From positions 51,685,561-51,749,560 of the forward strand of contig NC_088775.1 in assembly GCF_954871325.1 (NCBI RefSeq): a stretch of DNA of 64,000 nucleotides, in the 5' to 3' direction. Under the pieces are notes generated by a model. It searched no databases and was not told the origin of the DNA. It worked only from the letters and a program-made list of their open reading frames with translations. Numbering within the stretch: position 1 is the first letter of the stretch; every line of letters begins with the position of its first letter. Below, in pieces: positions 1 through 64,000 of the stretch. The stretch comes from Gordionus sp. m RMFG-2023. Its lineage: Eukaryota > Nematomorpha > Gordioida > Chordodea > Parachordodidae. The translations under genes were made by a program, and so were the position numbers.

Positions 1-2400
1 TAATAGATATTCAAAAATGTTTTTCCATTGCCATGTGTCAAAAAATCGGGGCTCTTATGTGAGGAAGGTCCTCTGCACATATTATCAAGCTTCATAAATA
101 TTCATCCCAATGATGTATTTAATACTAGATTAGGGATTCATTAGTGCAAACGCATAGGAGTCAGTTTAGGGCCATTTTGTGGCTTGTAGGTAGGCAATAT
201 GAGTAACCAAATGGTGGGAAAGTGCCCACCCCATTAAAAAATTTGTAAAAGCAAAGAAGAAGAGGAAGGGAAAAGATATCAATCATGGGATATGAGAAAT
301 ATCGGAGTTTATGGCCAAGTAAAATAATAGAAGACAGTATGGTAATTCAGCAGTTTGATGGCTACGAAATGGCTGTCTTAGGAAAGCTATACTTGAAGAT
401 CTTGTTAAAGCAGCGAAACAGTTTCTCAAATTGTGGATATTTGATAAGTAAGTAGAAATAATTATGTAGTGTGGATGGCAAAGGAAAAAAAACTTAGAGA
501 AATAGCATGAAAGGGTGGATTGTAAGAGCAATGATAATAATATTGTTGAATCCTATGGAAGGGTGGATTGTAAAAATAAAGAAAATAATTTTGATGAAAT
601 ATATGGAAGGGTGGATTGCAAAAATAATAACGCAAATAATTCTGTTGAATCTTATGGGCGGATGTATTGTAAATAAAAAATAAAAAATTGTAAAATTAAT
701 GAAAAGCTATATATTTTGTGAAAAGAAATCTCAATATTGAAATTGATATAGCATACCAAAATGGTATGTAAATAAAGGGGGTTCTCCCTGAAAATTTAAA
801 TGGGAGGACTAACAATAAATAACGTTTGAATTTTTAAGAAAAGTAGAGGATGAACCCATTTTGGTGTGTTTAATAACGAACTAGAGGTTATTTTATATTT
901 GGAAGCTACCAATAAAGGTATTGGAGGAGCATTGTTACACTGAATATAAGGCTTAGAACGCCCGATAATATTTATTTCGATGGTTTTCCGAGATGTGGAA
1001 ACGAGATATTCAGTTATAAAGTAAGAATCTCTCTTGGATTAACAAATGTCAGGCCAATTGGTAGAAAATTATCATTTATACGGATCACAACCCTTGGTAT
1101 TTCTTTTTTAAAGGATAATAGAGAATTCTTGTTATCTTCCAGATTACAAAGGTGGTTATTAGTGTTAATCGTTGTCAGTTTTGATGTGTAATTAATATCG
1201 AAGTGAATCATTTACTAGATATTTAATCGAGACTGGTATCAGTTGATACAACTGAAGAGATATCCAGGGGTAAAACAGAATAATTAAGAAACTTTAATTC
1301 ATAATGTATCCTCACTACGTGGGAGGGGCTCAAGAATCCTTGAATTGTAGGGAATTGGAGTTGTTAAAATCGTGGTTAATGGGTAAACAACCGTGGAAAG
1401 ACAGTGGAAATATTTTAGTTGTAGAAGATAACCGTGGTGCGGTGGAAATATTTAATTGATGAAGATAACCGTTGTGGGCGGCTGCATATTACGCGGTAAT
1501 AGATATTCCTCGGAAATTGAGGGAATTTTTTTTGGAAGAAACAGTATTCAGATAATATGTCTAATGGCCTGGTATAAAGAATGAAATTGAAAATTTAGGT
1601 AAAAGCTGTGAGACCTGTAATGTGTAGTCGAATATGCCAACTATAGATATTGGTAGTACATGGCCAAAAGTATATCAACCATGAGAAGTATTCATGTAGA
1701 TTTTTTCAAATTAGAGAAAATTCTTGGTTCCAAATGTGAAGAAATTGAAGAAATAGTAAAGTGGGATAAATTCGGTATTGCGAAAACATTAGTTTCCGAT
1801 GAGAGACCTGCATTCATTAGCCAAGGATTTAAAAATTCTGCAAAAGAAACAGTGCAAACCATGTTAGCACCAACTTGTTACCCTAGTTCGAATGGACAAA
1901 CAGGAATGATGATAGCGGTAGTTAATAATTGGCTAACAAAAGATAATAATGGTGAAATAAGGGTTTCCATCTCGTAGAGCCTAAAAGTAGGAGGGTGGCC
2001 CCAGTGGAAGAGTTCCTCGGCCGGAGAGCTAGAATATTATTAGATATGTTAAAAGGCCGATAAAGATAAAACAGGATATAACCAATTGCGGAGTTAGAAT
2101 ATGCATGGGTTAGAATGTATGAGACTCCAAAAAAATAAGATAAAGGATGATTATAGAATATTTGGGGAATAAACTTAATAGCATCAGGTTCGAGGGTAAC
2201 TCGGAATAGATTCGGCATCATGAACGAATAAGGAAATGGATTATTTAAATATGAAAATGAATATTTTGAATTATATCGTATAATACGAGATTACTTAAAT
2301 ATTGAAATGAATATTTAGAAATGAATTGCAAAGTCCAGTACTCTAGGAATAAATGGAGTAGATATATTGGATCATATTATTGGGAGATGTCGCTCAAATA
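1..2400 (+). mobile_element. Ty3/gypsy-type LTR retrotransposon, broken internal region
   Basis: A decayed internal region read on the plus strand. Parts in order are a tandem coding repeat near 508-672, an RNase H-like stretch around 845-960 (NNELE, then EATNKGIGGALLH, resembling the usual D-A-S-x-x-G-I-G-A-V-L), an integrase core at about 1640-1977 (HVDFF, LVSDERPAF, then PSSNGQ), and a post-integrase arginine-rich segment near 1990-2075. The pol order RNase H then integrase is that of Ty3/gypsy. The copy has several interruptions, no LTR is recognisable on either side within the window, and the left end is cut by the window. It is an old fossil. The right edge is approximate. Confidence 0.7.
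508..672 (+). repeat. 48-bp in-frame tandem repeat upstream of the pol fossil
   Basis: Four units start near 510, 558, 606 and 657. Each contains a variant of AAGGGTGGATTGTAA and ends in a GAATCTTAT-like stretch. The spacing is 48, 48 and 51 bp, all multiples of three, and the implied 16-17 residue unit begins G-R-V-D-C-K and ends E-S-Y or E-I-Y. It sits 5' of the RNase H and integrase remnants, so it may belong to the gag-side part of the element. A repeat that keeps a multiple of three suggests it once encoded protein. Confidence 0.65.
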
Positions 2401-2874
2401 CATCGAATAGGTAAAGGAATATAAATGCAATTTCGGATTGAATAAAATAGGCCAAATTGGAAATTAAAAGAAAATTCTAATGAAATTATAGATATATTCA
2501 ATATCATAATTGTAATAAATGTAATTTAGGATAAAATAAAAGGCTAAATTGAAAATTAAAGGGAAATCTTTAATGAATATATATATAAGTAGAATTTAAC
2601 TGAGAAATCACATGTTTATTTTGGATTTTTTTGATACAAGAAATATGCGATTTTATAAGAAAATAAAAAGTTATACTAAAAGAATTACTTCAAAAATATA
2701 CTTCAAGTTTCATATGGTTAAAATTTGGAAAAATATACAATTAAAATAAGGCTATAATGGGTTCTGTCGTATCTTCCTCCAGGATCTTACATAACCCCCA
2801 AGTATCCTACAAAATTTGACAACATTCTGTCATAATATAACATGGGCTTATTCCTTCCGGCGTTAAATAAATAG
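2401..2874. other. A+T-rich stretch without a supported gene
   Basis: No element end or long open frame is seen up to about 2765. From 2769 a short ATG frame (M-G-S-V-V-S-S-S-R-I-L-H-N-P-Q) runs to a possible GTATCC donor at 2815, and AAATAG at 2869-2874 could be an acceptor. The phase of that ATG frame does not match the exon at 2875, so it is not joined here. Confidence 0.4.
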
Positions 2875-3124
2875 CAGTCGAATCGCTAAACAAGGAATCA
2901 ATTGGGACCATATTTCACCGTCTTGTTGCGAAACTCAAGCCTTAATTTTAACACCCAACCAAGTTGGTTTTGGTATCGTTGGTGCTTGTGAAATAGTCAC
3001 AAACACTACTTGTATACATCTCCAAAGAAATCCAAACAAAATCCTCGTCAAAACTAAATTTCTAATGATTTCAATTCCATTCGCCGCTCTCATTTACTTT
3101 GCCAAAAGTTATTGGTTGATTTGA
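2875..3124 (+). CDS. Terminal exon of an unidentified membrane-anchored host protein
   Basis: A plus-strand open frame of 82 codons ending in TGA at 3122-3124, preceded by a possible acceptor AAATAG at 2869-2874. It starts SRIAKQGINWDHISP, has a Cys pair (SCC), and ends in a hydrophobic run (FLMISIPFAALIYF) followed by AKSYWLI, so the product probably has one C-terminal membrane span. Amino-acid use is balanced, unlike chance frames in the surrounding A+T-rich DNA, and no transposon motif is present. The upstream exon is not identified: in-frame stops precede 2870, so this is either an internal/terminal exon or a pseudogene fragment. Its 3' end lies only 151 bp from the stop codon of the convergent minus-strand exon at 3276-3514. 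I do not recognise the family. Confidence 0.5.
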
Positions 3125-3275
3125 GGTTAGTATATTATTTTGGAAATAATTTATAAATACTTAACGAATTAAACTTCTAATTCTATATGTTTGTATAAAA
3201 TTCAAGAATCGTAAAACAATCATTCTTAGTGAGTATATTTTAAAGTGAAAACCATATATCCTATGATTGAAAATA

Positions 3276-3514
3276 TTAATTACCCAAATCGGCTAGTGGC
3301 TGAGTTTCGAAACGGTCATACACATTAGAAGTAGCCCTGCTTTTACGTCTCCGTCTTCGCGAAATCTTACTAGCCTCGTTAGCTGATACAGGGGCTGGAG
3401 GACTGGCAGATGAAGGAGCGGAGTTCTTGTCGTGCTCACGTTTACCGCGTTGTTTTCGATGTGGAGCGACGGCCCACCCTAGGTCTATGTAATAGTAATG
3501 ACCAGCTCGATGAC
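3276..3514 (-). CDS. Terminal exon of an unidentified host gene (pairs with 21176-21293)
   Basis: On the minus strand an acceptor TTTTACCAG ends at 3515 and is followed by an open frame of 78 residues to a TAA at 3278-3276. The exon opens with 2 nt completing a codon (phase 1), then HRAGHYYYIDLGWAVAPHRK, a basic Ala/Pro/Ser-rich middle (SAPSSASPPAPVSA), a run of five Arg (ISRRRRRKSR), and the end VYDRFETQPLADLGN. Base composition is clearly richer in G+C than the surroundings, as expected for a constrained exon. The basic run could be a nuclear localisation signal (inference). The only matching upstream exon found is at 21176-21293, which also breaks in phase 1; the join makes a Gly codon. 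I do not recognise the family. Confidence 0.6.
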
Positions 3515-3847
3515 CTGGTAAAATATTTATTATGTTGTATATTTTTCTTATAAAAATAAACTATATTTTAAATTTTATTATAGAATAGGGAACTGGTGGC
3601 AGAACATTTCATAAATGATAATTTTAGATAGGATTTTCGATGTCCTAAAATTGGATGCTTTCATTCACCTTCACAAAAAAGTTTACAGCTTTTCTTTATA
3701 AATTCAAAACATAATCTTGTGAGAATAAAGTTAAATAATATTAGATAAAATGATATCCAATTTATTATATTCAAATAATCTCCGAAAAATTATTTTACTT
3801 TGTTATATTTTAAAATATATAATTAATAATAATGAAATTATTTTCAC

Positions 3848-3935
3848 AAGCGCTGCGCTTTTACTCAGCATCCCGCTCGGAAAGGGACTGTGGCTGGGGA
3901 TGCAGTCAGGAGTAGAGATACTTTGATAGGAAAAC
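3848..3935. other. G+C-rich island with a palindrome, unexplained
   Basis: About 80 bp of balanced composition in A+T-rich DNA, starting with AAGCGCTGCGCTT (AGCGC and GCGCT arms) and continuing through CAGCATCCCGCTCGG and GGCTGGGGATGCAG. It lies inside the candidate intron. No reading frame through it is flanked by splice sites in a phase that would fit the neighbouring exons. It could be a fragment of a mobile element or a conserved intronic site. Confidence 0.35.
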
Positions 3936-4242
3936 GCAGTTGATGATGATGGGGAAAAAAGACAACTATTATTTAAAATTTATAGTTGGTAAAATTTTGT
4001 CCTTTGCAAAGGAAAGAAAAGACAATTTGACTAAATAAAGGTATAGGTCGAGGCAGTTATTATAATTAAACATGCTATTAATTGACAGAAATTTGAGTAA
4101 TGATAAAAAAAACTGTGAATGTATAGGCAAACTGCGTATTGCTTTAAGACTTCATATACAAAATCGATAAAAACGTAAAAAATGAATATTTTTTATACTC
4201 TTATCTTATTCGAATAAATTGATTACTATTATTTTTATATTA

Positions 4243-5095
4243 TAAAAAACGAACGCGTTTAGTGAAGGTTCGTTTTTTAAAAAAAATGATGAACGGTGTT
4301 CTTTATTTTTGACAAACTTTGAACGTGAACACTTTTTTTTTGACAAATGCGTTTGTTTGTTTTTTACGTTTGTTCAATTTTAGAATTTTTTTTTATTTTT
4401 ATTGATTTGAAATAAAAAATATTAATCCTTTAAAAAAAAGGATTATTTTATAATCAGCTGTTTCCTTTGCCACATTTGAATTTTTAACCAGTATTTCTGT
4501 CAATATTTAATAATTTGAATTATTATTTATAAATTAGCGGAAGCATGGATGTTGTTATTTCATCATCCGATTCTGAATTCATAGCAAGTAGCAGTAATAT
4601 AATATATTCAATAAACTAATTCGATCCTAAGCAAATGTAAATGTGTTCAAAAAGCATAATATCGTTTCAAAATCTTCAAGTTATAATTAAAAGAAATACT
4701 TGATTGTATAATTTATTATTATATATAATATATATAACTATAAGTATCCTATTAATAATTTATTTTAGATTGTTGTAATTCATAGGTTATTAAATAATTA
4801 TAATAGATACATAAAGTAAAAATCATTAAATAATAATATAATATACATAGATATGAAATAGTTCATATCTTTTAGAATTTATTTATTTTAGTGAGATTAC
4901 TTGAAAAGTGTTTTTATCAAGGGTTTTATATTTCAATAGTTCAACACAATCTAAAGTATTCTAAATTTATATATTTTATAAATAATTAAATTTTATATGA
5001 TATATAAATTATTTTTATATATTATTATCACTTAAAACTATCAATTTAAAATATGGATAATATATTGTGTTAAAAAATATATGGTATTTATTTCG
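4243..5095 (+). mobile_element. hAT family 1, truncated copy a
   Basis: The left part (GAACGCG motifs, then GATGAACGGTGTTC and GACAAACTTTGAACGTGAAC) matches the left ends of 13769-14813 and 27010-31305. The right part at 5050-5093 (GGATAATATATTGTGTTAAA) matches 14597-14640. The terminal TAGTGTTGTAAA and the right TIR are missing. The right side stops where the 14-bp-array element begins, so that insertion or a deletion removed the end. Confidence 0.65.
4545..4619 (+). pseudogene. hAT family 1 transposase, N-terminal fragment (copy a)
   Basis: ATG frame of 24 codons starting MDVVISSSDSEF and then stopping. The same start is kept in the other two copies (MDINISSSDSEN at 14132, MVIIISSSSDYEN at 27330), which supports this ATG as the ancestral start. 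The rest of the gene is deleted here. Confidence 0.5.
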
Positions 5096-5108
5096 TATCA
5101 CGTCAATA

Positions 5109-5244
5109 CCGCGAAACTTTTTCCAGGATGCTTTATCGCGAAAACATATAGCGAATGCATTACCGCGAATGTAATCGCGAATGCATCATAGCGAATGTAT
5201 TAGCGCGAATACATAACCGCGAATGCATTATTGCGATGCATTAT
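5109..5244 (+). repeat. Left array of the 14-bp unit CGCGAATGCATTAT
   Basis: About nine units, for example AGCGAATGCATTAC, CGCGAATGCATCAT, AGCGAATGTATTAG, CGCGAATACATAAC and CGCGAATGCATTAT. Most are exactly 14 bp, with a few 12-13 bp units. Confidence 0.85.
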
Positions 5245-6036
5245 CAAGTATGCAATGGTGATTTAACTTTAACAAATGGTTGATATAATTAATAAAAGTA
5301 TTAAAATTTTTGCTACTTATCCACTTATTTTCTAATAAGGAGTTCATCATTAATGTTTTTAATTCTTGTGAAATTAAGGGCTATATTTTACAAATTTTTC
5401 TTTTATGTTTGTAAGATTCAAAAGGTTTGTAGCCTATTTGATAATTTTTCGGTATATGGAACCCGTATTTTGTCTCTTTAAAGCTTGTTTAACTGAACTA
5501 TTCCACTTTTTCATAGAGATTTCAGGAATTGAACTTCATTCCAATTTTTCTTCTCATGGCATAATTTTATCAATGATAAAATATACTTCATTTACAAAAT
5601 TATCGTATGTTTATATTGTTAGTGGCATTTAATACTGAGATTTGTTAAAATACAGAAATATTTTGTGTTATAGTTTATGATTTAGGAGAAATTTTTAAAA
5701 AGATGAGTGTCCCGACTACATTTTTTTATCTTAATTTTCTGAAAACATACTTTAAAAAAATTTAAAATATCTTGAGAATATTAAGACACAATAAAATAGA
5801 TTTCATAAAAAAACGAATGACGCGTTTCAGAGTTATAAAAATTTCAAAACGCGACGGTTTTAGCTACCCGGTCCAATTTTTGATCTCATGATAAACTTTC
5901 TTCCAAGGGACAAGGGCTAGTCGGCGTTTATGTCAAAATCGTCATACGCTTGAAAATAATTGTTGTAATTGAATTTATAAAATACTATGAGATAGTCCAA
6001 CAAACACTTACCTAAAGTTAAAAGAAATATTTACAG

Positions 6037-6192
6037 CCTTTCAAAGGTTGTACATCTATTCCTAGAAGTAAGCAATTGTTTTGCGAGAACAAAGATTGCA
6101 CTCACAAGGTAAATATTTTATTCTATGAAATTTTCTCATCTTCAGAACAAAACGATGATAGTAATGAAAAATCACCATTATCGCCACTTTAA
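6037..6192 (+). CDS. Short Cys-rich exon-like frame, probably transposon-encoded
   Basis: After a good acceptor (ATATTTACAG, ending 6036), an open frame of 51 codons begins PFKGCTSIPRSKQLFCENK, continues DCTHKVNI, has an acidic stretch (SSSEQNDDSNE), and stops at 6190-6192. The C-x(12)-C-x(4)-C-x-H pattern suggests a small zinc-binding tail. There is no Met near the start, so it would be a last exon. It lies inside the 14-bp-array element and may be part of its gene. Not assigned to a family. Confidence 0.35.
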   Translation, partial: PFKGCTSIPRSKQLFCENKDCTHKVNILFYEIFSSSEQNDDSNEKSPLSPL

Positions 6193-7113
6193 ATTTATGA
6201 CATTCGCCAGATTAATAAAATATATCTGAACTGAAATGGAAATATATAATAATTTGTTTTCAAAATAGCTAAGTTATTTTTAATAGGTATGTTCAATTCA
6301 TTCAATTTTAGCTAAACTTATATTTAATATGTTTCTATATACATTTTTTTACAATTTTGTCAATCATATAACTAAAAAAAGACTCGTCAGGAAGCAAGAA
6401 CTTAACAAGAATCAATTAAGGAAATCATATTCTAATGTTTTTCCCAATTCCTGAGTCACAATAGTCATTTCATTATCAGAGATTACATGAATAAGGTTCT
6501 GAGATGTAGCCATTCAATTCGACAATATACCTATGATGCTGAATATTGTTTTATGTCTTGTTGTGATAAGCTTATCTTTTTGATTAAGCAATAAGAGAAC
6601 TTTATACAAATTTATTATCAAAAAATGTTTAACAAGTCAATACTAAATCCCTCACTAATTAAAACATGTTTTGTCAAAGAATAATATAAATGATTTCCGT
6701 GGACTAATTATCTGTTTGGCTCAATGTTTTAAATAAGACTTTTCTTAGCGCCTTAAAAATTTAATTTATTTCAGCCAAAATTCCATCCAAAATCTTTATC
6801 AACTTTTAGGCTTGAGCCTAGCCATTATTTTAAATTTTAGGCCTGAGCTTGTCCTGTCACAAATTTAATTGAAAAATATAACTCAACGCATATTTAAACA
6901 ATCAATTAATATTAGAATCTTTTTTATATCTTTTGAGTCAAAAAAATCAAAAGCTCTAGCCCTATTTTCAAAAAAAATTTTTTTTAAGACCCAAGCCCGA
7001 CTTTAACTTAATTTCCAGGTTCAACTAATTCTGTCTAAAGGCCGATAAATATAAAATTGTAATTTTCATCAAACACAATTTATGATATTGAAACTGATGT
7101 AATTCATATAAGA

Positions 7114-7267
7114 TAATGCATTCGCGATCATACATTTGCGTTAATACATTCGCTTTAAAATTTTCGCGATAATTTATTCGCTATAATGCATTCGCAGTAA
7201 AGCTTTTGCTGCAATGCATTCGAAAAAATGCTTTCGCTATGATACATTTGCTATAATTCATTCGCTG
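7114..7267 (-). repeat. Right array of the 14-bp unit, inverted
   Basis: Read on the minus strand it splits into eleven consecutive 14-bp units (AGCGAATGAATTAT, AGCAAATGTATCAT, AGCGAAAGCATTTT and so on to CGCGAATGCATTAT) with no length variation, mirroring 5109-5244. Confidence 0.9.
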
Positions 7268-8286
7268 TAAGTTGGCTAAAATCTCTTCAATTATAGGCAA
7301 TGGATATTCAACCTCCACAACCCAATGATTGAAAGTAACCCGGGCGGGGCTAAACCTTTTAAAAATTTCGGGCCGGGCTTGAAAAATTAGGCTCGATGCA
7401 GATCACTAATATTTATGTATAAAATCTTTTTTTTCGTCATATTTTATCTGTGAATATGGATAGATTTTTTGTGGTGGTAAATAATATGTATGAGCTTTAG
7501 TAGTTGGGTATGTCAAATCGATCAAAAAAACGAAATTTTGAACAACCAAATGAAACTTAGCGTAATAGTTATTTATGCTGTATATAGTAAAATCAAAATT
7601 TTGGAACATTACTCAATCAGATCCAAAGATATACGTCTTTAAAGTCAGAATTGACCTATTGCGTTATTTCCTTAAATCTTATTTTTTAAAATACTTATTA
7701 GAGTTATAAATTATATATCATTTTATAGCCCTTAAAATTCTATATTGGAAAATATAAAAAAAATTAAAAAATTATATATATTTTCGGTAAAATAAAATAT
7801 TAACATTGTTGAGAAGGTATTTTTTTGGGTGTTGATATTCGCTAGGAATGTTTATTATCTTCATATATAACTGTTTAACCATAAATTTAGAAAGCCATTT
7901 TTGTTTTTTTAATTTTATTAAAATTTTTGTTATGCTTTAGATGGCGTTATATTTAAAAATCATTATAATATAATATATTTAATAAAAATCTGTATTGAGA
8001 TAGTAAAAATAAAACACATTCATTAAGTATAACCAATATGATGTCCTGGGGCGTAGGACGCTAAATTGTAAAATAAACATATTTTAAAATTTTATAAAAA
8101 CTATTATAAAAATATCTCATCTATATCGCATTTCCATTTTATGCTTATTAATAGAATTTCCTAAGGCCATAATTTTATAAATATATCCTGTAAGGTGTTG
8201 TGTATCTATTATCGTTATTATTTGATGTCACTTGTGGGGTAAGAGATGTGGTTATGGGGATTTTGGTATATCTACTAAATATTTAC

Positions 8287-8961
8287 TAGGGCTGTGCCGA
8301 TATTTATCGGATCAAATTGGCACCGATATTTAGCGTTTTCCAGAAATATCGGATCGGGCCGATACCTGTAAAACCCCGATCAGATCTTTTTACTTATCTT
8401 TTTTTTATTATTTATGTATATTTATTTTACATCAATAATATTTTCTAAATAATTTTTTTTAACAATGCATATGCACAACAACCCTTAATTTTATTTATTT
8501 TTTAAATAGATTTATAGTATTTTAAAAGTTTCTTTATAAAAATATAGAAAGGAACACCCAAAGTTTTATTTATTTTAAATCTTTTTAAATAATAACCCAA
8601 TTTTATTATTTATACCTTAAATAAAAGAATTTTTTTTTAAATATGGTATCTGAATTATGGAAATATTTTACAAAAGACAAAGATAATTTTTCAAAATGCG
8701 TTATCTGCGGAATTCTAATTTCACGGGGAGGAATAATGAAAAATTCATTTAATACTACCAATATCCGCAAACTTTTTTAAATTAATGTAGAAATAAAAAA
8801 ATTAAATTAAATACATAATTCGGTTTTTGCATAAAAAATATTGGTTTCTTAATTACATTTGGTTCAAAGGGGAGTAGTGAAAAATCAATATAAATATCGG
8901 ATCGGTTTTGAATTAATATCGGATCGAATCGGTGAAAAATATGTGGATCGACGCAACCCTA
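8287..8961 (+). mobile_element. hAT family 2 (CGGATC subterminal repeats), copy a
   Basis: Left end TAGGGCTGTGCCGATATTTA and right end GATCGACGCAACCCTA form an imperfect TIR, with ATCGGATC repeats just inside both ends. The flanks ATATTTAC and ATTATTAC agree at six of eight positions, a weak target duplication. A BED-finger fragment is inside. Related copies: 30202-30738, 32388-35723 and the split copy around 44043-63045. Confidence 0.7.
8643..8780 (+). pseudogene. hAT transposase fragment, BED-type zinc finger
   Basis: 45-codon frame beginning MVSELWKYFTKDKDNFSKCV. The aromatic start (LWKYF) followed by C-x2-C (KCVICG) is the first half of a BED finger, the DNA-binding domain at the N terminus of hAT transposases. 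The His half is degraded (after IRKLF a stop). It lies inside the family 2 copy in the expected orientation; the catalytic part is deleted. Confidence 0.6.
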
Positions 8962-10370
8962 ATTATTACATTCTATTTTAGTACTGTGGATAACCAACAA
9001 AATTGGCCTAAAGATGTGTTTAGAAAGGTCCGGACCCCCAAAATGAAAAGACCGATCACATGTATTTATGATGGTTAAAGTAATAAAAAAGAATGAAATT
9101 ACTGAGGGATATATACTCTTTTTTACATTCCCATGGAGCATCGTCATACTTCTTTTACTCCACAATTGAAGAAAAGAGAGGGCTGCCCATTAATCAAGTG
9201 CAGATTTAATGGCAAACATTTTTTAATTCGTTTGTAAATAAAATTATTTAACATGTAAAAATTGAATATAATATTTAAATATGTTATTGTTTTGATTTGC
9301 AAATAAATTTAAAAAAATATGTTTTAATCAAATCTGCACAACGCAGTAATAACGATAGTAAATCCCATAACAGCGACTGGATGTACTTACAAATTATCGC
9401 CTCAGGAAATTTTATTAATAAGTATAAAATGGAATATGATAAAAAACATGCGGTATTTTTTTATTATAATTTTATTACTGATTTACATCGGATCTAATTT
9501 CAAGCCCGGCCCGAAATTTTTTCAAAAAAGTCTTGCCGCCCTCTGAATTCGCTAAATTTTAAAATTTGCAGGCCTGGCCTGAATTTATTTAAATATAGAA
9601 ATTCATTTTTATAATTATTCAAAATAAAAGATATATGCTATATGGCGTCTAGTTTTTATAAATAAAATAAAATATTCTTATTTTACATAAAAAATTCAAC
9701 ATAAATTTAGATATATTTAACAAAAATTTCAATGCCCAAATTTTCTTAAAAAATATTAGGCCCGGGCAAATCTCTATTTTGTATATGAAATTTTAAAATA
9801 TGTTTATTTTGCAATATAGCGTCCTAATAATCATAAATGTATGGGCAGCTTGCTGGCATATCGTCCCAAGACATAATTTTGGTTATACTCAATAGATTTT
9901 TTTATTTAATACCAATACAATACATATTTTAAATATATTATAATATAGTAATTTTTAAATATAGCGCCATCTATATTAAATATTTTTATTTAAAAATGAT
10001 AAAATTTAACTAAAATCAAAAATGGCAATCGTAATTTTTGAATACAGTTAAATATGAATGGAATAAACACTCTTAGGGAATATCAACACAAAAAAAAAAT
10101 TCCTTCTCAACAATGTTAATTTTATATATTTACCAGAAATGGAAACACTTAAAATTTTTTTAATTTTTTAGATATATACCAATATAGAATTTTAAGGACT
10201 ATAAAATGATATATAATTTGTAACTCTATCTAATATTTTTTAATAAAAACAAAATTTAATAAAATCACGCATTGCGCGATTTTCCAGTTTGAAGGTGTAT
10301 ATCTTTGAATCTAGTTGAGCTAGCAAAATAAATTTTGATTTTATTGATATTTACAACATAAATAACTAAC

Positions 10371-10786
10371 ATTGTTGTTGTGATATTCAAATTAATATTT
10401 TTACATAAATATTTTCTTATGCAAATTAGAAAAATTATTACGATATTACATGTGATATTATTAATTTCATATTATCTATGTAAATGAGGATATTTCGAAT
10501 ATGTTAATTTTAAAGTAAAGTTTTATATTTTTTTATAATTTGAAATTTTGTTTTTGTACTCGCCACTTTTTCATTTTGTAAAATAATTTAAATTTTTATT
10601 TTTAACTGAAATTTTTTATAATTTTTTTACTGTAATGTTTTTATAATGTTAATTTAAAATATATTTTTACTTTATAATTTATTAATATATATTGAATGGA
10701 GATGAATAAAGGAAAACATAAATTATGACAGCAATTATTGTTAGAGTATTTAATAATTTTGTCTATTTTAGGTTAACATTTTTGTT
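10371..10786. other. A+T-rich intronic stretch, no feature seen
   Basis: No repeats, ends or coding-like frames recognised between the 7.6-10.4 kb element and the minus-strand fragment at 10787. Confidence 0.4.
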
Positions 10787-10927
10787 TCAATCTTCATACC
10801 CTTCATTATTCAATATATCATCTTCTACAATAGTGTTCAAACTTTCAATTTTATAAACATGACAAGCTTCATTCATTTTTGAGACGGTCATCCAAGACAC
10901 TGATTGATTTGTAACGGGATGACCCAG
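10787..10927 (-). pseudogene. Unidentified coding-like fragment
   Basis: Minus-strand frame of 46 codons (LGHPVTNQSVSWMTVSKMNE, then ACHVYKIESLNTIVEDD and an acidic end) closing with TGA at 10789-10787. A second minus-strand frame over the same bases, entered from an acceptor GATGGTAG near 10938, reads DPVTGSSRYKSISVLDDRLKNE and stop. One of the two is probably chance. It lies in the candidate intron in the orientation of the host gene, so an alternative exon is possible; a decayed transposon fragment is equally likely. Confidence 0.3.
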
Positions 10928-11180
10928 TTACCGGATCTACCATCATATTTATTTGGCTAAGGTTAATGTTAGATATAACATGGTCTAATATAAAAATTAC
11001 TAAACAACAACCAATTATTTAAAAAAATGTAATAAGGCCTATTTATTTTCTAGTATTTATTAATGGAATCACGTTCGATCTACTATATGCATTAGTAGCA
11101 TACCAAATGAGCTGTCTATTTGTTGGGTTTCGGTAAGTTACTATTTAAATTTGGTAGAATTGGTATTTTGAAAATAAATG

Positions 11181-12327
11181 CAGGTCACTAGCCTTTACAA
11201 TCTCAGGGGGCTCAACTAAAAAAAATTTTATTTTGCGGGCCTTCGGCCCGGGTTTTATATTAATATATTATACTTTTTTAATTTTGCAACCTTTGAACAA
11301 TTATTTAATACAAGACATTTCTAAATATAATATTTTTTATCACAAAATTTAATCCATTTATTCAATATTATATATTTTCGATTGCGAATATAAAAAAAAA
11401 TATTAGTCTAAAGAATTACTAATAAAAAAGGTTAGCCTCAATTGATAATGGTTTTTAAAAACCACACAGGGCGGCGATATAATTTTTATAGCAACCTACA
11501 TTGTCAAAAGGTCATTACACTAATATAACGTTATGTTACCATTTTGGACAATATTTTATAGAATTGACTAATATGGAAAAATTTGCAGGCCTAACCTAAT
11601 CAATAATTCTTAAAGAGGATAATATAAACGAGTAATCTAAACCATAAGACTATATGGGCTAATGATAGATACTGCCAAATCAACGTATAGCAATTTTATA
11701 AAAACCAACCTAATTTGCTAAATAGACTCCTATTATAACATATATTATAACGGAATCACGTGGTCCCCCACCTCCAGGACGGAACCCCCAAGTTGGGTAA
11801 GAAAAAAGTTTGGGATTCGAACACAGAACAGGATTGGTAAGCGACGCTCTTGCCGACTAGGTCACAGACGTTTTAGAAAAATTTCGCTTTTTCAAATATA
11901 TAGTATAATTTATAATAAATTTGGTAGTACCTATCCAAATAAAAAATAAACAAAATACAAATTTGATAGGCTAACTTGAGGCAGTATCTATCATTAATCA
12001 ACTATAAGGTAATTTATATGTATGCATCTAATCTAAAAAATATAGTATTATTAATTTTTAAATAATAAAATATAAATTATATGTATTAACCTAATCTAAT
12101 AATTAAAATAGCACTCATTTAATAAAAATTTAGAGTCTAAATAATATTTAAATAATAAAATAAAATCTATATATAATACTTAATAGAATTCAGAAGGCTA
12201 TCAAAAAATTTATTTTTAGTTCATGGAGATATTAGGAAGCCATTAAGAAAATATTTTTTTCGCTTCAAGGGGCTATTCAAACTTTTCAGGGGGCTATAGC
12301 CCCTACGCCTCCCTAGTGACGCTACTG
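11181..12327. mobile_element. hAT-like element with CAGGTCACTAG ends
   Basis: Left end CAGGTCACTAGCC, right end complementary to CAGTAGCGTCACTAGGGAGG. Just inside are G-rich blocks (CAGGGGGCTCAACT on the left; CAGGGGGCTATAGCCCC on the right). Flanks AATAAATG and AATAAATA match at seven of eight positions, the length expected of hAT. No transposase remains; a SINE lies inside. Confidence 0.65.
11755..11875 (-). mobile_element. tRNA-derived SINE
   Basis: On the minus strand an A box (TGACCTAGTCGG, 11864-11853) is followed about 40 bp later by a B box (GTTCGAATCCC, 11822-11812), the internal RNA polymerase III promoter layout of a tRNA. A T-run and a G-rich body (GGGGGACCACGTGATTCC) follow. The tRNA stems do not fold as an intact gene. 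It sits inside the hAT-like element 11181-12327. Confidence 0.6.
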
Positions 12328-12718
12328 AATAAATATGTTATTGATATTAACAGTTGTATAGTAAATAATCTTTTTTATTATCAAGTAATAGATAGCTTGA
12401 AAATATGTTATTGTAATTAGAGTTGTATGGCAAATAATCCTTCTCATGAGGGAGCACTGGATGGAAGCGATGGCAGAAATTATTTTGCAAAACTTTGACT
12501 TAAATCCCTTGATCTGGAATGGTACAATATAGATATGGTAGTTGTCCCATCTTGTAAATGGAAAATTTTTATCAGGGTGAAGATGAATATCATTATTGTT
12601 AAAATTCACTATTGTATTTATAGCTAAATGTCTGTATTGTTGTAAATTAAAATTCATCTAATAAAAATGTAATAAAATTTTTGATGTTGACAGTGACCTA
12701 TCAATTGTGGAGTAAATC
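12328..12718. other. Intronic stretch without a recognised feature
   Basis: Between two elements with target duplications. A minus-strand frame at 12322-12657 runs across the end of the upstream element and has no recognisable domain, so it is treated as chance. Confidence 0.35.
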
Positions 12719-13625
12719 TAGTGTTGTTAATTGGTTGGTTGTGTAAAACCCAGACCCGGGGTTTGGGTTTGAAAAATCGACCAAACCAGCTCTGAGGACG
12801 AACCCCGAGCACAGACCCGGGGTTTAGACTCGGAATCCAGACCCGGGGTACCCGGGGGGGGGGGGGTGTATAAAATAATTTTTTGATATAGGTATCAAAT
12901 AAAAGGTAATTAAAATATTTTTTTATTGTAATAATAATAATAACTATAGAGGGCAGGTCTAGGTCTTAGGGGGTCAGGAATTTATCAACAAAAAATATCG
13001 ATATGGGTATCAAATAAAATCTAATTTAAATATCTTCAGATTGAAAGTATTCATTTTTTATCTTGATGGGTGTGACTTGGTTTGGAGGTGGATGAAGGGG
13101 AGGGGGGGGTGTAAAAAAATTTTTTTTTGATATGGGTATCAAATAAAAGATAATAATCACTCATAGAGGGCGTGTCTAGGTCTTGGGGGGTCAAGAATAT
13201 TTATCAACATAAAATATCGATATGGGTATCAAATAAAATCTAATTTAAATATCTTTAGATTGAAAGTATTCATTTTCTGTCTTGATGGGTATGACTTGTT
13301 CTGGGGGTGGATGATAGGGGGGGGGGATGTAAAAAATATTTTTTTTGGATATGGGGTATCAAATAAAAGGTAATTAAAAATTTTTTTTATTGTAATAATA
13401 ATAATCACTCATAGATGGCGGGTTAGGTTTTGAGGGGTCAGAATATTTTTATCAACAAAAAATATAGATGTGGGTATCAAATAAATGCTAGTATAAATAT
13501 CTCTTGATTGTAATAATTATACCCTAAGTAGGCGGGATGTCTTAGTTAGTCAGGAATATTTATATAAACACAAAATATTGATATAGAAATCAAATAAATG
13601 GTATTTTTATCTTTTGGAGGGTAAA
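12719..13625 (+). repeat. Left array, about 300-bp units with G-tracts
   Basis: Starts with several ACCCGGGGTTT motifs, then repeats a block containing GATATGGGTATCAAATAAAA, an ATAATAATAATCACTCATAG stretch, GGGGGGTCAGGAATATTTAT and a run of 6-13 G followed by TGTA. Blocks recur near 12870, 13110 and 13340. Confidence 0.75.
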
Positions 13626-13768
13626 ACGATATTTCACCTATTTTAAATATCGGTTATCGGCCAATATTATAAAATTTGCCGATCCGATCCGATATAAAAT
13701 GGCATATTTAACAAAAATAAAATGTTAAAATTTTTTTTAAAAAAGTTATATCTAAAATCATTTATTTT
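13626..13768 (+). mobile_element. hAT family 2 fragment, split by an hAT insertion
   Basis: CGATATTTCACCTATTTTAA, then ATCGGCCAATATT and GATCCGATCCGATATAAAATGG, align with 44090-44135 and with 62436-62520, where the same family 2 sequence is split by the 18-kb element. The left TIR is missing here. Confidence 0.6.
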
Positions 13769-14131
13769 TAGTGTTGTAAACGAAAACGAAATTCGTTTTT
13801 TTGAAAAAAGGTGATGAACGGCGTTCCTTTTTTTTGACGAACTTTGAACGTGAACGCGTGCCTTTTCTTTGATGAACGCGTTCAATTTTACGTTCGTTCA
13901 ATTTTAAAAACACTTTTTATTTTTATTTATTTGAAAAATTAATATTAATCCGCATTTTTTAACAAAAAAGTCTTATATTTTTATTTATTTGAAAAATTAA
14001 TAATCAGCTGTTTTTACTTTTTCCTTTTTCATATTGCAATTAACGTACCATAGTGCTACTGCTAGAGAAGATAAGATTAAAGTTTATTAATTTGAATATT
14101 TTATATTTTAATTTAATAGATTAGCATTTGC

Positions 14132-14263
14132 ATGGATATAAATATTTCATCATCAGATTCTGAAAATCAAAATTCAATATTGGATGAATTAGAATTACCA
14201 TGGCCCAAATATCAAAAATATTTCACTGTTTTAAAATCAATTCCGAGATATCCTTTTTTTTGA
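14132..14263 (+). pseudogene. hAT family 1 transposase N-terminal fragment (copy b)
   Basis: 43-codon frame starting MDINISSSDSENQNSILDEL and containing LPWPKYQKYF, shared with copy c at 27330 (LPWSKYDKYL). Acidic/Ser-rich N-terminal segment; the BED and catalytic regions are deleted. The start is supported by the shared ATG in three copies. Confidence 0.55.
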
Positions 14264-14282
14264 CGAGGAAGAAGAGGGCAGA

Positions 14283-14495
14283 TTGGAGGATGATAACATA
14301 GCTCAATTTTTTGAAACAATGGATAAAACATTAAATGTTTTTAATAAATTCTCCCTTTTAAAAGAATTGTTTATCAAGTATAACACCGCAATCCCTTCAT
14401 CTGCCCCTGTTGAGCGAGTTTTTAGTATAGCTAACGCTGTATTAACAAGCGTTCATGCCTATCAGATGAAAATTTTGAAAAGCAATTATTATTAA
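14283..14495 (+). pseudogene. hAT family 1 transposase C-terminal dimerisation fragment (copy b)
   Basis: 70-codon frame. [20 protein letters not shown] is followed by [12 protein letters not shown], the hATC signature (P-x-S-x-x-x-E-R-V-F-S) used for transposase dimerisation. A frame change after [10 protein letters not shown] separates the last part (the paralogue at 31054-31182 reads [20 protein letters not shown]). The catalytic core between the two ends is missing, so the copy cannot encode transposase. Confidence 0.75.
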
Positions 14496-14939
14496 AAATT
14501 AATAAGAAAATTTTTTTATAAATTTATTTTTTTATCGCTCTATTATATTGTATTTATAATTATATTATCAAAATAAAACTATTATTTTTTATCATGGCTA
14601 ATATATTGTGTTGAAAAATATAAGGCATTTATTTATATTAAATTAAATTTAAAAAAAAATTTATCATAAAATTTTGAACGTATGAACGCGTTCATGAACT
14701 TGAACGTATGAACGCGTTCCGCGTTCCTTTTTTGAATTTGAACGTGAACGCGTTCGATTTTTGTCAATGAACGTTGAACGCGTTCGATTTTTTTAAAAAT
14801 TTTTACAGCACTATTTATTTTTATAAATAAGGGGTCTTATTATATTTTAATAAATTTTGGTCGTTATTTAGCAAATCAGGTTGGTATTTAGAAAATCCCT
14901 ATACGTTGAGTAGTATCTATCTGAAAATTTTTTTGCTGA

Positions 14940-15880
14940 AATAACCAGGCCTGATCAAAAAACCAATTCCCATGCAATTTTCATAAAATTTTGCCATTTA
15001 TTTTTATTGTAATTTAACAACAGTCTTAAATTTAATCTTATTTTCCATTTATTTCTATTGAAATATTTAGAATAAATTTAAATTTGTGATAATAATCATA
15101 TTGGGTGAAAAAAATAATAGGCTCAGCTAAGGGTGGAAAATCCTATGATTTTTGAAAATAGGAATTTCAATATTTCTATCTGCTGTATTTGTCGAGGGAA
15201 GGTTTGAGAAAATTTTTTTAAAATTATAATGGGTCGGACTGGGCTTGGAAAATATTTTTATAAATTATATTGGGCTAGGCTTGGGGATATTTTCAAAATT
15301 ATTATAAGTTTGAATGTTTGGGATTTTTTTATTATTAACTATGGATCAGACATTGACCTAAAACAAAAATTTTTGCAGGCCTGGGCTCGGCTTTATCTAA
15401 AAACTAAGGCTCATAAAATTTGATTTTGATTGTATTTTAAAATTCTTTATTTTTTAAAAATATTTTATTCCAGTTCTCAATCAAAATTCTTATGATTTTT
15501 GGTTGGGCTTGAGGAAATTTTTTAAAAATTAATATGGCCTTGGACTTTGCTAGAAATTTTTTAATATTAAATATTAGGCTTAGTTGATCAGTAATATGTT
15601 AACAAATAATATTGATATATCAATGCTTTAAATATATTTTGACTCAGGACATAATTTACACTTAGTTTTAATGGATTGAACCTGTCCTGAAGGGGGGGAG
15701 GGGATTATAACGAATAAAAATTGGATATTATTTATTATAAAAGTAAGGAGAAAATTCTCATTCCCCGTTATTTTTAACGATCTCAGCAATGCTGATAGAT
15801 AAATCAGAAATTAAGAATATCTTATGAGGTTTACCATTTTCTCCTAAATTTTAATATTTTTATAAAACATATTAATATTA
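14940..15880 (+). repeat. Decayed repeat shared with 63050-63660
   Basis: Contains CCAGGCCTGATCA near 14946, AATCATATTGGGTGAAAA near 15093, several GGGCTNGG blocks with ATTTTTT spacers, and TTTCTCCTAAATTTTAATAT near 15840. The last two recur in the same orientation at 63137 and 63608, and CAGGCCTG recurs near 63437. Probably an old non-autonomous element with G+C-rich subterminal repeats; no ends defined. Confidence 0.45.
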
Positions 15881-16062
15881 AAAAACGCATGTGAGATGTA
15901 CTATGATATTTTCATCACAAATTATAAATTTACAACATAAATATCTTTTTATTATTTAAATGAATCTTTATTTTATTTTATTTAATTTCAATATGTAATA
16001 TTTTGTTACCCCCTTTTATTTTATATAGAATAATAATAATACTCGTTTGTTGCGTTTCGTTT

Positions 16063-17866
16063 AGGTCCGTGAAGTTGGCCCCACAATTTGCTTCGTTAGT
16101 AGAGGTTAGTGTTTCAATCACGTTTGTTGCCGAATTTAAAAATTCAATGGTTTATCAGTTGGTATGATTTGTACCGTTTCCAGTTCGATTTGTACCATCA
16201 CCGTTTTTGAGATATACAAAGAACAAAATATGGGGGGGGGGGGGGACCTCACGACAACCCCCAACTTTTGAATTAAAAAATAAAAAGTACATAGGTCGAT
16301 AAAGAATGATTTGTACCGTTTTCAGTTCGATTTGTACCATCACCGTTTTCCAGCTATTGACCGTTAAAAATATGGCGACAAAATAAAAACACTCAACATT
16401 TATTTATTTTTTAAAATTTTTTAACGTACAACGGTAGAAAATTTTTTTCTCTTCCCAATGATGCCTCAAATTAAGCTTTATCTTCATTATTTATTTCGGA
16501 AATCAAATTATAAACCTTATATTATAGCGTGAAGTTAGCCCCCCCCCCTCCCTCCGATATTCAAAATTTGAGATTTTTCAAATTTTTAAAACTAGATTGA
16601 TTTGTACCTGATTTGTACCGTTTCAAACTCGATTTGTACTATAACCGTTTTCCAGCTATTGACCGATTAATTTATATATATAATTTTAGAATATAGTAAT
16701 TTATATTATATCATTTTATAATATATTAATTGATATTATATCATTTTAGAATATAGGATAAGGTTATCAAAAAATTAGTAAATATTTATGAACAATGATA
16801 AAAGAAATTATACCAAAGGTTTCTATCAAATTTTGAATATCGGGGGAGGGGGGGGGGCTAACTTCACGCTATAATATAAGGTTTAAAATTTGATTTCCGA
16901 AATAAATAATGAAGATAAAGCTTAATTTGAGGCATCATTAGGAAGAGAAAAAATTCTCTACCGTTGTACGTTAAAAAAAATTTTTTTTAAATTTTTGAGT
17001 GTTTTTTATTTTTGGCGCCATATTTTTAACGGTCAATAGCTGTAAAACGGTGATAGTACAAATCGAGTTTGAAACGGTACAAATCGGGTACAAATCAATC
17101 CCGTTTTAAAAATTTGAAAAATCTCAAATTTTGAATATCGGGGGGGGGGGGGGCTAACTTCACGCTATAATATAAGGTTTAAATTTTGATTTCCGAAATA
17201 AATAATGAAGATAAAGCTTATTAGAGGCATCATTAGGAAGAGAAAAAAATTCTCTCTATCGTTGTAAAAAATTTTTTTAAAAAAAATAAATTTTGAGTGT
17301 TTTTTATTTTTGGCGCCATATCTTTAACGGTCAATAGCTGGAAAACAGTTATAGTACAAATCGAGTTTGAAACGGTACAAATCGGGTACAAATCAATCCC
17401 GTTATAAAAATCTCAAATTTTGAATATCGGGGGGGGGGGGGGAGGGCTAACTTCACGCTATAATATAAGGTTTAAATTTTGATCTCCGAAATAAATAATG
17501 AAGATAAAGCTTAATTTGAGGCATTAGGAAGAGAAAAAAATTCTCTATCGTTGTACGTTAAAAAATTTAAAAAAAAATATTTAGTGTTTTTTATTTTTGG
17601 CGCCATATCTTTAACGGTCAATAGCTGGAAAACGGTGATGGTACAAATCGATCTGAAAACGGTACAAATCATTCTCTATCGATCTATGCACTTTTTATTT
17701 TTAAGTTCAAAAGTGGGGGGGGGGGCTGTCGTGAAGTTGACCCCCCATTTTGTTCTTTGAATATGTCAAAAACGGTGATGGTACAAATCGAACTGAAAAC
17801 GGTACAAATCAGTCTAACTGATAAACCATTGAAAATCAAAAAGTGTGGGGCCAACTTCACGGATTT
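16063..17866. mobile_element. Foldback element with G-tracts and a 9-bp target duplication
   Basis: Left end AGGTCCGTGAAGTTGGCCCC; right end is the complement of AAATCCGTGAAGTTGGCCCC. Flanked by the perfect 9-bp repeat GTTTCGTTT (16054-16062 and 17867-17875). The arms are inverted arrays of a roughly 290-bp unit: minus-oriented near 16390-16650, plus-oriented near 16840, 17140 and 17430. Each unit carries a G-run of 10-14 followed by CTAACTTCACGCTATAATAT, a block ending in CCGTTGTACG, the segment GGCGCCATATTTTTAACGG, and several GGTACAAATC motifs. No coding capacity. A 9-bp duplication is the length made by Mutator-like transposases. Confidence 0.85.
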
Positions 17867-18909
17867 GTTTCGTTTCACTTTATTCACTGTAAAATGGTAA
17901 ATTAAGTGGGGGTGGTAATTTGTCTATAAAAAAATATTCAATATAATAATTTTTACTTTGACTTGTTCACTTCTATTTTCCTCTAATTATGTAATATCTT
18001 TGAGAATTAAAAATAAATGATTATATAATATTAAGTATTATATTATGTTTTTTAATAATTTTTATATTCTGTTTCAGTTTTAATATGGTTATTTATATAA
18101 ATAAGAAAAGCGATGCTGATGTTATTTACGATTACGAATATTTTTTTGATATTAGAATAAGAGTTTTGAACATCATAATTAAAAACCAATGTGTTTTCCT
18201 TTTCTTCCAAAATTTTTTTAAAAGAAGGAAAAAATAAAATTTTCATAATTATACCTGTTTTCAACGGGAATGATGGAATAATACATTAGAGACTGGGCAT
18301 TTTTTTAAAAAAAATCAGCTTCGGGCTGTCTTTTAAAAAATTTCAGCCTGGTCGGGTAAGCCACGAAATTTTTTTTAAATTTATCTAAATTTATCAATTT
18401 TATGTTGAATTTTTAATGTAAAATAAAAATATTTGATTATGATTATAAAAACTAGAGGCTTTAATATCACATCTATATTTTAGATTTTAAAATCATGTGC
18501 AAATATATAATTTAATTTTTTTTATCACATAAGAAAACATGGTATTCTATTCAAAAAATTAGCTACAGATATTTAATTTTATTATCAAAAAAACCGAAAA
18601 TAAAAATTATTTTTTAATAAAGTATATTATGAAATATTCGTCCTCTAGGTGATGAAATTAAACAAACTCAAGTTCGTATCTAATTCTAACTAGGATCAGG
18701 ATGGTATAGCTGGAGATAATCTCTCAGCTAACCTACATAATAATTCATTTTAATCCTATTTGATTTATAAGCCCTAAGTGGTCCCGATTAAATAACCATA
18801 AGCTGAGTTGCTTGATTTGAAATATTTGAAAGAACATTATTCATCTGGACACCGGGTCTGAACCTCGGGTCTGGGTTTTACACAACCAACCAATTAACAA
18901 CACTACCAT

Positions 18910-19718
18910 TAAGAGATCAAGAGTGAATAAGGTTATTTTAGTAGAAAAATATTTTAATTGGCTTCTATTTTATAGTCATATTAATATTTTGTGTTGATAA
19001 AAAATTTCCTGGCCCTACAAAACCTAGACCATTAAGAGTTTAATTTTATTACAATAAAAAATATTTTAGTAACCTATTATTTAATGCCCATAATAAAAAA
19101 ATATTTTTTTACCCTCCAAAAGATATTTAAAATACCATTTACTTGATTCCTATGTCAATATTTTGTGTTTCTATAAATATTCCTGACTAACTAAGACATC
19201 CCGCCTACTTAGAGTATAATTATTACAATCAAGAGATATTTATACTAGATTTATTTGATACCCACTTCGATATTTTGTGTTGATAAAAATATTCTAACCC
19301 CTCAAAACCTAGCCCGCCATCTATGAGTGATTATTATTATTACAATAATAAAAAATTTTATTTACCTTTTATTTGATACCCATATCAAATTAAATATTTT
19401 TTAGACACCCCCTCCAACCACCCCCCAGACCAAGTCATACCCATCAAGACAACTTTTAATCTAAAGATATTTAAATTAGATTTTATTTGATACCCATATC
19501 GATATTTTATGTTGATAAAAATATTCCTGACCCCCCAAGACCTAGACCCGCCCTCTATGAGTGATTATTATTATTACAATAAAAAAATATTTTAATTACC
19601 TTTTATTTGATACCCATATCAAAAAAAATATTTTATACACCCTCCCCCGGGTACCCCGGGTCGGCCTGAGCACATAAAAGGTTCGTAAATTTTACGACCA
19701 AGCAAATTAACAACACTA
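18910..19718 (-). repeat. Right G-tract array, inverted copy of 12719-13625
   Basis: Contains TTTTATTTGATACCCATATC, CTATGAGTGATTATTATTAT and CCCCGGGT blocks that are complements of the left array. Ends in AACAACACTA. Confidence 0.75.
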
Positions 19719-21175
19719 AGTACATCTACTAATAAATTCAAAACCCTCTATATGGAGTTAATTCTATCAATGGCCATTATATTGCCAATCCCAATATCAA
19801 ATAGGCATTTGATACTCTATTCTCAAATGAGTGTATTATGTGAGATCATGGTATGAAAGCTTTAATTAAAAAGATGGTTTCATAGGGTAATTGATCTATA
19901 ACAGAATTGTAGGGATTTGTGATGGAGAGGGAGGAATACTGATAGTGAAGAGTTTGTATATTTGAATACCTCGATGCAATAGAGCAGTATAATCCGCTTC
20001 AAAAAGAGCAAAGGCACTTATTTAACATATAAATTTGTGATTAATTTGGGTGATTGTGCAATTTAGAATCCCAAATTTATTTGATTGAAATTATTTTTAA
20101 GATGATATTAGATTAGAGTGAATATAATGTTATTTTAAGTGGTTTTTAACTGATTTTACTTATTAGATTTAGAAAAAAATACAACTGTTGGATAGTTACT
20201 ATAAATTTCATTAATTAAAAAAAAATTGTTTCTGTTATTATAACTAAATTTTATATATCCTTATTTTTCTGGATACTAAACCCTGATGCTGCCTGAACCC
20301 AAACTTGGTTCAGAGATTTTTCACTGAACTCAAATCTTAACCCTTAAAAAGAAGGTTCACACCCCCATAACCAATAACGGAAAGAAACTTTTATTTGATA
20401 ATTTTATAAGAAAAAGAGTTAGAAATATCTTTTTTTAAAGGGGTCATACTACAAGCTTAATCTAAATATCTTGTCTCCCCATTGCAATCAAATTAGGCAG
20501 TTTCAAAATGTAATTGTGATTTTTAATGCGAATGGCTCAAAAGAGATGGGAAATGCTATCAATTTTGGATGAACTGTGATACTAAATTGAAGATAAGATA
20601 TAGAATAGATATTTTTTGAAAAAACAATATTTTATATAAAGAGAAAAGATAGATTAGATCGTAATTTAAATCGATATAAAATTAACAAATCAGTACTAAC
20701 ACTGTTAAGTATTATATTATATAATATTTATATAATATATAAATACACCTAGTAAAAATTAGTTAAACCCTATTTTCATGTGATATTCAAAATTGACTAA
20801 TCAATTATTATTTAAACGAGATAATTGTAGATATCCAATAAGTTAAATTTTATAAAGATAAATGCCTGGCCAAAAAACATATTTTTTAAAAACAAGAAAA
20901 AAATACTAAATTGAGTCCTATTTTTGATGGAATTTGTAAACTTTGATCAAAAGTTTAGAAACTAAGACTAGCATACCTTATTGTACACCCCCCCCCCCCA
21001 ATATATATATAACAATAAAAATAACTTTTTAAATCCTTAGTAAACAAGTATATAAAATAATTGTTTAGATTCGAATTTTGATAAATCCAGTCGATTACAT
21101 ACGTATTTTTACCCGGCGAAATCGTTCAAAAATATATTATTATATATAAATAATTATATACATACCTTCAATCTC
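19719..21175. other. Intronic or intergenic stretch without a supported gene
   Basis: No element ends recognised. From about 19740 to 20010 the composition is more balanced, but every frame is broken and no domain could be named. A C-run at 20990-20999 is followed by an A+T-rich stretch up to the GTATGT donor at 21175. Confidence 0.35.
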
Positions 21176-21293
21176 TTGTTCGTCCAAAAGTGGGTAATTA
21201 ATATGTGCAGCTTTATCGATTACGGGTTCCCAATTCACCAAGGAACCCGACTTGGGCTTAGTGATTTGATTTTCGAGGTTCATGACAATTTAA
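21176..21293 (-). CDS. First coding exon of an unidentified host gene (pairs with 3276-3514)
   Basis: On the minus strand ATG (21293-21291) opens a 39-codon frame: MNLENQITKPKSGSLVNWEP, then VIDKAAHINYPLLDEQEIE. It ends one base into the next codon at a consensus donor (GAAG, then GTATGT). Composition and amino-acid use are clearly non-random in an A+T-rich background, with no transposon motif. Phase 1 at this donor matches the phase of the terminal exon at 3276-3514. The start is chosen because it is the only in-frame ATG; stops lie upstream. Function unknown. If the two exons belong together the protein is 118 residues: an acidic N-terminal half and a basic C-terminal half. Confidence 0.6.
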
Positions 21294-22432
21294 TATACTA
21301 ATGTAACACAGGGAAGTTTAGTATTTATTTATTTTCGCGAATATATATAACTTTTTTTACAATATATTAATTATTGGATTAAATTTAAATCAAAATAGTT
21401 AATTAGGATAATTTAAAAAAAGGTATAGAACAAGACGTTGTTAAAAACATTTCGACGGCGCTCTATTCGACTAGGATAGATGGTCTATATTTTCCGTATA
21501 TGTCGGCCATAGAAAATGATAATTATTTGTAATTTTTTGAGCAAGAGTATTTATTTTTTAAAAAATGATAAATTTAATATATATTATATATTTTGCTTTA
21601 ATTTGTTATATATGTATATTGCTATTGCTATTGTATATTATTATATATTTTTTAATTATTGTATTTTGTTATGTTTTTGTTAACAATGTTCTTTTCAGAG
21701 GAGGGGAATAAAATTTAATTTAAATAATTGAAATGAGTATGAAGGATTAAAATGGGTATTCCTTGTGGTTGACTAAATTAATATAAAATTGACTGGAATA
21801 TTTTATGACTTTTATATACATTGATGTTGAAATGTTTGAGAACTGCATTTAGAATCAGGTAAAACTTCATGGCTTTCTCGCCGAATAAAATTTGATATGC
21901 ATTGTATCTATATAAAATAAAATATATTTTATTATTGGCGTATTTAGAGGTATATTATATAAAAGGAAAATAAATAATTTTTAAAAATTCTATATAAAAA
22001 TTATCCGTTATAAAATGGAACAATGAACAGTATCTCGAGAACTAGGTGTGCTAGCGCGGTAAAATAAACAGCTCTCACATTTTTACGGACCTTAATAATT
22101 CTAGCAATTTTTAACCATTTTAAAAAGGGTCCGCCGAAAATGGACTTTTTGATCGATTTGCAGGTAATGACCCAGAAATTCAAAATTTTAGTATAAAAAA
22201 ATCAAAATATTATGTCATTGGTAAATTAGCTACAAAATTTTTATCAAAATTTGTAGTTTCGTATAGCTCCATCTATTTTATTCGAATAAAAATTTTAATT
22301 TTTGAAAAAAATGAATATGTCGGAAGGAAATTGAAAAAATAGATTTACATTAATGATAATATAATTCTTTAGATTTAGTTTATTTTATGGATATTGGCAT
22401 GTATATTAAATTAGTAGTAAATTATAAATGTG
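21294..22432. other. Region upstream of the minus-strand first exon
   Basis: Would hold the promoter and 5' UTR of the gene starting at 21293. A more G+C-rich patch at 21445-21510 (ACGACGGCGCTC-like and TATGTCGGCC) is the best candidate for promoter-proximal sequence. No TATA box can be singled out in such A+T-rich DNA. Balanced composition at 22020-22170 (CTCGAGAACTAGGTGTG, CCGCCGAAAATGGAC) is unexplained. Confidence 0.3.
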
Positions 22433-23675
22433 TGCTAGAGATGTAAAGGTAGGGAAATTTTCCGGGAAATAACGCAAATTTCCCGGGAACATTCATATTT
22501 TCCCGGGAAATTTCCCGAATTTTCCCTTAATATAAATATATTATTTATTTGCAAAAATTATGATTTATATTTTATAAAATATAATATTTTATTTCAAAAA
22601 TTATGATTTATAATTTAATTTATAAATAATTTTTATTTTCCTCGTGAGTCTTTAAACTCATTTTTTTTTATTAGTGCAATCATTGAGTGCAATTTTTCAA
22701 ATCTATAATTTTAAAAGTACAAAAATAAAGGTAAAATGTTTCACATTATATTCTCATACATAATATTAATGTGATATAGAATTATTAATAATCAATGATA
22801 TATTTAGATTTGATATATAATAGTGCGCACAAATTGAGCGTTTGCAGTATGTTTGTTAATGTAAGGCATCTTTGTTTAGATTGAAAGCAGTATGTTTTTT
22901 ATTAAAGTTTTTTTTATAATTTCTTAAACAAAAAGAGTTTATTTCTTCTTACCTTAAGGTAAAATAAGGAAGTTTAATTATATTTGTTTATTTAGATTTC
23001 CTAAGAATTTATGATTCAATCAGGGTTTTCAAATTTTTTTGTGGCCTTGGATGCAAATCATATGTATATAAATGTTTCTTTGTTTATCCTACCTTAATTT
23101 ATATATTTATAATAATCTCTATATTTTAATAAAAATGTGAAATAAATTTTGAATAGTTTGCATATTTATATATTTTATATTTTTTTCAAGACACTAGATA
23201 TAAAAATAAATAGATTTAGAAATATTGCTAATCAAATTTCAAATTTATGATATAATTTGATTAAATCTATCTAATAATTGCTAAATAAATTTTGAATAGT
23301 TGCTTATTTATATATATTTTACAAAATAATTTAAATTACTACATTTTTCAATCTTTAATTATGAAAATGTACACCATAATAAGAGTATTAAATGTCTTAT
23401 TTAATAAAATGATATTTTTCAAAAATGGACACTAGAATATGGAATAATATAACTTTATTATATATAAATAAATAGAATTACAAAAAAAAACAAATCAATT
23501 TTCATTGATATAATTTCATTAAATAATGAGGTTTGATTTGCAGGTATATCTGTTGAATTTGGAGGCCACAATTCAATTTTCCATTAAAGTATAATACAAT
23601 GGAGATACTTCATTTTTGAAAAAATATTTGTTTGATTTATATTTTATAGAGAAACATTCTATAATAATGTTAAAT

Positions 23676-24205
23676 TTATAGATAAATATATATTTTACTG
23701 GCTCTCAAGGCACCCTTTCCAAAAGAGTCAATATATCCAACAATGCATTTAATTTTAACCCACTTGCCTTCCTTTGGTATAATTTCTTTAGGACTAAAAC
23801 TATCCTCTATTGTTGGCTCCATGAATTTAATGTAATCATACCATCTGTATGAGAGTTTAGAGCCAGAAGCTCCTGAAACCTTGCACAATTATCTAACGTT
23901 AAACGGCTCGTTTTGAGCCGATTTTTAAAAACGGCTAACTCACTATTTCATCCAGAATAATATAACTCAAGCCTGAAGATTTTGCTTGTAGAAGGAACCA
24001 AGGTTAGGACATCTGTTAGCGAAATATCGGCTTAGGCTATATTTTTCAGGCTAAAATATTGAGTTAGCCGTTCTTAAAAATCGGCTCAAAATGAGCCGTT
24101 TAACAACACTACAATTATCTTGGTCTTTAAAGTTTTTCAACTTCTTCTTTATGCATGCTACAGTTGTATCATGCAATGGAAATTCCATCCCCAAGCTATT
24201 AAAAA
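23676..24205 (-). pseudogene. Myb/SANT-like protein fragment, interrupted by a MITE
   Basis: After a possible acceptor (TTTTTAATAG, near 24196) the minus strand reads LGMEFPLHDTTVACIKKKL and KNFKDQDN, then the MITE at 23894-24111. Beyond it lie KVSGASGSKLSYRWYDYIKF, MEPTIEDSFSPKEIIPKEGK and a tail to 23676. The pattern K-x-K-x-L-K-x-x-[QF]...SG-x-S...W-Y-x-[YF] is that of the third helix and tail of Myb/SANT-like (MADF-like) DNA-binding domains. The two sides are in different frames, so there is a frameshift besides the insertion. A possible donor (GCCAGTAAAA) occurs near the end. The N-terminal part of the domain is not seen. Confidence 0.5.
23894..24111. mobile_element. 218-bp hAT MITE (GAGCCG type)
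   Basis: Perfect 8-bp target duplication CAATTATC (23886-23893 and 24112-24119). Left inverted end GTTAAACGGCTCGTTTTGAG, right end the complement of TAGTGTTGTTAAACGGCTC; the arms include GCCGATTTTTAA and CGGCTAACTC. Relatives: 32666-32846 and 41698-42000. The TAGTGTTGTTAAA end resembles hAT family 1. Confidence 0.9.
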
Positions 24206-24798
24206 TATAATTTATCATTATTTATATATATTTACCTTAAACTACTGGTTAATAAACCATCTAATACTAATATAGAATTCTTATGGTCTGGTCGGACCAT
24301 TTGTTGAGTTTCCAGTAAGGTACAAAATTTTTTAGTAACCTTATCATCCCTTCTAAAATTATAATATGTATCCTAAAATTATATAAATATAAATTCCAAA
24401 ATTATATAAATAATCATTTCTAAAATTATATAAATATCAATTAATATATTCTAAATAATATAATATCAATTAATGTATGAAATAAATTATACCTACAATT
24501 TGTATCCATTTTTAAATTTTAGCGCAAAATTATAAAAGCATAGAAAAAATCTAACCAGTTTGCTTTTTTATTAACGTTTGCCGTAAAAAAATCCAAGCTA
24601 CACTCTACCATATTAGCTTTTAAAACGAAGAGTTGCAACGCTCAATTTGTGCGCACTATAAGTATCATTATATGTTAATCATACTATATAACTGATATAA
24701 TGATTTATGATGTTTAATATATTTTAATCATACTATATAACTGGTATAATGATTTATTGATGTTTAATTTAAATTAATATGATTGCAATATTTTATAG

Positions 24799-26723
24799 AT
24801 GCCTCGGAAATCTTCCAATATCTGGAAACATTTTATTAAAGATAGAGCTAATAACAAGAAAGGATATATATCAATATACAAATATTGTCAATTAACATAT
24901 AATTTCCCAAATTCAACAAAGATGTCTCAGCATATCAAAAAATGATAAGGGTATATTAACAGTTTACAATTTATTAAGTTGATCGTGATAATAATAATTC
25001 TACTGAAGAGGATGTTGTACTATGTTTACCAGATTCCAGTAATCCTAATAAAATTATATCCCAAAAAAACATAAATAAAACCATTCTAAATACTTTTAAA
25101 GAAAATACCAATAATTTTAATGCTGGCACATCTAAAATTAAAAATTTTTTCGACACTATAACCGAACAAAATCAAACGCAAGTTGACAGTGCTTTGGCAT
25201 TGGCTATTTTTATGTCAAATTGCCCTTTTAATTTAGTTGAAAATAAATATTTCATCAATTTTTTAAAATTAATGCGTCCAGCCTATAAAATTCCTTCTAG
25301 ACATGCAATTAGTAAAACATTACTAGATTATTAAAGTGAAAAATATTATTAACAATAAATTCAATAATTTAAAAGATTTTACTCTCATAAGCGATGGCTG
25401 GACAAATATTCGCGGAGAGTCTATTATTAATTTTATAATAATGACTCCAGAACCAATTTTTTTTAAATCCATTGACACAGGTTGTAGTGCTCACACTGAT
25501 GAATATATCGCATCTGAGTTGATCAAGGTAAAGAATAAATTGGTTGTCAAAAATTTATCTCACTAGTAACTGATAATGCAAAGAATCTGAAAAAGGCCTG
25601 GAGTCTTGTTAAGGCAAAATATAATTATATTGAATGCTTTGGATGTGCCGCACATGGGTTGAATCTGCTTATTAAAGATTTATGCCAAATACCTTTTATT
25701 GAAAAGATCATCAAAAAAACCAAGCAAATAATTAAATATATAAAATTTCATGGTATTTTATTAGCAACTTTTAAAGAACGGCAAATATTGAAAGGATATA
25801 AATCTTCCTTAAAAATTCCAAGTCCGACAAGATGGGGAGGTTTTGTTATAATGTTGCAAAGTGTTGTGAAAAATAAGGAAGTTTTGCAAGAAATTGTAAT
25901 TTCTAGTTTATTTACAAACAAACAAAGAAGGCTTATTATATTAGACAAAGAAGGATACTGGGATAAATTAGAGTCTGTACTGACCTTTTTGGAATTTATT
26001 TATAAGAAAATTATATTTGTAGAATCGGATTCAGCGGTATTATCTGACGTTCCAGAAATATTTTGGGACATAAAAGATAAACTCAATTCATCAACCTTTA
26101 TTTTTAATGAAAATGATTTGAAAAGTGTTAAGATGCATATTAAAAAACGAAAGAAATTTTGTTGCCGAGAATATCATTATGCAACAAATCTTCTGGATCC
26201 TCGATATTACGGTGTGAAATTCACAGACCGTGAATTGACAGCAGCTTTAAATATAATAAATATTATTTCAGGCCAAATTAATTGCGGTATTGGAAAAATT
26301 ATTGGTAATTTAGCAGAATATCGTTCAAAACAAGGTTTCTATAAAGGAGCTGGCATATGGGAGAGCTCAATCCCTACAAAACCACTCATATGGTGGAAAG
26401 GGTTGTGTACAAATCAACCCCTTTGTCAAGTGGCAGTAAGATGTCTTTCGATACCACCCTCAAGTGCCTCATCAGAAAGAGTCTGGTCAGCATTTGAAAA
26501 AATTCATTTTAAAACGAGAAATAGAATAAAGAATGAAAGAGTCGAAAAATTAATATCAATAAGGCATAACATATATTTAAAGGATCATACAAATACATCA
26601 AGTTCGGGATATCATCAAAAGAGTTCAGATTCCGATTTATCAATACCAAGTGATAATGATGATATTTCAATTTCATCCCATGAAGATATTGATGCTATTT
26701 CATTAGCATCCCAAGAATTTTAA
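24799..26723 (+). pseudogene. hAT family 3 transposase pseudogene
   Basis: Four frame segments in the expected order. (1) From ATG at 24799, MPRKSSNIWKHFIKDRANNK, a BED finger that has lost its Cys pair (IYKYCQLTYN) but keeps an H-x2-KK end; stops TGATAA near 24942. (2) About 24974-25332, VDRDNNNSTEEDVVLCL through DSALALAIFMSNCPFNLVE and PAYKIPSRHAISKTLL. (3) 25336-25566, with LISDGWTNIRGESIINFIIM, the first catalytic-Asp strand. (4) 25566-26723, with SLVTDNAKNLKKAW (second Asp), CAAHGLNLLIKDL, SPTRWGGF, LLDPRYYG, and the C-terminal dimerisation motif PPSSASSERVWSAFEK. Three frame breaks separate these. The last open segment alone is 354 residues, so the copy is fairly young. The protein ends in an acidic Ser-rich tail. 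Confidence 0.85.
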
Positions 26724-27329
26724 ATGTAATTTCTGATACATGCTTTTTGTGATTAATAAAGTTATTCAAAAAATGATGTTTATAGGGTATTTATTTTTGT
26801 CTTTATTGTTTAATTATATTATTTTCCCTTAGTTCCCCAAATTTAATAAAGTTATTCAATAAAAAAAATGAAGGTTTAAAGTATATTTTGTGGTTATTTT
26901 TTAATTTTCCGTTATTTCCCGTTTTTTAATTTTCTCGGTGAAATTTCCCCTGAACCAATTTTCCCGGGAATTTTACATCTATAAATGTGTCTCAAATATA
27001 TAATAATTGTAGTGTTGTAAATGAACGCGTTCATTTTAAACGTGTTGGTCAACGAAGTACGTTTTTTTGAAAAAAATGATGAACTGCGTTCCTTTTATTT
27101 TTGACAAACTTTGAACGAGAATGCATTTATTTTTTTGACGAACGCGTTGGAATTTAACGTTCGTTCAATTTTAAAAACATTTTTTATTTTTATTTATTTA
27201 AAAAAAGTCTTCAATTTTTTAATCGCTGTTTTTCCTTTTTCACATTACAATTTTTTTAACGCGCCATTATTATAGTTTATTAATTTGAATATTATTGTTT
27301 GTATTTTCATTTAATAGATTAGCATAAGC

Positions 27330-27425
27330 ATGGTTATTATTATTTCATCATCATCTGATTATGAAAATTCAAAATTAGATGAATTAACATTACCATGGTC
27401 CAAATATGATAAATATTTACAGTAG
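27330..27425 (+). pseudogene. hAT family 1 transposase N-terminal fragment (copy c)
   Basis: 31-codon frame starting MVIIISSSSDYENSKLDELT and ending LPWSKYDKYLQ, then TAG. It corresponds to the N terminus at 14132-14263. The downstream part is lost to the later insertion and deletions. Confidence 0.5.
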
Positions 27426-27861
27426 CATCTTATATTGAAGGAACTAACTCAATACTTAACACATGTAAAATGTACCCAAAAAGTACATGAGTTTTCTTCA
27501 ATATTTAAAAAGACATTTAATTATTAATAATTTTATTTATATAATATAACTAGATAAAATCATTAAATTTGAATAAAAAATGCATTTGGGCTATTTAACT
27601 CCAACAATAACGATAGTTATGTTAACATTAAAAAAAATAGTGGTCTAAAATATGAACAACTATTGATAGATGCAGTATTAAATAGGATTAATAAAAGGTA
27701 TTAAACCTATCACTATCAAATTAATTACATATAGTTTATTTTTTTAAAGATTTGAACACTAGTGTTATTGAAAAAATGCATTGAAAGCCCTAGAAATGAT
27801 GATACAAGAACTGTTAATTACGAGATATCCATTTATTTTGACGAGGAATTAGAGGAAAAAA

Positions 27862-30090
27862 TATTTTTTGAATTTCAAAAAGATTTTTGAACATATTTTG
27901 ATTTGATGAATTTAATTTTCTTTGATCTTTTTTGAGGAATTCTTTTGTGAATTTTATTATAAATGAACAATCTTTTAGGTGAAATCTTTTATAAAATTTT
28001 TTTATCATTTATGTATAATTATTAATTTTTTTAAGTATATCAAAAGAGGTGGTTTTTTCTAAATATTTATTTTAAACTTTTTATAATTAAAATTTCAATT
28101 AAGATGTACCATATAAAAGTGACAATTGCCATAATCGTTATTTTTAAAGTTTTTTGCCGTAAAGGGGCTAAAATAAGTATTGTTATCATGTTTAAATAAA
28201 ATTTTAGTGAAGATGTACTCTAGATAAGTGACAATTGTCATAATAGTTTTAAAGTTTTTGGACGTAAATGGGCTAAAATAAATATTGCTAACATGTTTGA
28301 TTAAAACTTTAGTGAAGATGTACCCTAGTTACGTGACAATTGTCATAATCGTTATTTTTAAAGTTTTTTGACGCAAATGGGTAAAAATATAGATTGTAAA
28401 CATCACCATAAAAAAGTGTCAATTCTTATCGTATTATTAAAGTTTTTTTTGACGTATGGGCTAAAATAAGTATTGCTAACATGTTTAAATTTCAATGAAG
28501 ACGTACCCTAGATAAGTGACAATTGTCATAATCGTTATTTTTAAAGTTTTTTGACACAAATGGGCAAAAATATATATTGTAAATATGTCAAATTAAAATT
28601 TCATGAAAATGTTGCATGGAAAAGTGACAATTGTTATAATCGTTATTTTTAAACATTTTCCAATATTTTTTGAGAAATCATTTTAAAAAAGAAATTGTGT
28701 TTAAATTTTATTGGAATAATTCAGAAAAGTGCCAATTATCACAATCTTCGTTCTTTAACTTTCTTATTTTTGAGAAATGTGTTGATACCATTTGGCGAAA
28801 CAAAAAACAAATGAAAATTTTCATGCTCATAATGGTACCTTTTATCCTGCTTAAAATTTGATAAAAATATGCAAAGTGATTACAAAATAGGTTTGTAACT
28901 CTGTTAAATTCTAAACTTTTAAGATATGGATTCACAATCTTATTCCTTCAATTAATAAATTTTAATTCTACATCTATTAAAATGTAAAATCCTGCATTCA
29001 GTTAGCCAAAATTTTGTATACTCACGGCGAATCATGCTGAGTCTTAATTCAGGGTAAGATTTTTATGAAAAGAATTAAAAACCTTATGAATATTTTTCAT
29101 CAATATGATACAATCAGCATCCTATAAATTTTATCTAAAGATTTTGAATTTTATATACACATGGTAAAAATAGATTTCAATCTATATTTTACAGCCCATT
29201 TGCGTCAAAAAAATTCAAAAAACTTTAAATATAACGATTATGACAATTGTCACTCTTATATGGTCCATCTTCATGAAATTTTAATTTAACATGTTTACAA
29301 TCTATATGTTTACCCATTTGCGTCAAAAAAATTAAAAATAACGATTATGACAATTGTCACTTATCTAGAATACATCTTCACTATAGTTTTATTTAAACAT
29401 GTTAGCAATACTTATTATAGCCAAATTACGTAAAGAAACTTTAAAAATAACGATTATGACAATTCTCACTAATCTAGGGTACATATTCACTGAAGTTTAA
29501 TTAAACATGATAGATATACTTATTTTAGCCCATTTATATCAAAAAAATTTAATAAACTTTAAAAATAATGATTATGACAATTGTAATTTTATATGATACA
29601 TCCAAATTGAAATTTTAATTTAACATGTTAAAAATAAATATTTGCCCATTAGCGTCAAAATAAATCTAATGTTTAAAAATACCGAATATGATAATTGTTT
29701 CCAAGGAACATCTTCATTGAATTTATAATTTAACATATTAACAATATAAATTATATTTTTACACTTTTGTGTCAAAAATCTTAAAATAACGAATATGACA
29801 ATTGTCACATTAAAATATTATCATTAAAAAGATCATATAAAATAACATAAAAAAGTTGAATATAAATATTTTAAAAAAAATATTTATAAAAAAGACCTCT
29901 TTTAATATACTTATAGATAATTTTAAAAAAAAGGTATAAAAAAATATTATAAAAGATTTTACCTAAAAGATTGTTAAAGAACTCCTCAAAAAAGATTTAT
30001 TTAGAAAGAAGATTTAAAATTCTTATCAAATCAAAATATGCAAATCCTTTTGAACTTCAAAATAAATTTTTTGCTTAAAATTTTGGGCGT
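27862..30090. mobile_element. Deleted relative of the 18-kb hAT (GACAATTGTC arrays)
   Basis: Long inverted arms. Outer parts: TTCAAAAAGATTTTTGAACA on the left against the complement of 30045-30070, and AACAATCTTTTAGGTGAAAT at 27968 against the complement of ATTTTACCTAAAAGATTGTT near 29955. Inner parts are arrays of a roughly 115-bp unit containing GTGACAATTGTCATAATCG: plus-oriented at 28100-28650 (five units) and inverted at 29210-29810 (six units). The unpaired centre is about 28660-29200. No transposase. It sits within hAT copy c, whose coding sequence is cut after GACGAGGAATTAGAGG. Confidence 0.8.
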
Positions 30091-30201
30091 GAATAAATTG
30101 TAACAAAAATAACTTACAAAGCAGCATATCATTTTTTTATTAAAAACATCAAATAAATATATCAATTTTCATAATATCATTTCATAATATAATAATTTAA
30201 A

Positions 30202-30738
30202 TAGGGCTGTGCTGATTCACATATTTTTCACAGATCCGATACGATCAGATATTTGTTCAAACCCGATCCGATATTTATATTGATTTTTCACAGCCCTCTT
30301 TTGAAACAAATGTAATTAAGAAATCAATATTTTTTATGCAAAAAATCGAATTATGCATTTAATTTTTTTATTTCTACATTAATTAAAAAAAGTTTATGGA
30401 TATTGGTAGTATTAAATGAATTCAGATATCATATTTAAAAAAATTCTTTTATTTAAAGTATAAATAATAAAATTGGCGTTATTATTTAAAAAGATTTAAA
30501 ATAAATAAAACTTGGGGTGTTACTTTCTATTTTTATAAAAAAAGACTTTTAAAATACTATAAATCTATTTAAAAAAATAAATAAAATTTTAGTGGTGTTG
30601 TGCATTTGCATTGTTTAAAAATAATTATTTAGAAAATATTATTAATGTAAAATAAATATACATAAAATAACAAAAAAAAAGAAAAGTAAAAAGATCGGAT
30701 CGGATCGATTTTTACGATTTAATATAGGCACAGTCCTA
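30202..30738 (-). mobile_element. hAT family 2, copy b, short non-autonomous
   Basis: Ends TAGGGCTGTGCTGATTCAC and the complement of TAGGACTGTGCC, flanked by perfect AATTTAAA (30194-30201 and 30739-30746). GATCCGAT and ATCGGATC repeats lie inside both ends. Its body is inverted relative to 8287-8961. 537 bp, no coding. Confidence 0.9.
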
Positions 30739-31038
30739 AATTTAAATAAAAAATATTAAATCATATAAATATGTTCATATGTTGATAATAATATTTAGCA
30801 TTAAATATAAATAAAATAAATAAATTATTTTACCAAATAAATAAATAATAATTAATGCTAGGAATTTTATGGAACGCTGACGAATGATTAGCCGGATAAT
30901 TTTCGACTAATTTAGTTATAACCGATATTTAGGCTAAGCCTAATTAGACTTAGGCGTGGTTTTTAGCCGATTATACAACACTATAGAGGACAAAACAATA
31001 AATATTTTTAATAAATTCCCCAAGTTAAAAGAGTTTTT

Positions 31039-31182
31039 ATTATATATAATACCGCAATCCTCCCTGTAGAGCGCGTTTTTAGTATAGATAATGTCTTATT
31101 AACTGCCAAGCGTTCCTGTTTATCAGATGAAAATCTTGCAAAACAATTGTTATTAAAAATTAATAAGAAAAATTTTTTATAA
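31039..31182 (+). pseudogene. hAT family 1 transposase C-terminal fragment (copy c)
   Basis: Open to TAA at 31180-31182. [20 protein letters not shown] is followed by [19 protein letters not shown], the dimerisation region. Compared with copy b it has lost the Ser-Ser-Ala of [11 protein letters not shown] but keeps the downstream part that copy b lost by frameshift. Confidence 0.7.
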
Positions 31183-31497
31183 ATAAAAATATCTTTTATC
31201 AAAATAATTTTATAACATAAAAAATGTAAGACATTTATTTATAATAAATAAAATTTTGAACGGACGTGAACGCGTTCGATTTTTTAAAAAATGTTTACAG
31301 CAGTAAATAATTGTATATAAATGTAATATATAATCTGCAGCATATATATGCTTATTCTCTGCTTCTACTCAACTATAGCATTTAAACGATCCTACCTAGC
31401 AAAAACTCGATGGGCAGGTTGGACATGTTTTGGTCAAGTAATTTATATATTATTTCAATCGCGAGCTGAGTAGTCTAAGAGTATCCCAAACATAGGA

Positions 31498-31918
31498 TGT
31501 TGACACATGGGGCCTCGTTCAATGATAATTATAAAGTTTAGAATAATCACTCTTTATTATGTTTAGAGACAACTTCTGACGTAGATAGTAATCCTCGTTG
31601 GGATCCTCGGTAATAGTAGAGATCCGGTGCACCATGACTTTAAAAATGCTAAGGCGTGAGAGTCGATAGACGTTAAAGTCGTGGCGTAGTTGGTAGGTAG
31701 TAGGGGCAAATATTTTGCGAGTTTATTCGCTCGTAGTCTATTAGAGCATCCCTATTTATATTGGAAGGGGCAAGAAGATCAATATATGAGAAATTCCACG
31801 GAAGGTAAAAGACCAGTGGATTCGAGTGTTGACGGATGCCAGAAGATTTTTAGGCCCTGGCTATAGTATAATTGCACTAAGAATTAGTGATCTTCAAAGC
31901 CCGTCGCGATCCTCCACA
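31498..31918 (-). mobile_element. Possible solo LTR
   Basis: A block of balanced composition. On the minus strand it runs from TGTGGAGGATCGCGACG to CATGTGTCAACA, so it has TG...CA ends; a TATA-like AATATAAATAGGG lies near 31765 and an AATAAA-type signal near 31545. No internal retrotransposon sequence adjoins it and no target duplication is clear. Size (421 bp) and layout fit a solo LTR. A fragment of another G+C-balanced repeat is the alternative. Confidence 0.4.
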
Positions 31919-32665
31919 GAAGTACGAATTTACTTTAGTCTTAGGTGAACTTAACTTTTGAAAATAATTTTGGGTCGGGCTATTACCAAAAAATTTTGGG
32001 CTGGGCCTAATGATATTTAGACCCGATGTCTCTACTTTAAATGTCTAATGAATCTGTTTCTACAGCACTTGCAATGCAATGAGTGGTAGCCTTTGTAGCA
32101 GTGTTGTTAAAGTAGCGCAATCGCGTTACTTTTTTAGTAAGGGTAGCTCTAGCGCATGACTTTTTTAAAAAAATAGCGGTAGCGGTAACTCACCACTTAT
32201 TTATAATTTAATTTTATATAATAAATACACATAAAAAATATTAAAATATATTTATAGCTAATTATAAAGTCATAATCTTTTTATTTTATTTACTTTTGAA
32301 ATTTATATTCAGTAGTCTACATTCTAAATCAAGTTTCCAAAATAATTTAAAATGCCAGCGATAGAAACTTATTTTGAAGATAATTTTAAGGGTTGTGCCG
32401 ATATTAAAGGATCGGCACCGATATTTAGCACTTCCAATTATAGGATAGGCCCTATCTTTTTTAAAAAACCGAATCGGATATTTTTTATTTTTTTTGGTTA
32501 TTTTATGATTGTAATAATTTTTAATTTATAAATAATTTGATAACAATAAATTAATGAAAGTAATAAAATACTTGTTACAATGTTTAAAAAAATAGTCAAA
32601 CATTTTATTGTTAAATTATCTGAACAAGAAAATGATTTTAAAATATCTAACGAGTCACATTCAGC

Positions 32666-32846
32666 TAGTGTTGTAAACAGCTCGATTTAGCCTTTAAAGC
32701 AATTGACTTAAGAATTTGGCCGGAAATCAAGCTTATTCGCATATGGCTGAAAATTGACGAAATTTCGAGGTTTAGGTAATAATATTTTGGATAAAATTAT
32801 GATTTAGCCCTTTTAAAAATCGGTCAAATGAAGCTGTTTAACAACA
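32666..32846. mobile_element. 181-bp hAT MITE (GAGCCG type)
   Basis: Starts TAGTGTTGTAAACAGCTC, ends GAAGCTGTTTAACAACA; flanks CATTCAGC and CATTCACC match at seven of eight positions. Same family as 23894-24111, more diverged. Confidence 0.75.
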
Positions 32847-34379
32847 CATTCACCCATAAACATTGCAAATATTTTAAATGAGATTATTAACATTTGGAGA
32901 ATAAAAAAACATATTACATTTAATCATTCGTGAAAGTTAGTTGTTTTTAAATAGAAAATATTTATATTTTTATAACTATTCAAATATAAATGGTAAACAT
33001 AAATATCGGATGGAATCGGTGTTTTATAATATCGGAAAATAACGGATATCTCAGATTTTATTAAAATTTGGTATAATTTAGCAATTTGTTATTGACAAAT
33101 CCAAATTATTAGCTCTTTAACTCTACTAGAACCGGATATATAGGGTCTCTGCTTGGTCATTTTCCAAAAAAATTGTTTTTTTCAAATTGTGATAACTTTA
33201 ATATTCGAAGCACTATATATATCTATTATGGCTCATCTTATAGTCAACTCTTGCATGTATTCTGAATAAAATTAATTTTTAATTTATATATTTTATTAAA
33301 TTGGTTAAAAATTTGTTATTAATTTTTTAAAATGTTCGTATAATTTTTTTTTCCAATTTCAGATATTTTGTAAAGAGTACCAAGAACTGTTTCTATAAAT
33401 TTTTTCAGAGTGGTAAAAAAAAGTTAAGTAGGAAAAATGATTAAAATAAAATTACCACTAGATGATTCTTATAATTTTCAATAGCTTAAAGACTTAATTT
33501 TGGAAATATAAGTTAATCTACATTATTTTATATTCCATAATATAATATTTATTGAATAAAATAATATTTTGGCATAAAAATAAAATTTCAGCTAGATAGA
33601 GCAAGTAATTTAAAATAACTTATGATTTAAATTATAAGTTATATCGCCATATCGGAGTAGCTGGAACATAATACGTGCTTATTCCATTTATTTAAAAAAA
33701 AATTAACAAGCTTTCCAAAAATTTCTGTACGTTGGCTATTCAACCATCGGGGAAGGGGAGGGGTCGACGGCATTTGATAGTCAAGGATTGTAGAAGTGGG
33801 ACCGGACTTAGCAGGCAATTTGGTCATCATACAAACAGGATTTATGCAGAAAAATTTTGATTGTTGAATCTAGACTTTTAGCCGTAACAATTAGGTATAA
33901 TACAATTCGACGAAAATAAAATTACAAAATAAAATCATAATTATTTACTGATCACGATTATATATTTTTTGTTCTTATATAATAAAAATTTTGTTTACAA
34001 AAAAAATCGGCGTATTTCTATAAAGATTTTATCATATTGGCCATCCTTAAACTGGCTAAGACCAGTTTCAGTGAATAAAATATAAAAAAAAGCTCTTTTT
34101 ATAATTTACAATCAGGTAAAACAAAGGAAAGAATAATATAGTTTTAAGTAAAAAATATATAATAATGATCTTTTTTGCTGTTATAATTTACAAGTAAAAA
34201 TTTATAAGGGACAAATATAGTGGGGAGGTTTTGAAAGAGGTAGTATTATAAGAGCTTTTTAAGTGGAGAACACAACAATTTCAAAAGAAATTATTAAATT
34301 TTCCAAATATTTATTCTTTATCGGAGCCTAAGTACAATTAATATTATTCCGTTGGGTCGGTGGCTCAATATATAATCAT

Positions 34380-34645
34380 GAAATAGACTTCGCTATTCCA
34401 GCAGAATGGCATTTCTTTGTTACTGCGCGTGGGAAAGTGCTTGCGATGGAATAGGGGAAACTGTCAGAGGCCTGGGTGCGTGGGCCATTTCTTTAAATTC
34501 GCTTATGAAATTATAAAAAATATTCATTTTTCCTATATACCCTATAAAAAATACCAAGAGGAGCGAGAACTTTTAAAGGTTGGTTTTCAAAAGCTCTTTT
34601 CAATCCAAGAACTCAAAAAAAATTCATGCAGTTTATGGTGTTAGC
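34380..34645 (+). pseudogene. Uncharacterised transposon protein, WHFF region
   Basis: Coding similarity is spread over three frames. It starts with NHEIDFAIPAEWHFFVTARG and GKVLAME in one frame, with CDGIGETVRGL in the next, then YEIIKNIHFSYIPYKKYQEE and ELLKVGFQKLFSIQELKK. This matches, from memory, the order I-D-F-x-I-x-A-E-W-H-F-F-A-T-S-x-G-K, C-D-G-I-G-G-T-V-K-R, and I-x-F-x-Y-x-x-x-x-x-x-x-x-x-E-x-x-L of a protein common in aphid and cnidarian repeats; I cannot name its superfamily. At least two frameshifts are present. Within the 33062-35655 element. Confidence 0.55.
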
Positions 34646-34807
34646 TTATGACAAATAATTACAAAAATATATTCCAGTGTTGTTCAAACTATAACACAAA
34701 ATATTTAAAAAGCGAAATATCAACCAATTAATAGGTATATACCATGTTTTTATGATAATGAATGGTAGGTAGTATATATTCTAGCAATTATTAGTGCTGT
34801 AAAGTAA

Positions 34808-34993
34808 AGGTACTATATTTACCCCAATGGATCTTCTCAGTCTTTTTATTATCCACCAATATCTGATATTGCTATTCTTCCGAAATATGATATTCTAACT
34901 GTATTTAACCATTTGACCACTAAGGGAAAAACTTATATATTAACTGGTGAAGAATCTGAAATAGCCATATACAAATTAAATTTTAGGAAATAA
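34808..34993 (+). pseudogene. Same uncharacterised transposon protein, C-terminal part
   Basis: 61-codon frame to TAA (34991-34993): YYIYPNGSSQSFYYPPISDI, AILPKYDILTVFNHLTTKGK, then TYILTGEESEIAIYKLN. It resembles the recurrent ending [FM]-x-P-x-G-[PS]-S-x-S-F-Y-[WY]-P...D-I...[VL]-P-x-x-x-I-L...G-[KR]-x-Y-x-L-[ST] that follows the WHFF region in the same protein. An in-frame stop lies just upstream. The open state of this part suggests moderate age. Confidence 0.55.
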
Positions 34994-35975
34994 TATAACT
35001 ACGCATCTATACTATAAGTAATTTAACTATGAACTAATTCAATAAATATTATCGAATAAATAAAAACTTCGAGACAAATTTTATAAAAATTATATTTTAG
35101 CTATTTTAAATCACTTGCACTATCTAGCGGAAATTTTATATTTGTGCAAAAATGATATGCAAAAATGATATAAAAAAATGTAGATAGGCTTATATTTTTA
35201 AAAATATTAGAGCAAAAGATCCTTGGGTCAGCAAAAATTCGAAAAGGACCTTTTAAATTATTAACGCCATTTAAAGATATTTTTATTTTAAGCATTTCTT
35301 CTACCTAACTTTTATTTTACCATTCTGAAAATTTTTACAAAATATCTGAAATTTGGAAAAAAAAATTTATACTAACATTTTAAAAAATTAATTATAATTT
35401 TAGCCGCATTCTAAAAAAATATATATATATTAAAAAATTAATTTATTCAAAATTTGTTAAGAATTTACTTAGGTCTATAAAATGAGCCATAATTGCATCT
35501 AATTCTAAAAAATCATTTTTTTGGAAAAATGATCAAACAGAGCCACTCTTTGAGACCCTATCTTTCCGCGGTTCCAGTATAGTTAAGGGGCTAATATTTT
35601 GGATTGACCAATTACAAAACACTTCATTAACTTATATACCAAATCTGAGTTGGACAGGTTTAAAGTGATTGATTTTATATGGGCTGACCCATCGATGAAA
35701 AATTAGTGGATCGGCACAGCCTTATAATTTTGGCACAGATCATATCGACAAAGTAATTTCCCTGGAAAATGATCCTTCTTCTGAATTCAGAAAATATTTT
35801 AATCTTGATAAAAAAAAATGATTAACACAGGACATATTATAAGATGTACCGGAAGGTTTCATAATCAAACATGACTAGTAACTCAACGAGGAAACAATTA
35901 AAGTATATATCAAACAAATTTAATATCAACGTGTAGCCCAATAAAATAAAATTTGAATCAAATCTGCATCTATAG

Positions 35976-36434
35976 CAGAGACCTTCATGGGCCTTTATCT
36001 TTTGACTAAGCCAGGCCCAGGCCAGCAGTAAAAAATATTTTTAGGCCCAAGCCTGGCCCGGTCCATATCTAATGTTAAAAAATTCCCAAGCCCGGCCCAA
36101 GCCCATGATGAGTTTCAAAAAAATTTCCCAAACCAAGCCCAAGCCCATATCCAAATTTAATTATTTTTTAATAAAAATAAAAAATATTTAAATATATTTA
36201 GGCAATCATTTTGTTGACAATACTGAAATTTATTATTATTAGAAGAAAAAAAGGCAATATTTCTTTAAATTAGTAATAATCTAAATTTAAATTAATAATT
36301 TTAGGCCAAGCCCAGCCCAAGTCCATTAAGAAAAATTTATTAATCCAGGCCCGGCCCAGGCCTGCTAAAAATATAATATTAGACCCATACCCGACTATGG
36401 GCCTGCGGGCCGACACGGCCCATGAAGGTCTCTG
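35976..36434. mobile_element. hAT family 4 (GGCCCGG repeats), short copy
   Basis: CAGAGACCTTCATGGGCC at the left and its complement at the right enclose several GGCCCAGGCC and GGCCCGGCCC blocks separated by A/T runs. 459 bp, no coding. The flanks (ATCTATAG and ATGTCGTT) do not match, so no target duplication is claimed. Related: 40764-41123 and 58249-59755. Confidence 0.7.
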
Positions 36435-36902
36435 ATGTCGTTTTTGAACTAGATTTATATGAAAGTTGATTTTCTGGCCTAGTCCAAACATGTTATATTT
36501 CTACTGACCCTAAGATATTATATTATAAATCAAAAATTACAATAAATATATTAACATTTTATTTTATCATCTAAAAAAGATTACACACCCCTTACTTCTA
36601 CCCTTTCATAAACATACTCTGCAATTAAATTGAAAAGATTGGATGATGTTAATTTTATTTATTTAATTTCAACAATTTTGTATAAAAAAAACTAATTTTA
36701 TAATCGTCAAAAATATCAGAAACGAAACATTTCATAGTAATTTTTTAATAATACCATTTTATAAGAAAGAATAATAATGATCTACAATTTTTTTTCGAAC
36801 ACAAAAAAATATATTAATATCACGTGTTCTTCTATAATAATTATAATCCAATCAACCTTATTTATTTTGGTTGATTGGCATTATGCAAAAATTAATATAA
36901 AT
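36435..36902. other. A+T-rich stretch, nothing recognised
   Basis: No element ends and no supported reading frame between the family 4 copy and the GGTCCGG hAT. Confidence 0.4.
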
Positions 36903-39490
36903 TGTGAAGGTCACGGTCCGGTCTTCGGTCCGGACCGATACCCTCGGACCGGGCCACGGTCTTTAAAAAAGATCGATCCAGACCGTGATCTTAAATAAAA
37001 AGACCGGTCCAGGACCGGTCTTTTTATTTGTTTAAAAAACATATTTTTTTTAACCTAATTTAATTTGTTTTATCATTTTATTAAATATAAGAGTATTATA
37101 TAAACAATATAAAATTAATTATGAATAATATAATAATTAATACAAATATTTAATTTAAATAAATGCTAATGTCTTTGTTTGTAGAACTTCCTTGGAAGGA
37201 ATTAGAAGAGGGACTTAATGGAGGCGGTAGATCTATTCCATTCTTTAACCAAGAGCCCATACACATCAAAGCTTGTATTGTTTTGTTTGAAAGCCTGACA
37301 AGATCTCCTGCGAAAATATTTGTTCACAGGGGACAGATGTTGCTTGAATTGCTAAAAAATTTCTAGCTGCTAAAGAGAGGACTGGAAATCTATATAATAA
37401 ACTATATTGACTATTTAAAAAATATAAAAGACCTTTCACTATTGTCTTTCCACCATACTAATATGTCATGCTTTAATGAAACAAGAGGTTCATTCAAATA
37501 GGTGTGAAGTTCTGATATATTTTCTTCAATGATTTCTGCCGATATATAATCCCCTTCTGAATTTCTTTTTTGGGATAAAATTCTTTCTAAAAACTAAATT
37601 CATTGATTTCCTCCTGGCACAAATGTTTGAAAATTAGGATTTAATAAATAAATATTAAAAATATACCTGAGAATTTGTTGTATTTTTTTTTATTTTCTAT
37701 TTTCCTTAAATATTTTGAAAATTTGGTTATATACTCAATTCTATTAAGAGTATTAGGCATGTAAACTTGTTTTAATCTCGGATCCAATAAATCCAATAAT
37801 GTTGAGACATATGATTCATAGCAAAATAATTCTTTGAGATATTTCTGCATTTTAACCAGCATGTTATTAAGAATTTCTTTTCTTGTATTGTTATTATCCT
37901 TTTTTATATTATTTAAAATTTCATTATTTATATTCTCCATATATAACATGGAAATCCCAACTGTAGGATATTTGGATCCTGATAAATCAAGTGTGGTTTT
38001 ATAGAAGGGCCTTAGAAAATCTACAGCCTCTTTAAGGTCTTCTTTTTCACACTCAGTAAAGAAAACCCCTTTAAATTGTTTGTAATTCAAAAAAAGTACT
38101 TCTTCTATAGCATCCATGTTCTAAAAATTAAATATTTTTTAAAAATAATTGGATAAAAATGCTATTCCATCTAATAGGGATATCAGAAGGGATTTTAAAT
38201 TTTGTAATACCCTTATTTTCACATATTTATACATATGCTTGATTTATTTTGGGTGATTTATTTATAGAAAAGGCTATGTCTCTACACTTTTCTAGGATAG
38301 TTGTAATATATGATAAACCTTACTGAGATATTAGGTTTAGAATATGGGCACAGCATCTAAAGCCTTTAAATTTGTGTTCCTTATAAATATTCTGTAAAAT
38401 ATCCATGCTTTTTAGGATGTTATTGGCATTATCTGTAGTACAGGCCAGTATATTCTCCTCCAATTGATATACATCAATTACTTCTTTTATAGCTAAGGAT
38501 ATTTCTTCAGAAGTATGAGGAAATGGGATATGATTTATATCAAGTAAAATATTTTATAATGTAAAAGAAGAATCAATATAATGTGCAGTAATGGCTATAA
38601 ATGAAATTTTATTTATATTGCTCCACATATCTGTGGTAAAGCTTATTAAAGAAATATTTTTATTTAAAATATCTTTTAGAGAATTTCTTAGTTTCTCAAA
38701 ATTAGCTGTATAAAAATTTTTAACTTTGTTTTTTGACCAAATTGTAGCAGTTGAGTTTAAATATTTGATTAAATTATGAAGACCTGAACTTTCAAAAGTC
38801 TTCATTGGCAGAGAGTCCATTATTACCCATTTTATAATGAGTTGGTTCATATGATCTGTTTGGAATTTATCCAATGGTATTGAAGAAAGTGATTTTGTAC
38901 TTGTGGAGGGCATATTTAAATTAAGAGTAGATTGTGTTTTTGAGATATTTTCATTTTCATTATTAGAAGTATAAATTTTATGTTTTATCAAATGTCTGCT
39001 TAAGATACCTAATTATTTTATTAAGAATAAGGTTAAATTATTTTGACAATGAATTATTCAGACAGTTTCTTAAGAAAAAATAGATATATAAATAATAACC
39101 AAAATATTTTAATAATAATACTGCTGCTTATTTTGATTAATTTATTGCTTAAAAAATTATAAACAATTATTTTGTTACTTGTTGCTGACGATATGTTAAA
39201 TTTGGTATTACAGTGAACACATATTCTATGTTTTTTATTAGGACTATAAGTAAAATGTTTCTTGGACAAACTTATGGTTTTCATATTGTAAAAAAAAAAT
39301 TAACAAAATCTAAAATAACTCCTCTAGAAAAATATCATAAAATAAAATATACCAAAATTTTTTTTAATTGAATAGTAAAGTAAACTTAAATATTAATAAA
39401 AGACCGGTCCGGACCACGGTCCTCAACAAAAATATCGGTCCGGTCCGGTCCCGGTCTAAGACCGATAGGACCGGACCGTTGACCTTCACT
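36903..39490 (-). mobile_element. hAT family 5 (GGTCCGG subterminal repeats)
   Basis: Ends TGTGAAGGTCACGGTCCGG and the complement of AGTGAAGGTCAACGGTCCGG; flanks ATATAAAT and ATATAAAA match at seven of eight positions. GGTCCGGACC-type motifs crowd both ends (36910-37015 and 39402-39478). It carries a transposase pseudogene on the minus strand spanning nearly the whole interior. 2.6 kb, close to full length. Confidence 0.85.
37160..39284 (-). pseudogene. hAT family 5 transposase pseudogene
   Basis: Minus strand, in order: 39284-39054, MKTISLSKKHFTYSPNKKHR then ICVHCNTKFNISSATS, a BED finger with C-x2-C. 38991-38554, an acidic/Ser spacer, then FTTDMWSNINKISFIAITAH (first catalytic Asp strand). 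About 38550-38120, AIKEVIDVYQLEEN, TTDNANNILKSMDIL (second Asp) and RCCAHILNLI. 38117-37641, the helical insertion region, with LLDLLDPRLKQVYMP. About 37600-37160, YISAEIIEENISELHTYL, PVLSLAARNFLAIQATSVPC and EQIFS, the dimerisation domain. Several stops and frameshifts separate these pieces. Confidence 0.8.
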
Positions 39491-40169
39491 ATATAAAACT
39501 ACGACAATCATCAAACACATCTATTTAGTAATATTATGTTATAAATTATTCCATTATTAATTTTATCAATACTTATTTCAACCTTTCACAAGAGAAATTG
39601 GTTAAATAGATAAAAAGTTAATAGGTGGAGGCATTGGCGTACGCAGCGGGGGGCGGGGGACAAATCCCCCCCCCAAAGCCAAAAATGCAGATGCCTGATA
39701 TATTTTTCAAAAATATTATTGTTTATATTAATTTATATTTGTTAATATTTATTCGTCATATTAAATATATATTTAATTACATTTATTTTCACATTTATCT
39801 ACTAAGTTATTTTATCAATTAAATTCGATTTTAAGTTTTCCGGCGTAATATTTACTTATTATTTTCAAATTTTTAGTGGCGTAATATTTATCTCCTATTT
39901 TTAAATTTCTAGTCAAATAATAATTATTTCTGAAACTTGTCCAACAAGGAAAAAGAAATTGCAAGTCCAACGAGATAGAGTCTCTCCCATCAAGCAGTAA
40001 CAGCTTAAGGAGTTAGAAGAGCCAATTATTTGCTATTACTGAAATATCACAATGGCCTGAAAGAAATATTTCCTCAGAAGCAAGAAAATTATTGGATACA
40101 ATGCTTATTCCAAATTTTTTTTCTCATTAGAATGTATTATTTAATTATACAACTATTTTAAATATTACT

Positions 40170-41267
40170 TTTCAAAAACATGACATTGACTTGATTAAGA
40201 AAATGAGAATAGCGGAGAGCATTTTATCAGAGCTCAAGGAAATTAGGGCTAATGTTGATGAAGAATTTCATATCTTATATGTTATTGCTGAGTCAAAAGC
40301 AGAGCTATATGTGTTTAATATTTGTATCCTTCGACTTGCAGCAAGGCAAGCTCATCGTTAAAACATTAATATAGGATGAGTAGAAGATTATTATAAAACA
40401 AATGTCTCCTCTCTTAGATACAATTATAACCCAAATAAATGAATTATTTTAATTCATCATGCAGCACTTATCTGCAGATAATACTTCCATAAAAGCCTTA
40501 CCAACCTTTTTCAGATGGTGATAGAAAAAATATAATTTTGTTAGATTTTTATCATGAAGATGTTAAGTATCTTATGATGCCTTATTAGCTGAATAACTAT
40601 ATTTATAAAATTAACTATGGTTGATATAGTCCCAAAAATGCTATGGATGCTCTGCATTATTTCAAACACATTTTAGATTAAATTCCCAATGTATTAAAAG
40701 GGTTTATAAACTCTTCCCATTGGTAAACTAATGAGAGAACATTCTCTTTTTTAAGAAGAATAACAGAGGCCTGGAGAAGTACCATTTGCAGGGCACGGCC
40801 CGGATTTTTTTTAAAGATTTTTTACGGCCTGGCCTAGGTTTTTCTTAAAAAAATTTCAGGCCCGGCCTGACTTTTTTTAAAAAAATATTTAGGCCCGACT
40901 CGGCTTTTTTTAAAAAAATTTTAGGCCCGGCCCGGATTTTTTTAAAATAAATTATATTTATTTTTGATTTTTATAACTAATAATAACGATTTCAAATATA
41001 GGCTGTTTTAAAAAATACAGCCCGGATTGGGTGTTTTTTTAAAAAAATTTCGGGCCCGGCCCGGGTATATTTAAAACAAATTAAAATAATGTCCGGCCTG
41101 GGGGCCGGGCCTGCAGGTCTCTGAAAAACATACCAAGAAGTACAAAATCTGAAAGTAGATTGAAAGATTTGGATCTTTTGAATATTCATAGGCATTTGAC
41201 GACAAGCAAGGATGAGATAATTGAAAAATTAGCTCACTCACAACGAAGATTGGATTTTACATTGTAA
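40170..41267 (+). pseudogene. ZMYM/TTF-type hAT transposase, C-terminal half
   Basis: ESILSELKEIRANVDEEFHI, YVIAESKAELYVFNICILRL and AARQAHR are the helical region before the dimerisation domain of zinc-finger MYM type 1-like transposases. Near 40725, the residues N-E-R-T-F-S-F-L-R-R-I are the start of the dimerisation motif. Here a family 4 element is inserted; after it NIPRSTKSESRLKDLDLLNI and HRHLTTSKDEIIEKLAHS complete the domain, ending RRLDFTL at 41265-41267. Several stops lie in the middle part, and the N-terminal DUF4371 half is deleted. Confidence 0.65.
40764..41123. mobile_element. hAT family 4 (GGCCCGG), 360-bp copy
   Basis: Left end CAGAGGCCTGGAGAAGTACC then ATTTGCAGGGCACGGCCCGG; right end GGGCCTGCAGGTCTCTG. 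Both ends match the ends of 58249-59755. Inside are five or more GGCCCGGCCY blocks spaced by A/T runs of about 25-30 bp. The 8-bp flanks are poorly conserved. It interrupts the dimerisation domain of the host hAT. Confidence 0.75.
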
Positions 41268-41697
41268 ATGTATAACATACAAAATGCAATTATTTCTAAG
41301 AAACTTTTTGTGTAAAGGCTCAAAAAATTCAAATTTCTATTTTGGGTCATTTAAGTGATTCTATACATATAATTTTTTTATAATTCACATTAATTTAAAT
41401 TGTGTATTAGAATATTAGTCCTAATAAATTTATGCTTGATATTTTTAAAAAACAATAATATTTCTTTAAAAATTTTATTATCCCCCCCCCAAACCAAATT
41501 CGTGCGTACGCGCCTGGGTGGAGGCCTACCCAGTCAGCAAACATGGTGATTTATCCCCAATTTATTCTAAATATTACTATTATAATTTTAGACTGCTCCA
41601 AAAACGCCATTTACTATAGATGATTTTTTTGAAATAAATAATAATATTAGACACATTTTTTTAAATCTTAGATACTTAAATGAATCATTGCACTCAA

Positions 41698-42000
41698 GTA
41701 GTGTTGACAAATAGATTTCCTATGACTTGAAAATCGAGTCGTAGTCGTAAAAACGGCTCCGACTCAAGCCGATCAAGGAGTAGTATGAGTTAACTAGATC
41801 AGTCAGCTAACTTAGTGGGTTCACTTAATCAGCTGGCTTAGTCGGTTCGCTTAGTTAGTTAACTTAGTCGACTAGCTGAGCCGGCTCAATTTTTTTAAAT
41901 TTATTTATAAGTAAATTATAATATTTGATATTTATTTTTTTACATGTATTGTAAAACGGCTCCATTTAAGTCGATTTTTATAAACGGCTAACTCAATGTC
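41698..42000. mobile_element. MITE of the GAGCCG type, diverged, with internal repeats
   Basis: TAGTGTTGACAAATAG at the left; GGCTCCATTTAAGTCG then ACGGCTAACTCA at the right match the arms of 23894-24111. The inside has a run of imperfect GCTNACTTAGTCGGTT-type units (41785-41890). No target duplication found. Confidence 0.45.
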
Positions 42001-42889
42001 TGGTAAATGATCCAAATGGAATCGATAAGAAATATAAAAATAAATAGTATGAGTAATAAAGTGGAGAGAGATTGAAGGAGCTTACCACCAGAAAAGGTGA
42101 AATCTAAAAGGAAAAAAATAAATAAAGAGAATGTCAAAAAAATAAATAGTATAAAAATAAAATAAGGCATATACATAATGAATGAAAAGGAATAATGTTA
42201 AGCGAAAAAATGATTTTATTTTTTAATGACAATCGTGCCTCTGCAGGTCTGATATATAAATATATATATTAAAAAGTTATGATTATAGATTCTTATATAT
42301 AATTTTATTTTGATATATAAAATCGCCTCTGGGTCTAAGCGAGATGCCTAAGTGTTAGAAAATAGTTGATGTTGAAATTAAATTCTTATTAAAGATTTGC
42401 GTTTACGTTTTAAGTTGATAATATTTAGTAAAATATTAGGTTGTTGATTAATCAAAATCTTCATAAAGAGAAACGGCTTTCATCATTAGAAAATTCATGT
42501 TGGAATCGTGCTCAATTAGAGATATGATTTTTATTTCGGATCATTAATAAGATTTGATGTCAATTATGCAATATTATTCTAATAATAGAAGAAATAAAAT
42601 AGAGAATCAATTACTATAGAGCTAGTAGATAAAAGATCCAAGCAGAATGAAGAAATATTGTCTTTTTTTGAATTGTTGATATGGATACGAAATACCTGTG
42701 AAGAGGAAAAGAAAAATTGTGTGATATTTATTTAAAATAAGAATAGTTACAAGAGTGTAAAAATTAAAAAAAAATCAGAGAATTATAGGGTTTTAAAAAA
42801 GAAGAATGGGTGGCCAAAACGGGATAAATAATTGTTAAATGTTTGTCAAGAACAGGTGTGAGGAAATTAAATAAAGTTGTTGTTTAATA
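42001..42889. other. No gene recognised
   Basis: GTGCCTCTGCAGGTCTGATA at 42236-42255 looks like a solo family 4 end. The rest (42260-42889) is A+T-rich with slightly more balanced patches, but no frame, repeat or end could be named. Confidence 0.35.
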
Positions 42890-43240
42890 AGTTGTGTTAG
42901 AATTATGAGAATCATAATTCGTGTGTTTGAAAATCGATAATAGACGTAATTGATTTGTTTTTTAACAAATTGTGTTAGAATTATGAAAATCTTAATTTTG
43001 TGTGTTTGAAAATTGATGATAGACATAATTGATTTGATTTTTACAAGTCGTGTTAGAATTATGAGAATCATAATTTTGTGTTTAAATATTGATAGACATA
43101 ATTGATGTCGTGTTAGTTATGAGAATCAAAATTTTTTGTTTCCAAATTGATGATAGACATAATTGATTATGCTATAATTATGAGAACCATAATTTTGGGA
43201 GAGAATTGATGATAAACATAATTGAGTTGTTTTTTAACCA
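42890..43240. repeat. Minisatellite, units of about 60-79 bp
   Basis: Units start at GAATTATGAGAATCATAATT near 42900, 42978, 43057, 43115 and 43176, each followed by GTGTTTGAAAATTGATGATA and AGACATAATTGA. GAATCATAATTC-like inverted repeats sit inside the unit. The apparent 78-codon minus-strand frame here is only the translation of the repeat. Confidence 0.7.
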
Positions 43241-43399
43241 CGAGTGCGAGACTTGTGAGAAAATAAGTCAGTTGTTTTTCAAAAACGAGAGTGAACGAAA
43301 AAGAAGAACATAAAATATATTTATTACAGTTGTTTTTGAACAATGGGTGTGAACCACATATATGAAAAAAGAAATAGATATTTAACAACACCCAAAAAA

Positions 43400-43505
43400 A
43401 TCCCTTCCTAATTTATTTTTAACGGAATTACGAAAACACTTGGAATTTTTCAATTTTTTTTCGATATTTTCCATTAGGGCTATAAAATGATATATTATTT
43501 GTAAC
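43400..43505. repeat. Solo arm fragment of the 7.6-10.4 kb TIR element
   Basis: GGGCTATAAAATGATATATT and the preceding AAACACTTGGAATTTTTCAA match 10140-10215, with the same CCCTTCCTAATTT-like lead-in (10097-10110). Confidence 0.55.
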
Positions 43506-44042
43506 CAGGGATGCTTCGGCTCGGTTTAAGGTAAAAAAAATAGGTAAGTTTGGTTCGGATTCGGTTCAGGGAAATATTTTTGAACCCGGGTTTAGTTCGG
43601 GTTTAAGATTTTTGAATTGATATAAAAAAATTCTATATTTAAATCAATTAAAAAACTAGAAGAAATTTGGTATAAAAAAAATTTTTTTTATTTTATTTAT
43701 AAGCAAAATATAGTTAAAAATACAAAGCAGTCATGTATCAATTTTAAAATTTTTATTTAGACATATTTCTTTAATTTAACATTATCCAATATAAAAATTT
43801 TTACTTTGACTTGTTCACTTTTATTTTCCTCTAATTAATAATTAAGAATAAGTTAAAAATTAAAAATAAATAGCGTAAATGAATTTAATTGTTTAAAATT
43901 TATTAACACTTTAATAGGATAGGAATCTTTGAGAATAAATTTAAAAAATTTTAAACTGGCGTAAATGAATTAAGTTGTTTAAAAATTATTAACACTTCAC
44001 TTAATTGGAAATTTGAAAATATTATAAAATCTCAATTAAAAT
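43506..44042. mobile_element. hAT end fragment (CAGGGATGCTTCGGCTCGG)
   Basis: CAGGGATGCTTCGGCTCGGT followed by GGTTCGGATTCGGTTCAGGG and CGGGTTTAGTTCGGG is a hAT-like end with TTCGG-type subterminal repeats. The interior sequence ACTTTGACTTGTTCACTT recurs at 17955. No right end found. Confidence 0.4.
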
Positions 44043-44599
44043 TAGGGATATACCGATATTTTTTATAGGATCGGATCGGGCCGATATTTCATCCATTTTA
44101 AAATATCTGTTATAGGCCAATATTAAAAAAAATTTAACAAGCCCAAAATTTTGAGGAAAAAATCTTTGAAGATTAAATTTTACGAAAATTTTTTGGCTAA
44201 AATAAATTTGAGCTAAATTTTTTGTAAAAAAATCTTCTATGATTTTGAGAAAATTTTTTTTAATTTTATAATATACTAAAATCTTTAGTAAGAAAATCTT
44301 TATTATAATAAAACATTTTTGATCCTAAAATATTTTGTACAAATATTTTGTGATTTTTTAAAAATAAAATTTTTGAGATATATGTTTTTATTTTATTTTT
44401 TGATCTTAGAAAAATATTATTTTTCATAAGTTGTAAATGTGAGAATTTAACGATTACATATTTTTTAATATTTGGTGTTTTATTTAATGTAAAGTATAAA
44501 AGTGACATACTCGTCTCAGAACCTTTAAAAATAATTTTTATTAAAATAAGCTAGTTGAGTATGTTTCAAGATGGTTTCAGTGATTGTAAAGGATATAAA

Positions 44600-45470
44600 G
44601 GTGACAATTGTCATAATTGTTAATTATCAACATTATTAAATTTTTTTAAAGCAAATAAATAAAAATATGTTTTGTAAACATGTTAAATTAAAATTTCAGT
44701 GAAGATGTTACCATAGAAAAGTGACAATTGTCATAATCAATAATTATCAACATTTTTAAATTTTTTTAAAGCAAATAAGTAAAAATATGTTTTTTGTAAA
44801 CATGTTAAATTAAAATTTCAGTGAAGATGTACCGTAGAAAAGTGACAATTGTTATAATCGTTAATTATCAACATTTTTTAATTTTTTTAAAGCAAATAAG
44901 TAAAAATATGTTTTGTAAACATTTTAAATTAAAATTTCAGTGAAGATATAAAAAGAGAAGTGACAATAGTCATAATCGTTAATTATCAACATTTTTAAAT
45001 TTTTTTAAGCAAATAAGTAAAAAATATGTTTTATAAACAAGTTAAATTAAAATTTCAGTGAAGATGTATGATAGAAAAGTGACAATTGTCATAATCATTA
45101 TTTTTGAACTTTTTGAGTTTTTTAAAAGTAAATAGGTAAAAATATGTTTTATAAACCTATTAAATTAAAATGAAGATGTATCATAGAAAAGTGACAATTG
45201 TCATAATCATTATTTTTGAACTTTTTTGAGTTTTTTAAAGTAAACAGATAAAAATATGTTTTGTAATTGTAAATATTTAAATTTCATGAAATATGTATCA
45301 TAGAAAAGTTACAATTGTCATAATCATTATTTTTGAATTTTTTTAAAGCTAATAGGTAAAATTATATATTGTAAACATTTTAAATTTCAGTGAAGATATA
45401 CCATAGAAAAGTGACTATTGTTATTTTTAAGCATTTTCTAATTTTTTTGTAGTAATGAGCTTACTACCTA
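44600..45470 (+). repeat. Left array of about 117-bp units with GACAATTGTC
   Basis: Eight units, each with GTGACAATTGTCATAATCRT, AATTTTTTTAAAGCAAATA, AAAAATATGTTTTGTAAACA and ATTTCAGTGAAGATGTACC. Starts near 44600, 44720, 44841, 44960, 45078, 45191, 45307 and 45410. Confidence 0.9.
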
Positions 45471-45591
45471 TAAAGGTGACAATTGTCTTATAACTCATTT
45501 TATATATTTTTAAATTAAACATAAGTAAAAATGTTCTGATATAATTTAAAACTAGACAATTATCAAATTCTCAACTCCCTTTTGAAATTAT

Positions 45592-46006
45592 TTTAGTATA
45601 TATGTCGTATTGGGATTCGGAATCAGTGGGGATTCGGAATCTTTTGATTTTAAATCCTTTATCGAGAGCGATTTAAAACATTTTAAAGTTCGATTTTAAC
45701 CGGAAATGTATTCTAGCATGGGTAGAATACCCAAATTGTAAATTTCAAACAATTTTGCCATGAACTTTAGAACTACTTCTAATTTATATTAATTTTTATA
45801 TGGATTTTTCATATAAATTAAAAAAATACCTAAATGTCTATCGCTGAAATTGGCTGAAATTTATAGGGTAAATACTCTACACATGCTGAAATTCAATTCC
45901 TGTAAAATCAGATTTTTAAAATCCAAAAATCGTCCATAGTAAATGATTTAAAAGTGAGAGATGCCGAATCCCCACCGATTCCGAAACCGCATACGACATA
46001 TATATT
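45592..46006. mobile_element. 415-bp fully palindromic MITE
   Basis: The left half pairs with the right half over its whole length: TATATGTCGTA with TACGACATATA at the ends, GGAATCAGTGGGGATTCGG with CCGAATCCCCACCGATTCC, and GCATGGGTAGAATACCC with the complement of 45867-45885. Flanked by the 12-bp direct repeat TTTTGAAATTAT (45580-45591 and 46007-46018). Sits in the left arm of the 18-kb hAT. Confidence 0.8.
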
Positions 46007-46187
46007 TTTTGAAATTATCATATTACTTTCCATTATTTTTAAATTATATTAATATAATATTTTGTTGGAAAACACTTAAATTTCTGTGCAGATGATATTA
46101 GTATTATATATGTTAAATGTTTAGATGCAAGAATGGAGTTCAACTAAAAAGATGCACTAAATAAAAATGATCTTTTACACTCAACAT

Positions 46188-47176
46188 TTATTTTTTTTAA
46201 ATTTTTTAACGTACAACGGTAGAGAATTTTTTTATCTTCCTAATGATGCCTCAAATTATGCTTTATCTTTATTATTTATTTCGGAAATCAAATTTTAAAC
46301 CTTGACGCCATATCTTTAACGGTCAATGCTGGAAAACGATAATAGTACAAATCGAGTTTGAAACGGTACAAATCGGGTACAAATCAATCCCGTTTTAAAA
46401 ATTTAAAAAATCTCAAATTTTGAATATGGGGGGGGGGGCTAACTTTACGCTATAATATAAGGTTTAAAATTTGATTTCCGAAATAAATAATGAAGATAAA
46501 GCTTAATTTGAGGAATCATTAGGAAGAGAAAAAAATTCTCTACCGTTGTGCGTTAAAAAAATTTTTTAAAAAAATAAATGTTAAGAGTTTTTTATTTTTA
46601 GCGCCATATCTTTAACAGTCAATAGCTGGAAAACGGTATTGGTACAAATCGGGTTTGAAACGGTACAAATCGGGTACAAATCAATCCCGTTTTAAAAATT
46701 TGAAAAATCTCAAATTTTGAATATTGGGGGGGGGGGGGGGGCTAACTTCACGCTATAATATAAGGTTTAAAATTTGATTTCCGAAATAAATAATGAAGAT
46801 AAAGCTTAATTTGAGGCATCATTAGGAAGAGAAAAAAATTCTCTACCGTTGTACGTTAAAAAAATTTTTAAAAAAATAAATGTTGAGTGTTTTTAATTTT
46901 TGGCGCCATATTTTCAACGGTCAATAGCTGGAAAACGGTGATGGTACAAATCGAACTGAAAACGGTACAAATCATTCTCTATCGACCTATTCACTTTTTA
47001 TTTTTAAGTTCAAAAGTTGGGGGGCTGTCGTGAAGTTGGCCCAACATTTTGTTCTTTGAATATCTCAAAAACGGTGATGGTACAAATCGAACTGAAAACG
47101 GTACAAATCGGGTACTAATCACACCAACTAATAAACCATTGAAAATCAAAAATTGCGGGGCCAACTTCACGGACCT
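46188..47176. mobile_element. Second copy of the G-tract foldback, left end missing
   Basis: Shares the 290-bp unit of 16063-17866 (units near 46430 and 46735, with G-runs of 11 and 16) and the right end CCAACTTCACGGACCT. The left TIR is absent; the copy begins at CACTCAACATTT. The bases after the right end (CCATCTGGG) would be the 9-bp duplication, but the left partner is lost. Confidence 0.75.
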
Positions 47177-47986
47177 CCATCTGGGAAATACATTTTTTAT
47201 ACCTTAACATTTGATTTTTTTTTATAAATATAAATAAAAAAACATTAAATAATAAATAAATGTATCCCAAATTTATAAAAAGGGGGGTTTTATATTTTAT
47301 TTTTTATTCATTTTTCTTCTATAACATTAATTCGGGTAGGTCTATAAGTCGAAAGGCTGCATGATACGAAAGGCTAAAAAATAATATTGAAAATAAAAAT
47401 AACAAAGAAAATGATTAATGTGTAATTTGATTGATTTATTGCTTTTTTTACGAGAAAAATATTATAATAACATTACATTATAATATATTAAAAAAATGGA
47501 AATTTTAAGATCTTTTCAATTTTTTTATTAATTCTTTGAAATAAATTACGGTTTTAATTTTATTTAATTTTATTAATTTTTAATTTATATTTTTAATTTA
47601 TATTTTTAATTAAATTATATTTATTTATTTAAAAAAAATGGAATATAATATATTAAAAAAATGGAAATTTTAAGATCTTTTCAATTTTTTTATTAATTCT
47701 TTGAAATAAATTGCGGTTTTATTTTTATTTTTATTTAATTTTTATTTTTAATTAAATTATATTTGGTTATTTTAAAAAAATGGATTATAATATTTCAATT
47801 TTTTTATTAATTCTTTGAAATAAATTGCGATTATAATTTTATTTAATTTCATTAATTTTTAATTTATTTAAATTATTTGGTTATTTTAAAATAATGGAAT
47901 TTTTAAAATTATATGTATATTCTATTTAAGTTTTTTTTCAAAACTAAATTGATAGTAAGTATAACGATATTGTGAGTACTGGATTA

Positions 47987-50900
47987 GGGAAAAGGCTAAC
48001 ATCTTATATGCAATTTTGAATATTTTTATATCATTCTACTCAGAATTAAATTTCCTATCTAAATATGCTTTGATGTATTTTTTCACGTTTCCGGTTCAAA
48101 AAATAACATTTTTGTCGCGAAAACGTTCGAAGGGAAAAGGCTAACATCTTAAGTTTAATTTTATAAATTTTTATATCATTGAACTCAGAATTAAATTTCC
48201 TATCTAAATATGCTTTGATGTAATTTTTTACGTTATCGGTTCAAAAAATAAATTTTAAAAATTTTTTTGTGGTAAAAACGTTGGAAGGGAAAAGGCTAAC
48301 ATCTTATATGCAATTTTAAATATTTTTATATCATTCTACTCAGAATTAAATTTCCTATCCAATTATGCTTAGATGTATTTTTTTACGTTTCCGGTTCAAA
48401 AAATAACATTTTTGTCGCGAAAACGTTCGAAGGGAAAAGGCTAACATCTTAAGTTTAATTTTATAAATTTTTATATCATTGAACTCAGAATTAAATTTCC
48501 TATCTAAATATGCTTTGATGTATTTTTTTACGTTATTGGTTCAAAAAATAAATTTTAAAAATTTTTTTGTGGTAAAAACGTTGGAAGGGAAAAGACTAAC
48601 ATCTTATATGCAATTTTGAATATTTTTATATCATTCTACTCAGAATTAAATTTCCTATCCAATTATGCTTAGATGTATTTTTTTACGTTTTCGGTTCAAA
48701 AAATAACATTTTTGTCGCGAAAACGTTCGAAGGGAAAAGGCTAACATCTTTAGTTTAATTTTATAAATTTTTATATCATTGAACTCAGAATTAAATTTCC
48801 TATCTAAATATGCTTTGATGTATTTTTTTATGTTATTGGTTCAAAAAATAAATTTTAAAAATTTTTTTGTGGTAAAAACGTTGGAAGGGAAAATGCTAAC
48901 ATCTTATATGCAATTTTGAATATTTTTATATCATTCTACTCAGAATTAAATTTCCTATCCAATTATGCTTAGATGTATTTTTTTACGTTTCCGGTTCAAA
49001 AATAACATTTTTGTCGCGAAAACGTTCGAAGGGAAAAGGCTAACATCTTTAGTTTAATTCTATAAATTTTTATATCATTGAACTCAGAATTAAATTTCCT
49101 ATCTAAATATGCTTTGATGTAATTTTTTACGTTATCGGTTCAAAAAATAAATTTTAATAATTTTTTTGTGGTAAAAACGTTGGAAGGGAAAAGGCTAACA
49201 TCTTATATGCAATTTTGAATATTTTTATATCATTCTACTCAGAATTAAATTTCCTATCCAATTATGTTTAGATGTATTTTTTTACGTTTACTGTTCAAAA
49301 AATAACATTTTTGTCGCGAAAACGTTCGAAGGGAAGGCAAACATCTTTAGTTTAATTCTATAAATTTTTATATCATTGAACTCAGAATTAAATTTCCTAT
49401 CTAAATATGCTTTGATGTAATTTTTTACGTTATTGGTTCAAAAAATAAATTTTAAAAATTTTTTTGTGGTAAAAACGTTGGAAGGGAAAAGGCTAACATC
49501 TTATATGCAATTTTGAATATTTTTATATCATTCTACTCAGAATTAAATTTCCTATACAATTATGTTTAGATGTATTTTTTTACGTTTACGGTTCAAAAAA
49601 TAACATTTTTGTCGCGAAAACGTTCGAAGGGAAGGCAAACATCTTTAGTTTAATTCTATAAATTTTTATATCATTGAACTCAGAATTAAATTTCCTATCT
49701 AAATATGCTTTGATGTAATTTTTTACGTTATCGGTTCAAAAAATAAATTTTAATAATTTTTTTGTGGTTAAAACGTTGGAAGGGAAAAGGCTAGCATCTT
49801 ATATGCAATTTTGAATATTTTTATATCATTCTACTCAGAATTAAATTTCCTATCCAATTATGCTTAGATGTATTTTTTTACGTTTCCGGTTCAAAAAATA
49901 ACATTTTTGTCGCGAAAACGTTCGAAGGGAAAAGGCTAACATCTTAAGTTTAATTTTATAAATTTTTATATCATTGAACTCAGAATTAAATTTCCTATCT
50001 AAATATGCTTTGATGTATTTTTTTACGTTATTGGTTCAAAAAATAAATTTTAAAAATTTTTTTGTGGTAAAACGTTGGAAGGGAAAAGGCTAACATCTTA
50101 TATGCAATTTTGAATATTTTTATATCATTCTACTCAGAATTAAATTTCCTATACAATTATGCTTAGATGTATTTTTTTACGTTTCCGGTTCAAAAAATAA
50201 CATTTTTGTCGCGAAAACGTTCGAAGGGAAAAGGCTAACATCTTAAGTTTAATTTTATAAATTTTTATATCATTGAACTCAGAATTAAATTTCCTATCTA
50301 AATATGCTTTGATGTAATTTTTTACGTTATCGGTTCAAAAAATAAGATTTAAAAATTTTTTTGTGGTAAAAACGTTGGAAGGGAAAAGGCTAACATCTTA
50401 TATGCAATTTTGAATATTTTTATATCATTCTACTCAGAATTAAATTTCCTATCCAATTATGCTTAGATGTATTTTTTTACGTTTTCGGTTCAAAAAATAA
50501 CATTTTTGTCGCGAAAACGTTCGAAGGGAAAAGGCTAACATCTTTAGTTTAATTTTATAAATTTTTATATCATTGAACTCAGAATTAAATTTACTATCTA
50601 AATATGCTTTGATGTATTTTTTTATGTTATTGTTTCAAAAAATAAATTTTAAAAATTTTTTTGTGGTAAAAACGTTGGAAGGGAAAAGGCTAACATCTTA
50701 TATGCAATTTTGAATATTATCATTCTACTCAGAATTAAATTTCCTATCCAATTATGCTTAGATGTATTTTTTTACGTTTCCGGTTCAAAAATAACATTTT
50801 TGTCGCGAAAACGTTCGAAGGGAAAAGGCTAACATCTTTAGTTTAATTCTATAAATTTTTATATCATTGAACTCAGAATTAAATTTCCTATCTAAATATG

Positions 50901-51147
50901 CTTTGATGTAATTTTTTACGTTATCGGTTCAAAAAATAAATTTTAATAATTTTTTTGTGGTAAAAACGTTGGAAGGGAAAAGGCTAACATCTTATATGCA
51001 ATTTTGAATATTTTTATATCATTCTACTCAGAATTAAATTTCCTATCTAAATATGCGTTGATGTAATTTTTTACGTTATCGGTTCAAAAAATAAATTTTA
51101 ATAATTTTTTTGTGGTAAAAACGTTGGAAGGGAAAAGGCTAACATCT
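47987..51147 (+). repeat. Left satellite array, 300-bp dimer, about 10.5 copies
   Basis: The dimer is made of two related monomers of about 150 bp. Monomer A has ATCATTCTACTCAGAATTAA, ATCCAATTATGCTTAGATGT and TTTTTGTCGCGAAAACGTTC. Monomer B has ATCATTGAACTCAGAATTAA, ATCTAAATATGCTTTGATGT and TTTTGTGGTAAAAACGTTGG. Both begin GAAGGGAAAAGGCTAACATC. Spacing is exactly 300 bp in most repeats (for example 48131, 48431, 48731). Confidence 0.95.
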
Positions 51148-51184
51148 GAGTAGAATGATATAAAAATATTCAAAATTGCATATA

Positions 51185-54100
51185 AGATGTTAGCCTTTTC
51201 CCTTCCAACGTTTTTACCACAAAAAAATTTTTAAAATTTATTTTTTGAACCAATAACGTAAAAAAATACATCAAATCATATTTAGATAGGAAATTTAATT
51301 CTGAGTTCAATGATATAAAAATTTATAAAATTAAACTAAAGATGTTAGCCTTTTCCCTTCGAACGTTTTCGCGACAAAAATGTTATTTTTTGAACCGAAA
51401 ACGTAAAAAAATACATCTAAGCATAATTGGATAGGAAATTTAATTCTGAGTAGAATGATATAAAAATATTCAAAATTGCATATAAGATGTTAGCCTTTTC
51501 CCTTCCAACGTTTTTACCACAAAAAATTTTTTAAAATTTATTTTTTGAACCAATAACGTAAAAAAATACATCAAAGCATATTTAGATAGGAAATTTAATT
51601 CTGAGTTCAATGATATAAAAATTTATAAAATTAAACTAAAGATGTTAGAATTTTCCCTTCGAACGTTTTCGCGACAAAAATGTTATTTTTTGAACCGGAA
51701 ACGTAAAAGAATACATCTAAGCATAATTGGATAGGAAATTTAATTCTGAGTAGAATGATATAAAAATATTCAAAATTGCATATAAGATGTTAGCCTTTTC
51801 CCTTCCAACGTTTTTATCACAAAAAAATTATTAAAATTTATTTTTTGAACCGATAACGTAAAAAATTACATCAAAGCATATTTAGATAGGAAATTTAATT
51901 CTGAGTTCAATGATATAAAAATTTATAAAATTAAACTTAAGATGTTAGCCTTTTCCCTTCGAACGTTTTCGCGACAAAAATGTTATTTTTTGAACCGGAA
52001 ACGTAAAAAAATACATCTAAGCATAATTGGATAGGAAATTTAATTCTGAGTAGAATGATATAAAAATATTCAAAATTGCATATAAGATGTTAGCCTTTTC
52101 CCTTCCAACGTTTTTATCACAAAAAAATTATTAAAATTTATTTTTTGAACCGATAACGTAAAAAATTACATCAAAGCATATTTAGATAGGAAATTTAATT
52201 CTGAGTTCAATGATATAAAAATTTATAAAATTAAACTTAAGATGTTAGCCTTTTCCCTTCGAACGTTTTCGCGACAAAAATGTTATTTTTTGAACCGGAA
52301 ACGTAAAAAAATACATCTAAGCATAATTGGATAGGAAATTTAATTCTGAGTAGAATGATATAAAAATATTCAAAATTGCATATAAGATGTTAGCCTTTTC
52401 CCTTCCAACGTTTTTATCACAAAAAAATTATTAAAATTTATTTTTTGAACCGATAACGTAAAAAATTACATCAAAGCATATTTAAATAGGAAATTTAATT
52501 CTGAATTCAATGATATAAAAATTTATAAAATTAAACTAAAGATGTTAGCCTTTTCCCTTCGAACGTTTTCGCGACAAAAATGTTATTTTTTAAACCGGAA
52601 ACGTAAAAAAATACATCTAAGCATAATTGGATAGGAAATTTAATTCTGAGTAGAATGATATAAAAATATTCAAAATTGCATATAAGATGTTAGTCTTTTC
52701 CCTTCCAACGTTTTTACCACAAAAAAATTTTTTAAATTTATTTTTTGAACCAATAACGTAAAAAAATACATCAAAGCATATTTAGATAGGAAATTTAATT
52801 CTGAGTTCAATGATATAAAAATTTATAAAATTAAACTTAAGATGTTAGCCTTTTCCCTTCGAACGTTTTCGCGACAAAAATGTTATTTTTTGAACCGGAA
52901 ACGTAAAAAAATACATCTAAGCATAATTGGATAGGAAATTTAATTCTGAGTAGAATGATATAAAAATATTTAAAATTGCATATAAGATGTTAGTCTTTTC
53001 CCTTCCAACGTTTTTACCACAAAAAAATTTTTAAAATTTATTTTTTGAACCGATAACGTAAAAAATTACATCAAAGCATATTTATATAGGAAATTTAATT
53101 CTGAGTTCAATGATATAAAAATTTATAAAATTAAACTTAAGATGTTAGCCTTTTCCCTTCGAACGTTTTCGCGACAAAAATGTTATTTTTTGAACCGGAA
53201 ACGTAAAAAAATACATCTAAGCATAATTGGATAGGAAATTTAATTCTGAGTAGAATGATATAAAAATATTCAAAATTGCATATAAGATGTTAGCCTTTTC
53301 CCTTCCAACGTTTTTATCACAAAAAAATTATTAAAATTTATTTTTTGAACCGATAACGTATAAAATTACATCAAAGCATATTTAGATAGGAAATTTAATT
53401 CTGAGTTCAATGATATAAAAATTTATAAAATTAAACTTAAGATGTTAGCCTTTTCCCTTCGAACGTTTTCGCGACAAAAATGTTATTTTTTGAACCGGAA
53501 ACGTAAAAAAATACATCTAAGCATAATTGGATAGGAAATTTAATTCTGAGTAGAATGATATAAAAATATTCAAAATTGCATATAAGATGTTAGCCTTTTC
53601 CCTTCCAACGTTTTTATCACAAAAAAATTATTAAAATTTATTTTTTGAACCGATAACGTAAAAAATTACATCAAAGCATATTTAGATAGGAAATTTAATT
53701 CTGAATTCAATGATATAAAAATTTATAAAATTAAACTAAAGATGTTAGCCTTTTCCCTTCGAACGTTTTCGCGACAAAAATGTTATTTTTTGAACCGGAA
53801 ACGTAAAAAAATACATCTAAGCATAATTGGATAGGAAATTTAATTCTGAGTAGAATGATATAAAAATATTCAAAATTGCATATAAGATGTTAGTCTTTTC
53901 CCTTCCAACGTTTTTACCACAAAAAAATTTTTTAAATTTATTTTTTGAACCAATAACGTAAAAAAATACATCAAAGCATATTTAGATAGGAAATTTAATT
54001 CTGAGTTCAATGATATAAAAATTTATAAAATTAAACTTAAGATGTTAGCCTTTTCCCTTCGAACGTTTTCGCGACAAAAATGTTATTTTTTGAACCGGAA

Positions 54101-56607
54101 ACGTAAAAAAATACATCTAAGCATAATTGGATAGGAAATTTAATTCTGAGTAGAATGATATAAAAATATTTAAAATTGCATATAAGATGTTAGTCTTTTC
54201 CCTTCCAACGTTTTTACCACAAAAAAATTTTTAAAATTTATTTTTTGAACCGATAACGTAAAAAATTACATCAAAGCATATTTATATAGGAAATTTAATT
54301 CTGAGTTCAATGATATAAAAATTTATAAAATTAAACTTAAGATGTTAGCCTTTTCCCTTCGAACGTTTTCGCGACAAAAATGTTATTTTTTGAACCGGAA
54401 ACGTAAAAAAATACCTCTAAGCATAATTGGATAGGAAATTTAATTCTGAGTAGAATGATATAAAAATATTCAAAATTGCATATAAGATGTTAGCCTTTTC
54501 CCTTCCAACGTTTTTACCACAAAAAAATTATTAAAATTTATTTTTTGAACCGATAACGTAAAAAATTACATCAAAGCATATTTAGATAGGAAATTTAATT
54601 CTGAGTTCAATGATATAAAAATTTATAAAATTAAACTAAAGATGTTAGCCTTTTCCCTTCGAACGTTTTCGCGACAAAAATGTTATTTTTTGAACCGGAA
54701 ACGTAAAAAAATACATCTAAGCATAATTGGATAGGAAATTTAATTCTGAGTAGAATGATATAAAAATATTCAAAATTGCATATAAGATGTTAGTCTTTTC
54801 CCTTCCAACGTTTTTACCACAAAAAAATTTTTTAAATTTATTTTTTGAACCAATAACGTAAAAAAATACATCAAATCAAAGCATATTTAGATAGAAAATT
54901 TAATTCTGAGTTCAATGATATAAAAATTTATAAAATTAAACTTAAGATGTTAGCCTTTTCCCTTCGAACGTTTTCGCGACAAAAATGTTATTTTTTGAAC
55001 CGGAAACGTAAAAAAATACATCTAAGCATAATTGGATAGGAAATTTAATTCTGAGTAGAATGATATAAAAATATTAAAAATTGCATATAAGATGTTAGCC
55101 TTTTCCCTTCCAACGTTTTTACCACAAAAAAATTTTTAAAATTTATTTTTTGAACCGATAACGTAAAAAATTACATCAAAGCATATTTAGATAGGAAATT
55201 TAATTCTGAGTTCAATGATATAAAAATTTATAAAATTAAACTTAAGATGTTAGCCTTTTCTCTTCGAACGTTTTCGCGACAAAAATGTTATTTTTTGAAC
55301 CGGAAACGTAAAAAAATACCTCTAAGCATAACTGGATAGGAAATTTAATTCTGAGTAAAATGATATAAAAATATTCAAAATTGCATATAAGATGTTAGCC
55401 TTTTCCCTTCCAACGTTTTTACCACAAAAAAATTATTAAAATTTATTTTTTGAACCGATAACGTAAAAAATTACATCAAAGCATATTTAGATAGGAAATT
55501 TAATTCTGAGTTCAATGATATAAAAATTTATAAAATTAAACTAAAGATGTTAGCCTTTTCCCTTCGAACGTTTTCGCGACAAAAATGTTATTTTTTGAAC
55601 CGAAAACGTAAAAAAATACATCTAAGCATAATTGGATAGGAAATTTAATTCTGAGTAGAATGATATAAAAATATTCAAAATTGCATATAAGATGTTAGCC
55701 TTTTCCCTTCCAACGTTTTTACCACAAAAAAATTTTTAAAATTTATTTTTTGAACCAATAACGTAAAAAATTACATCAAAGCATATTTAGATAGGAAATT
55801 TAATTCTGAGTTCAATGATATAAAAATTTATAGAATTAAACTAAAGATGTTTGCCTTTTCCCTTCGAACGTTTTCGCGACAAAAATGTTATTTTTTGAAC
55901 CGAAAACGTAAAAAAATACATCTAAGCATAATTGGATAGGAAATTTAATTCTGAGTAGAATGATATAAAAATATTCAAAATTGCATATAAGATGTTAGCC
56001 TTTTCCCTTCCAACGTTTTTACCACAAAAAATTTTTTAAAATTTATTTTTTGAACCAATAACGTAAAAAAATACATCAAAGCATATTTAGATAGGAAATT
56101 TAATTCTGAGTTCAATGATATAAAAATTTATAAAATTAAACTAAAGATGTTAGAATTTTCCCTTCGAACGTTTTCGCGACAAAAATGTTATTTTTTGAAC
56201 CGGAAACGTAAAAGAATACATCTAAGCATAATTGGATAGGAAATTTAATTCTGAGTAGAATGATATAAAAATATTCAAAATTGCATATAAGATGTTAGCC
56301 TTTTCCCTTCCAACGTTTTTACCACAAAAAAATTATTAAAATTTATTTTTTGAACCGATAACGTAAAAAATTACATCAAAGCATATTTAGATAGGAAATT
56401 TAATTCTGAGTTCAATGATATAAAAATTTATAGAATTAAACTAAAGATGTTAGCCTTTTCCCTTCGAACGTTTTCGCGACAAAAATGTTATTTTTGAACC
56501 GGAAACGTAAAAAAATACATCAAAGCATATTTAGATAGGAAATTTAATTCTGAGTAGAATGATATAAAAATATTCAAAATTGCATATAAGATGTTAGCCT
56601 TTTCCCT
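51185..56607 (-). repeat. Right satellite array, inverted, about 18 copies
   Basis: Same A/B dimer on the minus strand, phase-locked at 300 bp over 5.4 kb. Longer duplications are visible inside: 52381-53580 and 53581-54780 share rare variants at 1200-bp spacing (CTGAATTCAATGATAT, TAGTCTTTTCCC, TTTATATAGGAAAT), and 51481-51720 shares TAGAATTTTCCC and GTAAAAGAATAC with 56001-56220. Confidence 0.95.
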
Positions 56608-58248
56608 AATCCAGTACTCACAATATCGTTATACTTACTATCAATTTAGTTTTGAAAAAAAACTTAAATAGAATATACATATAATTTAAAAATTCCATTA
56701 TTTTAAAATAACCAAATAATTTAATTAAAAATATAAATTAAAAATTAATGAAATTAAATAAAATTATAATCGCAATTTATTTCAAAGAATTAATAAAAAA
56801 ATTGAAATATTATAATCCATTTTTTTAAAATAACCAAATATAATTTAATTAAAAATAAAAATTAAATAAAAATAAAAATAAAACCGCAATTTATTTCAAA
56901 GAATTAATAAAAAAATTGAAAAGATCTTAAAATTTCCATTTTTTTTAATATATTATATTCCATTTTTTTTAAATAAATAAATATAATTTAATTAAAAATA
57001 TAAATTAAAAATTAATAAAATTAAATAAAATTAAAACCGTAATTTATTTTAAAGAATTAATAAAAAAATTGAAAAGATCTTAAAATTTCCATTTTTTTAA
57101 TATATTATAATGTAATGTTATTATAATATTTTTCTCGTAAAAAAAGCAATAAATCAATCAAATTACACATTAATCATTTTCTTTGTTATTTTTATTTTTA
57201 ATATTATTTTTTAGCCTTTCGTATCATGCAGCCTTTCGACTTTTAGACCTTGCGCATTAATTCCTGATTTTTTTTTCAAAATATAATAAACAAGTTAAAA
57301 TATAAATAAAAATTTAAAAGGAAAACATAAAAGTTAAAGATAGCAAAATTTTTATTTTAATTTTATATAATGCTTTCAAGCCAAAATAAAAAAAATATTC
57401 TTAAAGATATCCTAAAGGAGCATTTTTTTAATAGATTCCTCTAAAAATTTAGCGACTTGCAGCATGTGTGACAAAAAGATGAAGTCGATACCATGTATGA
57501 TAAATTATTTAATATATTTTTCTAGCAAATCTTAAAAGGCACATAACGTCTCAGCACCCGACCATAATGAAAGCAGATGAATCTAATAGTTATTCGTCAT
57601 TCAATGCTAGAAATACAGCAAAAGAAAAATTCTAAAAAATTAAAATAGATAAATCAAAAGTATTTCAAAATATTTAAATGATACAATAAAAATCAATATT
57701 TATTTTTTAGGTTTTTGAATCCATAGTACGGTTGACTAAAGTTAATAATTTACCCATTAATATGGTCAATTATGAGGGCTTCCGTATTACTAGACCCCAT
57801 ATGTCATTCTCTTCAAATAAAAATAAATACTCGTTCAGTGGTCGACAAAATAAAATATACCGCATCCGAAATTAGATTACAAATTATACACGAATTAAAA
57901 AACAAGCTGATTTCTTTCAAAATTGATACAGCTACCAGATATAATAAATCAATATTAGGCATAAATGTTCAGTATATAAAAGATGGCCATATAGAAGTGT
58001 GAACACTTGGAATGATAGAACTTCTTAAAAATCATACAGGTGCTAACCTAAAAGAAGAGATACATACAATTTAAAAAAAATACCAACTTGATTTAAAACA
58101 AATTTATAGCATTACAGTGGATAACGGCGCGAATATGATTAAAATGGTTAATATTATTGCAAAAGATCAAAATGATTTATCAAATGTTGATGAAAACAAA
58201 TTCAGCGATATTTTTGATACTAGTGTAAGTGGTGAAGATAATATATGT

Positions 58249-59755
58249 CAGAGACCTGCAGGCCCGGCCCGGCCCGGGCCGTATTTTAAATTTTTTAAAT
58301 ATACCCGGGCCGGGCCTAAAAAATTTTTTTTTTAAATATATCCGGGCCGGGCTAGGCCTAAAAATTTTTTTTTAAATATATCCGGGCCGGGCCTAAGATT
58401 GTTAAGGCCGGGCCGGGCCTTAATATTTTTTATAAAAATTTTAACATTATGAGTTAATGGTTATAAGATTATATTATATTATAGTTATGATTAATATAAT
58501 ATTGGGTAATGGTTAACACACCTAACACCCACAGATCGATCTAATTATTAATTTCCTGCAAATTTATTCAAAGTATTAATATATTTTTTTATAATTCATA
58601 TCTAAATTTTTACAACATATTTTACCAAAACAATTAAATAAAGGAATATCTTAAATAAGCCCCAATATTCAAGTATTAATAATATATTTTTTATAATTCA
58701 TATCTAAATTTTTAGAATATTTACCAAAACAATCAAATAAAGGAATATCATGGCACAAATTACTAATGATATAATTAATAAAATTAAATATAATATTTAT
58801 TCTTTTAGAAATACAAATAATAATTTAAAATCTGAAATATGGGCTAAATTTAACATCATCATAGATGAAAATAAAAAAAACATTGGCTACGTACAATGTA
58901 AGAATTGTTCAAGTATATTATCTTATAATTATAAACATGGTACATCACATCTAAAAAGACATAAATGTGATGGTAAATCCATGAAAATTAATAAAAAATT
59001 TTTACACCTGAAAAACCAACCTATAAATGTAATATAAAATATTTAAAAATTATAAAATAAATTATATTAATATTGTGCAATTAGATTATATTTTCAAAAT
59101 ACTATTTATTATACATGCATTTTTTTAAATAGCGATTTATTTTTATTTTATAAATTAAATAGTAAATTAAATACAATATATTATATTCTCAAAATATTTT
59201 CCATTTTTATAAATTAAATATTAGTTTTATTTTTTTTAAATGCAATATAAAATATAGTATATGCTCAAAATATTATTACCATTTTTATGAATATTAGTTT
59301 TATTTTTATAGAAAATGCAAAAAATATAGTTATATGCTCAAAATATCCATTTTTATAAATAACAGTTTTATAATTTTTATAAATTCAATATAATATTCTC
59401 AAAATATTAGCTTTTTTCATGTATTTTTTAAATAATAAGCGATAATACTCGCTGAAAAATTTGGTAAAATACCTCATAGGTGAATTTTTTTATATACCAG
59501 GTCGAATATAATTTTAAAAAATTCCGAGCCGGGCCTGAAATTTTTTTTTTAAATATCCGGGCCGGGCCTTAAATTTTTAAATCCGGGCCGGGCCTGGCCG
59601 TAAAAATTTTTTTTTAAATTTATCCGGGCCGGGCCTTAAATCTATAAATCCGGGCCGGGCCGGGCCGTAAAAAAATTTTTTAAAAAATATCCGGGCCGGG
59701 CCTAAAAATTTAAAACCGGGCCGGGCCGTGCAAATGGTGCCTCTGCAGGTCTCTG
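58249..59755 (+). mobile_element. hAT family 4 (GGCCCGG), longest copy
   Basis: CAGAGACCTGCAGGCCCGG at the left, CTCTGCAGGTCTCTG at the right, flanked by perfect ATATATGT (58241-58248 and 59756-59763). CCGGGCCGGGCCT blocks alternate with AAATTTTTTTTTAAATAT spacers for about 190 bp at the left and 230 bp at the right. It carries a BED-finger frame. Removing the insert and one duplication makes the host transposase frame continuous (D-N-I-C-I-D-E), so it inserted without other damage. Confidence 0.95.
58750..59037 (+). CDS. BED zinc-finger protein, N-terminal exon of a family 4 hAT transposase
   Basis: 95 codons from ATG at 58750: MAQITNDIINKIKYNIYSFR, then SEIWAKFNIIIDENKKNIGY, VQCKNCSSILSYNYKHGTSH and LKRHKCDGKS. 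W-x-x-F...C-x2-C...H-x-x-x-H-x-x-x-C matches the BED finger (C-C-H-H/C) that binds transposon ends. It is intact over the domain and then runs into A+T-rich DNA, so the rest of the transposase is deleted. Such a fragment could still bind DNA if expressed (inference). Start chosen as the first Met, right after a purine-rich lead (AAAGGAATATC). Confidence 0.7.
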   Translation: MAQITNDIINKIKYNIYSFRNTNNNLKSEIWAKFNIIIDENKKNIGYVQCKNCSSILSYNYKHGTSHLKRHKCDGKSMKINKKFLHLKNQPINVI

Positions 59756-61289
59756 ATATATGTATTGATGAAAACATTTCAGTTTTCTCTGATGAAGAAA
59801 TACCAGAGGGTATTGACGAATATTATGATAATACAGACAAAATATTAGATGATATGAGCAAAAGCTTTGGTCTAAGCTGTATAAGATGTTCAGCTCATAC
59901 TAAAAAACATATTTAAAATTGGATTTAGTCAAAATTCGGGACATCATAAAATAAATAAAATCTCAAAAATATAAAAATTTATTTATAATGGATAAAGTTA
60001 CCAAACCCACTCTAGATACTATTACTAGGTGGAATAGTACATATCTCATGTTAAAAAATCTTATAGATAATAAAGAATTTTATGTTAAAATGGGTGAGTT
60101 ATACCCAGAAACTTTGATTAGTTTGGATTTATGGGATATAATTCAATTTGGCACTTCTATACTAATGCCATTATACTTATTTAATCTGAAATTACAAAAA
60201 AAATATTGTAATTGGTGATTATTTTGCTTCTTGGCTAGAATGCAAAATGGAACTGAAGAAATGGATAATCAGTTATCTAAAAATATGTTAGAGTGTTTGA
60301 ACATGAGAGAAAGTTTTCTCTTTCAAAATGATGCATTTCGAAGTGCTATTTATATGGATCCAAGATTCCATTATGAAAATGGGAAATATTTTTCGAAAGA
60401 CGATAAAGTATTGGCCAGGGTAAATTAATAAACTTATAATATACATCTTTTTTATTTTAGGAACATATATTTGCAACCTGGAAACAATTGCAAATTATTG
60501 ACCCATATAAAGAACATCCAACCTTGATTTTGCCTCCTACAAAAGATTATAAAAAAACCAAACTTGATCTCTATATCGAGCGTGATTGCAAAAAAGTGCC
60601 TGTTTATTATGAAGAGGGGAATAGTGATATCAAACTTAAAATAGAGTCTCTCTTATACAACAAAAGACTACTATCCAACCAAGATATTTTACAATATTGG
60701 CTTTCACGAAAACACCAAGATACAGATTTATTTAAATTGTCTCAAGTAATTCTCGCTGCTCCTTGCGCTCAGGTCTCAGTTGAGAGAGCATTTAGTGCAT
60801 TAGCATAACTGTAACCTCTCTAAGGACAAGATTAGATAAAGATACACTTGATGATATTTTAATAATAAAACTAAATCGTACATTGTTAAATAATGTGATA
60901 TTTTAAATTATTATTTATATAACCTATTTCATTACATAGTTATAATTTACATTGAAATTTTAATAAATAAAAATTCATATAAAAGGATTGATTTGGATGA
61001 TAACAAAATAAATAGATTTTTTGTACGATTAGTATAATCAGATGGGGCATATTTTACTAGAATTATCCAAATAGTAATTTCTAAGATCAAAAATTTATTT
61101 AATATTTTTAAATGTTTTTGTCGTAAAGATATGTTTATTTAGTGCATCTTTTTAGTTGAACTCCATTCTAGCATCTAAAAATTTAACATATATAATACTA
61201 TTATCATCTGCAATGGAGTTGAGAATTAGATAATTATCTAGTTTAAAATTATATCAAAATATTTTTACGTTTGTTTAATTAAAAATATA

Positions 61290-61925
61290 TAAAATGAGTA
61301 ATAAGACAATTGTCACCTTTATAGGTAGTAAGCTCATTACTACCAAAAATTAGAAAAAGCTTAATAATAACAATGTCACTTATAAAAAATATTTTTACCT
61401 ATTTACTTTTAAAAAATATTCATAATTATGGATTATGACAATTGTCACTGTTCTATGGTACATCTTCACTGAAATTTTAATTTAACATGTTTACAAAACA
61501 TATTTTTACTTATTTGCTTTAAAAAAATTTGTTGATAATTAACGATTATGACAATTGTCACTTTTCTATGGTACATCTTCACTGAAATTTTAATTTAACA
61601 TGTTTACAAAACATATTTTTACTTATTTGCTTTAAAAAAATTTAAAAATGTTGATAATTAACGATTATGACAATTTTCACTTTTCTATGGTACATCTTCA
61701 TTGAAATTTTAATTTAACATGTTTACAAAACATTTTACTTATTTGCTTTAAAAAAATTTAAAAATGTTGATAATTATCGATTATGACAATTGTCTCTTTT
61801 CTATGGTACATCTTCACTGAAATTTTAATTTAACATGTTTACAAAACATATTTTTATTTATTTGCTTTAAAAAAAATTTAAAAATGTTGATAATTAACGA
61901 TTATGACAATTGTCACCTTTATATC
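61290..61925 (-). repeat. Right array of about 117-bp units with GACAATTGTC, inverted
   Basis: Units read AGTGACAATTGTCATAATCG on the minus strand, near 61436, 61550, 61670, 61788 and 61905. The spacer TTACTTATTTGCTTTAAAAA and GGTACATCTTCACTGAAAT mirror the left array at 44600-45470. Confidence 0.9.
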
Positions 61926-62597
61926 CTTTACAATCACTGAAACTATCTTGAAACATGCTCAACTAGCTTATTTTAAAAAATTATTTTTAAAGGTTCTGAG
62001 ATGAGTATGTCACTTTTATACTTTACATTAAATATAAATTAATTATGACAAAACACTAATTATTAAAAAATATGTAATCGTTAAATTCTCACATTTACAA
62101 CTTATGAAAAATAATATTTTTCTTAGATCAAAAAATAAAATAAAAGCAATCTCAAAAATTTTATTTTTAAAAAATCACAAAATATTTGTACAAAAAATTT
62201 TTGGATCAAAAATGTTTTATTATAATAAAGATTTTATCATATTATAAAATTCCAAAAATTATTTCTCAAATGAAGATTTTATTACAAAAAAACATTTTTT
62301 ATTTTGCTCAAAAATTTTCTTTTTCTTTGAGCAAGCTCAAAATTTTTTTAGCGAAAAAATCTTCGCATTTTTTGATCTTCAAAAGAGCTACGATCTATGA
62401 AGATTTTTTAATTTTGAGCAAATGTTAAACCCTGAAAAAATTTCCCCGACATAAAATGGCCTCTATAACAAAAATAAAATGTAAAAATTTTAAAAATGTT
62501 TATCTAAAATCATTTATTTTTATAAAATCGAAATCCATTTTTATTTATATTTTTTAAATAATAATTATTATTATTTTTTTGCGCATTCTGTTTATAA

Positions 62598-62798
62598 AAT
62601 TGTGCGATAATCTCTTCAGAATCAGATTTTAGTGAAGCTGGTGATATTGACAGTTACCTTCGCCGAAGGCTGACCTCTGATAAATTGGAAATTTTGGTAT
62701 TTCTAAAAAGAAATCTTCGATATATTAATGTTAAATATTATTTTAAATATTTATTTCTAATTTCATATAAATTTGTTTATTACTTATTATGTATATAG
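62598..62798 (+). pseudogene. hAT family 2 transposase C-terminal fragment
   Basis: Open frame to TAG (62796-62798). SSESDFSEAGDIDSYLRRRL is followed by TSDKLEILVFLKRNLRYINV. The F-S-x-A-G-[DE]-I...R-x-R-L-x-x-[DE]-x-x-x-x-L-V-F-L-K-x-N pattern is the last part of the hAT dimerisation domain. It belongs to the family 2 copy split by the 18-kb element; the rest of the gene is not present. Confidence 0.65.
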
Positions 62799-63045
62799 AT
62801 TAATGTACTACTTATTATATAAAAGTGATTTAACAATAAAAATATTTTATACACTTTTAGAATTGCAATTGAATTGAATATAAACTATAACTGATCATTA
62901 TAATATATTTAAATGACATAAGTTATGTTATAGTTAAATTATAGATGTTATAATAATAAAAAGTATAAAAAATTAAAACCATTGATATCTTTACAGAATA
63001 CAGAATTAGATATGATATCGGATCGGATCGGTAATCGGCCGATAT

Positions 63046-63839
63046 CAATTTAATATTAGAAATATAGAATTTGTAATTTAAACAATATCTTAAATTTAAT
63101 TTTATATTTAGAATAAAATTTAAATTTGTGATAGAAATCATATTGGGTAAAATTTAAAAGGATATGCTTGAAAATTTTTTAATTTTTAATATGGACCAGA
63201 CATTGGCCTGAAATTTTTTTTTCTCGAACCTGGCCAACCTATAATAATTTTGTAATTTTTTCCCAAGTCTATAGATAGGTAAATATCTGAAAACCATATT
63301 GTTGGGAAAATTTTCTCAAGGCCGCCAAAGACCATAATAATTTTGTTAGTAGAGAACTGAAATAAAATATATAAGTCATAATTCATTTAAAAATAAAATC
63401 AGAATATGAAAGTTGCATGGACTTGGTTTCTTGATCAGGCCTGGCTATTGCAAAAAAAAATTTTCAGGCCAATGTATAACCCATATTTAAAATTCAAAAA
63501 TCTTAAAGCATCTCTATTTTAAATTTTATCCATTATGATTTCCATCACAAATTTAAATTATGATATCTAATATATGCTCACGGTATACATTGCAACAATT
63601 TTACCTCTTTTTCTCCTAAATTTTAATATTTATATAAAAATTTTAATAAAGTATATTTAGTACCATACACACAAGCTAAATCATTACCCTTCAACCCCGT
63701 CAGCTAATATGGTAATAAACGGCAGAATTTTAAAAATATCAGCGAGCAAATACTTTTCAATTTGATCGAAAAATGGATAACAGTTTCACCGCCTCTTTTT
63801 AAATATATATATAATTAATATTTTAAATTTAATTATATT
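63046..63839. repeat. Decayed repeats related to 14940-15880
   Basis: Contains AATCATATTGGGTAAAAT near 63137, GACATTGGCCTGAAATTTTT near 63201, TTGATCAGGCCTGGC near 63432 and TTTTTCTCCTAAATTTTAAT near 63608, all shared with the older copy. No ends or gene defined. Confidence 0.4.
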
Positions 63840-63910
63840 CAAGTAGGTACTTGCTTAAAACATACGACTTTGAAACGGGAGGTTTGTGGTTCGACTCTCG
63901 TAGAGAGCAA
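63840..63910 (+). mobile_element. tRNA-derived sequence, probable SINE head
   Basis: GTAGGTACTTGCTTAAAAC resembles an A box region and GTGGTTCGACTCTCG is a good B box. An anticodon-arm-like GACTTTGAAACGGGAGG lies between. The acceptor and D stems do not pair well, so an intact tRNA gene is unlikely. An A-run follows. Confidence 0.4.
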
Positions 63911-64000
63911 AAAAAATAACATTACACTATAGTCTCCTTAAATTTTAAATACATTTGAAAACGATCATGTTTTGATTATGGAGATTATATATATTAGATT

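Follow-up and report, generated by a model that had tools for sequence, protein, structure and literature searches.

The origin and spread of new satellites is an old question. Foldback transposons have long inverted repeats that are built largely of tandem units. Tetris, a foldback element of Drosophila virilis, is described as having arms of up to 1.7 kb that combine an outer flanking domain with 220-bp tandem repeats; it is flanked by duplications of 8–10 bp, and its membership of Mutator has been proposed (PMC4079207). The same repeats also build long satellite arrays of up to 66 copies, and the published description counts three structurally complete copies and reports that a transposase was not found (PMC4079207). 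Tetris, as so described, suggested that foldback arms can supply satellites, though no transposase came with it and intact copies were few. The Mutator/Foldback element Tm1 of Meloidogyne is described with 9-bp duplications, transposase-bearing and deletion-derived copies, arm units of about 14 bp, a transposase with a FLYWCH domain, and a like-end copy that has no duplication (PMC3169594). Galileo, a Drosophila foldback of the P superfamily, is reported to have a P-type transposase, 7-bp duplications and, in one subfamily, tandem repeats of about 210 bp in two or three copies (PMC3573991).

The family described here presents, in a single genome, a putative autonomous copy, partial deletions, pure array palindromes whose movement came after their junctions arose, and arrays of about 40 and about 190 kb that have a single arm. 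Junctions and unit divergence allow the sequence of events to be followed. The family is a worked example of how a transposon can carry and seed satellite DNA.

Structure of the window element

The window, the whole 64-kb stretch of DNA that was analysed, lies at 51.68–51.75 Mb of C1 and has a G+C content of about 26%. The element spans positions 47334–57254 (9,921 bp) and is composed, with its flanks, of the following features.

47325..47333, no strand: 9-bp target site duplication on the left, CATTAATTC, identical to that on the right
47334..47985, plus strand: left arm, 652 bp, with a GGGT-type terminus (inverted-repeat alignment)
47986..51147, plus strand: satellite array of about 10.5 copies of a 300-bp dimer (TRF, 10.4 x 300 bp to 51099)
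51145..51147, no strand: head-to-head array junction with 3-bp microhomology, TCT, private to the window copy among 16 compared
51145..56607, minus strand: opposed satellite array of 18.2 copies of the 300-bp dimer (tandem-repeat count)
56608..57254, minus strand: right arm, 647 bp, with a CGCA-type terminus (inverted-repeat alignment)
57255..57263, no strand: 9-bp target site duplication on the right, CATTAATTC, identical to that on the left

The halves of the element form an inverted repeat with 96.6% identity over 3,836 bp, and its two arms diverge by 0.5%. The plus-strand array begins at the arm-array joint that is common to the family, and the dimeric nature of the 300-bp unit is seen in a match of about 80% when the window arrays are shifted by half a dimer. 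The initial annotation had described a palindrome with matching ends and CATTAATTC flanks; the arms, arrays and exact flanks stand, but the match of the ends does not extend to the last four bases, which are GGGT at one and CGCA at the other, an asymmetry repeated in most other copies of the family. The opposed 300-bp dimer arrays and the exact duplication of 9 bp are thus confirmed, and the long inverted repeats, which consist largely of tandem units in variable number, are those of a foldback-type element.

A dispersed family and its insertion sites

The assembly searched comprises 287 Mb, including five large scaffolds (93.7, 64.4, 54.6, 34.6, and 31.8 Mb). The genome contains 89 exact occurrences of the 18-bp element end (reversed control, 0), and, with up to three mismatches allowed, element ends were found 144 times (69 and 75 by strand) and the 34-bp sequence of the arm-array joint in 105 places (53 and 52 by strand), with controls of 0 in both searches. 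The window element is thus a member of a dispersed family present in dozens of places. Exact 9-bp duplications flank 22 of 37 end pairs, against 1 of 1,260 in a cross-paired flank control; 20 came from the first pairing, and L043 and L083/L084 were added after correction to the true outer end. The foldback transposon with a 9-bp duplication that had been proposed from the window is borne out by these counts, as is the expectation that further copies with 9-bp flanks would exist.

The 15 pairs that have no exact duplication comprise four with like ends and 11 with opposite ends. Among the latter are the transposase-bearing L054 (four mismatches of nine) and the near-misses L050, L081/L082, and L095/L096, which match at exactly 8 bp; the flanks of L089/L090 match at eight of nine positions. 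Exact duplications are absent from like-end pairs (0/4, p = 0.021; 0/6, p = 0.004, before L083 and L089/L090, which carry composite ends, were reclassed); such pairs may be recombinants or false pairs. When the window flanks were joined with a single copy of CATTAATTC, 38 of the 41 aligned rows ran across the joint, the matches being mostly about 74% alike and in AT-rich DNA, as judged from the alignment rows; the 38 places are consistent with the empty sites that the initial annotation had proposed looking for.

Transposase-bearing copies and their derivatives

A 14-kb copy at C3:31.58 Mb carries the arms and arrays of the family, a 963-aa open frame and an exact 9-bp duplication, ATATATTTT, and its left arm aligns with that of the window element over about 640 bp with 0 mismatches. 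A Pfam scan of the 963-residue frame returned the MULE domain PF10551 (1.4e-6; 29.1 bits against a cut-off of 27.6) and, at the N-terminus, an OTU match that falls under the Pfam cut-off (5.5e-4). Residues D655, D727, C748, H751, and E844 are invariant across 14 proteins, and we take them to be the catalytic set (D-D-E and C-x2-H) of a MULE transposase. These matches show that the copy encodes a transposase of Mutator (MULE) type, OTU-like at its N-terminus, and it is a putative autonomous element. Since a MULE transposase is present in a copy whose arms are those of the window element, the transposase of the family no longer depends on inference from duplication length, and the Mutator-like gene sharing these ends that the initial annotation had proposed searching for has been located. 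Membership of Mutator (MULE) is indicated by the 9-bp duplication, the MULE domain and the position of the transposase between the same terminal sequences. Among 150 scored of 254 candidates, the best transposase matches were six at 98–100% and one at 89%, and the remaining matches, over query positions 1–128, reached at most 57%. Five of the seven closest lie inside same-end pairs, and the other two adjoin array or arm sequence. Two long open frames differ at 14 of 2,553 bases (one assembly).

The order arm, array, opposed array, arm was found in 20 of the 21 whole copies first compared, L056 being without one array; one palindromic copy with a 9-bp duplication measures 14 kb, of which one array takes up 8.4 kb. 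The palindromic copies read have no transposase, and their arrays abut head to head, with 12 classes of junction in the 16 copies compared. Three of the junctions were each found at more than one site, the duplications there being mostly different, and some copies with a common junction differ in place, duplication and array length. The recurrence of junctions at separate sites implies that the satellite has moved along within the transposon. Copies that retain an interior (L040, L042, L043, L054, and L056) hold, in all five cases, a piece matching the interior of the C3 copy, with the L040 insert partly without such a match. The palindromic copies look like internal-deletion derivatives of a transposase-bearing copy, as does the window element, which is itself without a transposase.

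The arrays of a copy's two arms are closer to one another than permuted pairs are (0.030 vs. 0.039, p = 5e-5, 15 copies; full dimers at least 88% like those of the window). Homogenisation within copies is partial, since in only 6 of 15 copies does an array have its nearest counterpart, among all opposite arms, in the opposite arm of its own copy.

Long satellite arrays

One-armed arrays of the 300-bp dimer extend for about 40 kb and about 190 kb, and several hundred matches to the monomer pattern lie outside the located copies and arrays. Long arrays of this kind were placed at C1:20.61 Mb and C1:35.8 Mb. The first array clusters listed adjoin arms, and restriction of the satellite to intact elements was considered; it is ruled out by the long arrays of one orientation. 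Higher-order repeats were sought in the 190-kb array, where a 7,453-bp spacing occurred 12 times, below a grid-based control (mean 21). The word AAAGGCTAA is found near the element end and in each monomer (48 occurrences in the element and 2 in the other 54 kb), and as a terminal motif within the satellite it is a lead only: of 2,000 trials with shuffled dimers, 95 yielded a shared word of similar standing, and a test of the first 80 bases gave 226 of 500.

Proposed mechanism and alternatives

The inverted repeat of the family consists of the outer arm of about 650 bp and a variable array of 300-bp dimers, with the transposase between the repeats in some copies. Within the full scheme proposed here, the window element is very probably a non-autonomous cut-and-paste Mutator (MULE) DNA transposon of foldback architecture. 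Transposase supplied in trans would cut the GGGT and CGCA ends, and insertion would follow at a target cut staggered by 9 bp. The transposase would have been lost, and the arrays fused, through internal deletions that probably arose when broken elements, or elements copied only in part, were repaired. The arrays may then lengthen, shorten and partly homogenise inside each copy, with an occasional runaway into one-armed satellite blocks of 40–190 kb.

It is highly improbable that the palindrome is an assembly artefact, a false inverted duplication due to a wrong join or to fold-back reads. Such a fold predicts mirror-image flanks, and those of the end pair on one 32-kb contig (C166), which may be an artefact, are indeed mutual reverse complements over the approximately 66 bases read; a direct 9-bp repeat is found instead at the window element and at 21 other pairs, the joined flanks of the window match uninterrupted places, and its arrays are unequal in length. 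Local formation of the palindrome, by inverted duplication or recombination between elements, is improbable in place of internal deletion of a transposase-bearing copy. The like-end pairs are as exchange between copies predicts, and duplicated end fragments occur in the right arm of the C3:31.58 copy, L083, and L090, but the intermediate copies contain pieces of one interior and identical junctions are repeated at sites with different duplications. Internal deletion is preferred.

The satellite may have come first, an older chromosomal satellite captured between Mutator ends and not born in the arms, and this we consider unlikely, though less so than the foregoing. The arrays of about 190 and 40 kb fit such a history, as does the far greater abundance of the array unit (1,695 monomer-pattern matches against 144 ends). 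Against it, a single arm-array joint is shared by the 105 places, both long arrays located have one arm (the 190-kb array having been read without its 5' edge), and no listed array cluster is more than about 8 kb from a listed joint (judged by eye; 38 of 615 cluster candidates scored, and 100 places listed from the array-unit searches). A more ambitious extension of the preferred scheme, which we hold tentatively and at somewhat below even chances, is that the dimer was born and is kept in the arms for transposition, each jump seeding a short array at a new site and some arrays losing an arm and ballooning into true satellite blocks. Arm dimers might then act as repeated, putative transposase-binding sites, and copies with shared junctions and the one-armed array of about 190 kb would be the early and late stages of one cycle. 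If this is true, a single family of transposons would be an ongoing source of satellite loci. The family is suited to asking whether arm repeats aid transposition and whether rearrangement is favoured by large palindromes.

Comparison with known systems

The family shares foldback arms of tandem units with the described FB of D. melanogaster and FARE of Arabidopsis. Like Galileo, as described, it has long inverted repeats with tandem units, and size-variable, chimeric copies with unlike flanks are reported there also; unlike Galileo, it has a Mutator-type transposase and 9-bp duplications. Resemblance to the published account of Tm1 extends to 9-bp duplications, transposase-bearing and deletion-derived copies, and like-end pairs without a duplication. 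The two 7-bp end motifs of Tm1 also differ from each other: reverse-complementing A2 (CCTACCC) gives exactly the GGGTAGG of the present family, and A1 (CGGTTAA) has no match to its CGCAAGG. The arm repeats of about 14 bp described for Tm1/Phantom give way here to units of 300 bp, and a FLYWCH zinc finger, another Tm1/Phantom trait, was absent from the Pfam matches (E up to 1) within the 963-aa frame. In setting the precedent foldbacks apart by their much smaller units, the initial annotation left out the 220-bp units of Tetris (PMC4079207). By its description, Tetris shares with this family a flanking domain, arm repeats of satellite size, long satellite arrays and a similar duplication length; unlike Tetris as reported, the present family has a transposase-bearing copy, 12 junction classes in 16 copies, a 14-kb palindromic copy with an 8.4-kb array, and a one-armed array of about 190 kb. 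The family is an unusually complete variant of the Tetris/Tm1-type foldback, a type for which precedents are known.

Structure of the Element

The 9,921-bp foldback transposon of the initial annotation is present in the window as first described, as shown by self-comparison and TRF. Its inverted repeat of 3,836 bp pairs positions 47338–51147 with 57250–53440 at 96.6% identity, and the opposed arrays, both of which can also be read as monomers of 145 to 155 bp, were delimited by TRF as follows:

47986–51099: satellite array, 300-bp unit, 10.4 copies
51145–56607: satellite array, 300-bp unit, 18.2 copies

Counting both strands, the flanking word CATTAATTC has just two occurrences in the window, at 47325 and at 57255. 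The element ends, originally taken to match, are alike in their inward portions but differ in their outermost bases: read inwards, the left end has GGGT there and the right end CGCA.

Surrounding the element is another inverted pair, whose arms are built of tandem repeats (44184–45581 and 61212–62319). These arms consist of ~118-bp units around GACAATTGTC and are 82–88% alike; the element may be nested inside an older foldback of such units, and a short scan revealed no convincing duplication around the enclosing pair. A smaller inverted pair at 27853–28673 and 29205–30075 has tandem units of ~105–110 bp that are kin to the 118-bp family. Inverted blocks of 14-bp repeats of the ATGCATTATCGCGA type, which by eye recall the 14-bp arm motif of Tm1, lie at 5128–5245 and 7113–7270, with no common word of at least 8 bp found in a short scan of their flanks. 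The window also contains a 394-residue open frame with hAT dimerisation and DUF659 domains (25539–26723, forward strand).

Distribution of the Family and Target Site Duplications

The 287-Mb assembly contains 89 occurrences of the 18-bp left end (reversed control, 0), 144 of the 31-bp core common to both ends (69 and 75 by strand, up to 3 mismatches; control, 0), and 105 of the 34-bp arm–array joint (53 and 52 by strand; control, 0). Among 100 joints listed, 74 were taken as 37 inverted pairs with spans between 1.3 and 17.8 kb and a median of 3.3 kb; the remaining 26 were excluded from pairing as unpaired, doubtful, or on contig C166. The sample of end pairs, also 37, comprises the window element, 20 whole copies, a 14-kb transposase-bearing copy (the C3:31 copy), and 15 pairs represented by their two ends, one of which, when completed, proved to be a 14-kb copy consisting of arms and arrays alone. 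At C1:57180470–57192431, three ends in the same orientation lie at intervals of 5.4–5.9 kb, every one with a following array joint of its own, and seem to represent a tandem duplication of arm plus array.

The expectation that other copies would carry 9-bp flanking duplications was borne out. A first scripted pass located both ends in 36 of the 37 pairs and an exact 9-bp duplication in 20; with L043 and L083/L084 added from the letters at their true outer ends, the count is 22 of 37, against 1 exact match in 1,260 when flanks were cross-paired between different copies. For L050, L081/L082, and L095/L096 the exact match is limited to 8 bp. A or T predominates in several duplications, that of L045 being a run of A, and these carry little evidential weight. 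Four of the 15 pairs lacking an exact duplication (L052, L077/L078, L097/L098, and L101/L102) have like ends, giving 0 of 4 for like-end pairs versus 22 of 33 for the others (p 0.021). L101 and L102 are 28 kb apart and may not be a true pair, while L097/L098 has mirror-image flanks and matches at 8 bp only because the matching word is its own reverse complement. These flanks, at C166:3331–20920, are reverse complements of each other, and C166 possibly represents an inverted duplication or an assembly fold. Two ends, L083 and L090, are composite, with a CGCA-type end bordered on the outside by a GGGT-type tip (20-odd bases); L083/L084 has a 9-bp duplication and L089/L090 one in which 8 of 9 bases agree, and one tip of each type may be needed.

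The assembly was also searched for empty sites with a 271-bp query of the window flanks joined by a single duplication copy. Scoring of 40 of 86 candidates gave 41 rows: 38 that cross the point of joining, two that represent the flanks in the window themselves, and a single fragment. Similarity is ~74% for the majority of the 38, which are putative empty sites by alignment; examples are C1:19618732 (93% over query 93–271) and C1:69349446 (85% over 1–271). Since the joined flanks align continuously elsewhere, the element seems to have inserted into a dispersed repeat, other copies of which are uninterrupted there.

Transposase-Bearing Copies

The Mutator-like transposase that had been proposed from duplication length was found within the same end pairs. 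In L054, one of the 20 whole copies, the arrays are 3.3 kb apart, and the sequence separating them contains pieces of a Mutator-like ORF. A genome search with one 128-aa piece (150 of 254 candidates scored) gave six matches at 98–100% and one at 89%, further matches over query 1–128 having at most 57% identity; short pieces at C1:80.72 Mb, 82–94% identical to this query, are perhaps a decayed copy. Five of the seven best matches lie inside family end pairs (C1:69.33, C3:11.02, C3:31.59, C1:36.20, and C4:14.64 Mb), with exact duplications at C3:11.02, C3:31.59, and C4:14.64 and 8 of 9 bases at C1:36.20; the end flanks of the transposase-holding L054 showed no duplication. The remaining two adjoin an array (L061) or an arm and diverged array (L065). 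The reference for the interior is:

C3:31.5846–31.5985 Mb: C3:31 copy; arm, array of 1.5 kb, interior of 5.7 kb, opposed array of 5.2 kb, arm

This copy is flanked by the duplication ATATATTTT, and its right end starts AGCA, with a second, inner end within the right arm. Its open frame of 963 residues matches the Pfam domains MULE (1.4e-6, above cut-off), OTU (5.5e-4, just below), and Transposase_mut (0.0064, below). Twelve protein-database homologues at 31–34% identity were found among the 7,997 scored candidates sharing most words, and the label of the only source-named homologue, from Pinctada, is likewise OTU domain-containing. Five residues, D655, D727, C748, H751, and E844, are invariant across 14 aligned sequences, the pattern of Mutator-type transposases. 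Over 2,553 bases the frames of C3:31 and C3:11 show 14 differences and no stop (dN 0.0044, dS 0.0105), and comparison with a relative of 50% identity over 378 residues gives dN 0.42 and dS 1.58, a rough value as it exceeds 1. These substitution estimates suggest past selection on the protein.

Origin of the Palindromes and Array Turnover

The left arms of the window element and the C3:31 copy show 0 mismatches over ~640 aligned bp. The interior is partly kept in 5 of the first 21 copies (L040, L042, L043, L054, and L056), each with a piece matching the C3:31 interior, to which the larger inserted piece of L040 showed no match; in the other 16 the arrays abut directly. When both junction sides of these 16 were mapped onto the dimer, 12 classes were obtained, nine of them represented once and three by more than one copy (L039/L046, L044/L049/L053, and L047/L048, L048 being grouped by common final filler and right-hand position). 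An overlap of 0–3 bp or a filler of a single base is seen at 13 of the 16 junctions; the filler in L047 is 15 bp long, and L048 and L052 have 67 and 111 bases left unassigned by the script that are satellite by eye. Internal deletions could have arisen by repair of an incomplete copy.

L044, L049, and L053 have unlike duplications (TAAAACTTA, AAAAAATAT, and AAAAAATAA, respectively), with GGGT-side arrays of 174, 1,223, and 1,230 bp and CGCA-side arrays of 1,130, 979, and 678 bp. The duplications of L047 and L048 differ, and in L039/L046 only L046 has one. Because common junctions are accompanied by different duplications and array lengths, palindromic copies must have moved after the junction formed, with arrays changing in length.

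Array divergence was calculated from 168 full dimers, restricted to those with 88% or greater similarity to the dimers of the window. It averages 0.017 for units of a single arm, 0.022 when the two arms of a copy are compared, and 0.035 across copies. In the 15 copies, of 22, whose two arms both contain such units, the arms of one copy diverge by 0.030 versus 0.039 for permuted pairs (p 5e-5), yet a copy's own opposite arm ranks closest in just 6 of these 15. The C3:31 arrays are strikingly uniform (0.002–0.004 within, 0.026 to others).

A 48-bp monomer pattern has 1,695 matches in the assembly (1,109 on one strand and 586 on the other; none in the control), 216 of them within 23 whole copies; located copies and arrays explain only part of the total. 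The places listed include one-orientation runs at C1:35.776–35.816 Mb, which begins at an arm joint, and from C1:20.612 Mb onwards. In the latter, all units listed from 20,611,918 to 20,800,392 have a single orientation, continuity being sampled, and the array reaches an arm with a GGGT-type end (L009) at C1:20,801,328; no joint or end among those listed lies on the opposite side.

Comparison With Known Foldback Elements

Searches of open-licence PMC papers turned up none that describes the family, and it is therefore taken as new, though its kind is already known. Galileo is a P-type element with ~210-bp arm repeats (PMC3573991), and a review table includes Tetris, a foldback, among the sources of satellite DNA (PMC9659126). 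Tetris is the nearest precedent, with satellite-sized repeats in its arms that also form satellite arrays, as here (PMC4079207), and Tm1 is the nearest Mutator foldback: it too has a transposase, duplications of 9 bp, and ends that differ from each other, and the reverse complement of its A2 motif is the GGGTAGG end (PMC3169594).
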